A stretch of DNA of 64,000 bases from Bryoerythrophyllum caledonicum (Eukaryota; Streptophyta; Bryopsida; Pottiales; Pottiaceae), in contig OZ020517.1 in NCBI GenBank assembly GCA_963971425.1, positions 26,058,668-26,122,667 of the forward strand, written 5' to 3'. Positions within the stretch are counted from its first letter, which is position 1; every line of letters begins with the position of its first letter. This document shows, piece by piece, positions 1-64,000 of this stretch. A model generated the notes under the pieces. It worked only from the letters and a program-made list of their open reading frames with translations. It had not been told where the DNA came from and made no database searches. A program made the position numbers and the translations under genes.

Positions 1-1228
1 GTGATCTTCTCGATCGACCCATGTTTCATCCTCCTGTAGACGGTTCTAGACTGGACGGGCTTTTCCGACTGCCGCTTGGATACCAAATGGACGCCTCATT
101 CTTTTGTAAGTATATCTGTCCACTATTTTTGGGGAGTTCTATAAGTTTCGGACTTTCTCTTTCAGTGAGTTTGCTACTCGCACATTACAGATCTTATTAG
201 CACATCGCAGATTTTTGGGCATGTCTTGGAGCTGACTTTCTTGACCTAGAAAGGTAATGCACAACTTGGATTGAAGACACGATTACTTTTGTCTGGCGTG
301 GTTATCTTACACATGGAGTTTAAACTTGCAGATTTGAAGTTAAAATGGCGCATTCCTTGTGGGCCGAACAGTGTCATTACGTTTCCCAGCGTTCCTATGT
401 TGAAGCCATGGTACTGGTGGTCATGGCCAACTTTACCTTTGGGTCTCTCTTGGCACGAAAAGCGTGTGGCCACCATAGGGTGAGTACGATGGTTTGCAAC
501 GAAAGTGTGCTGTTCATTTAAGGCATTATTTTTGAATGTGGAAAAAAGGTCAGAGATATAGTTTGCTTCCTTCTACGCAAACAGTAGTTTCTTTCAGGTT
601 ATTATCCGCGAATGACCATGTTCACTTACTGCGTCAATTGAATTGCAGATATGTAACGGAGACGCCCGTTCTCGTGGTTGAAATCTCGTTCTACGTGGTC
701 ACGATGCTCTTGGCAATAATAATTCGTCAGCGCTGTGTGGCTGCGGAGAAGTCGAACTCGATGAAGTCGTGCTTTGGTCAAGGACCGTGTGTTGAGAAAA
801 AGTGGTGCTGCCCTTGGGCTTTGAAGCTGGTGGTGCTAGCCTCAGTAGCTGGCAGCTTCGTCATTCCTGCCTACGTGGTCCCAACAACAGTGCACCCCTT
901 CATGGGCTGGGGCGTCTTCCTTCTGGGATCCCTCTCTTTTCTGACCGTCGTCATCAATGTGTTCCAGCTTCCCGTCCTGCCCGTGTTGACGCCCTGGATA
1001 GGTGGTATTGGAGCTCTCCTGGTTTTGGCGTCACCATTTTACAAGAACGGCATTATGCGCGGTGTAGGAGTCGGTGCTTACGCGGCTTTGGCGACCCCGT
1101 TTTCGTGGTGGGCCGTCCAGAAGGTCTGTGCTGCTGTGAACGTTCGCGTGCACTGGGACTCACCTCTCATGGCTTGGAGCACTGTCAGGTCGGAACCCGA
1201 CTCGGAAATTCTCATGAAACTCTGCTGA
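1..1228 (+). CDS. Unknown multi-pass membrane protein, C-terminal part (5' end outside window)
   Basis: I do not recognise this gene. The last exon (acceptor AG at 647-648, stop 1226-1228) is open and encodes about five hydrophobic segments: one near the exon start ending in IIIRQR, one after KKWCCPWALK, one at MGWGVFLLG, one at WIGGIGALLV and one at GVGAYAALATPFSWW. Upstream, GT-AG logic suggests exons at 1-105 (open to the window edge), 211-253 and 332-479 or 332-463. The strong donor GTGAGT at 480 does not give the phase that the last exon needs. The weaker donor at 464 does, joining ...LLARKA to YVTETPV. An alternative acceptor lies at 596-597. The upstream exon structure is therefore unresolved, but the last exon looks securely coding from its length, hydrophobic pattern and GC content. 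3' UTR presumably follows 1228. Confidence 0.55.
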
Positions 1229-2223
1229 ATCGATGCAGAACGGTTTTTCCAGTGAAAAAACGCTCGCGACCGATGGGACCCTCTTGTTTGAAACATAAGT
1301 TGATTACAAGGGTCGACAACAGTACATACTGTATGATATACTAGGTGGTTGGGATCTACGATAATACTGAACGACCAGGAGGTTAGATCTTCAGACACTG
1401 CTATGATCCATTATTACATGGTATCATTTCACAAGCTCACTGTCGACATTTTTAGAGGTCCCTGGAGCAGAAAACATTAGTTGTAGACTAAAAGTTTTAG
1501 ACTCACTAGTTCAATTAGACGACGATTCTTTTGGGTGCTTGCATGATGCCCCCAGTTTCTTCCCCCAAACCCTACGATTTAACGGTAGTTGCTGCCACCT
1601 GACCCTGCTGGAATTGAAGTAAAGGGTAGCTTGCTGTACAAATAGTAATTTTTATTCTGCTTGCCCACCCCTCACAGAAAGTAAAGTTTCACACTCCTGC
1701 GGTTCGGTTTCATGCCTTCTTTTTCATATTGGTGAAGTTCTGCCCTCAGAAGAATTTCAAAATCTTCTACAGCAAAGATTGTATAAAACTTATGGATGAC
1801 TTATCATATGACATTGTAACAACTGTTACAGCATAGATTAATGTGATAAAATTCCAATCTCATTGGCAACTTGATTGCTGAGATATGCCACCAAGAGATC
1901 AAAGTTCTTAGAAACATACATCGCACTTCTTTCTTTAAATTATCTCCGAACCTTACATCATTATCATGACATTCTCCAATCAGAGATGTAGAGCACATCA
2001 CACTTCACTGGATGAGTGAAGCAACATACAACTCGTGATTAGCTCAAGCACACTACCAAAGAATGGTAAAATTGATTAAGCAACGCCCCAATTTACAGTC
2101 ACACCTCAATCACTACCCTAGTCTTTGACTACTCTCAAGCATGCTACAAAAGTTCACGTCTACATTGTAACCAGAAACATGATATGTACTGTAGATATTA
2201 CAAGATTCTATACAAATGTCTAC
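1229..2223. other. Intergenic spacer between convergent genes
   Basis: This stretch should hold the two 3' UTRs of the flanking convergent genes. I see no convincing coding exon, RNA gene or repeat; the short ORFs have no recognisable content. Confidence 0.5.
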
Positions 2224-3934
2224 TTAATTGTTGTCCTGCATACTTCTTAGAATCTCCAACAATGCGAGGAAAAGATTCAGGATGTCGAGATACAAAGCCA
2301 CCGATGCCCATATGTACTCATCATAACTATATCGCTTGATCAGATTGTCTGTATCATATACGATGTAGGCACTGAAAATAAGCGCCGTCAGACCACCGTA
2401 AATCGTTTGCGACACCGGACCCAGTGGGAAGAACGCCTACTCAAAACACCACATGCTGGAAGTAAGTATATCATAAAATGATAAAGAAATACAGCATGTA
2501 AACAGAGATAAATTACAACTTTTCCATGAAAGAATTAAAAACTTGATGTAACAAAAACTGTTTTAAAGTAAGATGGTAACATTGCATTTTAAGAATCTGG
2601 ACGTCCTTCATTGGCATGCTCAGGCACCATTAATGTACACAAATCCAAGTAAATATATGTTAGGACAAACCTGAATAAGTCCAAAGAGCAAGACGATCAT
2701 AAGGCTGGTAAACAAAATGGGGCCCAAGAAACTGAAATCATAACCCTTTCTTGCTGCCCAATGAGTATATGCCGTCAGGGATAAAACCACGATTGCTGTC
2801 AAGATAAGGGCTTCCAACACGATAACGGCTGTAAATCACGAGTCACAACATCGACATTAGTTTAAATCCATCAATCTCAGATCAAGAAGGCATTCGGAAC
2901 AAAATAACATGAGACACAACATCAGCGCAACTCAAAACAATGTCTCCCCTGTGAAATGCGCAATATAAAAACACTAGTCCAGCTTACAGCAGATACGATT
3001 GTCAGAACCACAATACTAAGACAGCCTACTTCAACATCAGAGAGGCGATCAGACTTACGATTTGTAAGAGCACACGATATTCCAACGGTCAAACTGATTG
3101 TAACGGTGAATAGACCAAGAAGGAGGAGATTCACTGGGTGCTGCTGGTGGTAGTAATACAACGGGCACATCACTGCAAAAAGATAAACAGCAACTCAGTA
3201 AGCGAGTCCTTCTGCCTTTCATAACGTATGCCAAAGCAAGTTCTAGGTCTTCGGACCTACTTCGATTCCAATTCTAATTGCGCGACGGTGCACAAGCCCG
3301 ACAAGAATTTTCGAAACTTCTCTACAAGCTCCTCTCATGCCAGTTCAACCTAAACAGCTACTTGATTCAAATCGCGACGAATATCTCTAAGACTTTCTTC
3401 CAATTCTTTCATGAAGATCTAACTCTCTTTGAAACAAGAACATGGCTGAAGTATCTCTCGTACATCATCCATATCTTGATTCGACACTCTCACATAGTTC
3501 GGATACTCTACAATCAACCACACCAAACCACCGACCAAACCGAACTCCGCTCCAACCCATTCATTAATTCAACGCAACAACAAAAGAAATGGACAGATAA
3601 TTTGAGTTCGTAGAAAAAGCAAAAAACCGCCAATACACAAACAAGAAAGATTGCAACACTCACATATAAGAGGCGCAAAACTAAGGAAGAGAAGCAGCCA
3701 GGTATGGGCGGCGAAAAACTCCAACACCGCAGGCGTGAGCACCACAAACGCCGAAACGGCCGCCGTGAGCACCACCTGAATGCTCAAAATACTGTACACC
3801 TTGCGAATGAACGCCCAGCGAAGCTCATTCTCATCGGCTGAAATCCCCGGGTAGAGCGCCGGCGTGGTCCCGTAGCCCGCCTCCAAATCGGGCGCGGCGC
3901 CGTACACCGCATATTTGCTGTTAAACTTGGCCAT
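2224..3934 (-). CDS. LIFEGUARD / Bax inhibitor-1-like protein (TMBIM family)
   Basis: Four exons on the minus strand join in phase: 3934-3664, 3172-3059, 2828-2671 and 2436-2224, all with GT-AG introns, giving a protein of about 251 aa. The start is the ATG at 3934 (MAKFNSKYAVY...); an upstream in-frame TTG is not used. The N-terminus is soluble (about 45 aa), followed by seven hydrophobic segments. Exon 3 carries the family signature WAARKGYDFSFLGP. The last exon carries YDTDNLIKRYSYDEYIWAS and LYLDILNLF, which supply the conserved acidic residues of the TMBIM pore. Family knowledge: ER or Golgi multi-pass proteins that modulate calcium leak and suppress stress-induced cell death in plants. 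The length matches the family and nothing appears broken. LIFEGUARD versus strict BI-1 assignment rests on the N-terminal tail and is likely but not proven. Confidence 0.93.
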
Positions 3935-5595
3935 GGCTTCCAATCAAACTTGGCACCCGACTGCAGTCGGCTCCAGCGACGAAGAGGATTAGGTTTCGGG
4001 GGCCGAGTGAGAAACTTATAAACACCGAGTCCGTTTTGGATTGTTCCCGTGTTTGCCAAGGTGAGTGTTCTGGAAGCGTCCTAGGCGACGATTCCCAGAC
4101 CCGTTACGGTCCCGAAACCGATATCAAGTATTCAAGCGCAGTGAACATTTCGAGGGTAAAGGTCTACAACCTTGATAGATGGTTACCGCGCTTTTGGATG
4201 CGGTGTTGGTTTTGAGGAGGGGCCTTTGGTGTCCAAGTGGACAAGCGAGGGCATGGATGGGGTGGGTTCCGTGGAGGCGCCAGGTGCTGTGCCTTGCGCA
4301 CGGCATGCGACCTCGGTAGACGTGGGTTCCAGCGATCCCCGAATCGAGATTCATAATATGTGGAGATACCTAGGCCATACCCTGCGACATCCGTCATGTA
4401 CCTAGACGATACCCCGTGATATGCATATTCTATCTGCGTGATACCCATAGATATCATCTCAAAAGGTGTATATGTAGCCGCCTGATTTTTCTTGTAGCTT
4501 TTCTAATCATTTTAGTTAGTTTAGGAATTGGTGGTGGGTTCTAACCCTCATGTCACTAGGACTTTGAAATAATGAACACTTCATTACAATTGCTAACCCT
4601 TTAAAGACGACGCCTGCAACCAGGCCTTGGAGATCCCACAAGTAGGTACATTTCATCGCAACTAATCGCTACATCATCTGTACAGTGGATACATCTCATT
4701 GTGACTGGTCACTACAAACATCACTATTGTTCACTTGTCAGACTCCGGCGCACAACTTCACCGCATTCATTAGAAGCACAAGGATCCAAGGAACATAAAT
4801 TAGGCCGCGGATCAAACAGAGATGAGGTATCGCTCCACCAATTTGCAAATTACTTCAAAGTCACCACCCATGGGCCTCTAGTCCTTAAAGGTTAAGTTGA
4901 ACCATGTACAACAAATTTCCTCCAAGTGAAACTTCTCAGGAACGAAACAATGAACAAATATTATTCTGAATGAAACGAATTGCTGCACATTTTTCACATG
5001 GGGGACCAAAACACAGATGCCTCGGTCGAAATTAGCTCTCTACTTCAGCTCCCTAACTGCAGAGTCCCCTCAAGTAGAAACCGATCGACAAAACCATCTT
5101 CACAGAACAACGATCAATTGCAATGAGCTGCTAGTTACATCAAGTCTCCTCCAAGTTTAGTGGCACACACCAAAACTGAGGAGGTCTTGATCAGTCCAAA
5201 CTCAAAAGTTATCTCAAGAGTAGGTGTAATAATCTAGGTGCTACACAAGATAAACAAATACCAACCACTCCTAGATGAAATAAGCTCATTAGGTTGACGC
5301 ACTAAAGTGTACCCACTAATGGTTATTACGGTCGGTGCTAGAGCTACTACACATATTCCTTCTGTGAAATCATTCAAAACAACTTTTAAACTCTCAAAGA
5401 CATCCATTAAAAGCACCTTCGCAAATTTTAACACCATTGCTGTACAACACGCTATGTCTATCTTCCTTCATAAAAGAAGACTAGAAAATAACCAACAATT
5501 ACCAGATCCACTCACCTCTTTAACTAGTAATACTCACCATGCCTATCTTCCAACTACCAATATTTTCATACAAGTTTGTTACGTCGTTTGTTTTA
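3935..5595. other. Upstream region of the TMBIM gene and spacer
   Basis: The first 150 bp or so should be the TMBIM 5' UTR and promoter. The rest is AT-rich with short imperfect repeats of a GATACC-type motif near 4365-4450. I see no supported gene or RNA. Confidence 0.4.
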
Positions 5596-5738
5596 TAGTG
5601 TCTACCGTCGAGAGGGGGAAGTAGTTCCATCCTACTAATCCTTCGTCCAGTGGGCAATGCTTTAGTAGTAGAACAAACAGACACTTTATTCACGCCGGCC
5701 TCTTTGGGAGACCGAAGACTTTCTTCTTCTTCTTCTTA
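5596..5738 (+). repeat. SINE-like dispersed repeat, copy 1
   Basis: About 143 bp. It shares with copies at 35026 and 47085 the start TAGTGTCTACC, a GTAGTTCC block, a second block AACAGACACTTTATTCAC, a GC-rich hairpin (GGCCTC...GGAGACC here) and a terminal TTC-repeat tract. The opening AGTGTCT and the internal AGACACT are complementary. No target duplication is evident at this copy. Confidence 0.55.
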
Positions 5739-6702
5739 CTAATCTAGGAGCAATATTAGAGGCTCTTAACCCTCGTAACCCTCTCCTTCAAACTAGAACT
5801 CGACCATTCAATTGGTGCACAATAATGACATGGGAGGGTTATGACTCTTGAATCTTTGTCCTTGTGCCAAATATTTTCCAATCTCCTTGTGCCACATGGC
5901 AATGACAATGACATGAGAGGATTATGACTTACAAGTAGCCCCGGACGACGGAACATCATGCGGAGTCTCGACATGTATTAGGATCTTGACGTGGCTCCAT
6001 GGCAACAACTTGGTACCACAATGCAGTTGGCATCGTGGCAGCACATGGAGGCTCTAGGTTGGGCAACACGGTATGGGGCGAAGGGCCTTGGTTGTGGACA
6101 ACTAATAAAGGTTGTGGAGCGGATGATCTCCCATTCATCAATTCACCCTCAGCAGCCCTTGTTTATGCTTTTGTTCAATTTTACATAGTGTGGTGCGCCC
6201 TATTAGGATTTTCATGGTTTGGCCCATTAGAGTTATCCGTGAACTCACCCACACTTTCAATAACATACTTCCTCTTTTCATTTTTTATTACTATTTATAT
6301 GCTTTTAATGTCTATTCCATGTGGAGGAGCTTGGTGGTCTTTAATCCCAATAAGACACTTGTCTCCTCAAGAGACCATTTGAGTTTTGATAGCCCTATGA
6401 CCTTAAATTTTTGCATGATTTTTTTAGATTGTTTATTGATTGGCAAGTTTTGTTTAACTTCCCATTGACATAATTTTATTTTGCAAAAAATCCAACTTCT
6501 AGTTCAAAAGTTACAAACAATTTTCAATGACATAATATGACAAATAGTACAGCAAAGCTTTTAATAACTCTAAATTCAATAGAAATGAGAGTTTTAGCCC
6601 TAATGTTTCATTTTTTACCCACTTGAAAGAGGAATGATGCAAGAAGCAAGATGCAAGATGCAAAATTCCCATCAAGGCTCGGTAAGCGTCCACCCTGTTG
6701 TG

Positions 6703-7216
6703 TAAGGTAGAGGCACCCAATTCCGATCAATAGAGTATGCATGGAATGGTGCATGAAATGGTGCATAAAGTGACCGAAAATCAATAACTCAAAATCTGAA
6801 AACTCGAGTCATTATTGGCATTGGGTCATGAAGTATGCAATTTTGGGTTGCCCCATCTCAATTGAGCTTTCATTGGTGGCCTTGCCTTGAAAGTCGAACA
6901 AGACCGATTGGCATTGGGTACCTCCGTGAGTTAGTTATCCATGGCATGTCTGCTCTCTTTTTACTCACTCTCACTTATTGGCATTGGGTAATGGAGGGCA
7001 CCAAATCTCACCTGCTCTACAATTTGATTATGGGCTCCGATGGTTTTTGGGCTTATAAAATCTATATCAATTGCAAATCTTTGAGATTAAATTTGAAAAA
7101 ATATTTGTTGAGTTTCATTCCTAATTCCGCATCTTTTTACATAATTGTTTTTGACATACAATGTCATTTGAGTACCCAATTGCTTTAAGTGATCGGAATT
7201 GAGTGCCTCTACCTTA
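6703..7216. mobile_element. TA-type MITE with 26-bp terminal inverted repeats, copy 1
   Basis: 514 bp including flanking TA dinucleotides. The left end AGGTAGAGGCACCCAATTCC and the right end are near-perfect reverse complements over about 26 bp. Related copies lie at 35311 (interrupted) and 46024-46572. The TA flanks are shown to be the target duplication by an empty site for the 46024 copy, so the element behaves like a Tc1/mariner-type MITE. It has no coding capacity. It abuts the truncated end of the retroelement at about 7230. Confidence 0.8.
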
Positions 7217-7229
7217 GATATCTATAGGC

Positions 7230-9612
7230 TTGTATTGCACACATTGATGCGGCAGTAGAAGTGGTTGCATCGATAAGTAGCTGTAGCAAGCTTCTTGGAC
7301 TTAGGAGCCTCCAACAACAACGTGACCACATATGTGGCCTCACTCATGCCCAGCGCTTCCACCTCGGCGAACGCCTATACCAAAATGGCGTTCCCATGAT
7401 ATCAAAAAAGAAGATGCAGTCTAATCAACTTCTCCATCCGCTTATCCAACTTCCAAAATGAAGATCTTCACCAGATGGCACTTTGTGAATACATCACCGG
7501 CCTTCACCAACAATCGTGCCAACCGAATATACAAAGTGCGACGGGTATCTTCATTTTTCTTGGCGGGAATCCTAGATGCGTTGCATGTTATCACGCCTGA
7601 ATCCCATGTACTCCACCTCCAGATGCGCCATGAATTGCACCAAAAGATTGAAGGCTGGCGGATTGCCAACCGCCATTGATGCCAACCGCCATTGATGCCG
7701 CACGTGTGGCTATGGCCAAACTGGATATGATCCTCGTGGCAACACTCTGCCTCGTGCTTCGTGGTCCACCTCTCGTATATCTGAAGGGCCTCCAGCTCCA
7801 AATGTTAGTGCAAGAGCTCAAACGCATAGCAGTTGTTAAACGACGACATCTGGTCGCGATTCTCTTTTGTCCAGGTCTGAAATCAGAGCCGCCAATCGAG
7901 CATGAAGATGCCTTTAGCCCGTCCCGAGAACTTGTCTTGCACGACATAACGAAGATAGTCGTCCATGTCATCAAACGTGCCCACACTCCAGACCCAGAGC
8001 CTACGGTTGGTATCCAACGCCAAAACATGCTCAAAAGTCTCGTTGGTATCCGACCCTTGCCCAAAGTCTATGGTTGAAGTACTCTCCAAGTAGTCTAGAA
8101 AATGGAGCAGTAATACCGGCTTCGTGTACTCACCAGAATCAAAAACCACCTCGGGATCTATCAATAGGTAATATCTAAAGGATAAGGTTATGAACGGGCA
8201 ATCTGCAGCTGCAAAACCACCAAACTTTGTGATTCACCGGTTATCACCTCCAGCTAGCAGAGGTCTAACCACAACCTCTTACATAAAAAGGTCTTGCCGG
8301 CCATAAAATCAACTTCACTTTAGAGTACCCTATTATAATCTAGAGACAATAAGAAATGGAGCCACCGAAAAACATCAACAACAAGCCCGCAACACGGGCA
8401 AGATACCGTAGAAGAATCCAGAAATGAAAATCAGATCCTCTCCTTCAACAACATAAAGTGGTAAATAAAAATGACCAGAGCCACTGGCGCAAACTTGTAG
8501 TGGATGGTCACTAGTTGCAAAACTTGCAACAACACAAAAGAAACATCCAAAGGTGTCCTTCCTGAAGTCTAAAACTAAGGAAGCACTGAGCTAATGCGGT
8601 CGTTGTGTTTACAAATACAAATCCCCCCAATGAAAAGCACACATTGGACGACAAACGCGTTCAACACCAATTTAACATCAAAATTAGATTAATGGTGAAA
8701 TGCCCCAAATATAAGCGTTAATTGCAGTCAAGACTGAGCTAAATTGCCCTAGTTACATACTTCCAAAGTTTAGACACTAATCTTTTTTTTTAACAACCCA
8801 CAGAAATGTGGTTTTGGAAAAAAAAATTCGACTAAAACTTTCATTTCCTGTAGATAGAAACCCATATGGAGAGGTCAAATCCAAAGTCGAAATTCAAAAA
8901 ATAAAATAAAAAATTAGGCAATATTTACTCACAGTTAAGTGAAATCTGCCCAAATTACAATTCCATCACCTGTGGATGAAAATTGCCTGCAGCGGATGAA
9001 TTTGCAGAAATGGATGAAAATTGACCGTAGAATAAATTTTTGCCGTGGATGAAAAATTACAAAATCACTGATCAGGTCCAACAACTGTCGTTCTTCTTCC
9101 AATTCTTACGCTGCTCACATCTTGCTCAAAAATTGTCCGCTTTGGGCGTCGTTTGTTGCATTGGCTCCGTCTTGACCCGCTCTACAACATCAATCTACTC
9201 ACTCAAAGTTTTTAAAAACTCATCCAAGCTTAAATTCAAGAACTAGAGAGAGGAACGTAGGAGGATCTTTGTCAAGTGAGTAACTAGTAAATCACAAGTG
9301 CACTCTACAAAAGAAGAATCAATGAGTGCAAGTAGTGCAAGAGTATGCGGTGCCTTTACTAATGATAAACAATCACTTACAAGCAAAGACAATCAATAAA
9401 CACTTATAAACTCATCCACAAAGCTTGACTTGACAAAGTCGTTAAGTCAAGGACGTGTGCGGCGCTATATGCACAGACACAACCTTAAGTGGATGGAAAT
9501 CATCCAAAGATGAATTTGGTACGCTACCGTACGTTCCTAAAACGCGTACATTAGTAATAAACTAATCTTCGCTAAAACACTACAATGTGGAGAGGCCCTC
9601 GACGCCACGTCC
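7230..9612 (-). mobile_element. Truncated Ty3/gypsy element, minus strand (copy 3)
   Basis: On the minus strand this reads LTR (about 9612-9244), untranslated leader (9243-8165), then a broken gag (8164 to about 7230), where it ends beside a MITE. The gag N-terminus carries the block RRLWVWSVGTFDDMDD, matching RRLRVWSVGTFDDMDN of the complete element at 12005. A later part (LELEALQIYERW) matches that element's LELEALQTYGRW. Frameshifts and stops interrupt it. The LTR shares the conserved 11-bp inverted-repeat arms (CTTGACTTAAC / GTCAAGTCAAG) and the post-LTR string CACTTGACAAAGA. Everything downstream of gag is missing. Confidence 0.75.
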
Positions 9613-10988
9613 TGCAATAGTTTGTATTTATGTAGTCCGGTGGTATTTCTTTATATTGTTGTCCTTTGACACATAGTACATCTGGTTTAAATTTGACATT
9701 ACAATGACATCTTTGGGTTCCACATTTGCATGGAAGTAGCCATGGAGAGACAGTGTTTTCTTGTGTAGAAGGTTTAGACAGTGTTTTCTTGTGTAAACTG
9801 TTGAAGGTTCCAGCGTTCATAAGTGTAGAGCACCCAAATTTGTTTAAGGAAACAATTAGTTATACGGATTTTCCATACCGCTTTGTTGTGTGTTTTGACT
9901 ATTAGTCTAGAATGTATGTGATGGTTTTGGCATTTAAGGAGTACGTGTAGCCATGGATTTGGATCCGTGGTGGTGCATATTAGGCATGTTATGGATGGAA
10001 ACCGTTCTATTTAAAAAATGAGTTGTTTGGAGCATTTTCCATGTATTGTCCAATACGAAATTTGATAAGACATGTTTGTAATTGTGGGGTTTTTCCAAAA
10101 AATTGTAGAGAGTTTGTTATCAATGTTGTTGTTACTGGTCCATTTCTCTATGTTGGGGAATCTTTCCGAGATAAAACTAAGGTTGTTAATTACATCTTAT
10201 TTTTTGAGATATTTGTCTAGAAATCTTATGGGGCCTTTGCCTCAATTGTCTTCCATAGGGAACAAACTATCTCTTTGGAAGTAGTATGGGAAACCCTCAA
10301 AAGCATTGAATGGATCATTAAAAAAACAAACATATTATAATTTAACAAACACGTAATTACACAACTGATAGCATATGCAAAAAAGGAAAAAATAATGCCT
10401 TGGATTTGTGTAGTCACACAACGTGGAACCAAAAGGGAATAACACCTGAAGTCACAAGTGGAGTGGAAGTCAAGACGGGACAACCTCCGGTACAAGTGAA
10501 AATAAATTCAAATTTGAGAGCAAAGAAAGACCGTAGATGGATACCACCCGCCTTTCTCTCCTTCACACTCAGTGAGGAGCTACTCAAAAAATGACATCCA
10601 CACTACTTGATTTATAAATGCTATAAGTCTCTACTCTAGATGAATATTTTTACCAACTATGTCTATAGTAATCCGCCTCTTTGAGTAATATAAATAGTTG
10701 TGCTCTTGGTAACTAATTGCATCAAAAGTAAAAAACTGTAGCATTTTAAAACCATGTAGTGTGGATACATTAAATGCCATTTTTAGAGTATTTTGAGGTG
10801 AATAGGAATATTGAAAATGAAATATCCTACGCGGTGGTAGTTTTTGTACATAATTAATTCAAAATAGTAGGTAGTCCAAAATTTTGGAAAATAAATTTCT
10901 TTTGACTAGGTGATTACCTATGTAATGTCAAGGTGCTACTTCTATAATGCATAGGTGATATCCATGTAATATTTAGTTGATACTCATT
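9613..10988. other. AT-rich spacer between two retroelement copies
   Basis: No gene is supported here. The stretch at about 10605-10690 (TTGATTTATAAA... GATGAATATTTTTACCAACT) recurs at 54084-54160 inside the DGAT2 gene, so part of this spacer is a dispersed repeat. Confidence 0.5.
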
Positions 10989-11352
10989 GTTTCACGGGAT
11001 GTGGCGTCGAGGACCACACCACATCTAGTGGTATTAGCGTAGGTTAGATTAGTCTAATCTACGTTAGCGTATGTGAGGACGTGCGTTCGACGCACCGTAG
11101 TCATCCGGTGCATGGATTTCATCCATCAAGGATTGCAGTTGTGTGTATACCGCCGCATACGTCCTTGACTTGACGTCTTTGTCAAGTCAAGCTTTGTGAG
11201 TGAGTTAGTGAGTGTTTAGTGAGTTCTTTGCTTGTAAGTGATGGTTTGTCATTACTAAAGGCTCCGCATTCACTACTTAGTTGCACTTGTTGATTCTTCC
11301 CTTATGAAGTGGGTGCCGCTTGACTTCTTGTGGAAAACACATGTATCTTTCA
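10989..11352 (+). repeat. 5' LTR of the methyltransferase retrotransposon
   Basis: Starts TGTTTCACGGGATG and ends near TATCTTTCA. It aligns along its whole length with 19417-19777, with scattered substitutions. It contains three palindromes: ACCAC/GTGGT near the start, a TTAGATTAG / CTAATCTA pair, and two 11-bp arms CTTGACTTGAC / GTCAAGTCAAG separated by 6 nt. Confidence 0.88.
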
Positions 11353-12004
11353 CTTGACAAAGACCTCCCATTTCTACTTCAATTTCCACCATTTTGCATT
11401 TGAAGAGTTTGTAGAAAATGGAAAGATTGGAGAAAGAATGGGTCACAAATTATAGTTTGTGTTAGTACTAGTCTTAGTGGTATTTGGAATCCTAAGTGTG
11501 AGAGAGGTACTCATGTTCATGTTCTGCGAGAGAAGCTCTTTTGGGAGAAGCAAGTCGTCATCGAGTTTGAAGTCCCGATTATTCATCCGAGTGTAGTCCA
11601 TTTGAGTTCTTATCGGGAGGGACAAACTTCATCCGTGCGAATAGAGATTGTGATCATCCACGGGCGCGAACAGGACGTGAGAAATGTGGGAGCCCCATAA
11701 AGGCTCGGGACTCCACTTGGGACGTGCTTGCGGGATAGAGACAAATCAAGGCGAGAGGCAAATCAAGACCGTTGACTAAGCACGAGCCACGATTTCAGGG
11801 ACAACAAGGCGTAGGGAGAGGGAGTAGACGGGTTGTTGGACAACGTTGTACTAGGGTGACATCCTTGGATGTCATAGGGCCTTGGAAGGGAGGGACCCAA
11901 AGGCAACAACAGATTAATGCGTCAACTCCCAGGTGCAGGTTGTCTGTTCGTACCCTTACCCTTTAGATAGCACCCGTAGATAGTTACCCGAAGGATTTTT
12001 CTTT
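11353..12004 (+). other. Retrotransposon leader
   Basis: Untranslated stretch between the 5' LTR and the gag start at 12005. The first bases (CTTGACAAAGACC) are also found after the LTR of the minus-strand copy. No canonical tRNA primer site beginning TGG is evident. No gene is seen. Confidence 0.5.
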
Positions 12005-13345
12005 ATGGTGAGTACGAAAAGTCGATATTACCATTCTCCTTCACCAGATTCTCCGGAGAATGCACCGGCTTCAGACTTTGGACCAGGGTCGGATATTGAC
12101 GAGGCTTTTGAGCCTATTTCGCTGTTGGATACCGACCGTAGGCTTCGAGTTTGGAGTGTGGGCACGTTTGATGATATGGACAACGATCACTGCCTGGTTG
12201 TGCATGATCGTATCTCAGGTCGGGCTGAGGGCATTTTCCTACCTGATTGGCGGCTTTGTTTCCAGACATAGATAAAAGAGAAGCGCCAGCGTTCACCGTC
12301 AATCAACGGCTGGTACGCATTTGAGCTTTTGCCCCAGTATTTGGAGCTGGAGGCGCTCCAGACCTATGGAAGGTGGTCGGTACCCTATGCGGAGGAGTTG
12401 CGTTTGGTTGAGGATTACTGGGGCGACCGGGTGGAGTTGGTGACTACGCTCAAGGAGAGTGCCGTTGCTCGTGTCCCGGCCTTTACCGATCAACCCAAGG
12501 AGGAGGGAGTCTCCTCTAGTGAGGATTCCAGGCAGAAGGGCATTAACCTAGTAGATGAGGCGTCCGGCATAGGAACCATGTCGCGTTTGGCCTAGGCCAT
12601 GCGGGCGGCATTGATGGCCGTTGGTCCGCCACCAATCTTTGACCCTCTGGCGCAGTTCATGGCGCACTTGGAGGTGGAGTATCAGGATGGTGGACTTGAT
12701 CACCCCCCGTCTTCTTTTTTATTATCACGGCAACGCCAGTTTGGCTCAGGCGTTTGCTGAAGTGGAAGCGCTTGATAGAGCGTAGGGCGTATCCGAGGCC
12801 ACAGATTTGGTCACGTCATTGATGGATGCTCCCAAGTCAAAGAAGCTTGCTACTGCGATGAGTAGCTTGGCGGAGGCACAACCTGAAAAGGTTGTGCATT
12901 GCAAGGCTTGTGGAGAACTCGGTCACACCAAAGGGGACCCGAACTGTTCCAAGAAGAAGAGGGTAGAGAAAGAGAAGGTGAAGCCCAAGACCGAGGCGGC
13001 TACGTCTGGTGACAAGGTTGTGGGCAAGGAGAAGAAGCTGGTTACTTGTTCTCATTGTGGCAAGTCCGGCCATTGTGATGAAATGTGCTTTGTTCTCCAC
13101 CCGGAGAAGCGGCCCGGTTCATCACGGGAAAATGACTTGGAGGCCAAAGTGGCGGAGTTGGAGAAGAAGTTGAGTGCGAATGCTTCTTTGGGACAAGTGG
13201 TGGACGCACGGGCTCTGGTGAAAAGTCGTGGTTCGTCCTCAGCCATGGATGCCTATTTGTATGGCACTTCTGGAGGGGTTGTGGCTGCAGTTGCCACTCG
13301 TGCTCAAACCACCCCCTTCATCCAGTGTGCCGGGAACTAGTGGTC
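12005..13345 (+). pseudogene. gag of the methyltransferase retrotransposon (broken)
   Basis: Begins with an ATG at 12005 in a frame opening MVSTKSRYYH. The capsid-like part contains RRLRVWSVGTFDDMD and LELEALQTYGRW, both shared with other copies. Two zinc knuckles follow: CKACGELGH...C (about 12900-12947, with a longer than usual last spacer) and CSHCGKSGHCDEMC (about 13049-13090), giving nucleic-acid binding of the CCHC type. Lysine-rich linkers flank them. Stops at 12269, 12593 and 12783 are all TAG, and frameshifts occur near 12700 and 13320. The copy at 24064 has the equivalent knuckle CWACGEAGH, which confirms the reading. Confidence 0.82.
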
Positions 13346-13844
13346 GTCCTAGCCACGTGGGATTATGGGACCACATCGGTCAGTCGCGGCTACCACTGTC
13401 TTTTGACATTGTAGATGCAGCTCCTCCTCGTGTCGCTCCTCCTTTTACTACCATACCACCAGTTTCTTCCACTCATGTAGATGCCGTACATTCCTTGGCG
13501 TACAAGGTGTTGCGGTTGCCGGTATTTGCCGGTGTGGACTTTTTTACACCAGATTTTCAACCATCCGGTGTATTTCACTTGGCGGGAAGCATGTTGGAGA
13601 GCAAGGTGCCCATGCCATCATTTCAGGTGTCACAGGCAGTGACGGCTCCACCCACTGAAAAGGATTTGGTGGCAATGAGGGCCAAGTTGGCGGTGGAGGC
13701 TATTTCTGCTTTTGAAGCCAATGCCACGTCCTCCCCTACTTTAGAGCCAACCGGAGATCAGTTATTGATTTCCGGAGTGGCTTATTTGTTTGATATTGCG
13801 GCCCGGTCGGCACGGGAGCAACGCGATGTACGCCCTGGGTAGTT

Positions 13845-14174
13845 CGTTTGGTGAATGACGACGGAGTGATGATAGTTGGCCGTACGGATGGCAACTCTAT
13901 TTGCACCACCCCTTTGCGGGTTATGTTAGACTCTGGGGCTCAGCTTGTGATGATTGACAAGCAACTTGTCTAGGATTTGGGACTTGGCGATGCCGATTTG
14001 GAGCCTTGCCCATTTATCATTGTTACATCGATCAGGGGCACGGAGAAGGCGATGGGCTACGCCCGACACCCTCTGCAGTTGATGTTTGGCGTCGACACGG
14101 GTCCGTTGTTCTCCCATGTCTCCTTTCGATGGGCTGTGACTGGTGCCACCAACTACGATATTTTGGTGGGCTAG
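13845..14174 (+). pseudogene. Retroviral-type aspartic protease segment of pol
   Basis: The frame reads VMLDSGAQLVMIDKQLV, with the DSGA active-site motif at 13929-13940, the hallmark of Ty3/gypsy proteases that mature Gag-Pol. A TAG stop interrupts LV*DLG at 13971-13973; the copy at about 25230 has CAG there. A second TAG at 14172 sits before QALYPLG, where the copy at about 25428 reads QQILYPL. A linker of about 400 bp (14175-14589, including TEEAWIR) joins it in frame to the methyltransferase domain. Confidence 0.78.
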
Positions 14175-14589
14175 CAGGCACTATATCCACTTGGATTTGG
14201 AGTGGATAACTCGACGGAGGAGGCGTGGATTAGGACATGGTGGTTTGCTGGTGATGGCAGGAAAGAACTCATCCCCGTGGTCTTCGCAGGTAGCGCGGTG
14301 ACTTCGACGACGGACGCTATGTTTGGATGCAATGCTCTGGCATCAGACTTGCCGTGTAGTTCTTCACTTTTGGAGGAAACATATGCATTTATGTCTGGGG
14401 TGGAGGATTCACACGAGCACCTACCATTGGCGATCCCTGTACGTCATTGCAAGGATCCGTTTCCGCCATGGGGGACGCCGTTGGAGCTCACTCATCGGAG
14501 TGGGGAGATTGTGGACGCTCTTGATGCTCTATCGTTGTTAGTGGACTCTTCGACCCCGTTGTTGGCTCGCACTATTCATTGGCAACCAC

Positions 14590-15610
14590 CTGATGGAGGT
14601 ATTACCCATGTAGAGTTATTTGCCGGTATCAGTACGAGGCTCGCGGCTATGTTGGAAGCCGGGCTCAAGGTACGGCGGTATATCCCTGTGGATAGTGGCT
14701 TTGCAGCCAATTGTGCCGCTCACCATCACATTCAGCGTCTTCTGGCATTGTATCCAGAGTAGTTACTACCTTCTGCGATTTGAAGAAGTTTTGGCAAGTT
14801 GCCACATGATGTGACGTTGATCAGTGAGGATGACCTTTGCCGGTTAGGTCACGTGAAGTTGGTGATTGCCGGATGGCCTTGCCAAGGCCATTCACGGGCG
14901 GGCAATAGACGTGGCTTGGATGATCCACGGTCGGGTCTCTTTGCGGATTTGTTCAGGCTTATCCAGTGGTGGATTATCCACCAATCCACGCCACCGAGGT
15001 ACATTTTTGAAAATGTATCCCTATTGGGGGATACAGGGACGAAGAAGCGTGAGGATGGGGCATACATCCATCACCTTTCTGGTCCTCCCACGTTTGTTGA
15101 TGCCGCGGCTTTGGGCTTTTACGTCCATCGGCCACGTTGGATTTGGACCAACATGGCATCATCCACACGGTTGCTGACCTCTGCACTTGCTCAAATGCAA
15201 CAGCCCATGCGCCGTGAGGTTGATGACATCTTGGACAACCACCGAGTGTCCACGGAGGTTACCAAGGATGATGAGCCACCATTGGCGGTGGTCAACCGCG
15301 TTGATTTCACACGAGGGGCGTTTCCCACGTTGTTGTGCTACCCGAGGTCTTTTGCCTTTAGGACATGCGGTCCAGGCATGGTTTGGGATTCATCTTTCTA
15401 AACTTACGAGGAGCCTTCTACCGATGAGAGTGAGCGGACGATGGGCTTTTTGATTGGCACCATCGCTACACCAGATCTCACTAATTGCCAACAACGTTTA
15501 TTGTTCGGCCAGGCCATTGACCTGAACACCCTAGTTTGGGTGTGTGGCCTTTGTTTTGCCATTCAGCAACGTCGGCGTGACCATTCTAGCGTGTTGGGGG
15601 CAGACTCTAA
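14590..15610 (+). pseudogene. DNMT3-like cytosine C5-methyltransferase domain within retrotransposon pol
   Basis: Canonical C5-methyltransferase motifs occur in the order I, IV, VI, VIII, IX, X. Motif I is VELFAGISTRLAAMLEAGL (FAG codons 14619-14627). Motif IV is AGWPCQGHSRAG, with the catalytic Cys codon at 14880-14882. Motif VI is FENV at 15006-15017. RPRWIWTN stands where DNMT3 proteins have a RARYFWGN-type motif. The block GAFPTLLCYPRSFAFR resembles the FP... target-recognition stretch. ERTMGF (about 15430) and LLFGQAID match motifs IX and X. Unrearranged order argues against DRM. Family role: methylation of cytosine at carbon 5 in DNA using S-adenosylmethionine. The frame is continuous with the protease side. 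It is inactivated by TAG at 14760, TGA at 14781, TAA at 15399 and a frameshift near 15620. The copy at 25860-26420 has the same domain, so it belongs to the element rather than to a chance insertion. Confidence 0.88.
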
Positions 15611-15849
15611 TGGTCAGAGGCAGCAGTGCCATATCTCACGGAGATTGAGGAATCCGAGTTGTTCTTTTGTTTGGAGGCATGTAGCGGAGGAGCTTTGGCT
15701 CAACGGATCTTTGCCGCTTTGGCAGAGGACTTTGGCCGTGAGGATGCTCGGGATATCTTTTCCCAGTTTTATCATCACAACATGGGATTTTCTGTAGATC
15801 CCGTGAGTGAAGGGTCTGGAGGCATTAGTGCTCTCTCTGCTACCAAGTA

Positions 15850-17420
15850 GCAATCACCGGCCGTGTCGATACGCGGTGAGTCTACTACGGTGGAGAAGGA
15901 GACCACGGAGTTTGATGATTGGCCTATGGATTTGGGGCCACATCTTACCGGTGCCGAGGCACAAAGGGTACGGGCGTTTATTTGTTCGTATCGTAGTTGT
16001 TTTGCCTTTAGGCTCCATGATTTAGAGGGCTATAGAGGCAAACCTATTCACATTCAATTGGAGGACGACCACTCGATCTTTCGACGACCGTACAAGCTCA
16101 GTCTCTCTGAGAAAGTTGGGATTCAGACTCGTTGTTAGGAGTTGTTGGTCACCAGCTTGATTGAGCTCTCCAACGGCGAGTACGCTTGTACCATGGTGAT
16201 GCCATCGAAGAAGGGCATCTTTGGCAATTGGACGGAGAAGCGGATGTGTGGGGATTATAGGTTGGTCAATCAAAAGACCAAGTCAAATCGGTATCCCATG
16301 CCTACACCAGAGGAGTTGTTTGATGCGTTGGGACACGCCAAAGTATTTAGTACTATGGGTTTGCGGTTTGGTTACCACCAATTACCATTGATGGTGGACG
16401 ACCAGGTGAAGACCGCGTTTTGGGAAGTTGATCTGGATGGAAGAGATCAGCTCTACCATTGGAAGTTTCTCCCATTTGGCCTCAAGAACGCACCCGCTGA
16501 GTTTCAGAGGGTGATGGACCGGGTGTTGACCGGTTTAACGTTTGCCCGATGCTACATTGATGATGTTATCATTTTTAGTAGCAACCAACACGAGCATGTA
16601 AGGCATCTTCTGGCGGTGTTTAAGAGGCTACGGTAGTGGGGATTGCGCTTGCACCATGGCAAATACAAATTCTTCCATGAGCGGTTGCCATACTTGGGAC
16701 ATATGATTGTTCCAGGAGGTCTTGGCGTGCAGCAGGCGAAGGTTGATGCGCTACAGAACATCCCGGCCCCAATCGACGTATCAAGGCTTAGAGCTTTTCT
16801 TGGTCTGACAAATTACTATCGTTGGTTTGTCAAGAACTTTAGCTTGATTGCCAAGCCGTTGGCTATCCTCACGGGGAAGGATCAACCATGGACTTGGGGA
16901 CGGGAGCAGGAGCAGACGTTTGCTACTTTGAAGCTGAAGCTCGGTTCAGCGCCCGTACTGCGGCGTCCAGATGCTACACGGCCTTTCTACTTGCACACAA
17001 ATTGGACTGCGGTAGGATTGGGAGCCGTGTTGACTCAATAGGGTGATGAGGGACATGAGAACATTGTGGTGTTTGCTTTTAGGAGCAACAACAATGCGGA
17101 GTCCAACTATTCGTCCTATGAGAGAGAAGCTTTAGCCGCCGTTTGGGCCATAGCTCATTTCAAATCCTACTTGTATGGGCAACGTTTTACCATGGTGACC
17201 GACCACCAACTTTTGAAGTGGCTCATGGAGTCTGACAAGCTTACTGGCAAGCTTGTCAGGTGGGCTTTGTTGCTTCAGGAGTATGATTTTGAGATTGTGC
17301 ACCGGGCGGGCATCACTAACCTGGATGCGGATGGACTATCTCGTAATCCAAGTTCATCGGAGGAGGATTTGAGTGGTGCCTGGTGGCATGGAGACTATAA
17401 TAAGGAGTCGGTCCCGGGGT
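15850..17420 (+). pseudogene. Reverse transcriptase and RNase H of the retrotransposon
   Basis: RT contains CGDYRLVNQKT, FLPFGLKNAPAEFQ and the catalytic YIDD (16553-16564), then a connection LRAFLGLTNYYRWFV. RNase H contains YSSYEREALAAVWAI, TDHQLLKWL and ADGLSRNP. These are textbook Ty3/gypsy blocks and would copy the element RNA into DNA. Motif A is damaged: FSTMGLRFGYHQL has Gly (16358-16360) where the family has the metal-binding Asp. TAG stops at 15848, 16136, 16634 and 17039 all fall where Gln fits. Upstream, 15630-15850 is an element-specific linker also present in copy 2. Confidence 0.9.
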
Positions 17421-17639
17421 GGCATGCAGCAGCCTACCTCTCATTGATTTCCGGATCGATATCGACGTTGCCTGATATAGCAGCCGATGGGGAACCGAAC
17501 AAGGCCCAGGTTGTTAGCGACGTGTGGGAAGACGTTCCAGTCTTGCACAAGCTGCAAAATGGCACACTTCCGCCCGCTCTTTCGGCCATGGAGCGTGATA
17601 GAGTTGGGCACTGAATAGCAAGGTTCCTTTGGAAGAACG

Positions 17640-18290
17640 ACCTTCTATTTCGGGTGTGGCCAGATGGGACTAGGCGCATAGTTCCAAGGCCGAATCGGAG
17701 GGCTTCGTTGGTACGACAAGTACACGAAGACTTGGGACATTTTGGCGTGCGGTGTATTCATTTGATGCTGCGCAGCCAATATTGGTGGACCGGCACGTAT
17801 TAACAAGTCGCCACGTACGTTTCACGGTGTGAAGTCTATGATCGGGTCAGATCCAACTTCAACACGTTGTCACCACAGTGGAGCCTTTGTCCATCATGGG
17901 TTTGGGCTATCGTTGGTCTTTAGATTTTGCCAAACCGCTTGTTGTCACCCCACATGGAGCCAAGTACGTGTTGGTGATGGTGGAGCACTTCAGCAAGTGG
18001 ATTGAGTTTGTGGCACTACCACAAAACTCCTCGGAGTTGACAGCCATGGCATTTCTTGACCGGGTGCTTGCTCGTTTTGGAGCCCCAACTGAGGTATTGA
18101 CTGACCAAGGGCGTGAGTTCCTTGGTGCTTTCAAGGCTTTGTGCACCAAAGTTTTGATTGACCACCATACCACTTCTAGGTATCATCCGGAAGCGGACGG
18201 TTTGGCAGAGGGTGTGGTTCAGACCGTCAGGCGTGGACTACGAAGTATAGATTACTTTAGGGTGGCCACCGTGATTGGGATCTAATGATA
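17640..18290 (+). pseudogene. Integrase core of the retrotransposon
   Basis: The HHCC region reads HEDLGHFG...C, but the last Cys of the CxxC pair is replaced by Tyr (CEVY). The catalytic core follows after a frameshift near 17870: WSLDFAKPL gives the first Asp, VLTDQGREF the second, and ADGLAEGVVQTV the Glu. Upstream stops are TGA at 17612 and TAA at 17803. The integrase would insert the cDNA copy into host chromatin. The end of the core is followed by further stops near 18285. Confidence 0.85.
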
Positions 18291-18299
18291 CCATGGATC

Positions 18300-18992
18300 A
18301 CCATAGGATACTGATTTAGCGAGTGGGCCTCTTTGGCCGCTTTCAGTTCGTATCAGTTGTTGTACAAACGGAAGCCGATTCTACCCAGTTCTATACGGGA
18401 GAAGTTGGCCCTAGTTGTAGACTTGGATGATCCAGAGGTCTAGATCTAGTGTCTGTGTGATTAGGCGGAGTTCTTCAAGCGGGCCATGCCAATGGCCGTG
18501 GAGAATTTATCCATCACTTAGCATCGCGACACGTTACGGTACGCTCGCATTCGCAGCGGCGCTTACCGACCTCAGTCGCGGCATTTCTTTCTTGGATATT
18601 ACGTTTATTTGCAGCGTAAGGCGCCTACGACGTTGGACGTCAAGGCCAGGCGTACCATTCTTCATGTGAAAGATGTATTGCCCGACGGCATCTTGTTGCT
18701 GGAAGGCAAAGATGGCCGGGAGTGTCGGGAGCACTCCAAAAACTGCGCGCCTTGCCATTTGCCCATTGATGACTCCGTACATCATGAGTTGGCCATTGTG
18801 CCACATGGTCTTCCGTGTTTTGTGTGTGGTGAGAAGAAGGGTGCGGCTACCATGTTATTATGCGACCGTTGTTAGCGTGGATGGCATATGGCTTGCTTGA
18901 CGCCGCCACTCTCTACTCTACCGCCTGGGGATTGAACTTGCCCTCGTTGTAGAAGGTCTTCGAGTCACGTTTCATCAAATGAAATAGCTTGA
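18300..18992 (+). pseudogene. Integrase C-terminal extension ending in a PHD finger
   Basis: In one frame this reads through four TAG codons (18441, 18447, 18462, 18520) into a Ty3-type segment (YQLLYKRKPI, AEFFKRAMPMAVENL, HFFLGYYVYL) and then a PHD zinc finger at 18817-18950. The finger has CFVCG, LLCDRC, GWHMACL, TPPLSTLPPGD and TCPRC: C4HC3 spacing with the usual WH and PP elements. TAG at 18873 sits directly after CDRC, and TGA at 18933 replaces the Trp normally found before the last Cys pair. Family knowledge: PHD fingers read histone H3 tails. Chromoviruses usually carry a chromodomain at this place, so the finger may target integration. Pol ends at the TGA at 18990. Confidence 0.87.
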
Positions 18993-19416
18993 TTTTATCT
19001 TGGACATGTCATTGGTATGGTGTCCTGCCATCGAGTTGAAGTTCGTGGTTTTGTTTTAGGGATAGGCTACGTAGAGATTGACCAAGGGGATTGGCAACAA
19101 AGTTGCCTAAGGCGATTAAGGATGGGGCTCACAGTGCACCCCGCCTACCCTCTTTTAGTTACTTCTCTATTGGTTTATTAATGCCGGAAGGGATTACATC
19201 TTCAACTGGATGCGTGCAGTTGTTGCAGCGGCATCACCGTGGCGACTGTCTACATAGTGTTGTTTGGTCCTAGCCGGATAGAGGGTCTCTTTATCCGCTA
19301 GAAGGGCACTTGAGGGTGTACTACGTATACTTGTTTTAGTGTATGTTTTTTGTTTATTTGATGTTGGTTGTGATTCTCGATCTATTGTGTTTAGCGATCT
19401 TTGTTTACATGACAGT
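18993..19416 (+). other. Retrotransposon 3' untranslated region with block A
   Basis: Non-coding stretch between the pol stop and the 3' LTR. Its last part (19311-19404) is repeated almost exactly after the LTR at about 19780-19873. No polypurine tract is obvious just before 19417. Confidence 0.5.
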
Positions 19417-19777
19417 TGTCACGGGATGTGGCATCGAGGACCACACCACATCTAGTGGTGTTAGCGTAGGTTAGATTAGTTTAATCTACGTTAGTTTATG
19501 TGAGGACGTGCATTCGACGCACCGTAGTCATCCGATAGATGGATTTCATCTACCTAGGATTACGGTTGTGTATACCGCCGTATACGTCCTTGACTTGACG
19601 TCTTTGTCAAGTCAAGCTTTGTGAGTGAGTTAGTGAGTGTTTAATGAGTTCTTTGCTTGTAAGTGATGATTTGTCATTAGTAAAGACTCCGCATTCACTA
19701 CTTAGTTGCACTCGTTGATTCTCCCCTTGTGGAGTGCGTGCCGCTTGACTTCTTGTGGAAAACACATGTATCTTTTC
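19417..19777 (+). repeat. 3' LTR of the methyltransferase retrotransposon
   Basis: Starts TGTCACGGGATG and ends near TATCTTTTC. It aligns with the 5' LTR at 10989-11352, palindromes included. It is flanked on both sides by copies of the same block of about 94 bp (19311-19404 and 19780-19873), which is not the normal anatomy of an LTR element. Confidence 0.87.
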
Positions 19778-19984
19778 GTTGAGGGTGTATTACGTATACT
19801 TGTTTTAGTGTATGTTTTTTGTTTATTTGATGTTGGTTGTGATTCTCGATCTGTTGTGTTTAGCGATCTTTGTATACACAACAATTGCGTCCGAATCACT
19901 GTGTCAAAGAATAATAATTCTTTCAACATAGAGGTGTTGAAAGCCACCACTAGGTACGGTAGGACAAAATATTTTGTTCAAATT

Positions 19985-20400
19985 ACAGGTGGTATAACCT
20001 CTAAATTTCTTTGACAATTTCACACCAAAAACACTTCAAAATGATGATCCTAATGCAATGAGAAAGGAAGGAAACAAAAACTTGTATTTCTAATTTTAAC
20101 CATAGGATCTCAATCAAGCCTTATTAATTTGCATACTCACATAATTTCATAAACTTTGACCGCAATGATTGAAAGATTATTATAGTGAAATAAAAAATTG
20201 GTTCACTTTCTTCCTTGTGTTGAGTGGATTAGCAGACTTTGACTTCACGTGGTGCTAAATTTTTGATCTACACAAGGTCTAAATTCATTACCATGTTATT
20301 CTCCAAGATGGCATAACTTTTAGTCCATATGCCCAAGGAGGGGTATGATTTTTACACCTCTTGTCTTCTTGTCTTTTGCATTGTTGTACAAAGTTTCAAG
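19985..20400 (+). repeat. Partial copy of the TTAACCCC-type repeat family
   Basis: Shares long stretches with 28327-29276, for example CACACCAAAAACACTTCAAAA, TAACCATAGGATCTCAAT and AGACTTTGACTTCACGT. Only the left part of the family is present and no matching right end is seen. Confidence 0.5.
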
Positions 20401-21091
20401 AATTGTAAAAATAAATGCCCGATATTTGCAAAAGCCACCTATGGACAATTATCATGTGGGGGTGAAGAAAGAAGTCTGTGGTATGTCACAGGTACTTAAT
20501 TCAGAAGGGCGCCTTGAGGAGGCAGACATTTTGTTCATCTGCCAGAAATCGTGGCGTAAGTGAGTGTGAATGGGATGAGAGAATTAAAATTGGTGGAGAG
20601 TAGCCACAGTAATTATCCAGGCACGCCATATAAAGTGGGTGTATCCCGGAGAGTTTGCGGTATTTGAAGCAACAGCAGCGCATGTGATACGGCCCACATG
20701 GCGGGGCTGACAGCTGGGATGGGCTTCTTCCCACAATCGGTCTCATCAAGGCACACCCACAGGCACAGGCCCACGGTCCAGCAACCGCGACGGGACGGGA
20801 CGGGACAACAAGCCAGGAGCCTCGCCTGCTTAGGGTTTCTGCCATCGCTCTCTGCCCTCGGCCCCGCGCCTCCTCCCTGCCTGCCTGCCTGCCTGCCTGC
20901 CTTGCCTGTCCTGCCTGCGGATGCGCCGTGCCGTCCTCGCGCCTCCCTCCCTCCCTCCCTCCCTCCCTCGCATGCATGCGCTGCCTTCTTGCCTGCCCTC
21001 GCTCGCGCCGTAGCACATCTTGCCTTCGCTTGCGCTCCTGAGAGCCTCTTTCCGCGGGGTACATCGGCCGTGTTCCTGGTGTTTTTTCGCG
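20401..21091 (+). promoter_or_regulatory. Upstream region of the ADF gene with CTGC and CTCC microsatellites
   Basis: A TATAAAG-like string lies at about 20629. A GC-rich, pyrimidine-rich leader contains (CTGC)n at about 20876-20904 and (CTCC)n at about 20942-20968. Such CT-rich leaders are common in highly expressed plant housekeeping genes. The transcription start cannot be placed from sequence alone. Long antisense ORFs here are composition artefacts. Confidence 0.4.
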
Positions 21092-21520
21092 ATGGCGAAC
21101 GCGGCGTCGGGCATGGCGGTCAGCGACGAGTGCAAGCTCAAGTTCGGGGAGTTGCAGCGCAAGAAGGCGTTCCGCTTCATCGTCTTCAAGATCGACGAGA
21201 AGCTGCAGCAGATTACGGTCGAAAAGAGTGGCGCGCCCGATGCCACCTACGAGGATTTTGTGGCGTCGTTGCCGGAGAAGGATTGCCGCTACGGCGTGTA
21301 TGACTTCGAGTACACGTCGGAGGACGGCGTTACGAGCTGCCAGAAGAGCAAGATTTTCTTCATTGCGTGGTCCCCGGAATCGTCGCGCGTCAGGGCGAAG
21401 ATGATCTACGCGAGTTCCAAGGAGGTGTTCAAGCGCGAGTTGAACGGGATCCACTACGAGCTGCAGGCGACCGATCCCACGGAGATGGATCTGGAGGTGA
21501 TCAAGGACCGTGCCAAGTAG
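21092..21520 (+). CDS. ADF: Actin-depolymerizing factor (ADF/cofilin)
   Basis: Single-exon ORF of 142 aa from the ATG at 21092 to TAG at 21518-21520. The ADF-homology domain fills the protein: [15 protein letters not shown] at the N-terminus with the Ser that plant kinases phosphorylate to block actin binding, [33 protein letters not shown] (the long actin-binding helix region), and [16 protein letters not shown] at the C-terminus. Length and ends match plant ADFs (about 139-146 aa). Role: severs and depolymerizes actin filaments in the cytoplasm. Angiosperm ADF genes usually have an intron just after the start codon; none interrupts this reading frame. GC-rich relative to the surrounding transposon DNA. 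The TAG stop is at the family's normal end, which shows that TAG is a real stop codon in this genome. Confidence 0.96.
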
Positions 21521-22913
21521 ACGACGGCGAGATCACGCGCCGTCTTGTGAGCTTCGATCAATCCTGGGGTGGGGAGGGAGGGCTTCCAACCGTAGACTCT
21601 CTGTTGTCGCTGCTGTCTTGTGAGCTTTCGTCCGGGTTACACATAGGGGATAGGTATTATTCATTTTGTATACACTGCATGTGCTTCATTTTGAGGAGGA
21701 TTCATCGGCCTCGGCATTTGGACTCCGAAACGCACTGGGCTCTTGAGGCCACCTGTATTTTCTCTTCATTAATATGATATCCTGATGGTATATCCCGAAG
21801 AAGAGGAATGTTCATAGTCACCATGTTGGCAAGCAGGCCGATTATGTTCCATGGTTGCTTGACATGTCTTTTGAAATGCACGGTGTTTCTCGCGGTGTAG
21901 ACAATGCTGGGGTGGGGTAGGCGTTGCTATGTGGAGCAGCGATGTGTGCGAATTGGAGGCGCTGTAGACACTTTTGTACATTGATTGTGAGAATGTCAGT
22001 TTGATATCCGCAGATCTTTGCCTCAGGTTAGATCCAGTTCACATTTTGCCTAGTGTGGAGTGTTCGTGTAGGGAAAGGGAGGAGTTCGGATGTTCGTGTC
22101 GTAGTGGGAAGACACTAGATTTACGGGAAACAAATGGATGATTGGTTTTTAGCCTTCCTGGTGCTGGATAGTTCTGTGGCATGGACAAGTTTGGCATCGA
22201 AGACTCCTTATTCGACTCAAGCTTTCTCTCTGTGCTCTTCACGTTCAGGCCCTCAGAAGAATTAGTTTTGCTACAAGTGGATCAATGTTTGAGAGTTTTA
22301 CTTGTGAGGGACTGAAACGTGAAGATCTGGAGCACCGATCTGGTTTTTGACGTTGAGGAAATGAAGGTCAGGCAGACGTCTGAGAGGAATATCCACGTAT
22401 GTCGAAGTCCTTTTCCAATGTCTCACGGCGACTACTTTCTTCTTTCTTTTCAGAGGAATATGATGGAATTGTAAATCTGGATGTTCTCCATAATTAAAAG
22501 AAGCTCTCCGGGAGTTGATGAAATTTGGTGATCACGAAGTCTTCACTGTGCACACATGATCTCGTGCTCACAGCGAGATAGTTTCGATGCGCTGCTATGT
22601 ACTGACTGTACTGACTCATTCCATGTGTGGTTTGCTTTATATTACTGTCTATGAGAATGATTCCTGTTTATCTTTGGAAGAATGATTGACACTCGCCATG
22701 AATTCAAGTCACAGGGATTTACCTCTCTGGATCTATTTACTAACCGATGTTTTCCATTACTAGTTTCCCTATTGATAGAGGTGTCAACTGACCTTCACCA
22801 AACCTTGTTCACTACACGGACGTGCAATTTGAAGATGAAGCGAACTATTATTAGTGGAAGTTTCACAGTAGTTTTAGGATCATTTCACTCATGAGTAAAA
22901 AGCCATTCATGAA
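21521..22913. other. ADF 3' UTR and spacer
   Basis: The first few hundred bases presumably form the ADF 3' UTR. I see no further supported gene, RNA or repeat to about 22910. Confidence 0.4.
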
Positions 22914-23245
22914 TTAACCCCTATAAAATTGAGACTATGTTTCATAAAAACCACCCCAAACTACCTCTCTAAGATGCAACGTTGCAAGATCAATTGAAAC
23001 AAATTTTACCATTCAATTGTAGAATTTTAAAGTTTACCTCTCAAGGCTCAAGGCATCCTAGAGGAATTTCTACTCCGTTGATTAAAAATTGCTAAGATGA
23101 ACTTTTTGAGGATGTAACCGTAGGATTTTCTCTAAACTTATATAGGATGACATGGTAATTTTTTTTGTGAATTTTGACTATAGGGATTGAAAGATAATTG
23201 TAGACAAAGTTAAATGTAGATAGGCATATTGTTAGTTCTGCAGTT
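22914..23245 (+). repeat. TTAACCCC-start repeat; unoccupied counterpart of the repeat at 39773
   Basis: Begins TTAACCCCTATAAAATT. The part TTTCTACTCCGTTGATTAAAA ... GATGAACTTTTTGAGGATGTAACCGTA matches 39800-39845 joined to 40793-40810, where another element is inserted. The right end is not certain. Confidence 0.5.
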
Positions 23246-23295
23246 CACGAGGATTCTCTGTGGGAACAAATACCTTAGGGTATCTTTTGTGTTAA

Positions 23296-23646
23296 GGGGC
23301 GTTTCACACTAAGCCCAAGGGCCGAACTCCATTGAAGACCAAACTATGCCGAGGGGCCGAGTTTTGGAGTTGTAAAAAATTATTAAAATTATTTTAATGA
23401 GAAAATGTTCGGCCCCTCGGCAAAAGTTTGGGTTTCTATTCTTGTTGGACCCAAACTCTCCTCGAGGGGCCGAACTATTGGCGCCAAAATTCTCAAAAAG
23501 TGCTGCCATGTAAGCATTTTGGTGGCCTTCGGCCCTTGGCCCTTGGCCCCTAGTGTGAAGGCCCACGGGCCGATTTTCAACTCTAGGCCAATCAAATTGC
23601 TAGAATTGCTCGGCCCCTCGAGCTCGGCCCCTAGTGTGAAACCCCC
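23296..23646. mobile_element. Tourist/PIF-Harbinger-like MITE (351 bp)
   Basis: The left end GGGGCGTTTCACACTAAG and the reverse complement of the right end, GGGGGTTTCACACTAGG, form terminal inverted repeats. TAA flanks both sides (23293-23295 and 23647-23649), the 3-bp TWA target duplication typical of PIF/Harbinger elements. The interior is rich in GGGGCCGA-type motifs in both orientations. No coding capacity. Confidence 0.72.
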
Positions 23647-23679
23647 TAAGATGTGAATACTTGCCAACACGTACTACGA

Positions 23680-26600
23680 CAATGACTCAAGCCAAGCAAA
23701 CAATATTGGCTACGGTTGGCGAACCACCGGTTTTCGACCTTCTTCAGCTTTTCCTTGCGCATTTGGAGCTGGAGGATGGGGGATTTTGGCGCAATTAGAT
23801 ACAACCCATCTAAGATGTCCGCCATGAGATGGAGGATACTCCCCGCACCATCTACGCACGTTTAGCGTGGTTTGCAGTGGAGTCATGGGGGTTTATTGGA
23901 GAGCTAGTTGATGAAGATTTTTATCTCCAAGATTGAGAAGTGGTTGCTTGACTTGGCTACGCTGCGGATCATCCTCAACTACAATGGTCACGCCACAATG
24001 GCCCTAGCATTTGCAAAGGTTGAGTTATACAATTGGGCCCTTTGTTAATTTGACGCTTTAGACATGATAGCGTTGATGACGGAGGCTGCCAAAGTCAATA
24101 AGCTAGCCACGACGACGAGGAGTTTGAAGGAAGCACAACTTTATGAGGTTGTGCATTGTTGGGCGTGTGGCGAGGCCGGCCACATCAAAAATGACCTCAA
24201 CTCTTTGAAGAAAATGAAGGGGGTAGATGTAGAGAAAGCCAAGTTGAAGGCCGAGGCTACCAAGGCTAAAGAAAAGGTTGGGGGAATCAAGAGCAAGCAA
24301 ATGAAGTATTTTTATTGTGGCAAGCTCAACCAAGAGATGGCAATTGTATTGTCTATCATCCAAAGAAACGCCCTTCATAGGACAAAGAAAAGGCATGAGA
24401 GGCTAAGATTGCGGAGTTGCAAAAGTGATTCAATGCACTGGTTTTCATTGGATTAGACGGCTGGAACACGGGTACCAATGCGAGACATGTCTAGGTCTTC
24501 TTCCACAAATGCCTACATGTTTGATCTAAATGTAGAAGTAGTGGCAACAGCTGCTACTTTTGCCCAATCCATAGACCAGACTATGGCACCTTCCATGGAT
24601 ACAGTGGGCACTGGTGGTCGCTCCCATCAAACTGAATTACCTAACAAGATCGGATAGTTTTGGCTACCGTTTTCCTTTGGCATTGCGAATGCAGTTAATT
24701 TTAGCTAAGCTTTTTATCCGATCTCTGCACCACATGGTGCAATCACTCAGAGCGACGTCGCACTCATTTGAATACAAGGTATTTAATTTGGTTGCTTGTA
24801 TTTTGTAATGCAGACTTTATGATACCAAATTTTTGATCTATATGTGTGTTCCACTTAACAAGCAGTGTGTTGATGGGCAAGGTGCCCATGCCTTTGATGT
24901 ATGTGACTCAAGTGGTGACTACACCTTTTGAGGAAGACTTGCTTGATTTGCAGGCTAAATTTGCGGCGGATGCCATTGTGGCATTTGATGCCAATGTCAC
25001 ATTATACCTCCGATTTGACCTTCCACTGATGAGTCATTGATTTCCGTCAAGGCTAATTAATCCGCCATTGCGGCCTTATATGTCAGAAATAGTGCAATAT
25101 GCCCTTTGATTGGTATAGTTGGTCATCGACAACGATGTGATGGTTATGGCCGTATAGACAATAGTTTTACCTAGGCCACTCCGATCCATACGATGATAGG
25201 CTCCACGGCTCAACCAATGATGATTGGCATGCAACTTGCCCAGGATTTAGGCTTGGGAGCTACTGACCACGAGCCTTGTCCATTCATGATTGTTACTTTG
25301 ATAGCCGACACATAGAAGGCAAATAGGTTACCTGTTGGAGTTGACTATTTGAGTAGTTCCTCGTCCATTGTACTCCCACGTAACAATTTAGTGTGATGCG
25401 ATCGATGTCACCAACTAGGGCATTATGGTGGATCAACAAATACTCTATCCACTTGATTTTAGGTTGGATATTTGGACGGAAGAGGCTTGGATTAGCCGAG
25501 GATGGTCTCCCGATGATGGTAGAAAAAAACTCATCCCAATTGTCTTTGTTGCTAGTGCAATGACATTGTTGATGGATGCTATATTTGGTCGAAGTGTCAT
25601 AGCCTCCAATTTGCCATGTGGTTCTACGCTTCTGGAGAAGACATTTGCGTTAATGTCCGTTTAGCGGAATCATGCAATGGAGCACCAATAGAAGTCTCTC
25701 CAAGACATTGCAATGATCTACTTCTTCCATGAGGTACTCTATTGGAGCATTTGCGTCATAGTTGAGAGGTAGGTGCTTTGCTTGAAGCTCTACTTCTCTC
25801 CAAGGACTCTTCTTTGTCTACATTGGCACAACCTTTCTAGTGGCATCCACCAAAGGAAGGTATTACCCTTGTGGAGCTCTTCGTCGGCATTGGCACGGGT
25901 TTGACGGTTGTGTTGAAGGCAGATTTAAGGTGCGGCAATACATCCACGTGGATCATGGATTTGTATCCAACCAAATAACCTAACATCATATGCAAAGGTT
26001 ATTGGCTTTGTACTCAGAGCAACTACTACATTTTGCTATTCACGGTTGCTTTGAAAAATTGTCTTGCAATGTGACTCTCATCAATGAGAACAATTTTTGA
26101 ACGTTGGGCCACGTAATTTTACTCACTATGGGATGGCCTTACCAAGGCCATGCTTGTGTTGACGGCGGCGGTGGTGGATTGGATGACCTCCATTTAGGTC
26201 TCTTTGCAGACTTGACAAAAACTCAACTAATGGTGGTTTAGCCACAAAGTGACACTGTCTGGTTACATTTTTTTTGAGAATGTACCTCCATTGGATGACA
26301 CTAGGGTAAAAATTTGTGAGAATGGTGCATACATCCATCACCTTCTTGGTCCTCTCCCTTCTGTAAATGCCGCCACGCTGGGATCCTATGCCCATTCACC
26401 AGGTTGGATTTGAACCAATTTGGCTTCTTTGGCGATGCGTACTACTACTTTGTCTAAGGTGCAACGACCCGCTCATTGTTGGGTCGATGACATCTTAGAT
26501 GACCATCACACTTCCTCAACTGTAACCAAAATCAATGAGTCACCATAAGCAATGAACTATGTAGACTTCACTCGAGGCATTTCCGACATTGTTGTTATAC

Positions 26601-27125
26601 TCTGGGTTGTTTTCAATTTGACCATGCCATTTGGGCATGGTTTGGGATTCTACTTTCTATATGAAGATTCTTTGGCCAATGAGCTGTAGCGGGTGAAGGG
26701 CTTCCTGACATATACCATTGCCGCTCTAGAATCTTCTAGGGGCCAATGCCCTTCCTTGTAGGGATAAACATTTGATTTCAACAAGTCGATTTGGGTTTGT
26801 GGCATTTGCTTCTAGTGCAACGCCATCAACGTAACTATCTGCACGTTTTGAGGACAAACCACAATGATCAAGGGACAATGGAGCCACAATTTACGGAGGT
26901 AGAAAAATTAGAGCTATTGCATTGTTTATAGTGGCATGCAACATATGAACTTTGAGCTAAACGTGCTGATATAGTTGTTTGAGTCAAAGATGTTAGGAAC
27001 ATAGATGCAGAAGACATTGCTTCTTGGGTCTTTCAGCATAATATGTAGTGTTCCATAGACACCATTGGCAAGGATGCTAGGGGCATAGATGCACTATTTG
27101 CTATACAATAGTAGTCAGTGGCCAA
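23680..27125 (+). mobile_element. Truncated copy of the methyltransferase retrotransposon (copy 2)
   Basis: Starts inside gag (PPVFDLLQLFLAHLELED, matching PPIFDPLAQFMAHLEVE of copy 1) and runs through zinc knuckle (CWACGEAGH, about 24150), protease-region remnants (about 25200-25290), the TEEAW linker (about 25460), methyltransferase (25860-26420 and beyond) and the linker before RT (to about 27125). LTRs, RT, RNase H and integrase are absent at both truncated ends. Stops are dense, so it is older or more mutated than copy 1. Its value is comparative: it often retains CAG or CAA where copy 1 has TAG. Confidence 0.8.
25860..26420 (+). pseudogene. Degenerate cytosine methyltransferase domain of copy 2
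   Basis: Motif I reads LVELFVGIGTGLTVVLKADL. The region around motif IV reads MGWPYQGHA, so the catalytic Cys is replaced by Tyr (codon TAC at 26140-26142, TGC in copy 1). FFENV (motif VI) and PGWI*TN follow. Several stops and frame changes interrupt it. It cannot be a functional enzyme as it stands. Confidence 0.75.
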
Positions 27126-27231
27126 AGGAGTTAGGACCTTGATGATGAATGTCAACTCCTTTGTGCACTTAATTGCAGTTAAGGAAGATTTGGATTGAGC
27201 CAACTATCAAAATTTGTCGTGAAGAAATTAA

Positions 27232-27490
27232 CCATACCTTCTTCGGGACTTCATCCATCCAATTAGGCCATATTTGGTCAAGAATTTCAACCTTGGTAAT
27301 TCCTTTTGCGCAGGTTGGATGCGCTTTAATTGTTCTTTGAATATTGGTAGAATTTGTATTGAGCATGCATTTGTAGCCTTCAAAAGAATTTGGAGAACCT
27401 TAAAAGTGCTTGATATGATGGTCAATTAATGTGTAAACATGACAGTGGCGTGTGTTGCATTGCACAACTTCTACAAGTTTCACAAGTAGC
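27232..27490 (+). pseudogene. PIF/Harbinger-type transposase fragment (C-terminal DDE region)
   Basis: An open stretch reads PYLLRDFIHPIRPYL, then MRFNCSLNIGRICIEHAFV, AFKRIWRTLKVLD and, after one TAA, VACVALHNFYKF. This follows the C-terminal pattern of Harbinger (DDE_Tnp_4) transposases: Y-L-x-P, FN..LS..R..IE.AFG.LK.RWRIL and aC..LHN, with IEH giving the last catalytic Glu. The rest of the transposase is not visible. Three short elements in the window have TAA target duplications, as expected for elements mobilised by this enzyme family. Confidence 0.7.
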
Positions 27491-28326
27491 ATATCCTAGT
27501 GCTACGAGACCAAAGAATAGAGAGAGAATCATTTGTAGATATTGGAGGAGGTTGCAATTGATTGCTACCTAGTGACGGTGAGTCTTGCAAGTTCTTTGTC
27601 AATACTCACCTGATTGTCTTTCACCATAAAAGTTTAAGAGAATATGAATGTTCTTAGCTATTGTATTATTTTAATATATGCTCTAATTTCAAAACAATTT
27701 GAATTTGTTATGGATCTCCACAAACGAATGGCTTCAATGTCAATGGGCTTCAATATTTGTTTTTAATATGTATTCCTTCCCTAGACCAAGATAAAATGGA
27801 AGGTCCTTCCATTTCAAGTTGAATTGCATTGAATTAGTAATGCATTTTGGAATATATGAATGTGAACCACAATTGTTACCATGTACAACCCACAATTAAG
27901 AAATTTTTCCCTCACTATTTAAAAGTGCACTTGAGTACAAAGGTGGCCATTGTGCACAAAATTTTCAAAATTGCAAAAAAATTGTTTAAATTTTTTTTTA
28001 AATTTGAATTTTGTGCAAACATATTGTGTATAATCAAAATTGTTGATATAAGAAGCTATGAAATGGTATTTTCAACAAATTTTCAATAATTCTTTGTTAA
28101 TTATTGATAAATATAATATTTAATATTGTTGTACAAAGTTCAAAGAAATAATAAAAGGATTGTAGTGTACAAAAAACGCAATCACCAATAATGATACAAC
28201 AAGCAACAATCGCCAAATCATAAGAGGAAATTACAAATAGTACATGATATATAAATTGAAGGAAATCAATATAAATGAATCTATACATGGACATGGTAAT
28301 GTAATTTAGTAATAGTAAAAATCTCT
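27491..28326. other. AT-rich spacer after the transposase fragment
   Basis: No gene is supported. The first 150 bp may belong to the Harbinger remnant; the rest is very AT-rich. Confidence 0.4.
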
Positions 28327-29276
28327 TTAACCCCTATGGTACCGTGACGGTTTTACACCAGAAACACTTCAAAATTGTTGGATTCTAGTGCAATGAACAA
28401 AGAAGGAAACAAAAACTTTGATTTCTAGTTCTGACCATAGGATCTCAATTAATACTTACTAAGTAATATATTTACAAAATATCATAAACTTTGACCGCAC
28501 GGATTGAAAGATTATAGTGTTTGAAGTTGAGCAAATGGTTCATTTTCTTCCCTGCATTCAATGGATCAGTAGACTTTGACTTAACTTGATGTCAAATTTC
28601 TGCACTACATAAGGTCCAAATCCATTACCATCTTGTGAAGCATTATGTTAGTTCCTTATACTCCAATTTTTAGAGGTAGAGGACGGGTGTAGCATATTCA
28701 AAACAAATGTGCAAGGAGTGGAGGTTCAAAATTTGCCAATTTACACTTTAAATTTTTGTGAACTTAATATGTTTAGATTGATAATCCAAATGTCCAATAA
28801 GAAGCTTTACACCACATATTGTTGTGGAAAAAATAAAAAGTGAAAAATATAAAGATATCTAGGTTTTATGTAGAAAAGGAGAAGTTCTTTTGGTACCTTG
28901 CCTGACAATGAGCGCCAATGTGTGAAAATGTTTGACTTGGGTTGGTTTGCTCTTTTTCACTAAAGACAGGATTTTTTTTGACAATATGAAGGGAAACAAT
29001 ATTACTTGCGAGTATTCAAAATCTCACATTCAATAGAGTGCACTAGCAAAAGTTTTTGGAGGTGCCTAAACTGCGCGCTTTCCCCATTTGAAATTCAAAA
29101 CCCTAGAACTTTTTCAATACATGTCAGAGTTAGGAAAAAATTGTTTTCTTACTAAGGTCTTGGTAATGCCTTTTTATATTAAAAATTTCAAAGAGGAATG
29201 TTGGAAATTGACACCATAGGAACTTGACCAAACTTTCAAAAAGCCCATTTCTGACACTTGGTCATTTAGGGGTTAA
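28327..29276 (+). mobile_element. TTAACCCC-family non-autonomous element (about 950 bp)
   Basis: Left end TTAACCCCTATGG, right end CATTTAGGGGTTAA. The same element is found inverted at 39846-40792 and in the same orientation at 42061-42983, with shared internal blocks such as CATAAACTTTGACCGCA and AGACTTTGACTT. No ORF of note. The short termini are complementary, so I treat it as a TIR-type element, but class and target duplication are unresolved. Confidence 0.6.
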
Positions 29277-29487
29277 TCTATAGAATTGCTCGACAACATC
29301 CTTCATAACCCTTGCAATATACTACCCTTGCACATACACTAAATAGCAATTACCATACATCTAGATGCCCGGTGATGAAGTATAATTTTTTTTGTCATGA
29401 CAAGGATTGGCTTCCAAAAGGGGGAGAAAACACTAGCATTAAATTGTGGAAGAAGGATTCTGAAGAGCAGTCATTGAACCCGATGCA

Positions 29488-30160
29488 TTGCAGCCTTCTT
29501 TGATGTGGCATCTCCCGGAGGTGTTGAAGAAACTATTAAGATTCATTGATCATTGGGAGCAATCATCGCGGGAGTCGGTTGAAGCTCGGAGACGTTTTGA
29601 GCCACTACCCTACTACTGGCGAGGTGTTAGAGATGCTCTTACTCTTCCCATGGAAACCCCAATTTTATTGCAAGAGGGCTTCTAGCCAACGACAAGAGTT
29701 GCCCAAGCTGTCAAAGATGAGTTCACATCAGAAAGTGATGTTCGCAAAGAGTATGTTGAACATGACCATTTTGTTGGACAACGGCGTGATCGTCCCCCCC
29801 CTTCATTTCGAGTTGGTCGTGAACATTTTGCAAGGTACTTTGTCGCATTGCAACCTTGTGACGGTGATCCTAAACCAATTTGGATTGCCCAAGCAATGTT
29901 AGATCCGAACTCAAATCCAGTTAGGCCAAACATTGTCCAGATCCAATTCTTTTGTCATGTATCAAGCGATCCAGATGTTAAACATTTCTATAAAGATTGG
30001 GATTCAAATGAAAACCTTTGATGGACAGTTGAAAAGGGAGTAGCCATGACGTGGGAGAGTATTGATTCCATTTTGACTACTTGGAAATCAAAGACCAAAA
30101 ATAAGATGGAGGTTGTGGTAAAGAAAATGATCCAACCACAAAAATTCCAAAGGGGCAAAT
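29488..30160 (+). pseudogene. Decayed gene of unknown family, N-terminal part
   Basis: A single frame can be followed through isolated stops: LRFIDHWEQSSRESVEARRR, then GREHFARYFVALQPCDGD, KPIWIAQAMLD, and FYKDWDSNENL followed by WTVEKGVAMTW. The KPIWIA pattern with following beta-strand-like and aromatic segments resembles BAH- or Tudor-like modules of plant and transposon-associated proteins; this is inference only. Stops fall as TAG where Gln and TGA where Arg would fit (for example 30019), the same C-to-T type of decay seen in the retroelement. Probably a dead transposon gene or domesticated derivative. Confidence 0.45.
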
Positions 30161-30839
30161 AGAGATCATAAAGGAGCCTTGGCGACACTAGCTATGCCCG
30201 GATAATAATAGCCACTGGTTTATAATCATTGATATCAATGCGATTGCAAATTGTGATGAGGTCTTTCATGTAGTACTTTCATGTAGGTCTTTTGGGTCTA
30301 ATTTGTTTGGGGACAATATTCCAATCCTCTCTATTTGGAATGCTAATCATTCCTATACACTATTAATTTGTTCACCATTTAGGTCGATACATGCTAAATT
30401 GTTAGCATGTTGTTCTATGAATTGTGTTTTGGGTATTAGTCAATATGGTATGTTTGATTCTCGTCTTTCAATATAACAACGTTAGAAATTACCTGCTCTA
30501 CAGGGCCGTTTTATCTTTATCTTCCCTTCATAATTTGGGATAGAAGTATAATGTCGGTGTGCACTTTCGCTCGAGCCAAGTTGATGTGTGTGCGTGGTAT
30601 TTTTTCACTACAGTTGCATCATATGGTGCACACTTTAGCTCGAACCAAGCTAAAGTGTGTAGAATGTGGTCGCCAAATTTTCTATTAATATGTTGTGGAA
30701 CTCATATCTTTGATTAGTACAGAGTGTAGAGTTTAGATGGACACTTTACCTCTAATGCACAACTATATTAATTTGGGAGACAACAAATTTTCCAATATAA
30801 CGAATACGGTGTTTATTGTGTTTATCGCACATATAGATC

Positions 30840-32600
30840 GCACTGTCTTAGTGGAGAATCCAGAAACAAACCATTGAGTTTTATCACATAAGAGGGCTAC
30901 AAATGTATATAGCCACTCAAGAGATCCACTATGCACAGAAGATGGAGTTGGATTCCAATGTGGATGTGTGACTGAAATAAAAGGCGATGACTCAAAATTG
31001 GTTGAGGCCGCTTGCTGGATTCCAGATTTATATTATCTACAGCTGATACAATCTTGTGCAGCTAAGCCATTGGGGACAAACGAGCGTAGACCTCGCAAAA
31101 AGTATTACTTCAATGGTATAGACGACAAGATTTGACAACGTCCTACCATTGCCTTTGCGATTGATCGGTGTCAGAGAGGAGAAGCGGTGATGAATATTGT
31201 CCATTGGTTGATGGTAGACAACAAAGAATGTGCACCGAGTTCTATGGAGGAATTTTTTTGTATATCCGTTTTGATGTATTTTTCGAGGGGCAAGAGACAA
31301 TTTCATATCTTGGCAAAGCATTTGGCTGATCCAACAAAAATGGCATGGGTTGCTCTGGTACGAGAAAGGTATCTAAGCTAGAAGACATAGTCAATCTCAT
31401 CCCCCCTTCCATCAAATATCATTATGATAATGTTTCAGTAGAAGGGCGTGGATACAATGGTTTATCTGTCAATGTGGGAGATTTCAGCACTGCCAATTGA
31501 GAATGGCAGATGGAAGTTCAAAAGTCAAGTCAGAATGATCCACAAAACTCTCTTATCTTTCCGTTTAGAAGAGGATTATTTCATTCAGATCATGTACAAC
31601 TGGGAAAATCATGCTTGTGGGTGATTGATTGTGGGCATGGCGATGGGAGGTGTGGAGATGGTCCATGGGGTGATGAGCAATTATCTAGAGCCTTCGTATA
31701 ATTGGTGTTATGGATGACAAACATTGAACGATGGAACGTCATCTTTTTATTACCACCGGCTGTATATGCCACTGAAAAGTTGTTTGCAAAGTTGAAGCTT
31801 CCTAAGGGTTCTCCTATGCGACATGGAATTTAGGCATTTGTTTCCAATGCCGTTGATCTTTATACTCTCGATTTTACAGAGAGTGGGTGCTTGCAGTAAA
31901 TGGTACAAGCAATTGGAGCTGTTGTGATTTGCATGCAACACCATATCGGTACCCCCCATGGCCTCAACTATGTTTATGGGGATTGTCCACTTCCACTTGT
32001 ATTTGAGGATCTGTAGAGTGATGCATGCTAGCCTTCTGAAGCTGATCATCTGGAGAGATCTCCATCGGGGTTGTCTAGGCTGGTAGATCCGTACTTGCAT
32101 CGAGGTTAGGATTTAGTAGCATGTGGTATTTTCACGTCCATTCGTACAATCCTTCATTGTCATTGACGATTGCACGGAGACGGCTAGATTCCTAGACAAC
32201 GAGTTGTGCAACAATTTTCAAAGACTTGTGTTGATCACTGAGACGACAAGTGGATCAAATATGGCTTCTAACGCCGTACAAGAAAACAAAGAGGCAATTG
32301 GTGGAGAGAGGTAAGAGAATGACGACGACAAGGAAGGACTTTGAATGAGAGATTGCCATGTTCATCTGAATCAGAATATTATTTGTGTGACAATAGCTCA
32401 ACCGATGAGGACTCAAGCACCAATGAAGAAGAAGTGGATAAGTCTCATGCAAGAGAGAGGATTTTATCAACGCAACCAACGGTGGAAGACACTGTGGGGG
32501 AGATGTTAGGGACATCTACAAAGAGGATGGAAGATATTGGTATAGTGGATGATAGCTTGGTGGCAATGGGAAGAGAAGTAAATACATTATTTTCTTAGAG
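30840..32600 (+). pseudogene. Decayed gene of unknown family, middle and acidic C-terminal part
   Basis: Largely one frame from about 30840 to 32110, broken by isolated TGA, TAG and TAA codons at Arg- or Gln-like positions. Readable blocks include CVTEIKGDDSKLVEAACWIP, SSMEEFFCISVLMYFSRGKR, HILAKHLADPTKMAWVALV, CLWVIDCGHGDGRCGDGPWG and WNVIFLLPPAVYATEKLFAK. An acidic Ser/Glu-rich tail (SSTDEDSSTNEEEVD) lies at 32341-32600. I do not recognise the family. The GDGPWG and following hydrophobic strand faintly recall a methyltransferase fold, but this is weak. Its link to the segment at 29488 is by position and shared decay pattern only. Confidence 0.4.
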
Positions 32601-34518
32601 CGAGAGGCATCCGACTCGCTTGAATTTTTTAGGGTGCACATGAGAATTCGGCAGCCTTTAGGGTCTTCTTAGGCACATATTGAATCAGAGACACATGAGA
32701 GGGTTGCAGATACTGGAAGTGAATATGCGACCGATATTGCCTTCTGTTCCAAGATCTGGCGTATTTCAGGACGTCACTGCATTTCAAGAAGCCTTCTCCT
32801 CAAACTAATAGATGTCGTTTAAAGATGGCTTCTACGATAATGATGATGGTGTAAGGCACATGCGACACGATCAGCCTGACAATTCCTAATATCTTGAGTT
32901 TGCATCCATTAGTCTTGGAGATACGAGAGATCATTTGGTGCAAGCTCGTGAATTGTGTGCTATGGTAGAGAACGCCATAGGACACGTGGAGGGAGTCGAG
33001 TTGTCGGAGGATGATGAAAGTCTTTCAGCTACAACACAGTAAAGCAAGTGATGTTTTGGTGGCGGATAGACTAGTATGATACATTTGATATTTTTAAATA
33101 TAATATGATATCTTTGATTTAAGTATTTTTTTGCAGAAGTTTTAAATTGTATCATTAAGTATGTTTTTGCATATAATAAACAATGGGATATCCTTCACTT
33201 TCTCAGTGAATTGCATCTTTTATTATTGCATCTCTTATAAGTTGTATTTTAATGAGATACTCTAAAATTATATAATCGTACAAATGTGTATCTACAAAAT
33301 AAAAGTATTTTATTGTTACAATCTTAAAAGGAACAAAAATCAGATTAATAATCATCTGTGTTTAAAAGTTCCAGCAAATAGAAAATGAATATTTCTTACA
33401 TGCACATGTAGAAGCCAATATTTAATGCTGTAAACATGCAAATTTAGTACAAAAGCGATACAAATTTTTTGATTTTTTTTTTAAATTTATATTTCTAGGA
33501 AAATCTTGTTGTTTTTTAGCATCGTTCTATGACTTGGCTAAGTGCATAATTGCTTAATTGCATGTTGTACAAAGAATTCTGATGCTTGTTATGTCATGCA
33601 CTAGATGTATGTGAAGCTGATATCATACTTAAGCTTGAAATCTTGAATTAAGTGTGTAGATTCCATCTTTCGGCTACACTTGACTAGTATACAACATTTT
33701 GGTACATAAAAGTCACACTTCACCAACTTTTTTGACTGATTGTCAGATTCTTATAGAATTGTTTGTTAATTTTGAAAGTTTAAGTGAGAACTTGATGTAG
33801 AATCGACCACTAGTAAAGGATTGTATAAGGCATATTTATGTCCAAAGAACAATGCATCAATATCTTCTCTTGTGCTTGAAATAGTGACATGATTGTTTTT
33901 TGAAGAGGAGATTGATTCAAAGCATGTTCACTATCAAGTTTACAATGATTCTTATACCTTTGTTGTTGGATTATTGTTGGTAGGTTTGCCTAGTCTTTGA
34001 TGCTAAAGTGCTCCATGTATCCTAGTACTTTGAAAATGGAGATTTTAGTGGGATGTTGCTTAAAACACTTATGTGCACAAATGAAGATTGCAAATTGGCC
34101 TATTAAATTGTGATTTTAAAAAAATCATCAGACCATGTTTGTTATCTTTAATTTTTTGGAATGTTGAACATGTTCAGAGGAATTTCCATTATATACATGA
34201 TTTTGAACTCTTTTCCCACAATTGTGTTACTCACCATTCAATATTTTAATTTGATTTAGATATGAAATGATAGATATCTACATATATGATTGGCACATTT
34301 TCCAATGGTTTTCCTTGATTATGCTTTAGAGCTGTAGTATTTTCTACATGCTAGGTCCATGTCTGTTAATTCTTAGAAATAGCTGTAAACAATGGATGAT
34401 TTCATTGCATCAAAAAGAGATAACACATAGCTACAACTTGGCAAATTCAATGTCTACATTCAAGAATGAGAATCACATTTGCACCTTTAAAGCAAAAAAG
34501 CAATTAATGTTGCCATTG
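32601..34518. other. AT-rich region without supported gene
   Basis: The first 450 bp may be the tail of the decayed gene. The remainder is AT-rich, with no ORF, RNA gene or clear repeat that I can support. Confidence 0.4.
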
Positions 34519-34934
34519 GAGCATCTCCATTGTGGAGACACCAACTGGGGCAGAAATACCCGGGGATGCTCCCACGTGAAGACGCCCCATGATTATTTAC
34601 AATGTTTACGAAACTCTTTTCCCGGGAGTTTCGTGGTAAAAAGCGAGGATGAAATCTTGATTTGATTGGTGGAAAAGGGGGTGAAACTGAGTTGCAAGAA
34701 AAAATGTGGAGTTAATTGCAGGCAGCCACTCCCGTGCCGCCATGTGGAGGCATGGAAGTGGTGAGCAGGCTCGACAAAATTTGGCCATCAGCCGCCATAA
34801 TCTAAGTTTTGCCTGTGAGGGCACCAACGTAGAGCGGCGTGGCATGCCAGTTGGCCTTGGGGGAGCGCCTTGGTCATAGTCTGCACGTGTAAGAGGCATT
34901 TTGGCCGCAGCCTAGTGCCTGTGTGGAGATGCTC
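34519..34934. mobile_element. MITE with GAGCATCTCCA inverted ends (416 bp)
   Basis: The left end GAGCATCTCCATTGTGGAG and the right end GTGTGGAGATGCTC form short terminal inverted repeats with the GAGCATCTCCA core seen at the ends of many plant MITEs. The interior is GC-richer than its surroundings. No clear target duplication. Confidence 0.55.
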
Positions 34935-35025
34935 TTTGCTCTCAACATGCTTGAGCTAAGTTACACATCTCTAATTCGATGGCCCTATCGTCTGCATGCA
35001 ATTGAATGGTAGTGTTGAATTCTTC

Positions 35026-35159
35026 TAGTGTCTACCCTCGAGAGGGGGAAGTAGTTCCTTCTTACTAATTCCTTGTCCGGTGGACATGGTCTTAGTAGTG
35101 GAACGAACAGACACTTTATTCACGGCGGTCTCCTTCGGAGACCGGCGTTCTTCTTCTTC
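35026..35159 (+). repeat. SINE-like dispersed repeat, copy 2
   Basis: 134 bp with TAGTGTCTACC start, a perfect hairpin GGTCTCCTTCGGAGACC (six-bp stem, CUUCGG-type loop in RNA) and a TTC-repeat 3' tail. A 10-bp string TGAATTCTTC occurs immediately before (35016-35025) and after (35160-35169) the element, as expected for a target site duplication made by LINE machinery. The following bases TTCAATCC are also found after copy 3, so the right boundary could lie further out. Confidence 0.62.
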
Positions 35160-35310
35160 TGAATTCTTCAATCCGAGTTGTAGTCTCACAAAAATGATCC
35201 AATGATGCAGCCATGTCCCTAGAAGCTCTCCTCTTGAAGTTATGGTGCACCACAGCATCCACGAAAATTACTTGCAAGGATGCATGGAGATGGTGGAGCC
35301 TCCTAGGTAG

Positions 35311-35963
35311 TAAAGTAGAGGCACCCCATTCCGATCACTTAAGCTAGTTGGGGACTTAAATGACATTGTAGGTCAAAAACATTTATTTAGAAAGATGCGG
35401 AATTAGGAATGAAACTCAACAAATACTTTTTCAAATTTAATCACAAAGATTTGAAGTCACTATAGAATTTAAAAGCCCAAAAACCATCGAAGCCCATAAT
35501 TAAACTGTAGAGAAAGTGAGACTTGGTGCCCTCCTTCCCCCAATGCCAATAAGTGAGAGTGAGTAAAGAGAGAAGACATGCCATGCATAAAAAACTCATG
35601 GAAGGTATCCAATGCTGATCGGTCTTGTCTTCTGAAGCAAGGCCACCAATAAGAGTTCAATTGAGGTGGAGCAACCCAAAACTTTGCACACATCATGACC
35701 CAATGCCGATCGGTCTTGTTTGACTTTTGAAGCAAGGCCACCAATAAGAGTTCAATTGAGGTGGAGCAACCCAAAACTTTGCACACATCATGACCCAATG
35801 CCGATCGGTCTTGTTTGACTTTTGAAGCAAGGCCACCAATAAGAGTTCAATTGAGGTGGAGCAACCCAAAACTTTGCACACATCATGACCTAATGCCGAT
35901 AATGATTCACTTTTTCAAATTTTGCGTTGTCGGTCTAGAATTGCTTCATGAACCATTTCATGC
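35311..35963. mobile_element. TA-type MITE copy 2, left part (interrupted)
   Basis: Starts TAAAGTAGAGGCACCCC and matches 46024-46500. It stops at CATTTCATGC (35963); the missing right end is found at 39548-39634. It contains a 95-bp direct repeat in about three copies (35601-35891). Removing the insertion and two extra repeat units leaves about 545 bp, close to the 549 bp of the intact copy. Confidence 0.8.
35601..35891. repeat. 95-bp tandem triplication inside the MITE
   Basis: Unit ATGACCCAATGCCGATCGG... with period 95 bp (identical strings at 35686, 35781 and 35876). The last two units are nearly identical; the first is more diverged (TCTTGTCTTCTGAAG variant). Other copies of the MITE have only one unit. 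Confidence 0.85.
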
Positions 35964-36486
35964 TGTCGGAACCTAGTTTTTATGGAATTAAGGTCTTAGT
36001 ATAAGTAAAGGGCAAATGGGTGGTGACTTTCCCAGAAATTAGGAACATCCCCATTGTAAATAGATAGTTTTACTAAAAACTATCACAAGCCCTTGTCGCC
36101 TAAAACTAAAAACCCTAAAAACACTAAGAAAGAATCCGGGCATCACTGGCCCGATTCCGGTCTCGGTAGGATAGAACTAGAATCGAGATCTAACGGTCAG
36201 AACTGTAACCGCGTTTAACGGCCATAACCGGCCGCGGGTTTGGAATCAGGTAATGATTACCGGGCTTGGAATAAATAGTTAATCCCAGGGTTCTTCCTCT
36301 CATCTTTCTTAGTGAGTTCTAGGGTTGGTTAGCGGCAAGCAAGCGAGCGTGTGCGGCTGAGGGTTGTGTGTGTGTGAGTGTGGTGAGTCGATAGCGCTGC
36401 CTTCGCGGGTTAGGGTTTGAGTGCCGATTCCTTTGCGGATCGTTTAAGAAGAATCCGGATACGAATCCAGAGCGAGGGTAGTTGCG

Positions 36487-37893
36487 ATGACATTGAAGAA
36501 GGCGACCAGCAGCAGGGTGACAACCGAATCAATCGTGAACCTCCGGAATGTGGTTCCGGTGGATCCCGAATCCGAGAGTGACCGGAAGGTGTTGGACGCG
36601 GATCTGAAGAGGATGGGATGTTTCCGATTTTGGAAGCAGCCATGGGGTTTCAGAGACGACGCAATGGTCCGGAAGCTGTTGGATGGGGTCTCCAACGAAT
36701 TCGATGGCACCATCCGAGGGAAGCTGGAGAAGTGGACTTCAACAACATGGAGCAAAGTCTACTGGGTTCCGACTCGCGGAGAAGGTATGTGCTCAAGCCG
36801 GGAATGTTTTATTGACGCGAATTTTGCTCAGAAGGCAGATCCGAAGGACGGCCTGACCGTGGCGGACTGCAAGGATCCGAGGGCACGAAGGATGTACGAG
36901 TTCCTGCTCCCGATCATGTATCCGGATCGGCCATTGAAGACTATCACGACTTTGGCCAACACGATTTGGGGAGCATACACCAGCAAGCGGAAGGTGGCGT
37001 GGGGAGACATCGTGCGGGAATTGGTAAGTAAGTTCCTGACCGGATTGGAGAAGGTGCGACCTACCCCAACCTCCCCATTCCTGTGTCACTTATACGAGCA
37101 CGAGGATTTGCTGCGCGACAACGAGAAGACCACCTACGAGACGGCCAAGGTGCTAGCGAGCCACGGCTGGGAAGATACGAAACCGGATGCGGAATCCGAG
37201 CAGACACCGGATTCAGATTCAGACTCAGATTCCTCCGACGACGACTTCCCGCCCGCGACAGCTAGCCCGAGGAAGAAGAGGAAGCATGCGGAAAGGAGCA
37301 ACACGACCCCTCCTATTCGCCGGAAGAAGGTCAACAAGGAGAAGGAAGAGGAAGATCCTTTCGACATGATCGCGGAAGGATACGAGAAGGCGAAGGAGAC
37401 TTACGAGCGGATCGAGGTCATCTTGGCTGAGGCGTGCCAGATTGTGGGAGACGTGGGAGCAGACGAGCTTTGCGGACATCTGGAACGGAACCTGCAACCC
37501 CGGAACGTGCAGGAGCTGGAGGCTCGACTCATCTCCATGGAAAACCAGAACCGGAAGATGAAGACGACCCTAAACCAGAAGGAGGTGGAGCTGGCTGCGG
37601 TGATGGATAAGGCCAACGATTCCGCGATTTCTCTTATCCGGGTGACGGAGTTCGTGCAGCAACGAAGTGATGTGTTGCTGAAGGCGAGGTTGTTCGATGC
37701 CGGCTTCGACGAGGCCCCAAAGTTGGACGGCCTGGTGGCAAAGAAGCTTGTCGGGGTGTTGGTGGAGTACCACTCCAAGATGGAGAAGGTGTTAGAAGAG
37801 TGCCAGAAGATTCATGTAGGAATCTTCCGGGATGTTCGAAAGGTAAGCGGAAGGTGTCTCCCGAATCCGAGCCGACGGAGGCGCTTCCGGTAG
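36487..37893 (+). CDS. 468-aa acidic, coiled-coil protein of unknown family (transposon-encoded)
   Basis: I do not recognise this protein. Intact ORF from the ATG at 36487. Residues 1-210 look globular, with W-rich blocks (FRFWKQPWGFRDDAMVRKLL, WSKVYWVPTRGEG) and CKDPRARRMYEFLLPIMYPD. Residues 235-255 are a Ser/Asp acidic stretch, followed by a bipartite basic NLS-like region (PRKKRKH and RRKKVNKEKEEE). Residues 285-445 are charged and heptad-like, probably coiled coil. The layout resembles a gag-like or DNA-packaging protein, but that is inference. Past the stop, another frame (37840-38258) continues with basic-acidic sequence (SKVEIGTPDSRVSKRR, EEEPASPQVGTSTVKLSDSS), so the original protein was probably longer and a frameshift or an intron (donor-like GTAAGC at 37842) separates them. 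Confidence 0.6.
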   Translation: MTLKKATSSRVTTESIVNLRNVVPVDPESESDRKVLDADLKRMGCFRFWKQPWGFRDDAMVRKLLDGVSNEFDGTIRGKLEKWTSTTWSKVYWVPTRGEGMCSSRECFIDANFAQKADPKDGLTVADCKDPRARRMYEFLLPIMYPDRPLKTITTLANTIWGAYTSKRKVAWGDIVRELVSKFLTGLEKVRPTPTSPFLCHLYEHEDLLRDNEKTTYETAKVLASHGWEDTKPDAESEQTPDSDSDSDSSDDDFPPATASPRKKRKHAERSNTTPPIRRKKVNKEKEEEDPFDMIAEGYEKAKETYERIEVILAEACQIVGDVGADELCGHLERNLQPRNVQELEARLISMENQNRKMKTTLNQKEVELAAVMDKANDSAISLIRVTEFVQQRSDVLLKARLFDAGFDEAPKLDGLVAKKLVGVLVEYHSKMEKVLEECQKIHVGIFRDVRKVSGRCLPNPSRRRRFR

Positions 37894-38293
37894 TACTGTC
37901 GGTTTCGGATCCGAAAGCCAAATTCCGAACCCCAGGTCTGGAACCCAAGAAGCGGAGGGACGTGCTTCCTTTGTTGTCTCAACCGAAGACGAGGGTTCGG
38001 TAGGGCAAGGCGAGCAAGGTGGAGATTGGCACTCCGGATTCACGAGTCTCCAAGAGGCGGACCCTGTTCGTTTCCGAGAAGGTAACTATCATGCAGCAGA
38101 CCCGGTCAGCTTCGCGGACCATCACTCGTGAGGCGGAGGAAAGAACACCTGCAAGCCAGCAGATTGAGGTGCAGAAGCCGGAGGACAAGATCAAAGAGGA
38201 GGAACCGGCTTCACCTCAAGTCGGAACGTCAACGGTGAAACTCTCGGATTCTTCATAGGAAGACGAAGGTCAGGACCAAGAAGACAAGGAGTA
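37840..38293 (+). pseudogene. Downstream continuation of the 468-aa ORF in another frame
   Basis: Reads GKRKVSPESEPTEALPVV, then PKKRRDVLPLLSQPKTRVR, TAG (38001), then a K/R/E-rich stretch to TAG (38256) and TAA (38291). The TAG codons sit where Gln would fit. Composition (Pro, Lys, Glu, Ser) matches the C-terminal part of the upstream protein, supporting one original ORF. Confidence 0.45.
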
Positions 38294-39259
38294 AGATGGC
38301 TCCCTTGCCTTGTGCGCAAGAAACTAGCCGTAGGGAGTTAGAAATCTAGTGGTAGGGTTAAACGGTCACAGCGGTGATCCGGTTATTAGGGTTTTACCCG
38401 GAACTAGAACCTGTTCCGGGAAAGGTGGATTGGATCCGTAACTTTCGGATCTCGTCGGGGTTAATTAGGAAGTGGCGAGCAAGTTGTCACGACCCGTTTT
38501 GATCGTGGGTTCTGGGTTTTGTGTTTTGCTCCCAAAGAGAGAGTTTTTAGTTGTTAGTTTCAAGTCGGTTAGGGTCTTGTTAGTTGACCTAATCGTAAGA
38601 GCGGGAAAGATTACGGACCCGAGCAACTTAGGGTTTTGGTGTGTAGGTCGGACGCCTTGCATGGCCGCCGCTGCAGCTAGAATCCAGTTCCCGTTATCTT
38701 AGTGTTAGGAAGAGGGTTTGCAAGCACTCAACTACGGGGCATTGTTTCCTAAGGTTGTATGAGATGCGCTGCCCATTTTTATGTTAAGTTTGTATATTTC
38801 TATCTTGACACCTATCTATCTCTTTTTGAGTGAGCTCCGAAGTGGTCCTTGTCACGGATGTACCCCATTCCGAATGGTTGTGTAACCTTTGTGAAGCCTG
38901 GATTGGGGTGGAAAGGAAAAGGTAAGGGATCCGGGTTTCTTTGGGATTCCGCAAAAGGGTTAGAAACCGAAACTGGTCATAACCGGATCCGGATACTCTG
39001 GGATTCCCGTCGTTGTAGTAAGCAAAGGGTTGGAATACCTCTTGCCGCTTGCGTGACTGGTTGCCCGGTAGTAACCCTGCACTTGTGAGGAGGTAGACAC
39101 CACCCTAGTGCTCGTGTTTGTCATGTGTAGAGAATGTTAGGATTGATAGTGGATTCCTTCGCCACTCTAATCTACGAGGGGAGAGTTTTGCACACCGTCC
39201 CTCTCTAGACAGGACGCGTCCTCCAATAGCTAATGTCATGAGGAAAAACTAGAGCTGAC

Positions 39260-39282
39260 TACTGGTGTGTGTGTGTGTGTGT
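39260..39282 (+). repeat. (GT)n microsatellite
   Basis: A run of about ten GT dinucleotides inside the 3' non-coding part of the 3.58-kb element. Confidence 0.8.
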
Positions 39283-39547
39283 GGTTTGATATTCCCGGAT
39301 CCGGATTCAAAACCGGAAACAGGAAAGTGAGGTAAGGCAATCCAGATAACCGGATGGGTGAGATAACCGGATTCGGCCTGATTGAATGAGAAGAACAAGA
39401 AGAAGTATAGGAAGGAGTCATAACCGGATTGTCCTAATCTAACAAACTTCACCTGAATCCTTGGAACGATACACGAGTCACTACTTGGGGTGTTTTGGTC
39501 ATTTAAAACACTCAAGGGGATGCACTTGCAACAACCGTGTTCCAACA

Positions 39548-39634
39548 CATGTATCTACTATTTTCATGCACCATGCCATGCATACTCTACTTATTGGAAT
39601 TGAGTGGCCGATCGGAATCGGGTGCCTCTACCTT
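39548..39634. mobile_element. TA-type MITE copy 2, right end
   Basis: Matches the last 80 bp or so of the intact copy (ending GGGTGCCTCTACCTTA). It is the displaced right end of the MITE that starts at 35311, separated from it by the 3.58-kb insertion. Confidence 0.8.
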
Positions 39635-39772
39635 AATGCCCTTAGTGACAACATCTTCATGTGCGTGACCCTCATGTGTCACCGGCCTTTTGAGCCTTAC
39701 CTGCCCAACCACAAATTATGTTCATCTCATTTTTTTGTTAGTGAGGTTTATTATCTCATTTTCTTTCACTTT

Positions 39773-40910
39773 AACCCCTAAAGGACGGAGGCATTTCAAA
39801 AGAATTTCTACTCCGTTGATTAAAAACCACTAAGATGAATTTTTCAACCCCTAAATGCCCAAGAGTCCCCTCGGGGGGCTCTTGAAAGTTTGGGCAGGTT
39901 CCTATGGTGTCAATTTATAATATTCTTTTTTTAAATTTCTATTGTAGATGGACATTGCTAAAAGCTTTGTGTGAGTCCAATTTTTTCCTAAACCCAAAAT
40001 TTATTGAAAACGTTCTAGGGTTTTGAATTTCAAATGGGGAGATCACGCACATCGGGCAACTCCAAAAACTTTTCCTAGGACAACCTATTGAATGTGAGTT
40101 TTCAATACTAGCAAATAATAATATTTCCTTTTATATTGTCAAAAAATCTCTTGACTAAAGTGGAAAAAAAGCATAATAATCTAAGTCAAACATTTTTGCA
40201 CATTGTCACAGTTTGTCTGGCAAGGTACCAAAATAACTTCTTCTTTTCGCTATAAATCTTAGAGATCTTTGTATCTCTTACATTTTATTTTTTCAACTAC
40301 AAGATGTGGTGTAAACCTTCTTGTTGACCATTTGGATTATCATTCTAAAATATACTTAGTTCACAAAAAATTAAAGTGTGTATTGGCAATTTTGAACCTC
40401 CACTCCTTGCACTTTTCTTATAAATACACTAAACCCCTTTACTACCTCTAAAACTTGGTGCACAAGAAAATACCATCATGATTAACATGATGCTAATGTT
40501 TTTAGGCCTTGGGTAGTGCGAAAATTTGACACCAAGTGTAGTCAAAGTCTGTTGATCCACTCAAAGCAGGGAAGAAAAAGAACGGATTTCTCTACTTTAA
40601 ACACTATAATATTTCAATCCTTGCTATCAAAGTTGATGAAATTTTGTGAGGACGTTAACAAAAAGTCGTAAATTAGATCCTACGGTTAGATGTAGAAATA
40701 AAAGGTTTTGATTACCTCAATACTCTTTGCACTAGAACAAGCAATTTTGAAGTGTTTTTGGTGTGAAAATGCCTTGGGCCTTTAGGGGTTAAGAATGTAA
40801 CCGTAAAATTGTCTTCTATACTTATATGGGGTGATGTGGTATAATATTTGTGAATCATGACTCTACATGAAAGATAATTGTAGCAAAGTGAAAAAAATTG
40901 TCACCCAAAA
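39773..40910. repeat. Repeat interrupted by a TTAACCCC-family element
   Basis: 39773-39845 and 40793-40910 together match 22914-23245 (TTTCTACTCCGTTGATTAAAA, then ATGTAACCGTA, then TGAAAGATAATTGTAG). The sequence between them is the inserted element at 39846-40792. Confidence 0.6.
39846..40792 (-). mobile_element. TTAACCCC-family element, inverted and nested (about 947 bp)
   Basis: AACCCCTAAATGCCCAAGAG at the left and TTGGGCCTTTAGGGGTTAA at the right. The interior is the reverse complement of 28327-29276. It sits inside another repeat whose uninterrupted counterpart is at about 23090-23115. Confidence 0.65.
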
Positions 40911-41062
40911 TGACACTTTGTCCTCCATGGATAAAATTCAACGTGGTTGCGGATCAAGGAAATTTGTTCCTAGACAACGCCCAGTGAATGTAAAGTATTA
41001 ATACTGATTGGATGAAAGTAAAACATATGCACTGGAGCATGGCAAGCATGAACTAAGGTAAG

Positions 41063-41212
41063 CCTTCCCATAACCAACAAAAACCCATAACCAAGGCCTA
41101 TAAAATTGGAGTATATCCAACCTTCTTCCATCCCATTACCACCAACTCAGTTCCAAATGGAGGTTTGCTATTAGTCAAGACCCTTACTTTTGGTCGTTGG
41201 TTATGGGGGTAC
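41063..41212. repeat. Short inverted-repeat element (about 150 bp)
   Basis: CCCATAACCAAC near 41068 and GTTGGTTATGGG near 41195 are complementary and bracket a short non-coding stretch. Possible small MITE; target duplication not resolved. Confidence 0.3.
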
Positions 41213-41473
41213 CTATTGCTTGCCACCCACTAAACATGGCTGCACAGTTTGAAAATTCATAACTAATTCAATTTTCATTGAAAAAATATGAAATCACTTG
41301 GGTTGGATTTTTAATCCTATTGGCTATCACTAAAAAATAATAGTATATTTATCTCCTCTCTCCATACATGCACATTCCTTAACTTGTCGGTTTTAGGGGG
41401 GCTTACCTTATTTGGTAAGGATGCTGGTCTGGAGGACTCAATTCTCAACCCAGACCAACCGTTGGCTAGTAAA

Positions 41474-41866
41474 GGGGGTTTTACACTATGGTGGAGAACT
41501 CCACCGGCCGGTCAAGAAGTCTCGGCCAAGACATGGTTATTTGAGGCGAGCGGTGGATGTTGGACAAGACAAAAAAAGAATAAAGTAATGCATGAAGAAG
41601 TTGCTCTTCTCCGGTGGTTTGGTTTCTTGTCCAGGGGTTTGAGGTCGGACAAGAAATGAGCCCACCGGAGAAGAACTCTTCAAAAAAAATTTGCCACATA
41701 GGCGGCCATGTCATTTTTTCATCCATGCTTGAAGTTCTCCACCGGTCAAGTCTTGGCGGTAGTGTAAACCCAATCCGGTGAAGAACAATTTTTTCTCCAA
41801 TCATATTGCTCCATTTCCCTTAAATTCTTGACCGGTGAACTTCTCCACCATAGTGTAAAGCGGCCC
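41474..41866. mobile_element. Tourist-like MITE with about 40-bp inverted ends (393 bp)
   Basis: Left GGGGGTTTTACACTATGGTG and right CACCATAGTGTAAAGCGGCCC are complementary, and the match continues inward through GGTCAAGAA/TTCTTGACC. It is flanked by TAA(A) on the left and TAA on the right. The GGGG-TTT-ACACTA start resembles the element at 23296, suggesting one superfamily. Confidence 0.7.
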
Positions 41867-42060
41867 TAAGAGCACATTTCATAGAACAATAATTGTTGCA
41901 GATTTTGACTCCTCATTCGGTGCCGTATTGCAAGTGGAAGTCTATACTTTGCATTGGCAATTTGGACTTTCGATAAACTTGCAGGCTTTGGCTCTACCAC
42001 GTCTCGGGTTACATGGCTTGGTTTTTCAGTAATGATTTACACTAACTTGGGTATTTAGTA

Positions 42061-42983
42061 TTAACCCCGGAGAGCCCAAGGCATTTTCCCTCAAGAAACA
42101 CTCCAAAATTGCCACTATCAACAAGTGGCAAGAAAATCTAATTTTGAAGTAACATTTTGAACTTTTAACTGTAAGATCTTAAAAAGTACTTCTATATAAA
42201 CTTACCATGATGTTTTGACTACAATCCACAATACAGATATGAAGATTATAGCGTTTGAAGTCAAAAAAATGGTTCATTTCTTTTATGCGTTGAGTGAATC
42301 AACAGACTTTGACTTCATTTGTTGTCATATTTTTGCACTACACAAGGTCTAAATCCTTTACCATTGTGTTAAGCATGATGTTAGTTTTTAATACACCAAT
42401 TTTTAGAGGTAGGGAAGGGGTGTAGCATATTCAAAACAACTGTGCAAGAAGTGGAGGTTCAGAAATTGCCCATTCACATTATATTTTATTGTGAACTTAA
42501 TATGTTAAAAATAATAATCCAAACGGTCAATAAGAAGGTTTCCACCACGTGATTTTGTCAAAAAAAATAAAAGTGAAAAATATGAAGATCTCTAGGTTAT
42601 ATGTAGAAAAGAAGAAGTTATTTTGGTACCTTGCCCGACAATGTGTGCAAATGTTTGACTTGGGTTAGAATGTTTTTTTACACTAAAGACAAAAAAATGA
42701 CATTTTCAAAGAAGGTAATATTCCAATATGTATGAAAAATCTCAACGTCAATAGAAAATTCTAACAAAACTTTTGGAGCTACCTAGAGTCCCTAAATTGA
42801 CTTTGAAGGCTAATAACTTTCATATTATGAAACCAAGTTTTTTTTTTTAAAAATTCACAAAGATCTTATCAAGGAAAATCTACTGTAAGAATTTCAAAAG
42901 GAGAGGATTTTTTTTGGGAATTTTAGGTACTTGCTCAAAATGAAAAACGTCCTCTCAGGATTAAATGGGCTTTTAGAGGTTAA
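42061..42983 (+). mobile_element. TTAACCCC-family non-autonomous element (about 923 bp)
   Basis: Left end TTAACCCCGGAGAGCCCAAG, right end GGGCTTTTAGAGGTTAA. Internal blocks are shared with 28327-29276 (for example GTGTAGCATATTCAAAACAA and AGACTTTGACTT). Confidence 0.62.
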
Positions 42984-43238
42984 CAACACTAAATACAAAT
43001 ACAAACTGTGAATGTCAGCAAAGACTTACATGTGACTAACACTAAACGTAAATCTAACACCATTTGCCAACTTCAGTAATTTTTGAAATAGAAAAAAGTT
43101 ATATATATGTACATATAGTATAAGCTTTCTCCACCCCCTAGCTAATTTGACATTTTCTACTATTCATTTCACTGCGCATAGTAGTACATTCTAAATTTTA
43201 GCTTGTGAACATTTGGAGCAAACTAGATAGTGAAGTAA

Positions 43239-43838
43239 GGGTCTATTCGCACTTGGAGGTATGTACCTGCCATTGGTGGTTCCTATTTTCATTTTATCTC
43301 GAAACTTGTAGATCTATTCATACTAGTTAACTGAGAATTGGTTTGAGTAGTCTCCATCCATTGCTGTGAAGGGTGGTAGGAATGAAGGCATTCGCATTCC
43401 AACCACTATTTGTATGGTCATTAGCTATTTCCTTCTGACACATTGAAGAGGAGATTCGGGGATGGATCTAAAATTGTGGGAATTGTTTACCCATGCATCA
43501 TGCACTAAAAACAAAACCCATACTTGACACTTTAAGTTGCTACAATGTTGGCAAATACCTTAAGGTGACCTTCAAGGCTGAAATTGGTACCTCTCACCTA
43601 CTTGCGATGATTGGTAGATTTTGTTCTACAGAATGTTCATTTTACAAAGACCTAAAAAACACATATATCCCCTCCACTAAATCCAAACCACCGCCTTACC
43701 TTTGCTCTACCTCCACTATCCAGCTCATATTTTCATCCTTGCCATGTCAGTTCTACAACTAACACCATTTCTGGTGCGAAACCACATTTTCCTAACACCG
43801 CCTTAACACCCCATGTACCTCCAGGTGCGAATAGACCC
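43239..43838. mobile_element. Tourist/PIF-Harbinger-like MITE (600 bp)
   Basis: Left GGGTCTATTCGCACTTGGAG and right CTCCAGGTGCGAATAGACCC are complementary over about 27 bp with few mismatches. TAA flanks both ends (43236-43238 and 43839-43841). No coding capacity. Confidence 0.75.
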
Positions 43839-44443
43839 TAAGTAACAGTAACTGTTAAACCACACCTAATACCATAGTTAGTGTAGTGCTTACAAAAGCT
43901 ACCGTTCAAGACCTCAATCACCGGCACATTTGTTGTGAGTTACCGTTCGATGATTTCAAACACATTTCATTAAAAAACGACCCAGAAAACACAGTCTTCC
44001 ATAGCGTCATCTGACAACATCCAAACAAAAAGATTTCAAAACTTAATTGAACCTCTCAGACAACCTCGGAAGTTGCTCCAGCGCACGTCGAATTCTCTGT
44101 TCCCACGAGTCACAACAGCAGAGCCCCCAAAAGAAGGATTCGGTTCTTTTGACTTTATGATGATTTGTTTCTTTCTACTTCTTGACATGAATTGCGGGGG
44201 GATTCCCTCATTTGAAAAAAGAAAAGACACACAGCACAAGGCGCCCGCCAGGAGAACGAGCAATTCTGCAGTGGAGCGCACGAGAGTATGAGAAGTGTTG
44301 GAGAGCAAAGACCCCACAGATTCTCTCAACCTACATACTCGAACCCTACTTTAGGCATTAACACTTTAACCCTTAACCATTAACCCTTAAACGTAAGTCG
44401 GGAACTGCTAAACATGCACAATAGAGGGGTGTAAGTTGTCCTG

Positions 44444-45239
44444 AACCCCTAAAGTCGAAAGCCCTCAAAACTGCCTAAAACCTCCAAAACTGTCCTCTTT
44501 CAATGCAAGGTGAAAATTTTTAACTTTTGACAAATTTTCGAGTATATAACCGTAAGATCTAGTACCTAACTTGTACATGTACATGCATACCGAATCTTAG
44601 ATTCAAATTCCTCACCATTTGTGAGATCGTAATGTTCAAAGTTGAAAAAAAAAGATTTTTTCCTTGTTGTAGGATGTTTTGGGGGCCAAAAAAAACATTT
44701 TTGAAAGGAAATTTGGCATGAGGCTCTTCAAATTCTTGTTCCTATGTGAGTAAGGAATATGTCCATATAATTTTTACCCTCATAGGACCTATAAAACCTA
44801 AAGAAATGCTTAATTTTTCACATGGAGGTATGCTGAAATACAAATACAAATGCCCATTTTCAACAATTAAAAAGGCATGTAAAAATTATCGGATTGAAAA
44901 TCCAAACGGTGAGATCATGATTTACTATCTCCTTTACATTTTACGAAAATTAAAATTTGAAAAAAAGGAAAATCTCAATTTTTGGTGAATTTTTGAAGTT
45001 ACTGCGATCTAATTGATTTTGGGCAGATTTCAGCATGCCCTAACAGTGTTTTCAAACTTTGACCGTGAATATCTCCTAAAGTATGAGGAATTTTGAAGCA
45101 TGAATGGTGTCATTTTAAAGGTATGGGAAAAATCTACAACCTGCAAAAAGTTGTAACTTCATACGATCTAAATTTAGTAACTGAGAGCCTGACCAGAGTC
45201 AGATCGACCACATTCTGGTCGATTTCGACTTTAGGGGTT
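44444..45239. mobile_element. Element with perfect 17-bp terminal inverted repeats (796 bp)
   Basis: AACCCCTAAAGTCGAAA at the left is exactly complementary to TTTCGACTTTAGGGGTT at the right. The AACCCCTAAAG start links it to the TTAACCCC family, although the interior differs. No ORF of note. Confidence 0.65.
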
Positions 45240-46023
45240 AAAAATCGTGCAACTATGTGGTGAGAATTAACAATACACTTCAACTTTTGCATAGATCATA
45301 TCATTCTCATATGTTAGAAATTTGAAAACTTGTATGGTAGATGCAACAATTTCCATTTTCTTTCCTGGAGATTTTTTTTTAAACGGACAAAAAATCGAAT
45401 TTGTATTAAATTTAGAATTAATTAAAGCTTTGCTACTCTATTTGTTACACTAAACCGCTCCACTATTTGTGTATTTTACTAGAAAAAAACTGTAACTTTT
45501 GAACCATGAGTTGTATTTCTATGAAAATTATGTCTATAGAAAGCTAATAAAAAGTTGCCCAGTCAATAAAAAATCTCAAAAAATCATGCCTAAATTTGAG
45601 GTCATGGGACCTTATCCAAACTCAAAATGTCCCCCGAAGGTACATTGGGCCTTGAGGGGTTAAGGGTTAAATGTAAGCTGGAAACCGAATGTACATGCAC
45701 GTATTTTACCTTGTAGGATATTTAAATTTTATTGAAATTTAGCAAGCATGTTACACCATGGGATTGTATATTCTTCAACCAACATCTTTCATTCAATATG
45801 TGAACTTTATCATGTTCAAATAGGACACCATACATCTAGAATATTGTAGCCATCAGTGGCACCTTCTAACGTTTAAGGGTTAAGCAACAATTAGGAACCG
45901 TATGTATATATATGCATGTATTTTACTTTGTAATATACAAAAATTGTATTGGAATTTAGTAGACTAACATCCTTGGATTGAAAATCATTCAACTTACATT
46001 TATGCATTTGGAGGTCATTTCAA
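45240..46023. repeat. Repeat units related to 46573-46830
   Basis: The stretch at 45780-45870 (CATCTTTCATTCAATATGTGAACTTTATCATGTTCAAATA, given here as position only for its longer match) recurs at 46005-46620 around a MITE and, inverted, at 46745-46830. TTAAGGGTTAA strings mark unit edges near 45660 and 45885. Confidence 0.45.
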
Positions 46024-46572
46024 TAAGGTAGAGGCACCAAATTCCGATCACTTAAGCCAATTGGGGACTCAAATGACATTGTATGTAAAAAACATGTATG
46101 TAGAAAGATGCGGAATTAGGAATGAAACTCAACAAATATTTTTTCAAATTTAATCACAAAGATTTGGAATTGATATAGAATTCAAAAAGCCCAAAAACCA
46201 CCGGAGCCCGTAATTAAACTGTAGAGTAGGTGAGATTTAGTCTCTCTTTTGCCCAATGCCAACAAGTAAGAGTGAGTAAATGAGAAAAGACATGCCATGG
46301 ATAACTAACTCATGGAGGGTACCCAATGTCGATTGACCTTGTTCAACTTTTGAAGCAAGGCCAACAATGAGAGCTCAATCGAGGTGGAGCAATCCAAAAT
46401 TGCACAATTCATGATCCAATGCCGATAATGATTGGGGTTTTCAAATTTTGAGTTATTGATTTTGGGTCACTTCATGCACCATTTCATGCATTTACCATTT
46501 TCATGCACCATTCCATGCATACTCTACTTATTGGAATTGGGTGGCCGATTGGAATTGGGTGCCTCTACCTTA
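46024..46572. mobile_element. TA-type MITE, intact copy 3
   Basis: 549 bp including TA at each end: left AGGTAGAGGCACCAAATTCC, right GGAATTGGGTGCCTCTACCT. An empty site exists nearby: the inverted copy at 46745-46830 reads CATTTCGATATGTGAACC, which matches CATTTCAA-TA joined to TA-AATGAACC after removal of the element, proving a TA target duplication. Confidence 0.85.
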
Positions 46573-46830
46573 AATGAACCTTATCATGTTCAAATACAAC
46601 ACCATATATGTAGAATACTACGACCACCAATGACACCAGTGGCATGAAATAAGAGAATGAACAATAATATGATACATAGAGAAAGTACTATTCCAAAATA
46701 CCAATACGCAAGATTCAAATTGAACTGTTCAAGGTCAGAACGACCCAGTGGTCGCCACAATATTCTACATGTATTGTGTTGTATCTGAACATGATAAGGT
46801 TCACATATCGAAATGAGCTCCAAATGAAAG
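46573..46830. repeat. Large inverted repeat beside the MITE
   Basis: ATGAACCTTATCATGTTCAA at 46573 and its complement near 46785-46805 bracket a spacer of about 100 bp. The arms extend over about 70 bp with mismatches. Confidence 0.6.
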
Positions 46831-47084
46831 ATGTGAGTTAATAAATCACCATTAATCCAATTAAGAATACGTTCACAAAAATCAACACCATCACTATCCA
46901 ACATCAATGTCCATACTTCTACACAAACAAAAACTTGAAAATAACCAAACTCAAAAATAACCAACGAGAGTTATAGGACACCCCTGAAAACCTCTCAAAA
47001 ACACACATTTAACCTTTACATATCATTGTTTGGAATTGAGCCCTATGACTCCAGATGGTCCTTGGTTCCTAATTACTAGATACA

Positions 47085-47225
47085 TAGTGTCTACCTTTGA
47101 GAGGACGGAGTAGTTCCATTCAACTAAACGTGTGTCCGGTGCACATGGATTTAGTGGTGGAACAAACAGACACTTTACTCACTCCGGCCTCCTCACGAGG
47201 ACCGGAGTTCTTCTTCTTCTTCTTG
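47085..47225 (+). repeat. SINE-like dispersed repeat, copy 3
   Basis: 141 bp with TAGTGTCTACC start, AACAGACACTTTACTCAC block, hairpin CCGGCCTCCTCACGAGGACCGG and TTC-repeat tail. The stem sequence differs from copy 2 while pairing is mostly kept. Confidence 0.57.
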
Positions 47226-48282
47226 TTAGAAGAAGAATCTTCAATCCAAAAGTGTATGGAGCTTGCTAAACATGAGAACATTTTTAGTATGATACAGAAT
47301 GCAATACGTGCCTGTACATACGGTTCCCAACGGACATTGAAAGGTCAAAACCGCTAGTCCTCCCAAAAAGCCATCATCTAAACGCGGCATACATTGAAGC
47401 GGCGTACAAGTGAAGAGTAGGGGTTGAGGAGCAGCAAAGCGAAGGTCCGCGATCTGCGGCCGTAACCTCACCTGAAACAGGCATGAGAATCAGGTCAAAG
47501 TGGAAACCCCAACTGAACGCAGACCCGGTTTACCCAAATCGGGCGCTGTCCTGCCAACTCTCAGGACATGACTTGGCTCCCGTGCTGGCACGATTGTCGG
47601 ACCCCGCCCCAGTGGCAGCCTCCCACGTCAGCTCCCCGCTGCACTGGCAGCAAACCATGTGCCAAAAGTCCACTTGGGCTCACCCCCTCGCCCCCCTAAC
47701 TCAAGGGACCCCCACCGATTCCGTCCCCCAGCGCGGGCCTACTTTACTGCTCCTTGGACTGCGACCTCTCGCCAACTTGTTAATCATTGGTCGTCCACCG
47801 ACGCGGGTTCGACTTCTGTCTACGCATCCGCAGCGGGCAGACGCTTCTAGACGAGAACACGGCTTTGGTGCGTGTTCCGAGTTTGAAATCAGCTTCGGAG
47901 GAGAAGCTTCACTGCATCAGGAGCTTCTAGTTATTATTTGCTTGTTTTGCTTTACACTGTTGAGAGAGCTTAGGTTCTAGAAAGGGAGATTGGGAGAATG
48001 GCACTGGGCCTGGACGTGGTGAGTGTTCCTTGATTTTCTTTTCTTTTCGGTGTGTTGCAGGGGGGAGTTGGTTTTCTGGAATGTCGATTTGAGAGTCCGG
48101 TAGCGAGCCTGGTTCTTTGGTGTTGTTTCTAATGGGTGCGATTTGAGAGTGCAGCACTGAGCCTGCTGGTTGTTTGGTTGATATGGGTTCAATGAGAGTG
48201 TACCCTGATTCGTTTTTTTTGCTGTTTTGCTGAACCCACTTGCAGATTTGAGAGTATGGTCAGGTGGTAGAGGTGGGTGGCA
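47226..48282 (+). promoter_or_regulatory. Upstream region and leader of the GT47 gene
   Basis: GC-rich from about 47500. A possible 5' UTR intron lies between GTGAGT at 48019 and an acceptor TTGCAG near 48060, and another acceptor-like TTGCAG lies at 48241-48246. A 165-aa ORF at 47483 has low-complexity Pro/Ser content and no recognisable domain; I do not call it a gene. Confidence 0.35.
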
Positions 48283-49674
48283 ATGGAGATCTCCAAGTCG
48301 TGGACGAAGACGTACAGGGGCCAGGGTTTGAGGAAGAGATACGCGTCCAACTGTTTGATCGTGCTGTTGGTCATCCTGGTGACGACATGGATCTGCCCTA
48401 GCCCCGGAACCGTGTATCCGCCGTCACAGAGCCAGGAGCCATTGCAGCAAGACGCTCATGACGTTCACGACGCCTGCTACGGCCGCAGGATCCACATGTA
48501 CGACATGCCGGAGGTTTTCAACATCAAATTGCTGGAGTATTGCGACGGGCGCCTCGTGTCCTGGATCCGCTTTTGCAAGCACTACCTGAATTTCGGGTTC
48601 GGGGAGGCTATGAACACGACCTTCCTCCGCGAGGATTGGTACAGAACGGACGCGTACATGCTCGAGGTGATGTTCTACGAGCGGATGCGGAGCTATGACT
48701 GTCTGGTGGATGCGCCAGGGGAGGCCGACATCTTCTTCGTGCCGTTATTCGCCGGGCTGGACGCGCTGCCGTATCTGTATGACGATGCGAAGATGATGGA
48801 GAAGCAGGGGCAGACGGTGGTGTCGTGGCTGCGGGGCAATGCTGCGCGGTGGTGGGCGCGCTATGGCGGCGCGGATCACTTTGTGATCGCGGGGCGAACC
48901 GCATGGGATTTCCACATTCCGAAAATGAACAACTGGGGCACGCACCTCTTCGCTGTCGACGAGTTCCGGAACGTGACTTTCATGGTGCTGGAGCGCGTGC
49001 CGTCGCGTGAGCGTGAGCAGGCGATTCCGTACCCGGTAGGGTTTCACCCCGCGTCGGACGCGAGCCTGGCGGCGTGGATCCAGCGCGTGCGGAGCGCGAA
49101 TCGGAGCGCGCTGTTCTCTTTCACGGGCGCGCTGCGGCCGCAGCGCGAGGACAGCATCCGCGGGATTTTATCCCAGCAGTGCGTGAACGCGTCAGCGGCG
49201 TGCTCCCGCCTCGACTGCGCGCAGGTCAGCTGCAGCCATAACCCGGAGCCAATCTACGAAAGCCTCCTGCACGCAGATTTCTGCCTGCAGCCCCGTGGCG
49301 ACACCGCGACGCGGCGATCCACGATCGACTCGATTGTCGCAGGTTGCGTCCCGGTTTTCTTCCACGAGCACACGGCCGAGAAGCAATACATGTGGCATTT
49401 CCCGGAGGATTACAGCTCTTATTCCGTGTTCGTTTCTGAGAAGTGCGTGCGGAACGGGACGTGCGTTGTGAGCGATATCTTGGCCCGGATCTCGCGTCCG
49501 GAGGTGCTCCGGATGCGGGAGAAGCTCATCTCCATGATTCCCAGTGTGGTGTACCGGCATCCCGCGGCTGTGAACTTCACGTACAGTGACGCGTTCGACT
49601 TGACGATTGAGGGCATGAGCCGGAGGGTGGCGTCGCTCAGGTACAACGCCACGGTCTCCTCGAGCTCGGAGTAG
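48283..49674 (+). CDS. Exostosin-family glycosyltransferase, GT47 clade A (MUR3/KATAMARI1-like)
   Basis: Single-exon ORF of 463 aa from the ATG at 48283 (upstream in-frame GTG not used). A short basic cytoplasmic tail is followed by a signal anchor at residues 21-38 (NCLIVLLVILVTTWICP), so it is a type II Golgi membrane protein. The lumenal domain shows the clade A landmarks: CYGRRIHMYDMPEVFN, GRTAWDF, FSFTGALRPQREDSIRGIL, a Cys-rich stretch, FCLQPRGDTATRRSTIDSIV, AGCVPVFFHEHT and YSVFV. Family knowledge: these enzymes transfer galactose or related sugars onto xyloglucan side chains from nucleotide sugars. The exact sugar and acceptor cannot be read from sequence. Several NxT/S glycosylation sites are present. 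Ends at a TAG in the expected place. Confidence 0.93.
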   Translation: MEISKSWTKTYRGQGLRKRYASNCLIVLLVILVTTWICPSPGTVYPPSQSQEPLQQDAHDVHDACYGRRIHMYDMPEVFNIKLLEYCDGRLVSWIRFCKHYLNFGFGEAMNTTFLREDWYRTDAYMLEVMFYERMRSYDCLVDAPGEADIFFVPLFAGLDALPYLYDDAKMMEKQGQTVVSWLRGNAARWWARYGGADHFVIAGRTAWDFHIPKMNNWGTHLFAVDEFRNVTFMVLERVPSREREQAIPYPVGFHPASDASLAAWIQRVRSANRSALFSFTGALRPQREDSIRGILSQQCVNASAACSRLDCAQVSCSHNPEPIYESLLHADFCLQPRGDTATRRSTIDSIVAGCVPVFFHEHTAEKQYMWHFPEDYSSYSVFVSEKCVRNGTCVVSDILARISRPEVLRMREKLISMIPSVVYRHPAAVNFTYSDAFDLTIEGMSRRVASLRYNATVSSSSE

Positions 49675-51354
49675 CAAAGTTGCAGCAACAGTTTTGGTCG
49701 TTCTATGTACATGGGAGGCAAGCATCCGTCTTCGTGATATGGCAGATGAGATTTTAGTTTTTCTTCCTTCCGACATCATGAGATTGAGATGGGAGTTGAG
49801 CGCAATTGCCTCGAACCTAGGATGGATTAGGGAAACATTGGGTTGAAGTGGTGCGGCGCTCTTCCCAACCACTTTGTAGTATACATTTCCTGAATTCAGG
49901 CTCCTCACTCTCGCAGACGGAGGGAACTCTCCACTGAGTTTTTCCTGTTTGCTCTAGTCAATACTGGAATAACCTCAGAGTGATGATCGTGTCACTTGGA
50001 ACTACACAAGTTCTATACAGAGGTTGAGTTGATGCGACGAATGTAAATCCAGGTTTTCAACGAGAGTACTTTCACATCATGTGAGTCCTTGTTCGCGTTC
50101 TGATCGTAGTGCAGATGGATGGCATCATTTTTGTCACCTTCTCGGTCGTCTGTGTATCTAGTTGTCCAGCCTTTTTCTACCATAGAATAATGGGGGTAAA
50201 TGGTGCGTGTTCTCAATCTCGGTCGTTCAGTCGCTTTCCTTTTGCACAATGTACTCTTTATGTAGCGTGAGCATATTGAATGTGAGCGTAATTATGAGTA
50301 ATAATTTAATTGTCCAGTCTCTTTCCCACGCTACCGCTTGTACACAATATGAGCGTGTCCAATTTCAGTAGGTGGAGAAATAATGGCATCCCCAATGAAT
50401 TGTGCCCGAGGTTGTAACCATGTCGCAGGTGTCCGAACTTAGTATGAAACTTAGTACCCCCTTGAAAACGCTCATGTTAACAGACCTCGATGATGGATAT
50501 GAAACTTACGGACAGTTGCAGCTTTGCCTCTCAGTCTGTTGAATTTGTAACCGGTATGAGCGGGAAAGATAGGCATTTCAATGCCTGGGTTGATGAGGAA
50601 GTCTTGATGGTTGTAACTTAATCCTATACTTCGCATTGGACTGTGTTAGTTTTGGGGAAGAAACCCTCTGGACAACGAAAATGACCCTGTGCCTTGCTCA
50701 TAGAAGAAGAGGACCAACAATAAATCCTTTTCATACACTGATTACACTCGTGGAGTCTTTGGCTGCTGCATTTCCACACTACGCCGACCATCCAACACAT
50801 CCTCATTGAACATCAACTCCAGCCATCATTCCAGCACCTCTCACAATATCTCTACATTATACGCAGGCTCAACGATGGCTTCAATGAACTCTTTATTTTC
50901 ATTAAAGAAACGTATTGAAGGGTATTGCACAAAGAACTGTATCTTGTCGCCACTGCATATGAGCAGCAAGCAGTGTAAACACGCCTCTGAGGAGAAGAAG
51001 ATACAACTAAAGCTACACGTTTTCTATGCTGCCAACCGGTTTTGTCATGGACTCATAACTTACTCAGGACGAGTACTGATCAAACAATCCTTATCAGTTC
51101 ACATCGTGCACTGATATCTGTCAAGTGATACTAGTCTGATGCTTTTAATACACGCCGTAAAATTCACTAGAAACAACGCTGTATTCATGAGAAGGTTGTT
51201 GGTGCAACTGGTTCACTGAGCTCGCCTCGTAGTTTCCGTCTCAGGTGTCGCTCTCAGGCAGCTGTGTGTACGAAATGTATCAAAGAACATACTGTATACT
51301 CCACCCCGGAATTCCTCTCTCTCTTCCGCCCTTGTTTCCCTTGGATTTGCAGCT
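49675..51354. other. Spacer between GT47 and DGAT2
   Basis: 3' UTR of GT47 followed by intergenic DNA and the DGAT2 promoter. A 102-aa ORF at 50806 lacks domain or codon support. Nothing else is supported. Confidence 0.4.
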
Positions 51355-54300
51355 ATGGCGCTTCCCGTGGTGAATCTCAAGCGCTTCGTGGCGCTGTACA
51401 TGATGGTGGGAGGCTTCCACACCAACTTCCTCATACTCATCGTCTGCCTCTCGCAGTTGCCTCGCGTCTGGGCCATCACGTCAGTCAATTCTCTCCATCG
51501 ACTGATCTATACACTGCTCTCCGTATCACTCTCGATCATTCCCTGAGGTTGCCGTGTTTCCCTGCGATTTTTAGCCATGATTCCATGATGTGTAATGGTC
51601 CTTACGACTCCCTTGGTTTGTGTTGGCAGAGTGCTGGTGGTGTGGATCACATTTGCGCTTCTTCCAGTTGAGTATGGGAGTCCCTTGGGATCCATGATCG
51701 CCAGGTACGCACCGGCATGATATTCCTGTTTCTGACCTGCATGTTGTTCTTTGTAGGTGACATGTGAATTTTTAGCATGAGGCGCATATATAGCAGTGAG
51801 ATCTTTAGGTGATGCCCACCAGAAGAAGCTGATTCTTGTAGTGGGTTATGGGAGATAAGAATTTACATGGAAGGACACTAATTTCTGTATGCATGGTTCG
51901 TGGTATGGTACCTGATTCAGATTTATAATTAAGCATGCAACGGATTACTTTCCAATCGAGGTGATTTTCGAGGACAGAGACGCCTTTGATCCAGATCAGG
52001 CACATGGTGAGCCCTGTTATCCATAATTTCTCTACATTTTATGTGCATACCTTGAACACGCATTTCATCAGATGATCGGCTTGAGTCAACATGAGATTAT
52101 ACTCGGCATAAGAATATTACCTTGAGTTGATTGCCACAGCGTACTCATCGGATTCAGTTGTGTAGTGATTGTGGCAGAACCGCATTCTGTGTTTCCGCTT
52201 GGAATTATTGCTCTCACTCCTCAAATCGGTGTGTTCCCAATTCCCAAGGTTCGAGCCCTGTCGAGCAAAGCGGTAAGATACTCATCGTTCCAACCTCTGA
52301 AATCATTTATATCAAACTCAGTGAGCTGGTTCTGGTACTGTGAGAAACACATGGGCCAGCCCCTGATATGCAAGTAGAATTGAGAAAAGAGTGTGTAAAA
52401 CGACGTCAGATTTTCATGTCGCCGGGTGTGCGGGAGATCTGGACGTGGATGGGGGCTGCGCCGGTCACAAGAGATTCTTTCCTGGGCTTGCTTCGAAAGG
52501 GGATCAGCTGCATCATCGTCCCCGGAGGCGTGCAAGAGTGTCTGCACATGCAAAAGGGCCGTGAGGTAACAACATGTCACTAACCTCCCTTGGAAAGTGC
52601 GGTTCCAGCGATCCAAATTCAAGAGCTTTTCAAAATCTCTAACCACTACTAGAAAGATGGGATGAGGCGACCAACCAAGGACTCTATCAAACAGTGACTA
52701 GCTCTGGCATAGGTTGCCACTGTTTGGTTTTCTCAATGGTCATCTCACACCATCATTCTACAAGGGCACAAAGGATACCACTTTCCTTCCTTTCTTTGGA
52801 AATTCATGATCGCTTCCAGAGGTATTCGATTGTCATGAGTAGAATTATCCAATGCGCTTCATGATAAAGACTTTAGTGAACTTGCATTGAATTGGAGCAG
52901 TTTCTTGTTGGCGATCAAACAGAATGAATACGTGATATTGTGTAAATATAAGGATATTGGCAGGTGATATATTTGAAACAGAGATTTGGCTTTGTTAAAA
53001 TCGCCATGGAAACTGGGTCGCCACTCATACCTACTTTTTGCTTTGGTCAGGTAATTTCTCCGAGTCTTTGGATGGTGTTCAATGCCCCCTCTGTCTTGTA
53101 ATAGGGTTTAATATGTAGTTTGCATTTATGCTCTTGTGCCAGAATCTGATTTTTTTGAAAAATTTATTGCATGATTGTAGAGGGTTTCTCATAAGTTCCA
53201 TGTGCGTTTCAGAGCAATGCTTACAATTGGTGGAGGCCCGCTGGCAAGTGGTACATCCAACTCTCCCGTGCCATTGGTTGCTCCCCTCTTCTGTTTTGGG
53301 GAAAATTTGGGTATAGTTCCACCTCCTTTCTACATTTCCCCCACTTTCTCTTGGTAATTGATCATCTCAGTGTTTAGAGTTCATGTTACTATTTATACCG
53401 TAACCAAATAGGAGGTTCATCTTATTTGAAAACTCAATGGTGAATAATTTAGGAAGTTATTTCTGAATTCGAAATCATAAACGACAGCGATGATCAGACA
53501 TTAAACAAATATTCAACAGAAATGATCTTGCTATCTGGAGAGGATATGTGGAAACTGAGAAGAGAATATTATCATGTTTCCTCTTCAATTTGAGAACATA
53601 CAATCAGTTACAACGCCAATGGATGGATTTAGTTAAGATTTTAAAGTACTCTGCTATTGATATTGATTGTAAACCCCACTAATCTACCTATATAAAAGGC
53701 GTCAGTCTGTCTGTCCGCCGCTCCTTGTCACGTGACCTCTAGATTTGCCATTTGAATCAAATGTGCCCTTTGAATTGAATGTGAAAATCAAAAGAATCCT
53801 CCATATGAGTTTTAAAATTGTATTATGTATCAAAAAAAGAAAAAGAAAATCATAATTTCCAACATATTGAAACTACACAATATACTACCTCGGGTACATA
53901 AAATAAATGATAGTTATATTAAGACAATAACACATACATGAAATAAATAATGGGTATTTAAAGTGAATAATAGGTGTATATAGTACATAATTCGTATATA
54001 ATGGGAAAATTTGATTTTTGCATTTACATACGTTTATTTAACTTGGGATTGCCCCGGCTAGTTGATGACAACGGGGATGTACTAGTTGATTTATAAAAGC
54101 TGTAAATTTTACTCTTGATGAATATTTTTACCAACTATGTTTGCAATGATAAAGAGAGTGGAGCTCTCACTAAAAAAAAATCTTAAAAAAAATTAAAAAA
54201 TCATAGCATCTCCAAATCAATTAGTGTGGTTCTACTGAATAGCAATATTAATGTAGAGGTTATAACTTAGCAGGGTTTATCTTATCTGAGGGACGATTGC

Positions 54301-54671
54301 ATTTATCTCTTTCTGGCATTCGTGCAGACCCATTCCGTTTTCAACACCTATGCACTACGTTGTGGGAAAGCCAATTGCAGTCCCTGTAAATGCCAACCCT
54401 TCACGCGAGGAGGTAGTCTCAGTTTTTATTCTTAGTTTGATTACTTTACTGTCTAGTTCATGCCAATCACTTCACATCGCTCTAGATAGACGATGTCCAT
54501 TTTAACTGTGTTCACAAAATGACAATCAAGCCTGGTTGAATCGATTCTAACAAGTTTTTAAATTTTCAGGTGGCTATGGTTCATGGACAATTCATAGCTG
54601 CTTTAGAGGCTCTATTTGAGAAATACAAACATGGACTGGGATTTGGCGATATCACTCTAGAGATACTTTGA
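51355..54671 (+). CDS. DGAT2: Diacylglycerol O-acyltransferase 2 (DGAT2)
   Basis: Nine exons join in phase with GT-AG introns: 51355-51479, 51630-51704, 51921-52006, 52166-52272, 52410-52565, 52964-53050, 53213-53310, 54328-54412, 54570-54671 (TGA), giving 306 aa. The N-terminus has two hydrophobic segments (residues 8-35 and about 42-60), then [10 protein letters not shown], the catalytic EPHSVFP (variant of YFP-EPHS), [54 protein letters not shown] and [16 protein letters not shown]. Reaction: acyl-CoA plus diacylglycerol gives triacylglycerol, in the ER membrane. Length matches plant DGAT2. The seventh intron (53311-54327) is long and carries repeat insertions. The gene converges on the Moco sulfurase gene, 259 bp apart. 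Confidence 0.95.
53683..54062 (+). mobile_element. Possible non-autonomous Helitron in DGAT2 intron 7
   Basis: A 5' end TCTACCTATATAAAAGGCG preceded by A, and a 3' end CCCCGGCTAGT followed by T, fit the Helitron rules (TC start, CTRRT end, insertion between A and T, no target duplication). 380 bp, AT-rich inside, non-coding. A clear subterminal hairpin is not visible, which weakens the call. Confidence 0.35.
54084..54165 (+). repeat. Dispersed repeat shared with 10605-10690
   Basis: TTGATTTATAAA followed by GATGAATATTTTTACCAACT is present in both places with substitutions between. Located in DGAT2 intron 7, directly after the Helitron-like element. Confidence 0.55.
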
Positions 54672-54930
54672 AAAAGCTGTAGTCTTGATGACTTTGGGAA
54701 AAATGCATTCAGGTATGTAGATACTTTTCTATGCATTATGAAACACATCCCATTTTATAATGAAGGGCCATCACACCTGCATCTTGCACTTCTTTACATA
54801 ACATCAAGGTGTAGGATACTATGTCCATGTGGGACCTGTAGTGATTGTCATATAGTTTAGCGTAAAATGCTGCCACAACTATTATACACGTGTATATACT
54901 TTCTGCCAAAGAGTTTAGGAGAGTGGTTAA

Positions 54931-57900
54931 TTATCTCTTCATAACAGTGACACTAGAACCTACAGATAACAGCCGTGGGTACCTTGCTCTGAGCCACTTC
55001 GTATACTCTATGTCTATCTCGTTACAGAGCGTGGAGTTAGAATTATGCACGTCATAATCATCTTGCTCGAGGAGAACGCCAAACGTTATCTGTCCCTGTA
55101 CACATGAAAATGAGAATGAGAAATTAGAGTTAGGGTGAGGCAAAGATACCAACAGTTTTGACCTATATTCTCATTTTTCTGTAGAATCCGCCCCAAATAT
55201 CTATAATCAGCTCAAAATTCACAGTTAGCATTTGAAAAAATTGTGTACACCAAGGTACCTTTCGGCGACGATAGGATGCTAAAGTAGCCAGAGGCTGATT
55301 CGATTCACGAAGTCCTGTGGATTGATCAATGTTCACCATTTGACACCGATTACAGCCTCCCACAACCTGCCATCACCAGGCACTCACGTTACTCTCTGTT
55401 GAAATCCAATCCTTGCATGAGTTCCGGGAGGCAAGAAGAGGGTGGTTGTACCCCAAATGTTTGGCTGCATATGTCAATTCTGTGCCAACTGTCCTCGTCC
55501 TGAGCATCGCCTCCGGACACCACAATATTCGGCCTGAAGCGCGATGCGTCCACTGAAGCCATATCCTCATTCTCATCATCTGCACGTAAAGGATGTTTTT
55601 AGTAAAACCATATGCTGACTTAACCAATAAAAAAATTCTTGAATTTGGTGGAGATAGTTGGTACTCTCATAACAGCAAAAGTTGAACTCACCAGCATGAA
55701 GAGATGCAGCAACTCGACGATTCAGCTCGTCGACACTTGCCTTGGACACAAGCAAGAGCTGGCCCTCATTAGCAAAATTCAATTCACGTGTACTATTATC
55801 ACTTCGTGAAGAACCTGATCGCTTTCTTCGGGATTTCAATGAAGACACTTTTGCTTCTTTCCTCACAAGGGTGCACTGGACCCCAAGCGCTTCCGTGAAC
55901 CATGTCGACACCTCTTCTCCATAACTATTGCCTTCCAATCTGTCAACAGACCCTCACTCATCATCAGCACAAACAAAAACCTTACCCCTAGATACTAGAT
56001 TCATCACATGAGTAGAGAAAAAACCAGTACAATGTGAAACCCGCCAATCAATAACGAACATGGCCTTACAAGGAACTTTCTCCCTACACCCGAAGGAGCT
56101 AGGATTTTTGGAAATTATGGAGGTGAGGTAAAAAGCATGAGAGGTGAACCTGTTTCCACAAAGCTTTACACCATTGATGACGGAACATTCGGGATTTGCT
56201 TGTAATGAGATGGCTAACTCCCGTTGCAAGTTGGGTGACTTCACGTGCATTATGTCACATTTCAAGTCGATTGATATCTGAATTGTGCACAATAATGGCA
56301 GCTTCTTTTGCGTGAGAACGTCGCCATTTGACCTCTGGATCATCCACTCACGATCGTACAAGAGTCCTGCAGATAGTTTCGAAAGTTGAGTGTAAGTGAG
56401 TTGATTGCAACTCAGCTCTTTTCTACAGTTAATGAAGTGAAGACGAGGTGATAAACCTCACCAGAGTTACTAAGTGGCCAAATACTTGTGCTGAAACCGC
56501 CGCAAGATTTGATTGGATAAACCACCAAATTCTCCACCTTGATATCTGCATCTGACTCCAGAGCGTCCTTCTTATTGTTATTGGTGAGATTAGACTCCAG
56601 CTCTTGCTTTGATGCCTCTGCACAAAGTCAATATATGTAGCTGCTTTAAAGTACAAAGAAGTCTTAAGAAACTTGATTATTATTTCCAACTATTTGCTAC
56701 AAACTATAGCATCAAACGCAAGAAACTTGGTTTGAGACATTGCAGAAGTGAGCAAAAGAGGAGTGGATTTGAACCAGTACCGGGTGCCATTGTAGGAGAA
56801 ATAGAGCTTGATTTATTTACTTCAATGGTCGTGTTTGTTTCAGCAAAGTACTTAATAATAAACTTCGTGACTGCCTGTAACACGACAAACAGAGGCGAGG
56901 TTAAGTTTACACCTTGGAACAAAAAAAACGAACAGGTATCCTGCTTCGTAAGTCAATGGGATCTTCTTACCCAACAATCCTCAAATGTAGACATATAACC
57001 AAAAGAAACTCGGACTGCTCCAGTAGGTCGACCATGAATTACATCTTGGTCATCCCAACACACATGTCCAGCCTGCAACAAATCACTACAACAACGTCAG
57101 AGCTAATCTTCAGTTACTTCCGAAAACACTGTGTGTCAATACTCATACCTCAAAATTTGAGAGGAGGTCTTGCTGTGAGAGCCCTAGATATTTTGCACAT
57201 GCACCTGGATTGCAGAAACAGCCAGTCTGTACAAGGGAGATAAAAACACCACAGAAAGTAAGCTGACTAAACAACACATGAGAAAAAGGCCACCAATAGC
57301 ATAAAATTTGGCAAAATGATTCAACCAATGAGCCAACATACCCGAAGTTGAATGTTTTCAAGTGCAGCGAGTTTCTCGACTTCACGATGGCCTACCCACG
57401 ACCCATCCGCTCGCTTCAGATTGAAAGTAACAACAGGTCCTTGATTGCAGCCTTGGCCCCAATATTTCTACAAACGGTGACCATATAACGACGTCAATTA
57501 ACACGGAAACCTCCCAACTAGCAAGAGTACACGTTCTAAATAAGCGAAAGGAGGCTTACCACATGTTCAAGGCCATGGTTTCCATGCAAAACACACACGG
57601 CAGCTCCATTCCCGTGCGTTAAGCCGGCCAGAGTACTTGCAAAATAACTGGTTAATGCCCCTGTGTGCCTGAACAACAACTCACAGCAGGAAACATGCAA
57701 GTGAATAGATGAATGTAGTTGAGATCTCCTGAGGTTTGAGAAGAGCAAAATATTAGATTACATCACGAGCCGTAGCTTAATAGTATCAAGGCAAGTAAGG
57801 TGTTTGTCTGTTGCAGTCTTACATGTTTAGGTTTGGCAGTTGGAGGCGGTCGATAGATGCGAAGCCATGACGGAGCGCAGCGATTCCCAGGAACGAGGCG

Positions 57901-60010
57901 GTTCCATCCTCCAGCCACTGCTCCACACGCTCTCGCTTGCGCATGACGTCTGCATCAGCTATCGACATGGCTACTGTGCCTGCAAACCAGACGCAAAATG
58001 AACAGGGAGTGGAAGAATGAGAGCAGTCTGAATAAAATCCAAGTTGAAGCTTACCGAGACTGTCTCAGCACTTACCTCCTCCGAAGTATTTCTTCTGCAA
58101 CAGAGGCGCGGCATCTGATTTGGTGAACAACATAAGATCCAGGCGTAGATACGTCAGAAAAAAAACACTCTGAGCCTCAGCACAAGGAGTAACCACAAAA
58201 ACTTTCTGAGAACACGTCTGCAGGTATGCAAGAGTTCATGAGAAATGTAACCTTTTCGAACAAGGAGAGCTCCCAGACCAGTCGGATACCCAAAAATCTG
58301 CCAGAAATTGTACGAGGATCATGAGCAACACAGAAAAAGATTCCCTCTGTTTATAACCCAAACTGAAACAAAATGATTAAAAAAACGAACAAAGAAGATG
58401 ATTTTCTCATGACCCTGACCTTGTAGAAAGAAATTGCCACAAAGTCTGCTGGAAAACGTGTCAGATCCGGAGGTGCAGTTCCGCAACCCTTGGCAGCATC
58501 CAAAAGAACCATCCACCGTCCTCTGCAACACAACCAGTTCCCAAATAGTCTCAAGGGCCATAATCTAGTACGCTAGGACAAAACTTGAAACATGTGCAAG
58601 TGAATACAGTTGACGAATCGGTACCTGGAAGAGCTGCTCACGTGTCTGCCCCCCTGAACGTATTTGACAAGGTTCAGATCCAGCTTCGCTCCAGAGAAGT
58701 TGCACTCCAAGGGAAACGCAAACAGATTGAATGATTCATCTGTACAACATCACACAAAAAAATGGCTCTGTCATAATATGTCAAGTGTAGACAGGCATCA
58801 CTCGTTGAAGCATCACGGTGAGTGATTTACCTGCAGGAACATTTGTGTGGAGAAGTGAGGAAGACGATCGTTGTTCCAACACTCTCCGTGTGAAGGAGAA
58901 ATCCTCATGTGAGCCGGAGACGTCCACGGCACTTACAGAGACACCTTGATCGAGAGCATATCTAGTAATTATGTGAAGGACGCGAAATGAGGGTAATCCT
59001 GTGAACGGAGCGATACTGGCACATGTTACGTTGACAGATTGCGTTTTGAAAAAGGATACTCTCGGATGCCGAGGACGCTGTTGTGATTCTCCTCGGTGTA
59101 CCAGTATTCGCTGTCTGTGCTCCAAGGAAACGTCTCGCCCACCAGCTTCAACGCAGACGTCGCACCCGAAGTGAACACGCACTTGTACTCTCCCAAGGGC
59201 GCATTGCAAAACGCCAGAACCTGTTCCAAAGTGCACACACGTCAGACCCTTACCCTAAAACCCTAAACCCTCTCGGAAGCTATACCCTCGACTTTGCATA
59301 AAACACAAGAAAAGCAACACTTTGAATTTTGTTTGAGGTGGAACTGACCTGTTGGCGCACATACTCCACGGCATCCGATGATCGCATGCTGCTGTCGCTT
59401 TGACTATCTATGCTCTTCGGTTAAGGGTTTCGCACCAAGCTTAAAACAACATCTAGCTCACATCAAGTATGAAATTTGCAGAGGATACGAGGGTTGCCAT
59501 AGAGAGTGGAGGAGAAGTCGTGCAGAGCCGCCTTCAACTGCGAGTCGGCGTGTAATGTGGCTCCGGCGTGGTCGACGTACACAACCCCTGCGTGCGTGCA
59601 CACAGAAGAGTCAAATTGTTGGCTAGAGAGATTGTGGTGTGGGGGTTTTAGAAAACATGTGGGCTAGAGAACGCACCGTTGAGGCGCGCAAATTCGGTGG
59701 CACGCAGCTTGTCGATCGGATGCGAGGTCTCCGGATACCCGTACACGCCCCGGAACTTGTCCAGAAACGCCCGCTTCTTCTCGTCCTGGACGGATCCTGC
59801 ATGGCGCTTCCTCTCCACGGGCGGAGGGCTGAAGAGGCTGAGCGTGACGGCCCAATTGAGGATCCTCATCACCAGAGTATAAAGCGCACTCACCTTCGGC
59901 CTCCACATCGCTCCCAAAACCTCCCCTTTACTGCCAAAAACGCCTCCAATCCTTCCCTTAATTCTACTTTCCACATACTCTGGGGAAGATAGATACAGCG
60001 GCAGCTTCAT
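54931..60010 (-). CDS. Molybdenum cofactor sulfurase (ABA3/LOS5/MOCOS-like)
   Basis: I could place 21 exons with consistent phases: 60010-59677, 59587-59489, 59407-59349, 59220-59060, 58961-58831, 58739-58625, 58522-58420, 58297-58252, 58114-58076, 57979-57823, 57668-57560, 57467-57342, 57226-57149, 57072-56971, 56874-56781, 56617-56462, 56366-56150, 55939-55692, 55579-55452, 55366-55259 and 55095-54931, totalling about 924 aa. The N-terminal NifS-like half has [36 protein letters not shown], the PLP-binding Lys in ISFYKIFGYPTG and the sulfur-carrying Cys region [16 protein letters not shown]. The C-terminal MOSC half has [24 protein letters not shown] and [14 protein letters not shown]. Role: sulfurates Moco for aldehyde oxidase and xanthine dehydrogenase, hence abscisic acid synthesis in land plants. 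The N-terminus is extended by about 85 residues with a hydrophobic stretch. Confidence 0.94.
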
Positions 60011-61627
60011 GTGGTTGTAGATACGCTAGGTGCAGATTTTTGGAGGGACTCGCTTGTTGGTAGAGAGATGTTGCGTGGTATTGGATATGCAGGAATATGA
60101 TTGATCCATTCCGGTGCTGCTCTATCTCATGGTCATCTTGTGCGATCTCATCTTGTGCAGTGAATTCTGATTCCCGAATGTACACACGAGTCTCGTCCGC
60201 GTGCTCCCTGACTCTGTATTTGCGTCGTGGCGATCGACTTGCTCGCATCCGCTGTCAGGGAAACCATATCTCAACTTCGTCACGGCTTTCCATCTGAACT
60301 TCAAGCACGCCGTGTTTGGTTCATAGCTGTCTCAGAGGCGGTTTATCTTTACTTTTCCCTATTACTTTTTGACTTTCAGGGGCGTTTTTTTTTTTTTTTT
60401 TCCTTTCTCATTTTGTCCTTTTTCATTTTATCATGTTTCCTTTTTCCTTATCTTTATCTTTATCTCTTTTCTTTTCTTTAAGAGGCGGTTCACTGTTTTC
60501 CTCTTTCTTAACACTATGGCTTACACAAAGGAAAATGAAGTATTTTCATGGTCATGTCCCATTCCCATCTGCTCCAACCAAAAAGTGATCAACTGTGTCA
60601 TGTATTTGTAAGTCATGGTCGAATTCCAAGTTCTTGTTGTCTAAACTCAACTAATTTAGTTTTTAATAATCGACTAAAAGTGTTATTAAAAAGTATTTTT
60701 AAAATGTCCGAATTGAGGATTAAAATTTAGGATTAATCTATGTTCGTGGAATTTTAGAAGAAATTGATAAGGCTGAAAGAAGGTGTGACTAAGTCCTTGC
60801 ATTTCTTTGTTTCAAAGGGCTTTCCACCGATATCTCTTATGATCCAAAGTAACTTGTGATTGAGCATATACTAATGATGTCACAAACCAGACCAAACTCA
60901 TACCTCCCTTACTATATAGATAATATCTAGCTGCTATAACTTAGTGGTTTAGCCGCCAATCCAATTTCGCAAATTTCAAATTTCTTCTCCTTCTCATGAA
61001 CTTTTCTAACACACATGATAAATAAAAAAGAGGGGATATCTTGGTGAGTTTAGAAAACGACTGAAATATAATCTTGAAGTCAGAATGGAAAACAACAAAA
61101 AAGAAGGGAAAAGGATAAAAAGAATGAAATGAAAAGATAAAGTCACGATTCAAAGTTTGACCATGGCCTAAAAAATAGTGTGGCCCAATCCAAAGAATGG
61201 GACCTAGATTGTTGTCTGGAAAACACAAAGTAGTTTTTCTGGTGCAGGTGCCCCACACGAGAATATAAATTTTTATACTGGATTCAGACTTCGATGACCG
61301 TCAACCCATGAGAAACACACAACACATCAACGCTGCCGGCCACCTTCACAACAGTCGGTCCACGAATCTGCTCAAATCCCACGCATATTCGCGTGACCGG
61401 CATTTGATTCAACCAACGCCGAGCAGCCCCGCCCAATGGCATGAATCATTCGGAAAGAAGGAATGCATGATGCAGTGATATTGTTGAATCCACCTCGGGA
61501 TCTGCTCCCTCATCTAGGCTGACGGATAACCCAAGACAATTTCACCATCACCGCCTCGTCGACTGATCAGTGATGGTTTCTTCGTGATCAGTGGAGGTGA
61601 GTTTTGTGGTTCGGTGAGGGAGCCACA
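60011..61627. promoter_or_regulatory. Bidirectional intergenic region between Moco sulfurase and the SEC12-like gene
   Basis: Divergent promoters of the two flanking genes must lie here. A long polypyrimidine tract sits at about 60385-60480 (including a T run near 60387-60402). No gene is supported. Confidence 0.45.
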
Positions 61628-61763
61628 ATGAGCGGGCAGCGGCGGGTGAAGTACACGCGGGGGACGGCGACGCGGAACGAGGATGCGGGGGTGGTGAGCG
61701 CGGCGTGGGCGCCGCGCGCTGGGAGCGTCACCGACTCACCTTCGGCGTTCCTGCTGCTGGGCC

Positions 61764-61801
<38 letters not shown>

Positions 61802-64000
61802 TCGGGGCGCGCCATCTCCGTCCGCGAGTACAACTTCGATTCCGACACGCTCCTAGACACCGTGAGCATACGAAATTTGTTGGGTTTGGTCGAAATCATC
61901 CTAAATCGTTCTATTGTTGGGGATGAAGGCGGTAGTGCACAATGACAGATCGAAAATGAGTGAAGCTGGCGCCAGGATGAATATGAGACATTGAAAATGT
62001 GGTGCAGCGATTGGGTTCGGTCGAAATTCATCAGTAGTATCCCACATCAGATCCAAATGCGTGAAGCTGGGGTTTTGGGCTTCAGGCATGATTTTAGGTT
62101 TTGGGTTTTACGACTTGATGGGTTTTTTTTCTGCAGGTTTATGCAATTGAGACAGACGATGGTCGTCCTCTGCAACTTGCAGTGCATCCGAGTGGGGATG
62201 GCGTGCTGTGTTCATTTGCGAATAGTTGCAAGTACGTGTTTTCCATTTCAATTTTAGCTCCAGGGAGATCTCTTGGAGTCAATCTGTTTTGCTGAAATTT
62301 CAGAGGTGCGGCAGGTTCTTCGAAATCAATCCCGAGGGTCTGTGGATGCTGAAAGCTTCGGAGCGCGAGCTTCCTCTTCTGCAGGGGATTGGAATCCTAA
62401 ACTGCATTCGGTTCAGTTTAGATGGCTCTCTGTTAGCCATCGGTGGTAAGGTACTGTTCAACGGATCACACAATCATGTATCAAGCCAGTTTTGGTGGTG
62501 TAAGTGTTGAGATACGTTTGATATGAGAATATCATCCGACTTGCCTGGTTTTCATGGTTAACTTTATGCATCTACAGGATGGTTACCTTCGAGTATTTGC
62601 TTGGCCCTCTTGTCAACTTGTACTGGATGGGCCGCACGCACATCGTTCCATTCAAGATATTGATATCAGGTGACGCCAACATGTTTCATGCTACATGTGG
62701 ATGTTTCTTAGATTTGTAGTTCTTGTGCGTAAGTGACGATGAGTATGAAGATTGGTTACCAAGTCGATCAAGGTTGCTGTGACATGTTTCAGCATAGACT
62801 CAGCTTTTTTAGCATCGACCGCCGAGGACAGTGCGTGTCGTTTGTGGGAGATTTCGAAAGGAGAATCAATAGCCCAACTGCAGCGAGAGAAGGTATGTCC
62901 GGCATTCAAGCAATAATACCTTTGTCTTCATATTCCTCGGGGTTCTTTGTCGATATTTGTAGAGTGAGGGAAACTTGAATGCATACTTGAGAGTGGATAT
63001 TTAACACAAAAGAATCCATTTGCAGTGTTCGAAATTGGGATCTGAAGTCATCTCTCTTCACTGAATTGATAAAGATAGTTTTGTTCGGTTTTTATGGCAG
63101 GATGAGAAATTCGGTTACTGCAGATTTTCACGTGATGCAGCGCAAGCTTTCTTATTTGTTTCGATTACCAAGGGTAATCAATCATCTGTAATGAGTTTCG
63201 TCGCATACACCTAGTAGTTGCTTGAATACAAACATGTGATGATCCGCTTTTATGTATCTGCTCCATTCGGGAAGGATAACATGTATGGAATATTTGATTC
63301 GCATGTCTCTCGAGCAGGTGAAAGGGGCTATATCGGAGTTTGGAATATGGTGGATTGGAGCAAAATCGGGTCTAAAAAGTTTGCCGATGCCCCCATCGCA
63401 TCTCTTGATGTCTCTCGAGACGGAAAGTTTCTGGGCTTGTGAGTTCACCTGAACGTATTTGTTTGACCGCGCCTGAATTTTGCCTCGTTTCTTTTTCTCA
63501 CTGTCCATTCAGCTACGACTAGGAGGTTGTATAGCATAGCAGAAAAGAGTACTAATAAATTTTTATGTCTTATTTCTGGAATGAATGTTCAGGGGAACCA
63601 GAGAAGGTGATTTGGTTGTAATATTAGTGAGGAAGATGGAAGCAACTCAGCTGATTGGAAGTGCCCACAGCGCATCTGTCACGGGGTTGGAGTTTTCTAA
63701 GCACGGAAGGTATCAAATCACACGGTTTGTGCTTGTTTGATAAGTATCTATCATCACCCGGCTCATTCTAGTCCAGAACTCTACAACTTTGAATAACATG
63801 GGTGCTGTCAAGTGTTACATATGTTTCTTTTTTTGTAAATTATGTTCAAATTAAAAGTTTGTAAATTATGGTAAATTTGTACAGGTCAGTGCTATCATTG
63901 GGAGCAGATTCAACTGCTCGAATCAGTCGGCTGAAGAAGTCAGAATGGAAAAGTAACTTTCCTTGCTCTCTCTTACCATTTGTCGAAAGAGATTCTTGCC
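61628..64000 (+). CDS. SEC12/PREB-family WD40 protein, PHF1-like (3' end outside window)
   Basis: Start ATG at 61628 (MSGQRRVKYTRGTA); earlier in-frame TTG not used. Exons: 61628-61861, 62137-62231, 62306-62450, 62578-62669, 62793-62892, 63101-63173, 63318-63438, 63593-63709 and 63885 to the window edge. Each contributes WD40 blades: VYAIETDDGRPLQLAVHPSG, RFSLDGSLLAIGGK with DGYLRVFAWPS, SAFLASTAEDSACRLWEISK, DEKFGYCRFSRD, GYIGVWNMVDWSKIGSKKF, GTREGDLVVILVRKM and SLGADSTARISRLKKSEW. Family knowledge: SEC12 is the ER-membrane guanine-nucleotide exchange factor that loads SAR1 for COPII budding; PHF1 is a plant relative needed for phosphate transporter exit from the ER. The C-terminal membrane anchor is beyond the window. 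The first exon has a 12-residue poly-Asp run. The EF joint at 62892/63101 leaves about 200 bp of intron and could hide a small exon. Confidence 0.88.
61766..61801 (+). repeat. (GAC)n trinucleotide repeat coding for poly-Asp
   Basis: Twelve consecutive GAC codons within exon 1 of the SEC12-like gene, in a loop position after AFLLLGR. Confidence 0.9.

What the first reader, a model, noticed from the sequence alone, without database searches (positions are those of the whole stretch)
14590..15610. Cytosine DNA methyltransferase embedded in retrotransposon pol, between protease and RT
All main C5-methyltransferase motifs are readable in canonical order (FAG, PCQ, ENV, the RWIWTN region, ERTMGF, GQAID), in frame with the protease side, and the domain is shared by a second copy at 25860-26420. 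Seen in sequence: the motifs and the two-copy conservation. Established: DNMT3 keeps this motif order while plant DRM is rearranged, and (from memory) de Mendoza and colleagues 2018 reported DNMT-carrying retrotransposons in charophytes and dinoflagellates. Inference: this is a DNMT3-type domain captured by a Ty3/gypsy lineage that might methylate its own DNA or host DNA.
Basis: partly seen in the sequence, partly recalled or inferred. Interest (0 to 1): 0.9.

Follow-up and report, generated by a model that had tools for sequence, protein, structure and literature searches.

The report
Moss retrotransposon carrying a DNA methyltransferase
A jumping element that is still young and abundant in a moss genome carries its own DNA-methylating enzyme, placed just before a stop signal that plant ribosomes are known to leak through, so the enzyme would be made with the particle's coat protein rather than with its copying enzyme.

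Summary
Window 14580-15542 encodes a C5-cytosine methyltransferase, DNMT3-like by PDB match and motif order, between protease and reverse transcriptase of a Ty3/gypsy element (10990-19883). This copy is dead (three stops in the domain, plus frameshifts), but the family is abundant with many open copies, and the domain is under purifying selection. All 89 copies checked, of 99 scored RT matches, carry it. The kind is known: KnitGypsy-Dnmt3 of the alga Klebsormidium (2018). New here, as far as I could search: (1) a moss host, with named relatives in Marchantia, Sphagnum and Closterium; (2) a UAG stop in the tobamovirus-type leaky context (UAG-CAA-YCA) after the MTase and before RT, in two subfamilies and the window copy, so the enzyme would be made at Gag level; (3) a PHD finger after the integrase; (4) DIRS-like split repeats together with a DDE integrase, TG...CA ends, 4-bp target duplications and a 13-nt self-primer that covaries between subfamilies. 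Best explanation: particle-borne MTase methylating the element's new DNA. Enzyme activity and readthrough are inferred, not tested.

The parts
10990..19883 (+). Decayed Ty3/gypsy-type element with split repeats (A1-internal-B1-A2-B2); 4-bp target duplication ATTG at 10986-10989 and 19884-19887
   Evidence: repeats; termini; domains
10990..11357 (+). Repeat A1 (left end); 92.8% identical to A2 over 359 bases
11175..11187 (+). Putative self-primer GTCTTTGTCAAGT inside A1 (also in A2 at 19600)
11352..11364 (+). Putative primer-binding site ACTTGACAAAGAC, perfect complement of the self-primer, at the end of A1
11984..15847 (+). ORF A, broken by frameshifts and stops: Gag (CCHC knuckle) - protease - methyltransferase - tail
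   Evidence: tblastn with an open copy; Pfam of open copies
13860..14279 (+). Aspartic protease region of ORF A
14580..15542 (+). DNMT3-like C5-cytosine methyltransferase domain, 3 in-frame stops, motifs readable; 81% identical to an open copy
15848..15856 (+). UAG stop in the leaky context UAG-CAA-UCA, at the place of the conserved stop between ORF A and ORF B
15851..18989 (+). ORF B, broken: RT - RNase H - integrase (H2C2, DDE core) - PHD finger
16037..17296 (+). Reverse transcriptase and RNase H
17645..18243 (+). Integrase core (rve)
18792..18989 (+). PHD finger at the C-terminus of ORF B, two in-frame stops in this copy (seen by alignment to an open copy, not by a Pfam scan of this copy)
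19310..19418 (+). Repeat B1
19419..19782 (+). Repeat A2
19779..19883 (+). Repeat B2 (right end)
23691..27108 (+). Second, much older fragment of the same kind: Gag-PR-MTase pieces in several frames, no RT piece found

Best explanation
It is a decayed member of a young, high-copy Ty3/gypsy-type retrotransposon family of a moss, which took up a DNMT3-type cytosine methyltransferase long ago. Shown from sequence: ORF A encodes Gag, protease and methyltransferase and ends at UAG-CAA-YCA; ORF B continues in the same frame with RT, RNase H, integrase and a PHD finger. Inferred: most ribosomes stop at the UAG and make Gag-PR-MTase, while a minority read through and make the full polyprotein, so each particle holds many methyltransferases per RT. 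Inferred: the genomic RNA primes its own minus strand through the 13-nt self-primer, and the particle-bound methyltransferase methylates the new double-stranded DNA before or at integration (probably at CG, as SymbioDIRS-Dnmt3 does in yeast). The copy thus enters the genome already looking like host heterochromatin, and the PHD finger helps choose the chromatin in which it lands.
For: DNMT3 affinity: best PDB matches are DNMT3A, 3.2e-15, and DNMT3B, 1.3e-8; DRM2 aligns over the motif I-IV part only. Motifs IV, VI and X in 18 of 18 open frames. Purifying selection: MTase dN/dS 0.05-0.20 in the seven pairs with measurable dS (L009 against L020: MTase 0.05, RT-RH 0.02, gag 0.08). Presence: 81 of 99 RT matches have a listed MTase 1.2-3.0 kb upstream, and 8 of 8 fetched of the other 18 carry it, 6 nearly whole and 2 partial. 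Stop: same type in 17 of 17 fetched copies whose ORF A ends there; TAG in 99 of 100 listed subfamily-2 sites and 95 of 100 listed subfamily-1 sites; next six bases fit CARYYA in 99 of 100 listed. The motif is known to leak in plants (PMC2754532 and PMC3542737, passages). PHD finger. Self-primer: 7 of 7 elements, two compensatory differences between subfamilies. Integration: 4-bp target duplications in 6 of 6 examined. MTase and RT trees agree on the main groups.
Against: No expression, readthrough or methylation was measured. The KnitGypsy-Dnmt3 domain showed no activity in yeast, which the authors call inconclusive because human DNMT3B was also inactive there (section 10). The stop could persist partly because copies are young and share descent; 3 CAG, 1 TAC, 1 TTG and 1 TAA occur among the 200 listed sites. 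L019 has Gag to RT in one frame and L018 has MTase to integrase in one frame. Relatives P0213 and P0214 carry PR, MTase and RT in one uninterrupted protein, so the leaky stop is not a feature of the whole group. RNA folding 3' of the stop was not consistently stronger than shuffles (z -0.5 to -2.1). C-to-T excess at CG and CHG in the window copy (15.0% and 15.7% against 8.8% at CHH) shows methylation footprints but not which enzyme made them.
Confidence: 0.6

Rival explanations
1. The methyltransferase acts in trans on host chromatin (for example at integration sites or at other elements), not on the element's own cDNA.
For: Gag-level expression would release much enzyme. DNMT3 enzymes are de novo methylases, and SymbioDIRS-Dnmt3 domains methylate yeast chromosomes when given a nuclear signal (section 10).
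Against: Fusion to Gag and protease, and inheritance together with RT, fit a role inside the particle better. No methylome data here.
Confidence: 0.2
2. The domain is kept for a non-catalytic or RNA-directed role (nucleic-acid binding, RNA methylation, particle structure).
For: It sits on the Gag side of the stop. The K. nitens domain showed no activity in yeast.
Against: The PCQ and ENV motifs are intact in 18 of 18 open frames, and the DNMT3-type motif order is kept.
Confidence: 0.15
3. The UAG is an ordinary stop and ORF B is made another way (splicing, reinitiation, separate promoter).
For: No direct readthrough data. A few copies have a sense codon there.
Against: ORF B lies in the same frame directly after the stop in 16 of the 17 copies (L021 has a further stop early in ORF B), and the stop-plus-hexamer matches the tobamovirus-type leaky context in two subfamilies whose neighbouring tail is heavily diverged (dN about 1.1-1.3).
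Confidence: 0.12
4. A chance or passenger insertion of a methyltransferase into some copies, without function.
For: The window copy and the copy at 23691-27108 are both dead.
Against: Present in all 89 copies checked, dN/dS 0.05-0.20, and relatives in liverwort, Sphagnum and Closterium.
Confidence: 0.03

Closest known systems
KnitGypsy-Dnmt3 of Klebsormidium nitens (de Mendoza et al. 2018, PMC5890265; sections 9-11 and passages seen)
   Same: DNMT3-type, unrearranged methyltransferase in an LTR Gypsy retrotransposon with a repeat layout like DIRS elements; conserved catalytic residues; purifying selection.
   Different: Host here is a moss. The MTase lies before a leaky UAG, on the Gag-PR side. 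PHD finger, target duplications and self-primer are described here. The paper's main text has no hit for PHD, readthrough, Gag, protease, primer binding or target site duplication, and its one 'stop codon' hit concerns premature stops in LINEs; its figures and supplements were not seen.
SymbioDIRS-Dnmt3 of Symbiodinium (same paper)
   Same: Retrotransposon-borne DNMT3 domain with a DIRS repeat layout; shown to methylate CG in yeast.
   Different: DIRS element with tyrosine recombinase; here a DDE integrase with 4-bp target duplications.
Self-priming Ty3/gypsy elements such as Tf1 (recalled, not fetched)
   Same: Primer-binding site complementary to the element's own RNA rather than to a tRNA; integrase with a chromatin-reader domain at its end.
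   Different: Split repeats, methyltransferase, PHD finger instead of chromodomain, and a leaky stop.
Tobamovirus-type (Type I) leaky stop; rice gypsy RIRE2 cited as a readthrough candidate in PMC2754532 (passage)
   Same: UAG-CAR-YYA; a gypsy element thought to use a leaky stop.
   Different: Here the stop lies after a methyltransferase. Where RIRE2's stop lies and whether it uses the same hexamer was not checked.

Membership tests
Ty3/gypsy LTR retrotransposon | Domain order PR-RT-RNase H-integrase (DDE) | tested here: met
   Pfam of two open copies; order; window mapping. The methyltransferase is inserted between PR and RT
Ty3/gypsy LTR retrotransposon | TG...CA ends with short target-site duplication | tested here: met
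   4-bp duplications in 6 of 6 examined elements, read by eye; the window copy's first TG is mutated
Ty3/gypsy LTR retrotransposon | Two simple LTRs at the ends | tested here: not met
   A1-internal-B1-A2-B2 in C2, C11, C14, C7, C847, C872 and the window; for C3 only the 3' repeats were seen
Ty3/gypsy LTR retrotransposon | RT placed in a tree with reference gypsy elements | not tested
   Only relatives carrying a methyltransferase were in the trees
DIRS / Ngaro | Split repeats | tested here: met
DIRS / Ngaro | Tyrosine recombinase instead of DDE integrase, no target duplication | tested here: not met
   rve core and H2C2; 4-bp duplications
DNMT3 | Unrearranged motif order I-IV-VI-VIII-IX-X with PCQ/ENV-type catalytic motifs | tested here: met
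DNMT3 | Groups with DNMT3 in a tree of all C5 methyltransferases | tested here: inconclusive
   Best PDB matches are DNMT3A/B; no tree with host DNMT3 or DNMT1/2/CMT was built
DNMT3 | De novo DNA methylation activity | not testable with these tools
   -
DRM | Rearranged motif order | tested here: not met
   Linear order; DRM matches stop before the ENV motif
KnitGypsy-Dnmt3-like elements | DNMT3 domain within the polyprotein of a Gypsy element with a DIRS-like repeat layout | tested here: met
   comparison with text
KnitGypsy-Dnmt3-like elements | Sequence kinship with the K. nitens element | not tested
Type I leaky stop | UAG followed by CAR-YYA | tested here: met
   17 of 17 copies
Type I leaky stop | Measured readthrough | not testable with these tools
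   -
Self-priming (Tf1-type) elements | Primer-binding site complementary to the element's own transcript | tested here: met
   13-nt perfect complement in 7 of 7 elements; 0-1 of 1000 shuffles reach it; control windows at most 10. Transcript start not known

The most novel reading that the evidence does not exclude
These elements are 'epigenetic writer-reader' retrotransposons: each particle is built from a coat polyprotein fused to a DNMT3-type methyltransferase, so methylation of the new DNA happens inside the particle at coat-protein stoichiometry, while the integrase carries a histone reader (PHD). The partnership goes back to a capture before mosses, liverworts and Closterium parted, and was kept ever since, with a self-primed, split-repeat DDE element as its vehicle in mosses.
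Probability: 0.4. Interest if true: 0.8.

Novelty: new variant of a known kind. Interest (0 to 1): 0.62.

Why it matters
Transposons normally flee DNA methylation; here a family with many open copies carries the enzyme itself. The layout seen here suggests when and how much enzyme would be made, and turns the open question 'what does a retrotransposon gain from a methyltransferase' into direct tests in moss and Marchantia, which are laboratory plants. It also suggests that the Gypsy-DNMT3 partnership is not an oddity of one alga but an old, maintained feature of streptophyte genomes. Finally, it joins traits usually kept apart: DIRS-like split repeats, a DDE integrase and self-priming.

Tried and rejected
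Considered and rejected: DRM-type enzyme (motif order linear). Bacterial restriction-type methylase (named bacterial hits are far weaker, E about 1e-6, than the best unnamed ones at 6e-95). DIRS element (DDE integrase and target duplications). tRNA primer: no TGG at the end of A1 in the five copies viewed, and the 13-nt self-complement fits better. RNA structure as the main readthrough signal: no consistent effect in four copies. Excess of TAG among decay stops as proof of CHG methylation: one copy's RT region has 17 CAG codons against 3 CGA and 3 CAA, so codon make-up may explain much of it; a direct C-to-T count was used instead.

A literature search for bryophyte retrotransposon DNMT3 gave 0 papers; of 9 papers found by a second, two were looked at by passages (PMC12344493; PMC6453930) and no bryophyte case was seen there; the other seven were seen as listings. 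Searches on gypsy elements with a PHD finger, split repeats with integrase and leaky gypsy stops gave listings, of which PMC2754532 and PMC3542737 were looked at by passages.

Dropped or unchecked rows: 10 of the 18 RT matches without a listed MTase were not fetched. One search used the 124 MTase places and 8 of the 150. The 99 RT matches are the best of 5585 candidates. The 20 copies were picked mostly for long open frames; L018, L019 and L028 do not enter the 17 stop contexts, and L018 and L028 do not enter the 18 motif counts. In those 18 my motif VIII pattern failed in 2 and the ERERAMGF pattern in 3. Only the first 100 matches of each pattern search are listed (of 124, 168 and 116). The 19-row RT and MTase trees hold only relatives long enough in both domains (Sphagnum P0233 is not among them); P0236 and P0237 have long branches.

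Full report
What is there. The window lies in a 437-Mb genome of 894 contigs, the largest of chromosome size. An actin-depolymerising-factor gene in the window (21092-21517) is 77% identical to that of the moss Ceratodon purpureus, the best named hit; unnamed environmental sequences reach 89%. In a tree it lies in an 11-row group with Ceratodon (98/95).

The element. Window 10990-19883 is one insertion flanked by the 4-bp duplication ATTG. Its repeats are split: A1 at the left end, then B1-A2-B2 at the right. The same layout was found in other copies of two subfamilies. Subfamily 2, the window's own, is 9.7-10.0 kb long in the copies measured, with A about 364 and B about 107 bases. Subfamily 1 is 11.8-12.0 kb, with A about 370 and B about 235. 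A1 and A2 are 98.6-100% identical in the six other elements but 92.8% in the window copy, so those copies are young and this one older. Ends are TGTCA...ACGACA, and 6 of 6 examined elements have 4-bp target duplications (read by eye).

The methyltransferase. Window 14580-15542 carries the motifs in linear order with three in-frame stops. In open copies the domain matches DNMT3A at 3.2e-15 (L009) and DNMT3B at 1.3e-8 (L015). PCQ, ENV and GQA[MI]D are intact in 18 of 18 frames examined. Motif I fits a strict pattern in 9 of 18; three of the other nine were looked at and have small variants such as FGGIGS. Between two lineages of subfamily 1 the domain has dN 0.073 and dS 1.59, against 0.018 and 1.02 for RT-RNase H and 0.142 and 1.85 for gag; over the seven pairs with measurable dS the MTase ratio is 0.05-0.20 (Nei-Gojobori, own script). 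That is strong purifying selection; linker parts of ORF A are looser (up to 2.5 in one close pair with few changes).

Is it in most copies? Of the 99 scored RT matches (best of 5585 candidates), 81 have a listed MTase upstream. Eight of the other 18 were fetched and all eight have it, six nearly whole and two partial. Ten were not checked.

The stop. Twenty copies were fetched, picked mostly for long open frames. In 17 of them ORF A (Gag-CCHC-PR-MTase; 1353-1371 aa stop to stop in 15, 1108 in two) ends in a UAG, and in 16 of the 17 ORF B continues directly in the same frame; nine have ORF B whole at 1041-1047 aa (RT-RNase H-integrase-PHD). The context is CAA-UAG-CAA-CCA (in one copy CAG-UAG) in subfamily 1 and AAG-UAG-CAA-UCA in subfamily 2. 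L019 has Gag to RT in one frame with CAG at the stop site, and L018 has MTase to integrase in one frame. Genome-wide, with the codon left free, 99 of 100 listed subfamily-2 sites (124 in all) are TAG and one is TTG. Of 100 listed subfamily-1 sites (168 in all), 95 are TAG, 3 CAG, 1 TAA and 1 TAC. With the next six bases free, 97 of 100 listed subfamily-2 sites (116 in all) are CAATCA, two more fit CARYYA and one does not. The window copy keeps the motif at 15848. Shared descent explains part of this, and no control codon was counted. Against that, the two subfamilies are heavily diverged around the site (tail dN 1.1-1.3) and yet share the stop and hexamer type. In the environmental relatives P0189, P0190, P0193 and P0194 ORF A ends at the same ...SATK; P0195-P0203 also end after the MTase but with other last residues, and the DNA after those ends was not available. 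P0213 and P0214 run on without a stop. UAG-CAR-YYA is the tobamovirus-type motif (PMC3542737, passage), and TMV and BNYVV contexts gave 32% and 11% readthrough in plants (PMC2754532, passage). Hence the inference that the enzyme is made at Gag level.

Replication anatomy. At the end of A1, 13 bases are a perfect complement of a stretch inside A: ACTTGAGAAAGAT in subfamily 1 and ACTTGACAAAGAC in subfamily 2 and the window. Both partners differ between subfamilies at two matching places; 7 of 7 elements show it, 0-1 of 1000 shuffles reach it, and 207 control windows in each of two elements reach at most 9 and 10. This points to self-priming as in Tf1 (recalled). A G-run lies directly before B1 in the four copies viewed, two per subfamily. 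The B1/A2 junction holds the palindrome GACAGCTGTC in the open copies, that is, the two element ends joined with two extra bases. Inference: DNA is first made with a B-A repeat at both ends, circularised, and cut by integrase at the B/A junction, which would give the A...B-A-B form.

Relatives. A search with an open copy's MTase region found 49 proteins, among them Marchantia polymorpha (for example Mp_4g09160), Sphagnum fallax and Closterium, the rest mostly unnamed environmental sequences. By domain order, 10 show PR-MTase-RT, 4 MTase-RT without a PR match, and 7 (P0220, P0221, P0222, P0224, P0230, P0231, P0232) have the MTase after RT; many others end before RT. RT and MTase trees of 19 rows agree on the main groups: the window with L015, Marchantia with subfamily 1, Closterium apart. 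So the domain travelled with RT. The five rows with the MTase after RT form one RT clade (100/99) and a weaker MTase clade (86/85). Sphagnum appears in the larger MTase tree only, next to Marchantia. Horizontal transfer between hosts was not tested. Several relatives also end in a PHD finger.

Decay. At 7732 sites where three young copies agree, the window copy has C-to-T changes at 15.0% of CG, 15.7% of CHG and 8.8% of CHH cytosines, against 4.6% for A-to-G: a footprint of CG and CHG methylation, by whichever enzyme.

Known or new. DNMT3-bearing Gypsy elements with DIRS-like repeats were described in K. nitens in 2018 (PMC5890265; abstract, sections 9-11 and passages seen). A 2025 survey (PMC12344493, passages) speaks of streptophytes and dinoflagellates and, in the passages seen, of no bryophyte case. 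I found no paper on bryophyte cases, the leaky stop in these elements or their PHD finger in the open-access library; subscription papers and supplements were not searched.

Noticed in passing
L001 (G000:C14:16014858-16018817): A complete bacterial-type Dcm cytosine methylase (TIGR00675, 3e-69) next to an IS4/5-type transposase in a stretch with 63% GC inside a chromosome-sized contig: mis-assembled bacterial DNA or a recent transfer.
   Followed up: partly
10990-19883 and L009-L036: Split repeats of DIRS type on an element with a DDE integrase, TG...CA ends and 4-bp target duplications; the internal B/A junction is a 10-bp palindrome holding both element ends.
   Followed up: partly
11175-11187 with 11352-11364: 13-nt self-primer and primer-binding site that covary between subfamilies.
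   Followed up: yes
L009:962-1609 and the same place in other subfamily-1 copies: An open frame of 161-248 aa between A1 and Gag; the L009 one has no Pfam match. It overlaps ORF A in another frame in some copies and is separated from it by a single stop in others.
   Followed up: no
P0220, P0221, P0222, P0224, P0230, P0231, P0232 (environmental sequences): Relatives with the methyltransferase after RT instead of before it: a second position for the same domain.
   Followed up: partly
20046-20297 and 28381-28634: A pair of further repeats (79-82% identical), lying 8335-8337 bases apart, beside the gypsy element and beyond the second fragment; not identified.
   Followed up: no
21092-21517: Uninterrupted 142-aa open frame of an actin-depolymerising factor, about 1.2 kb beyond the element; used to place the host among mosses.
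   Followed up: yes
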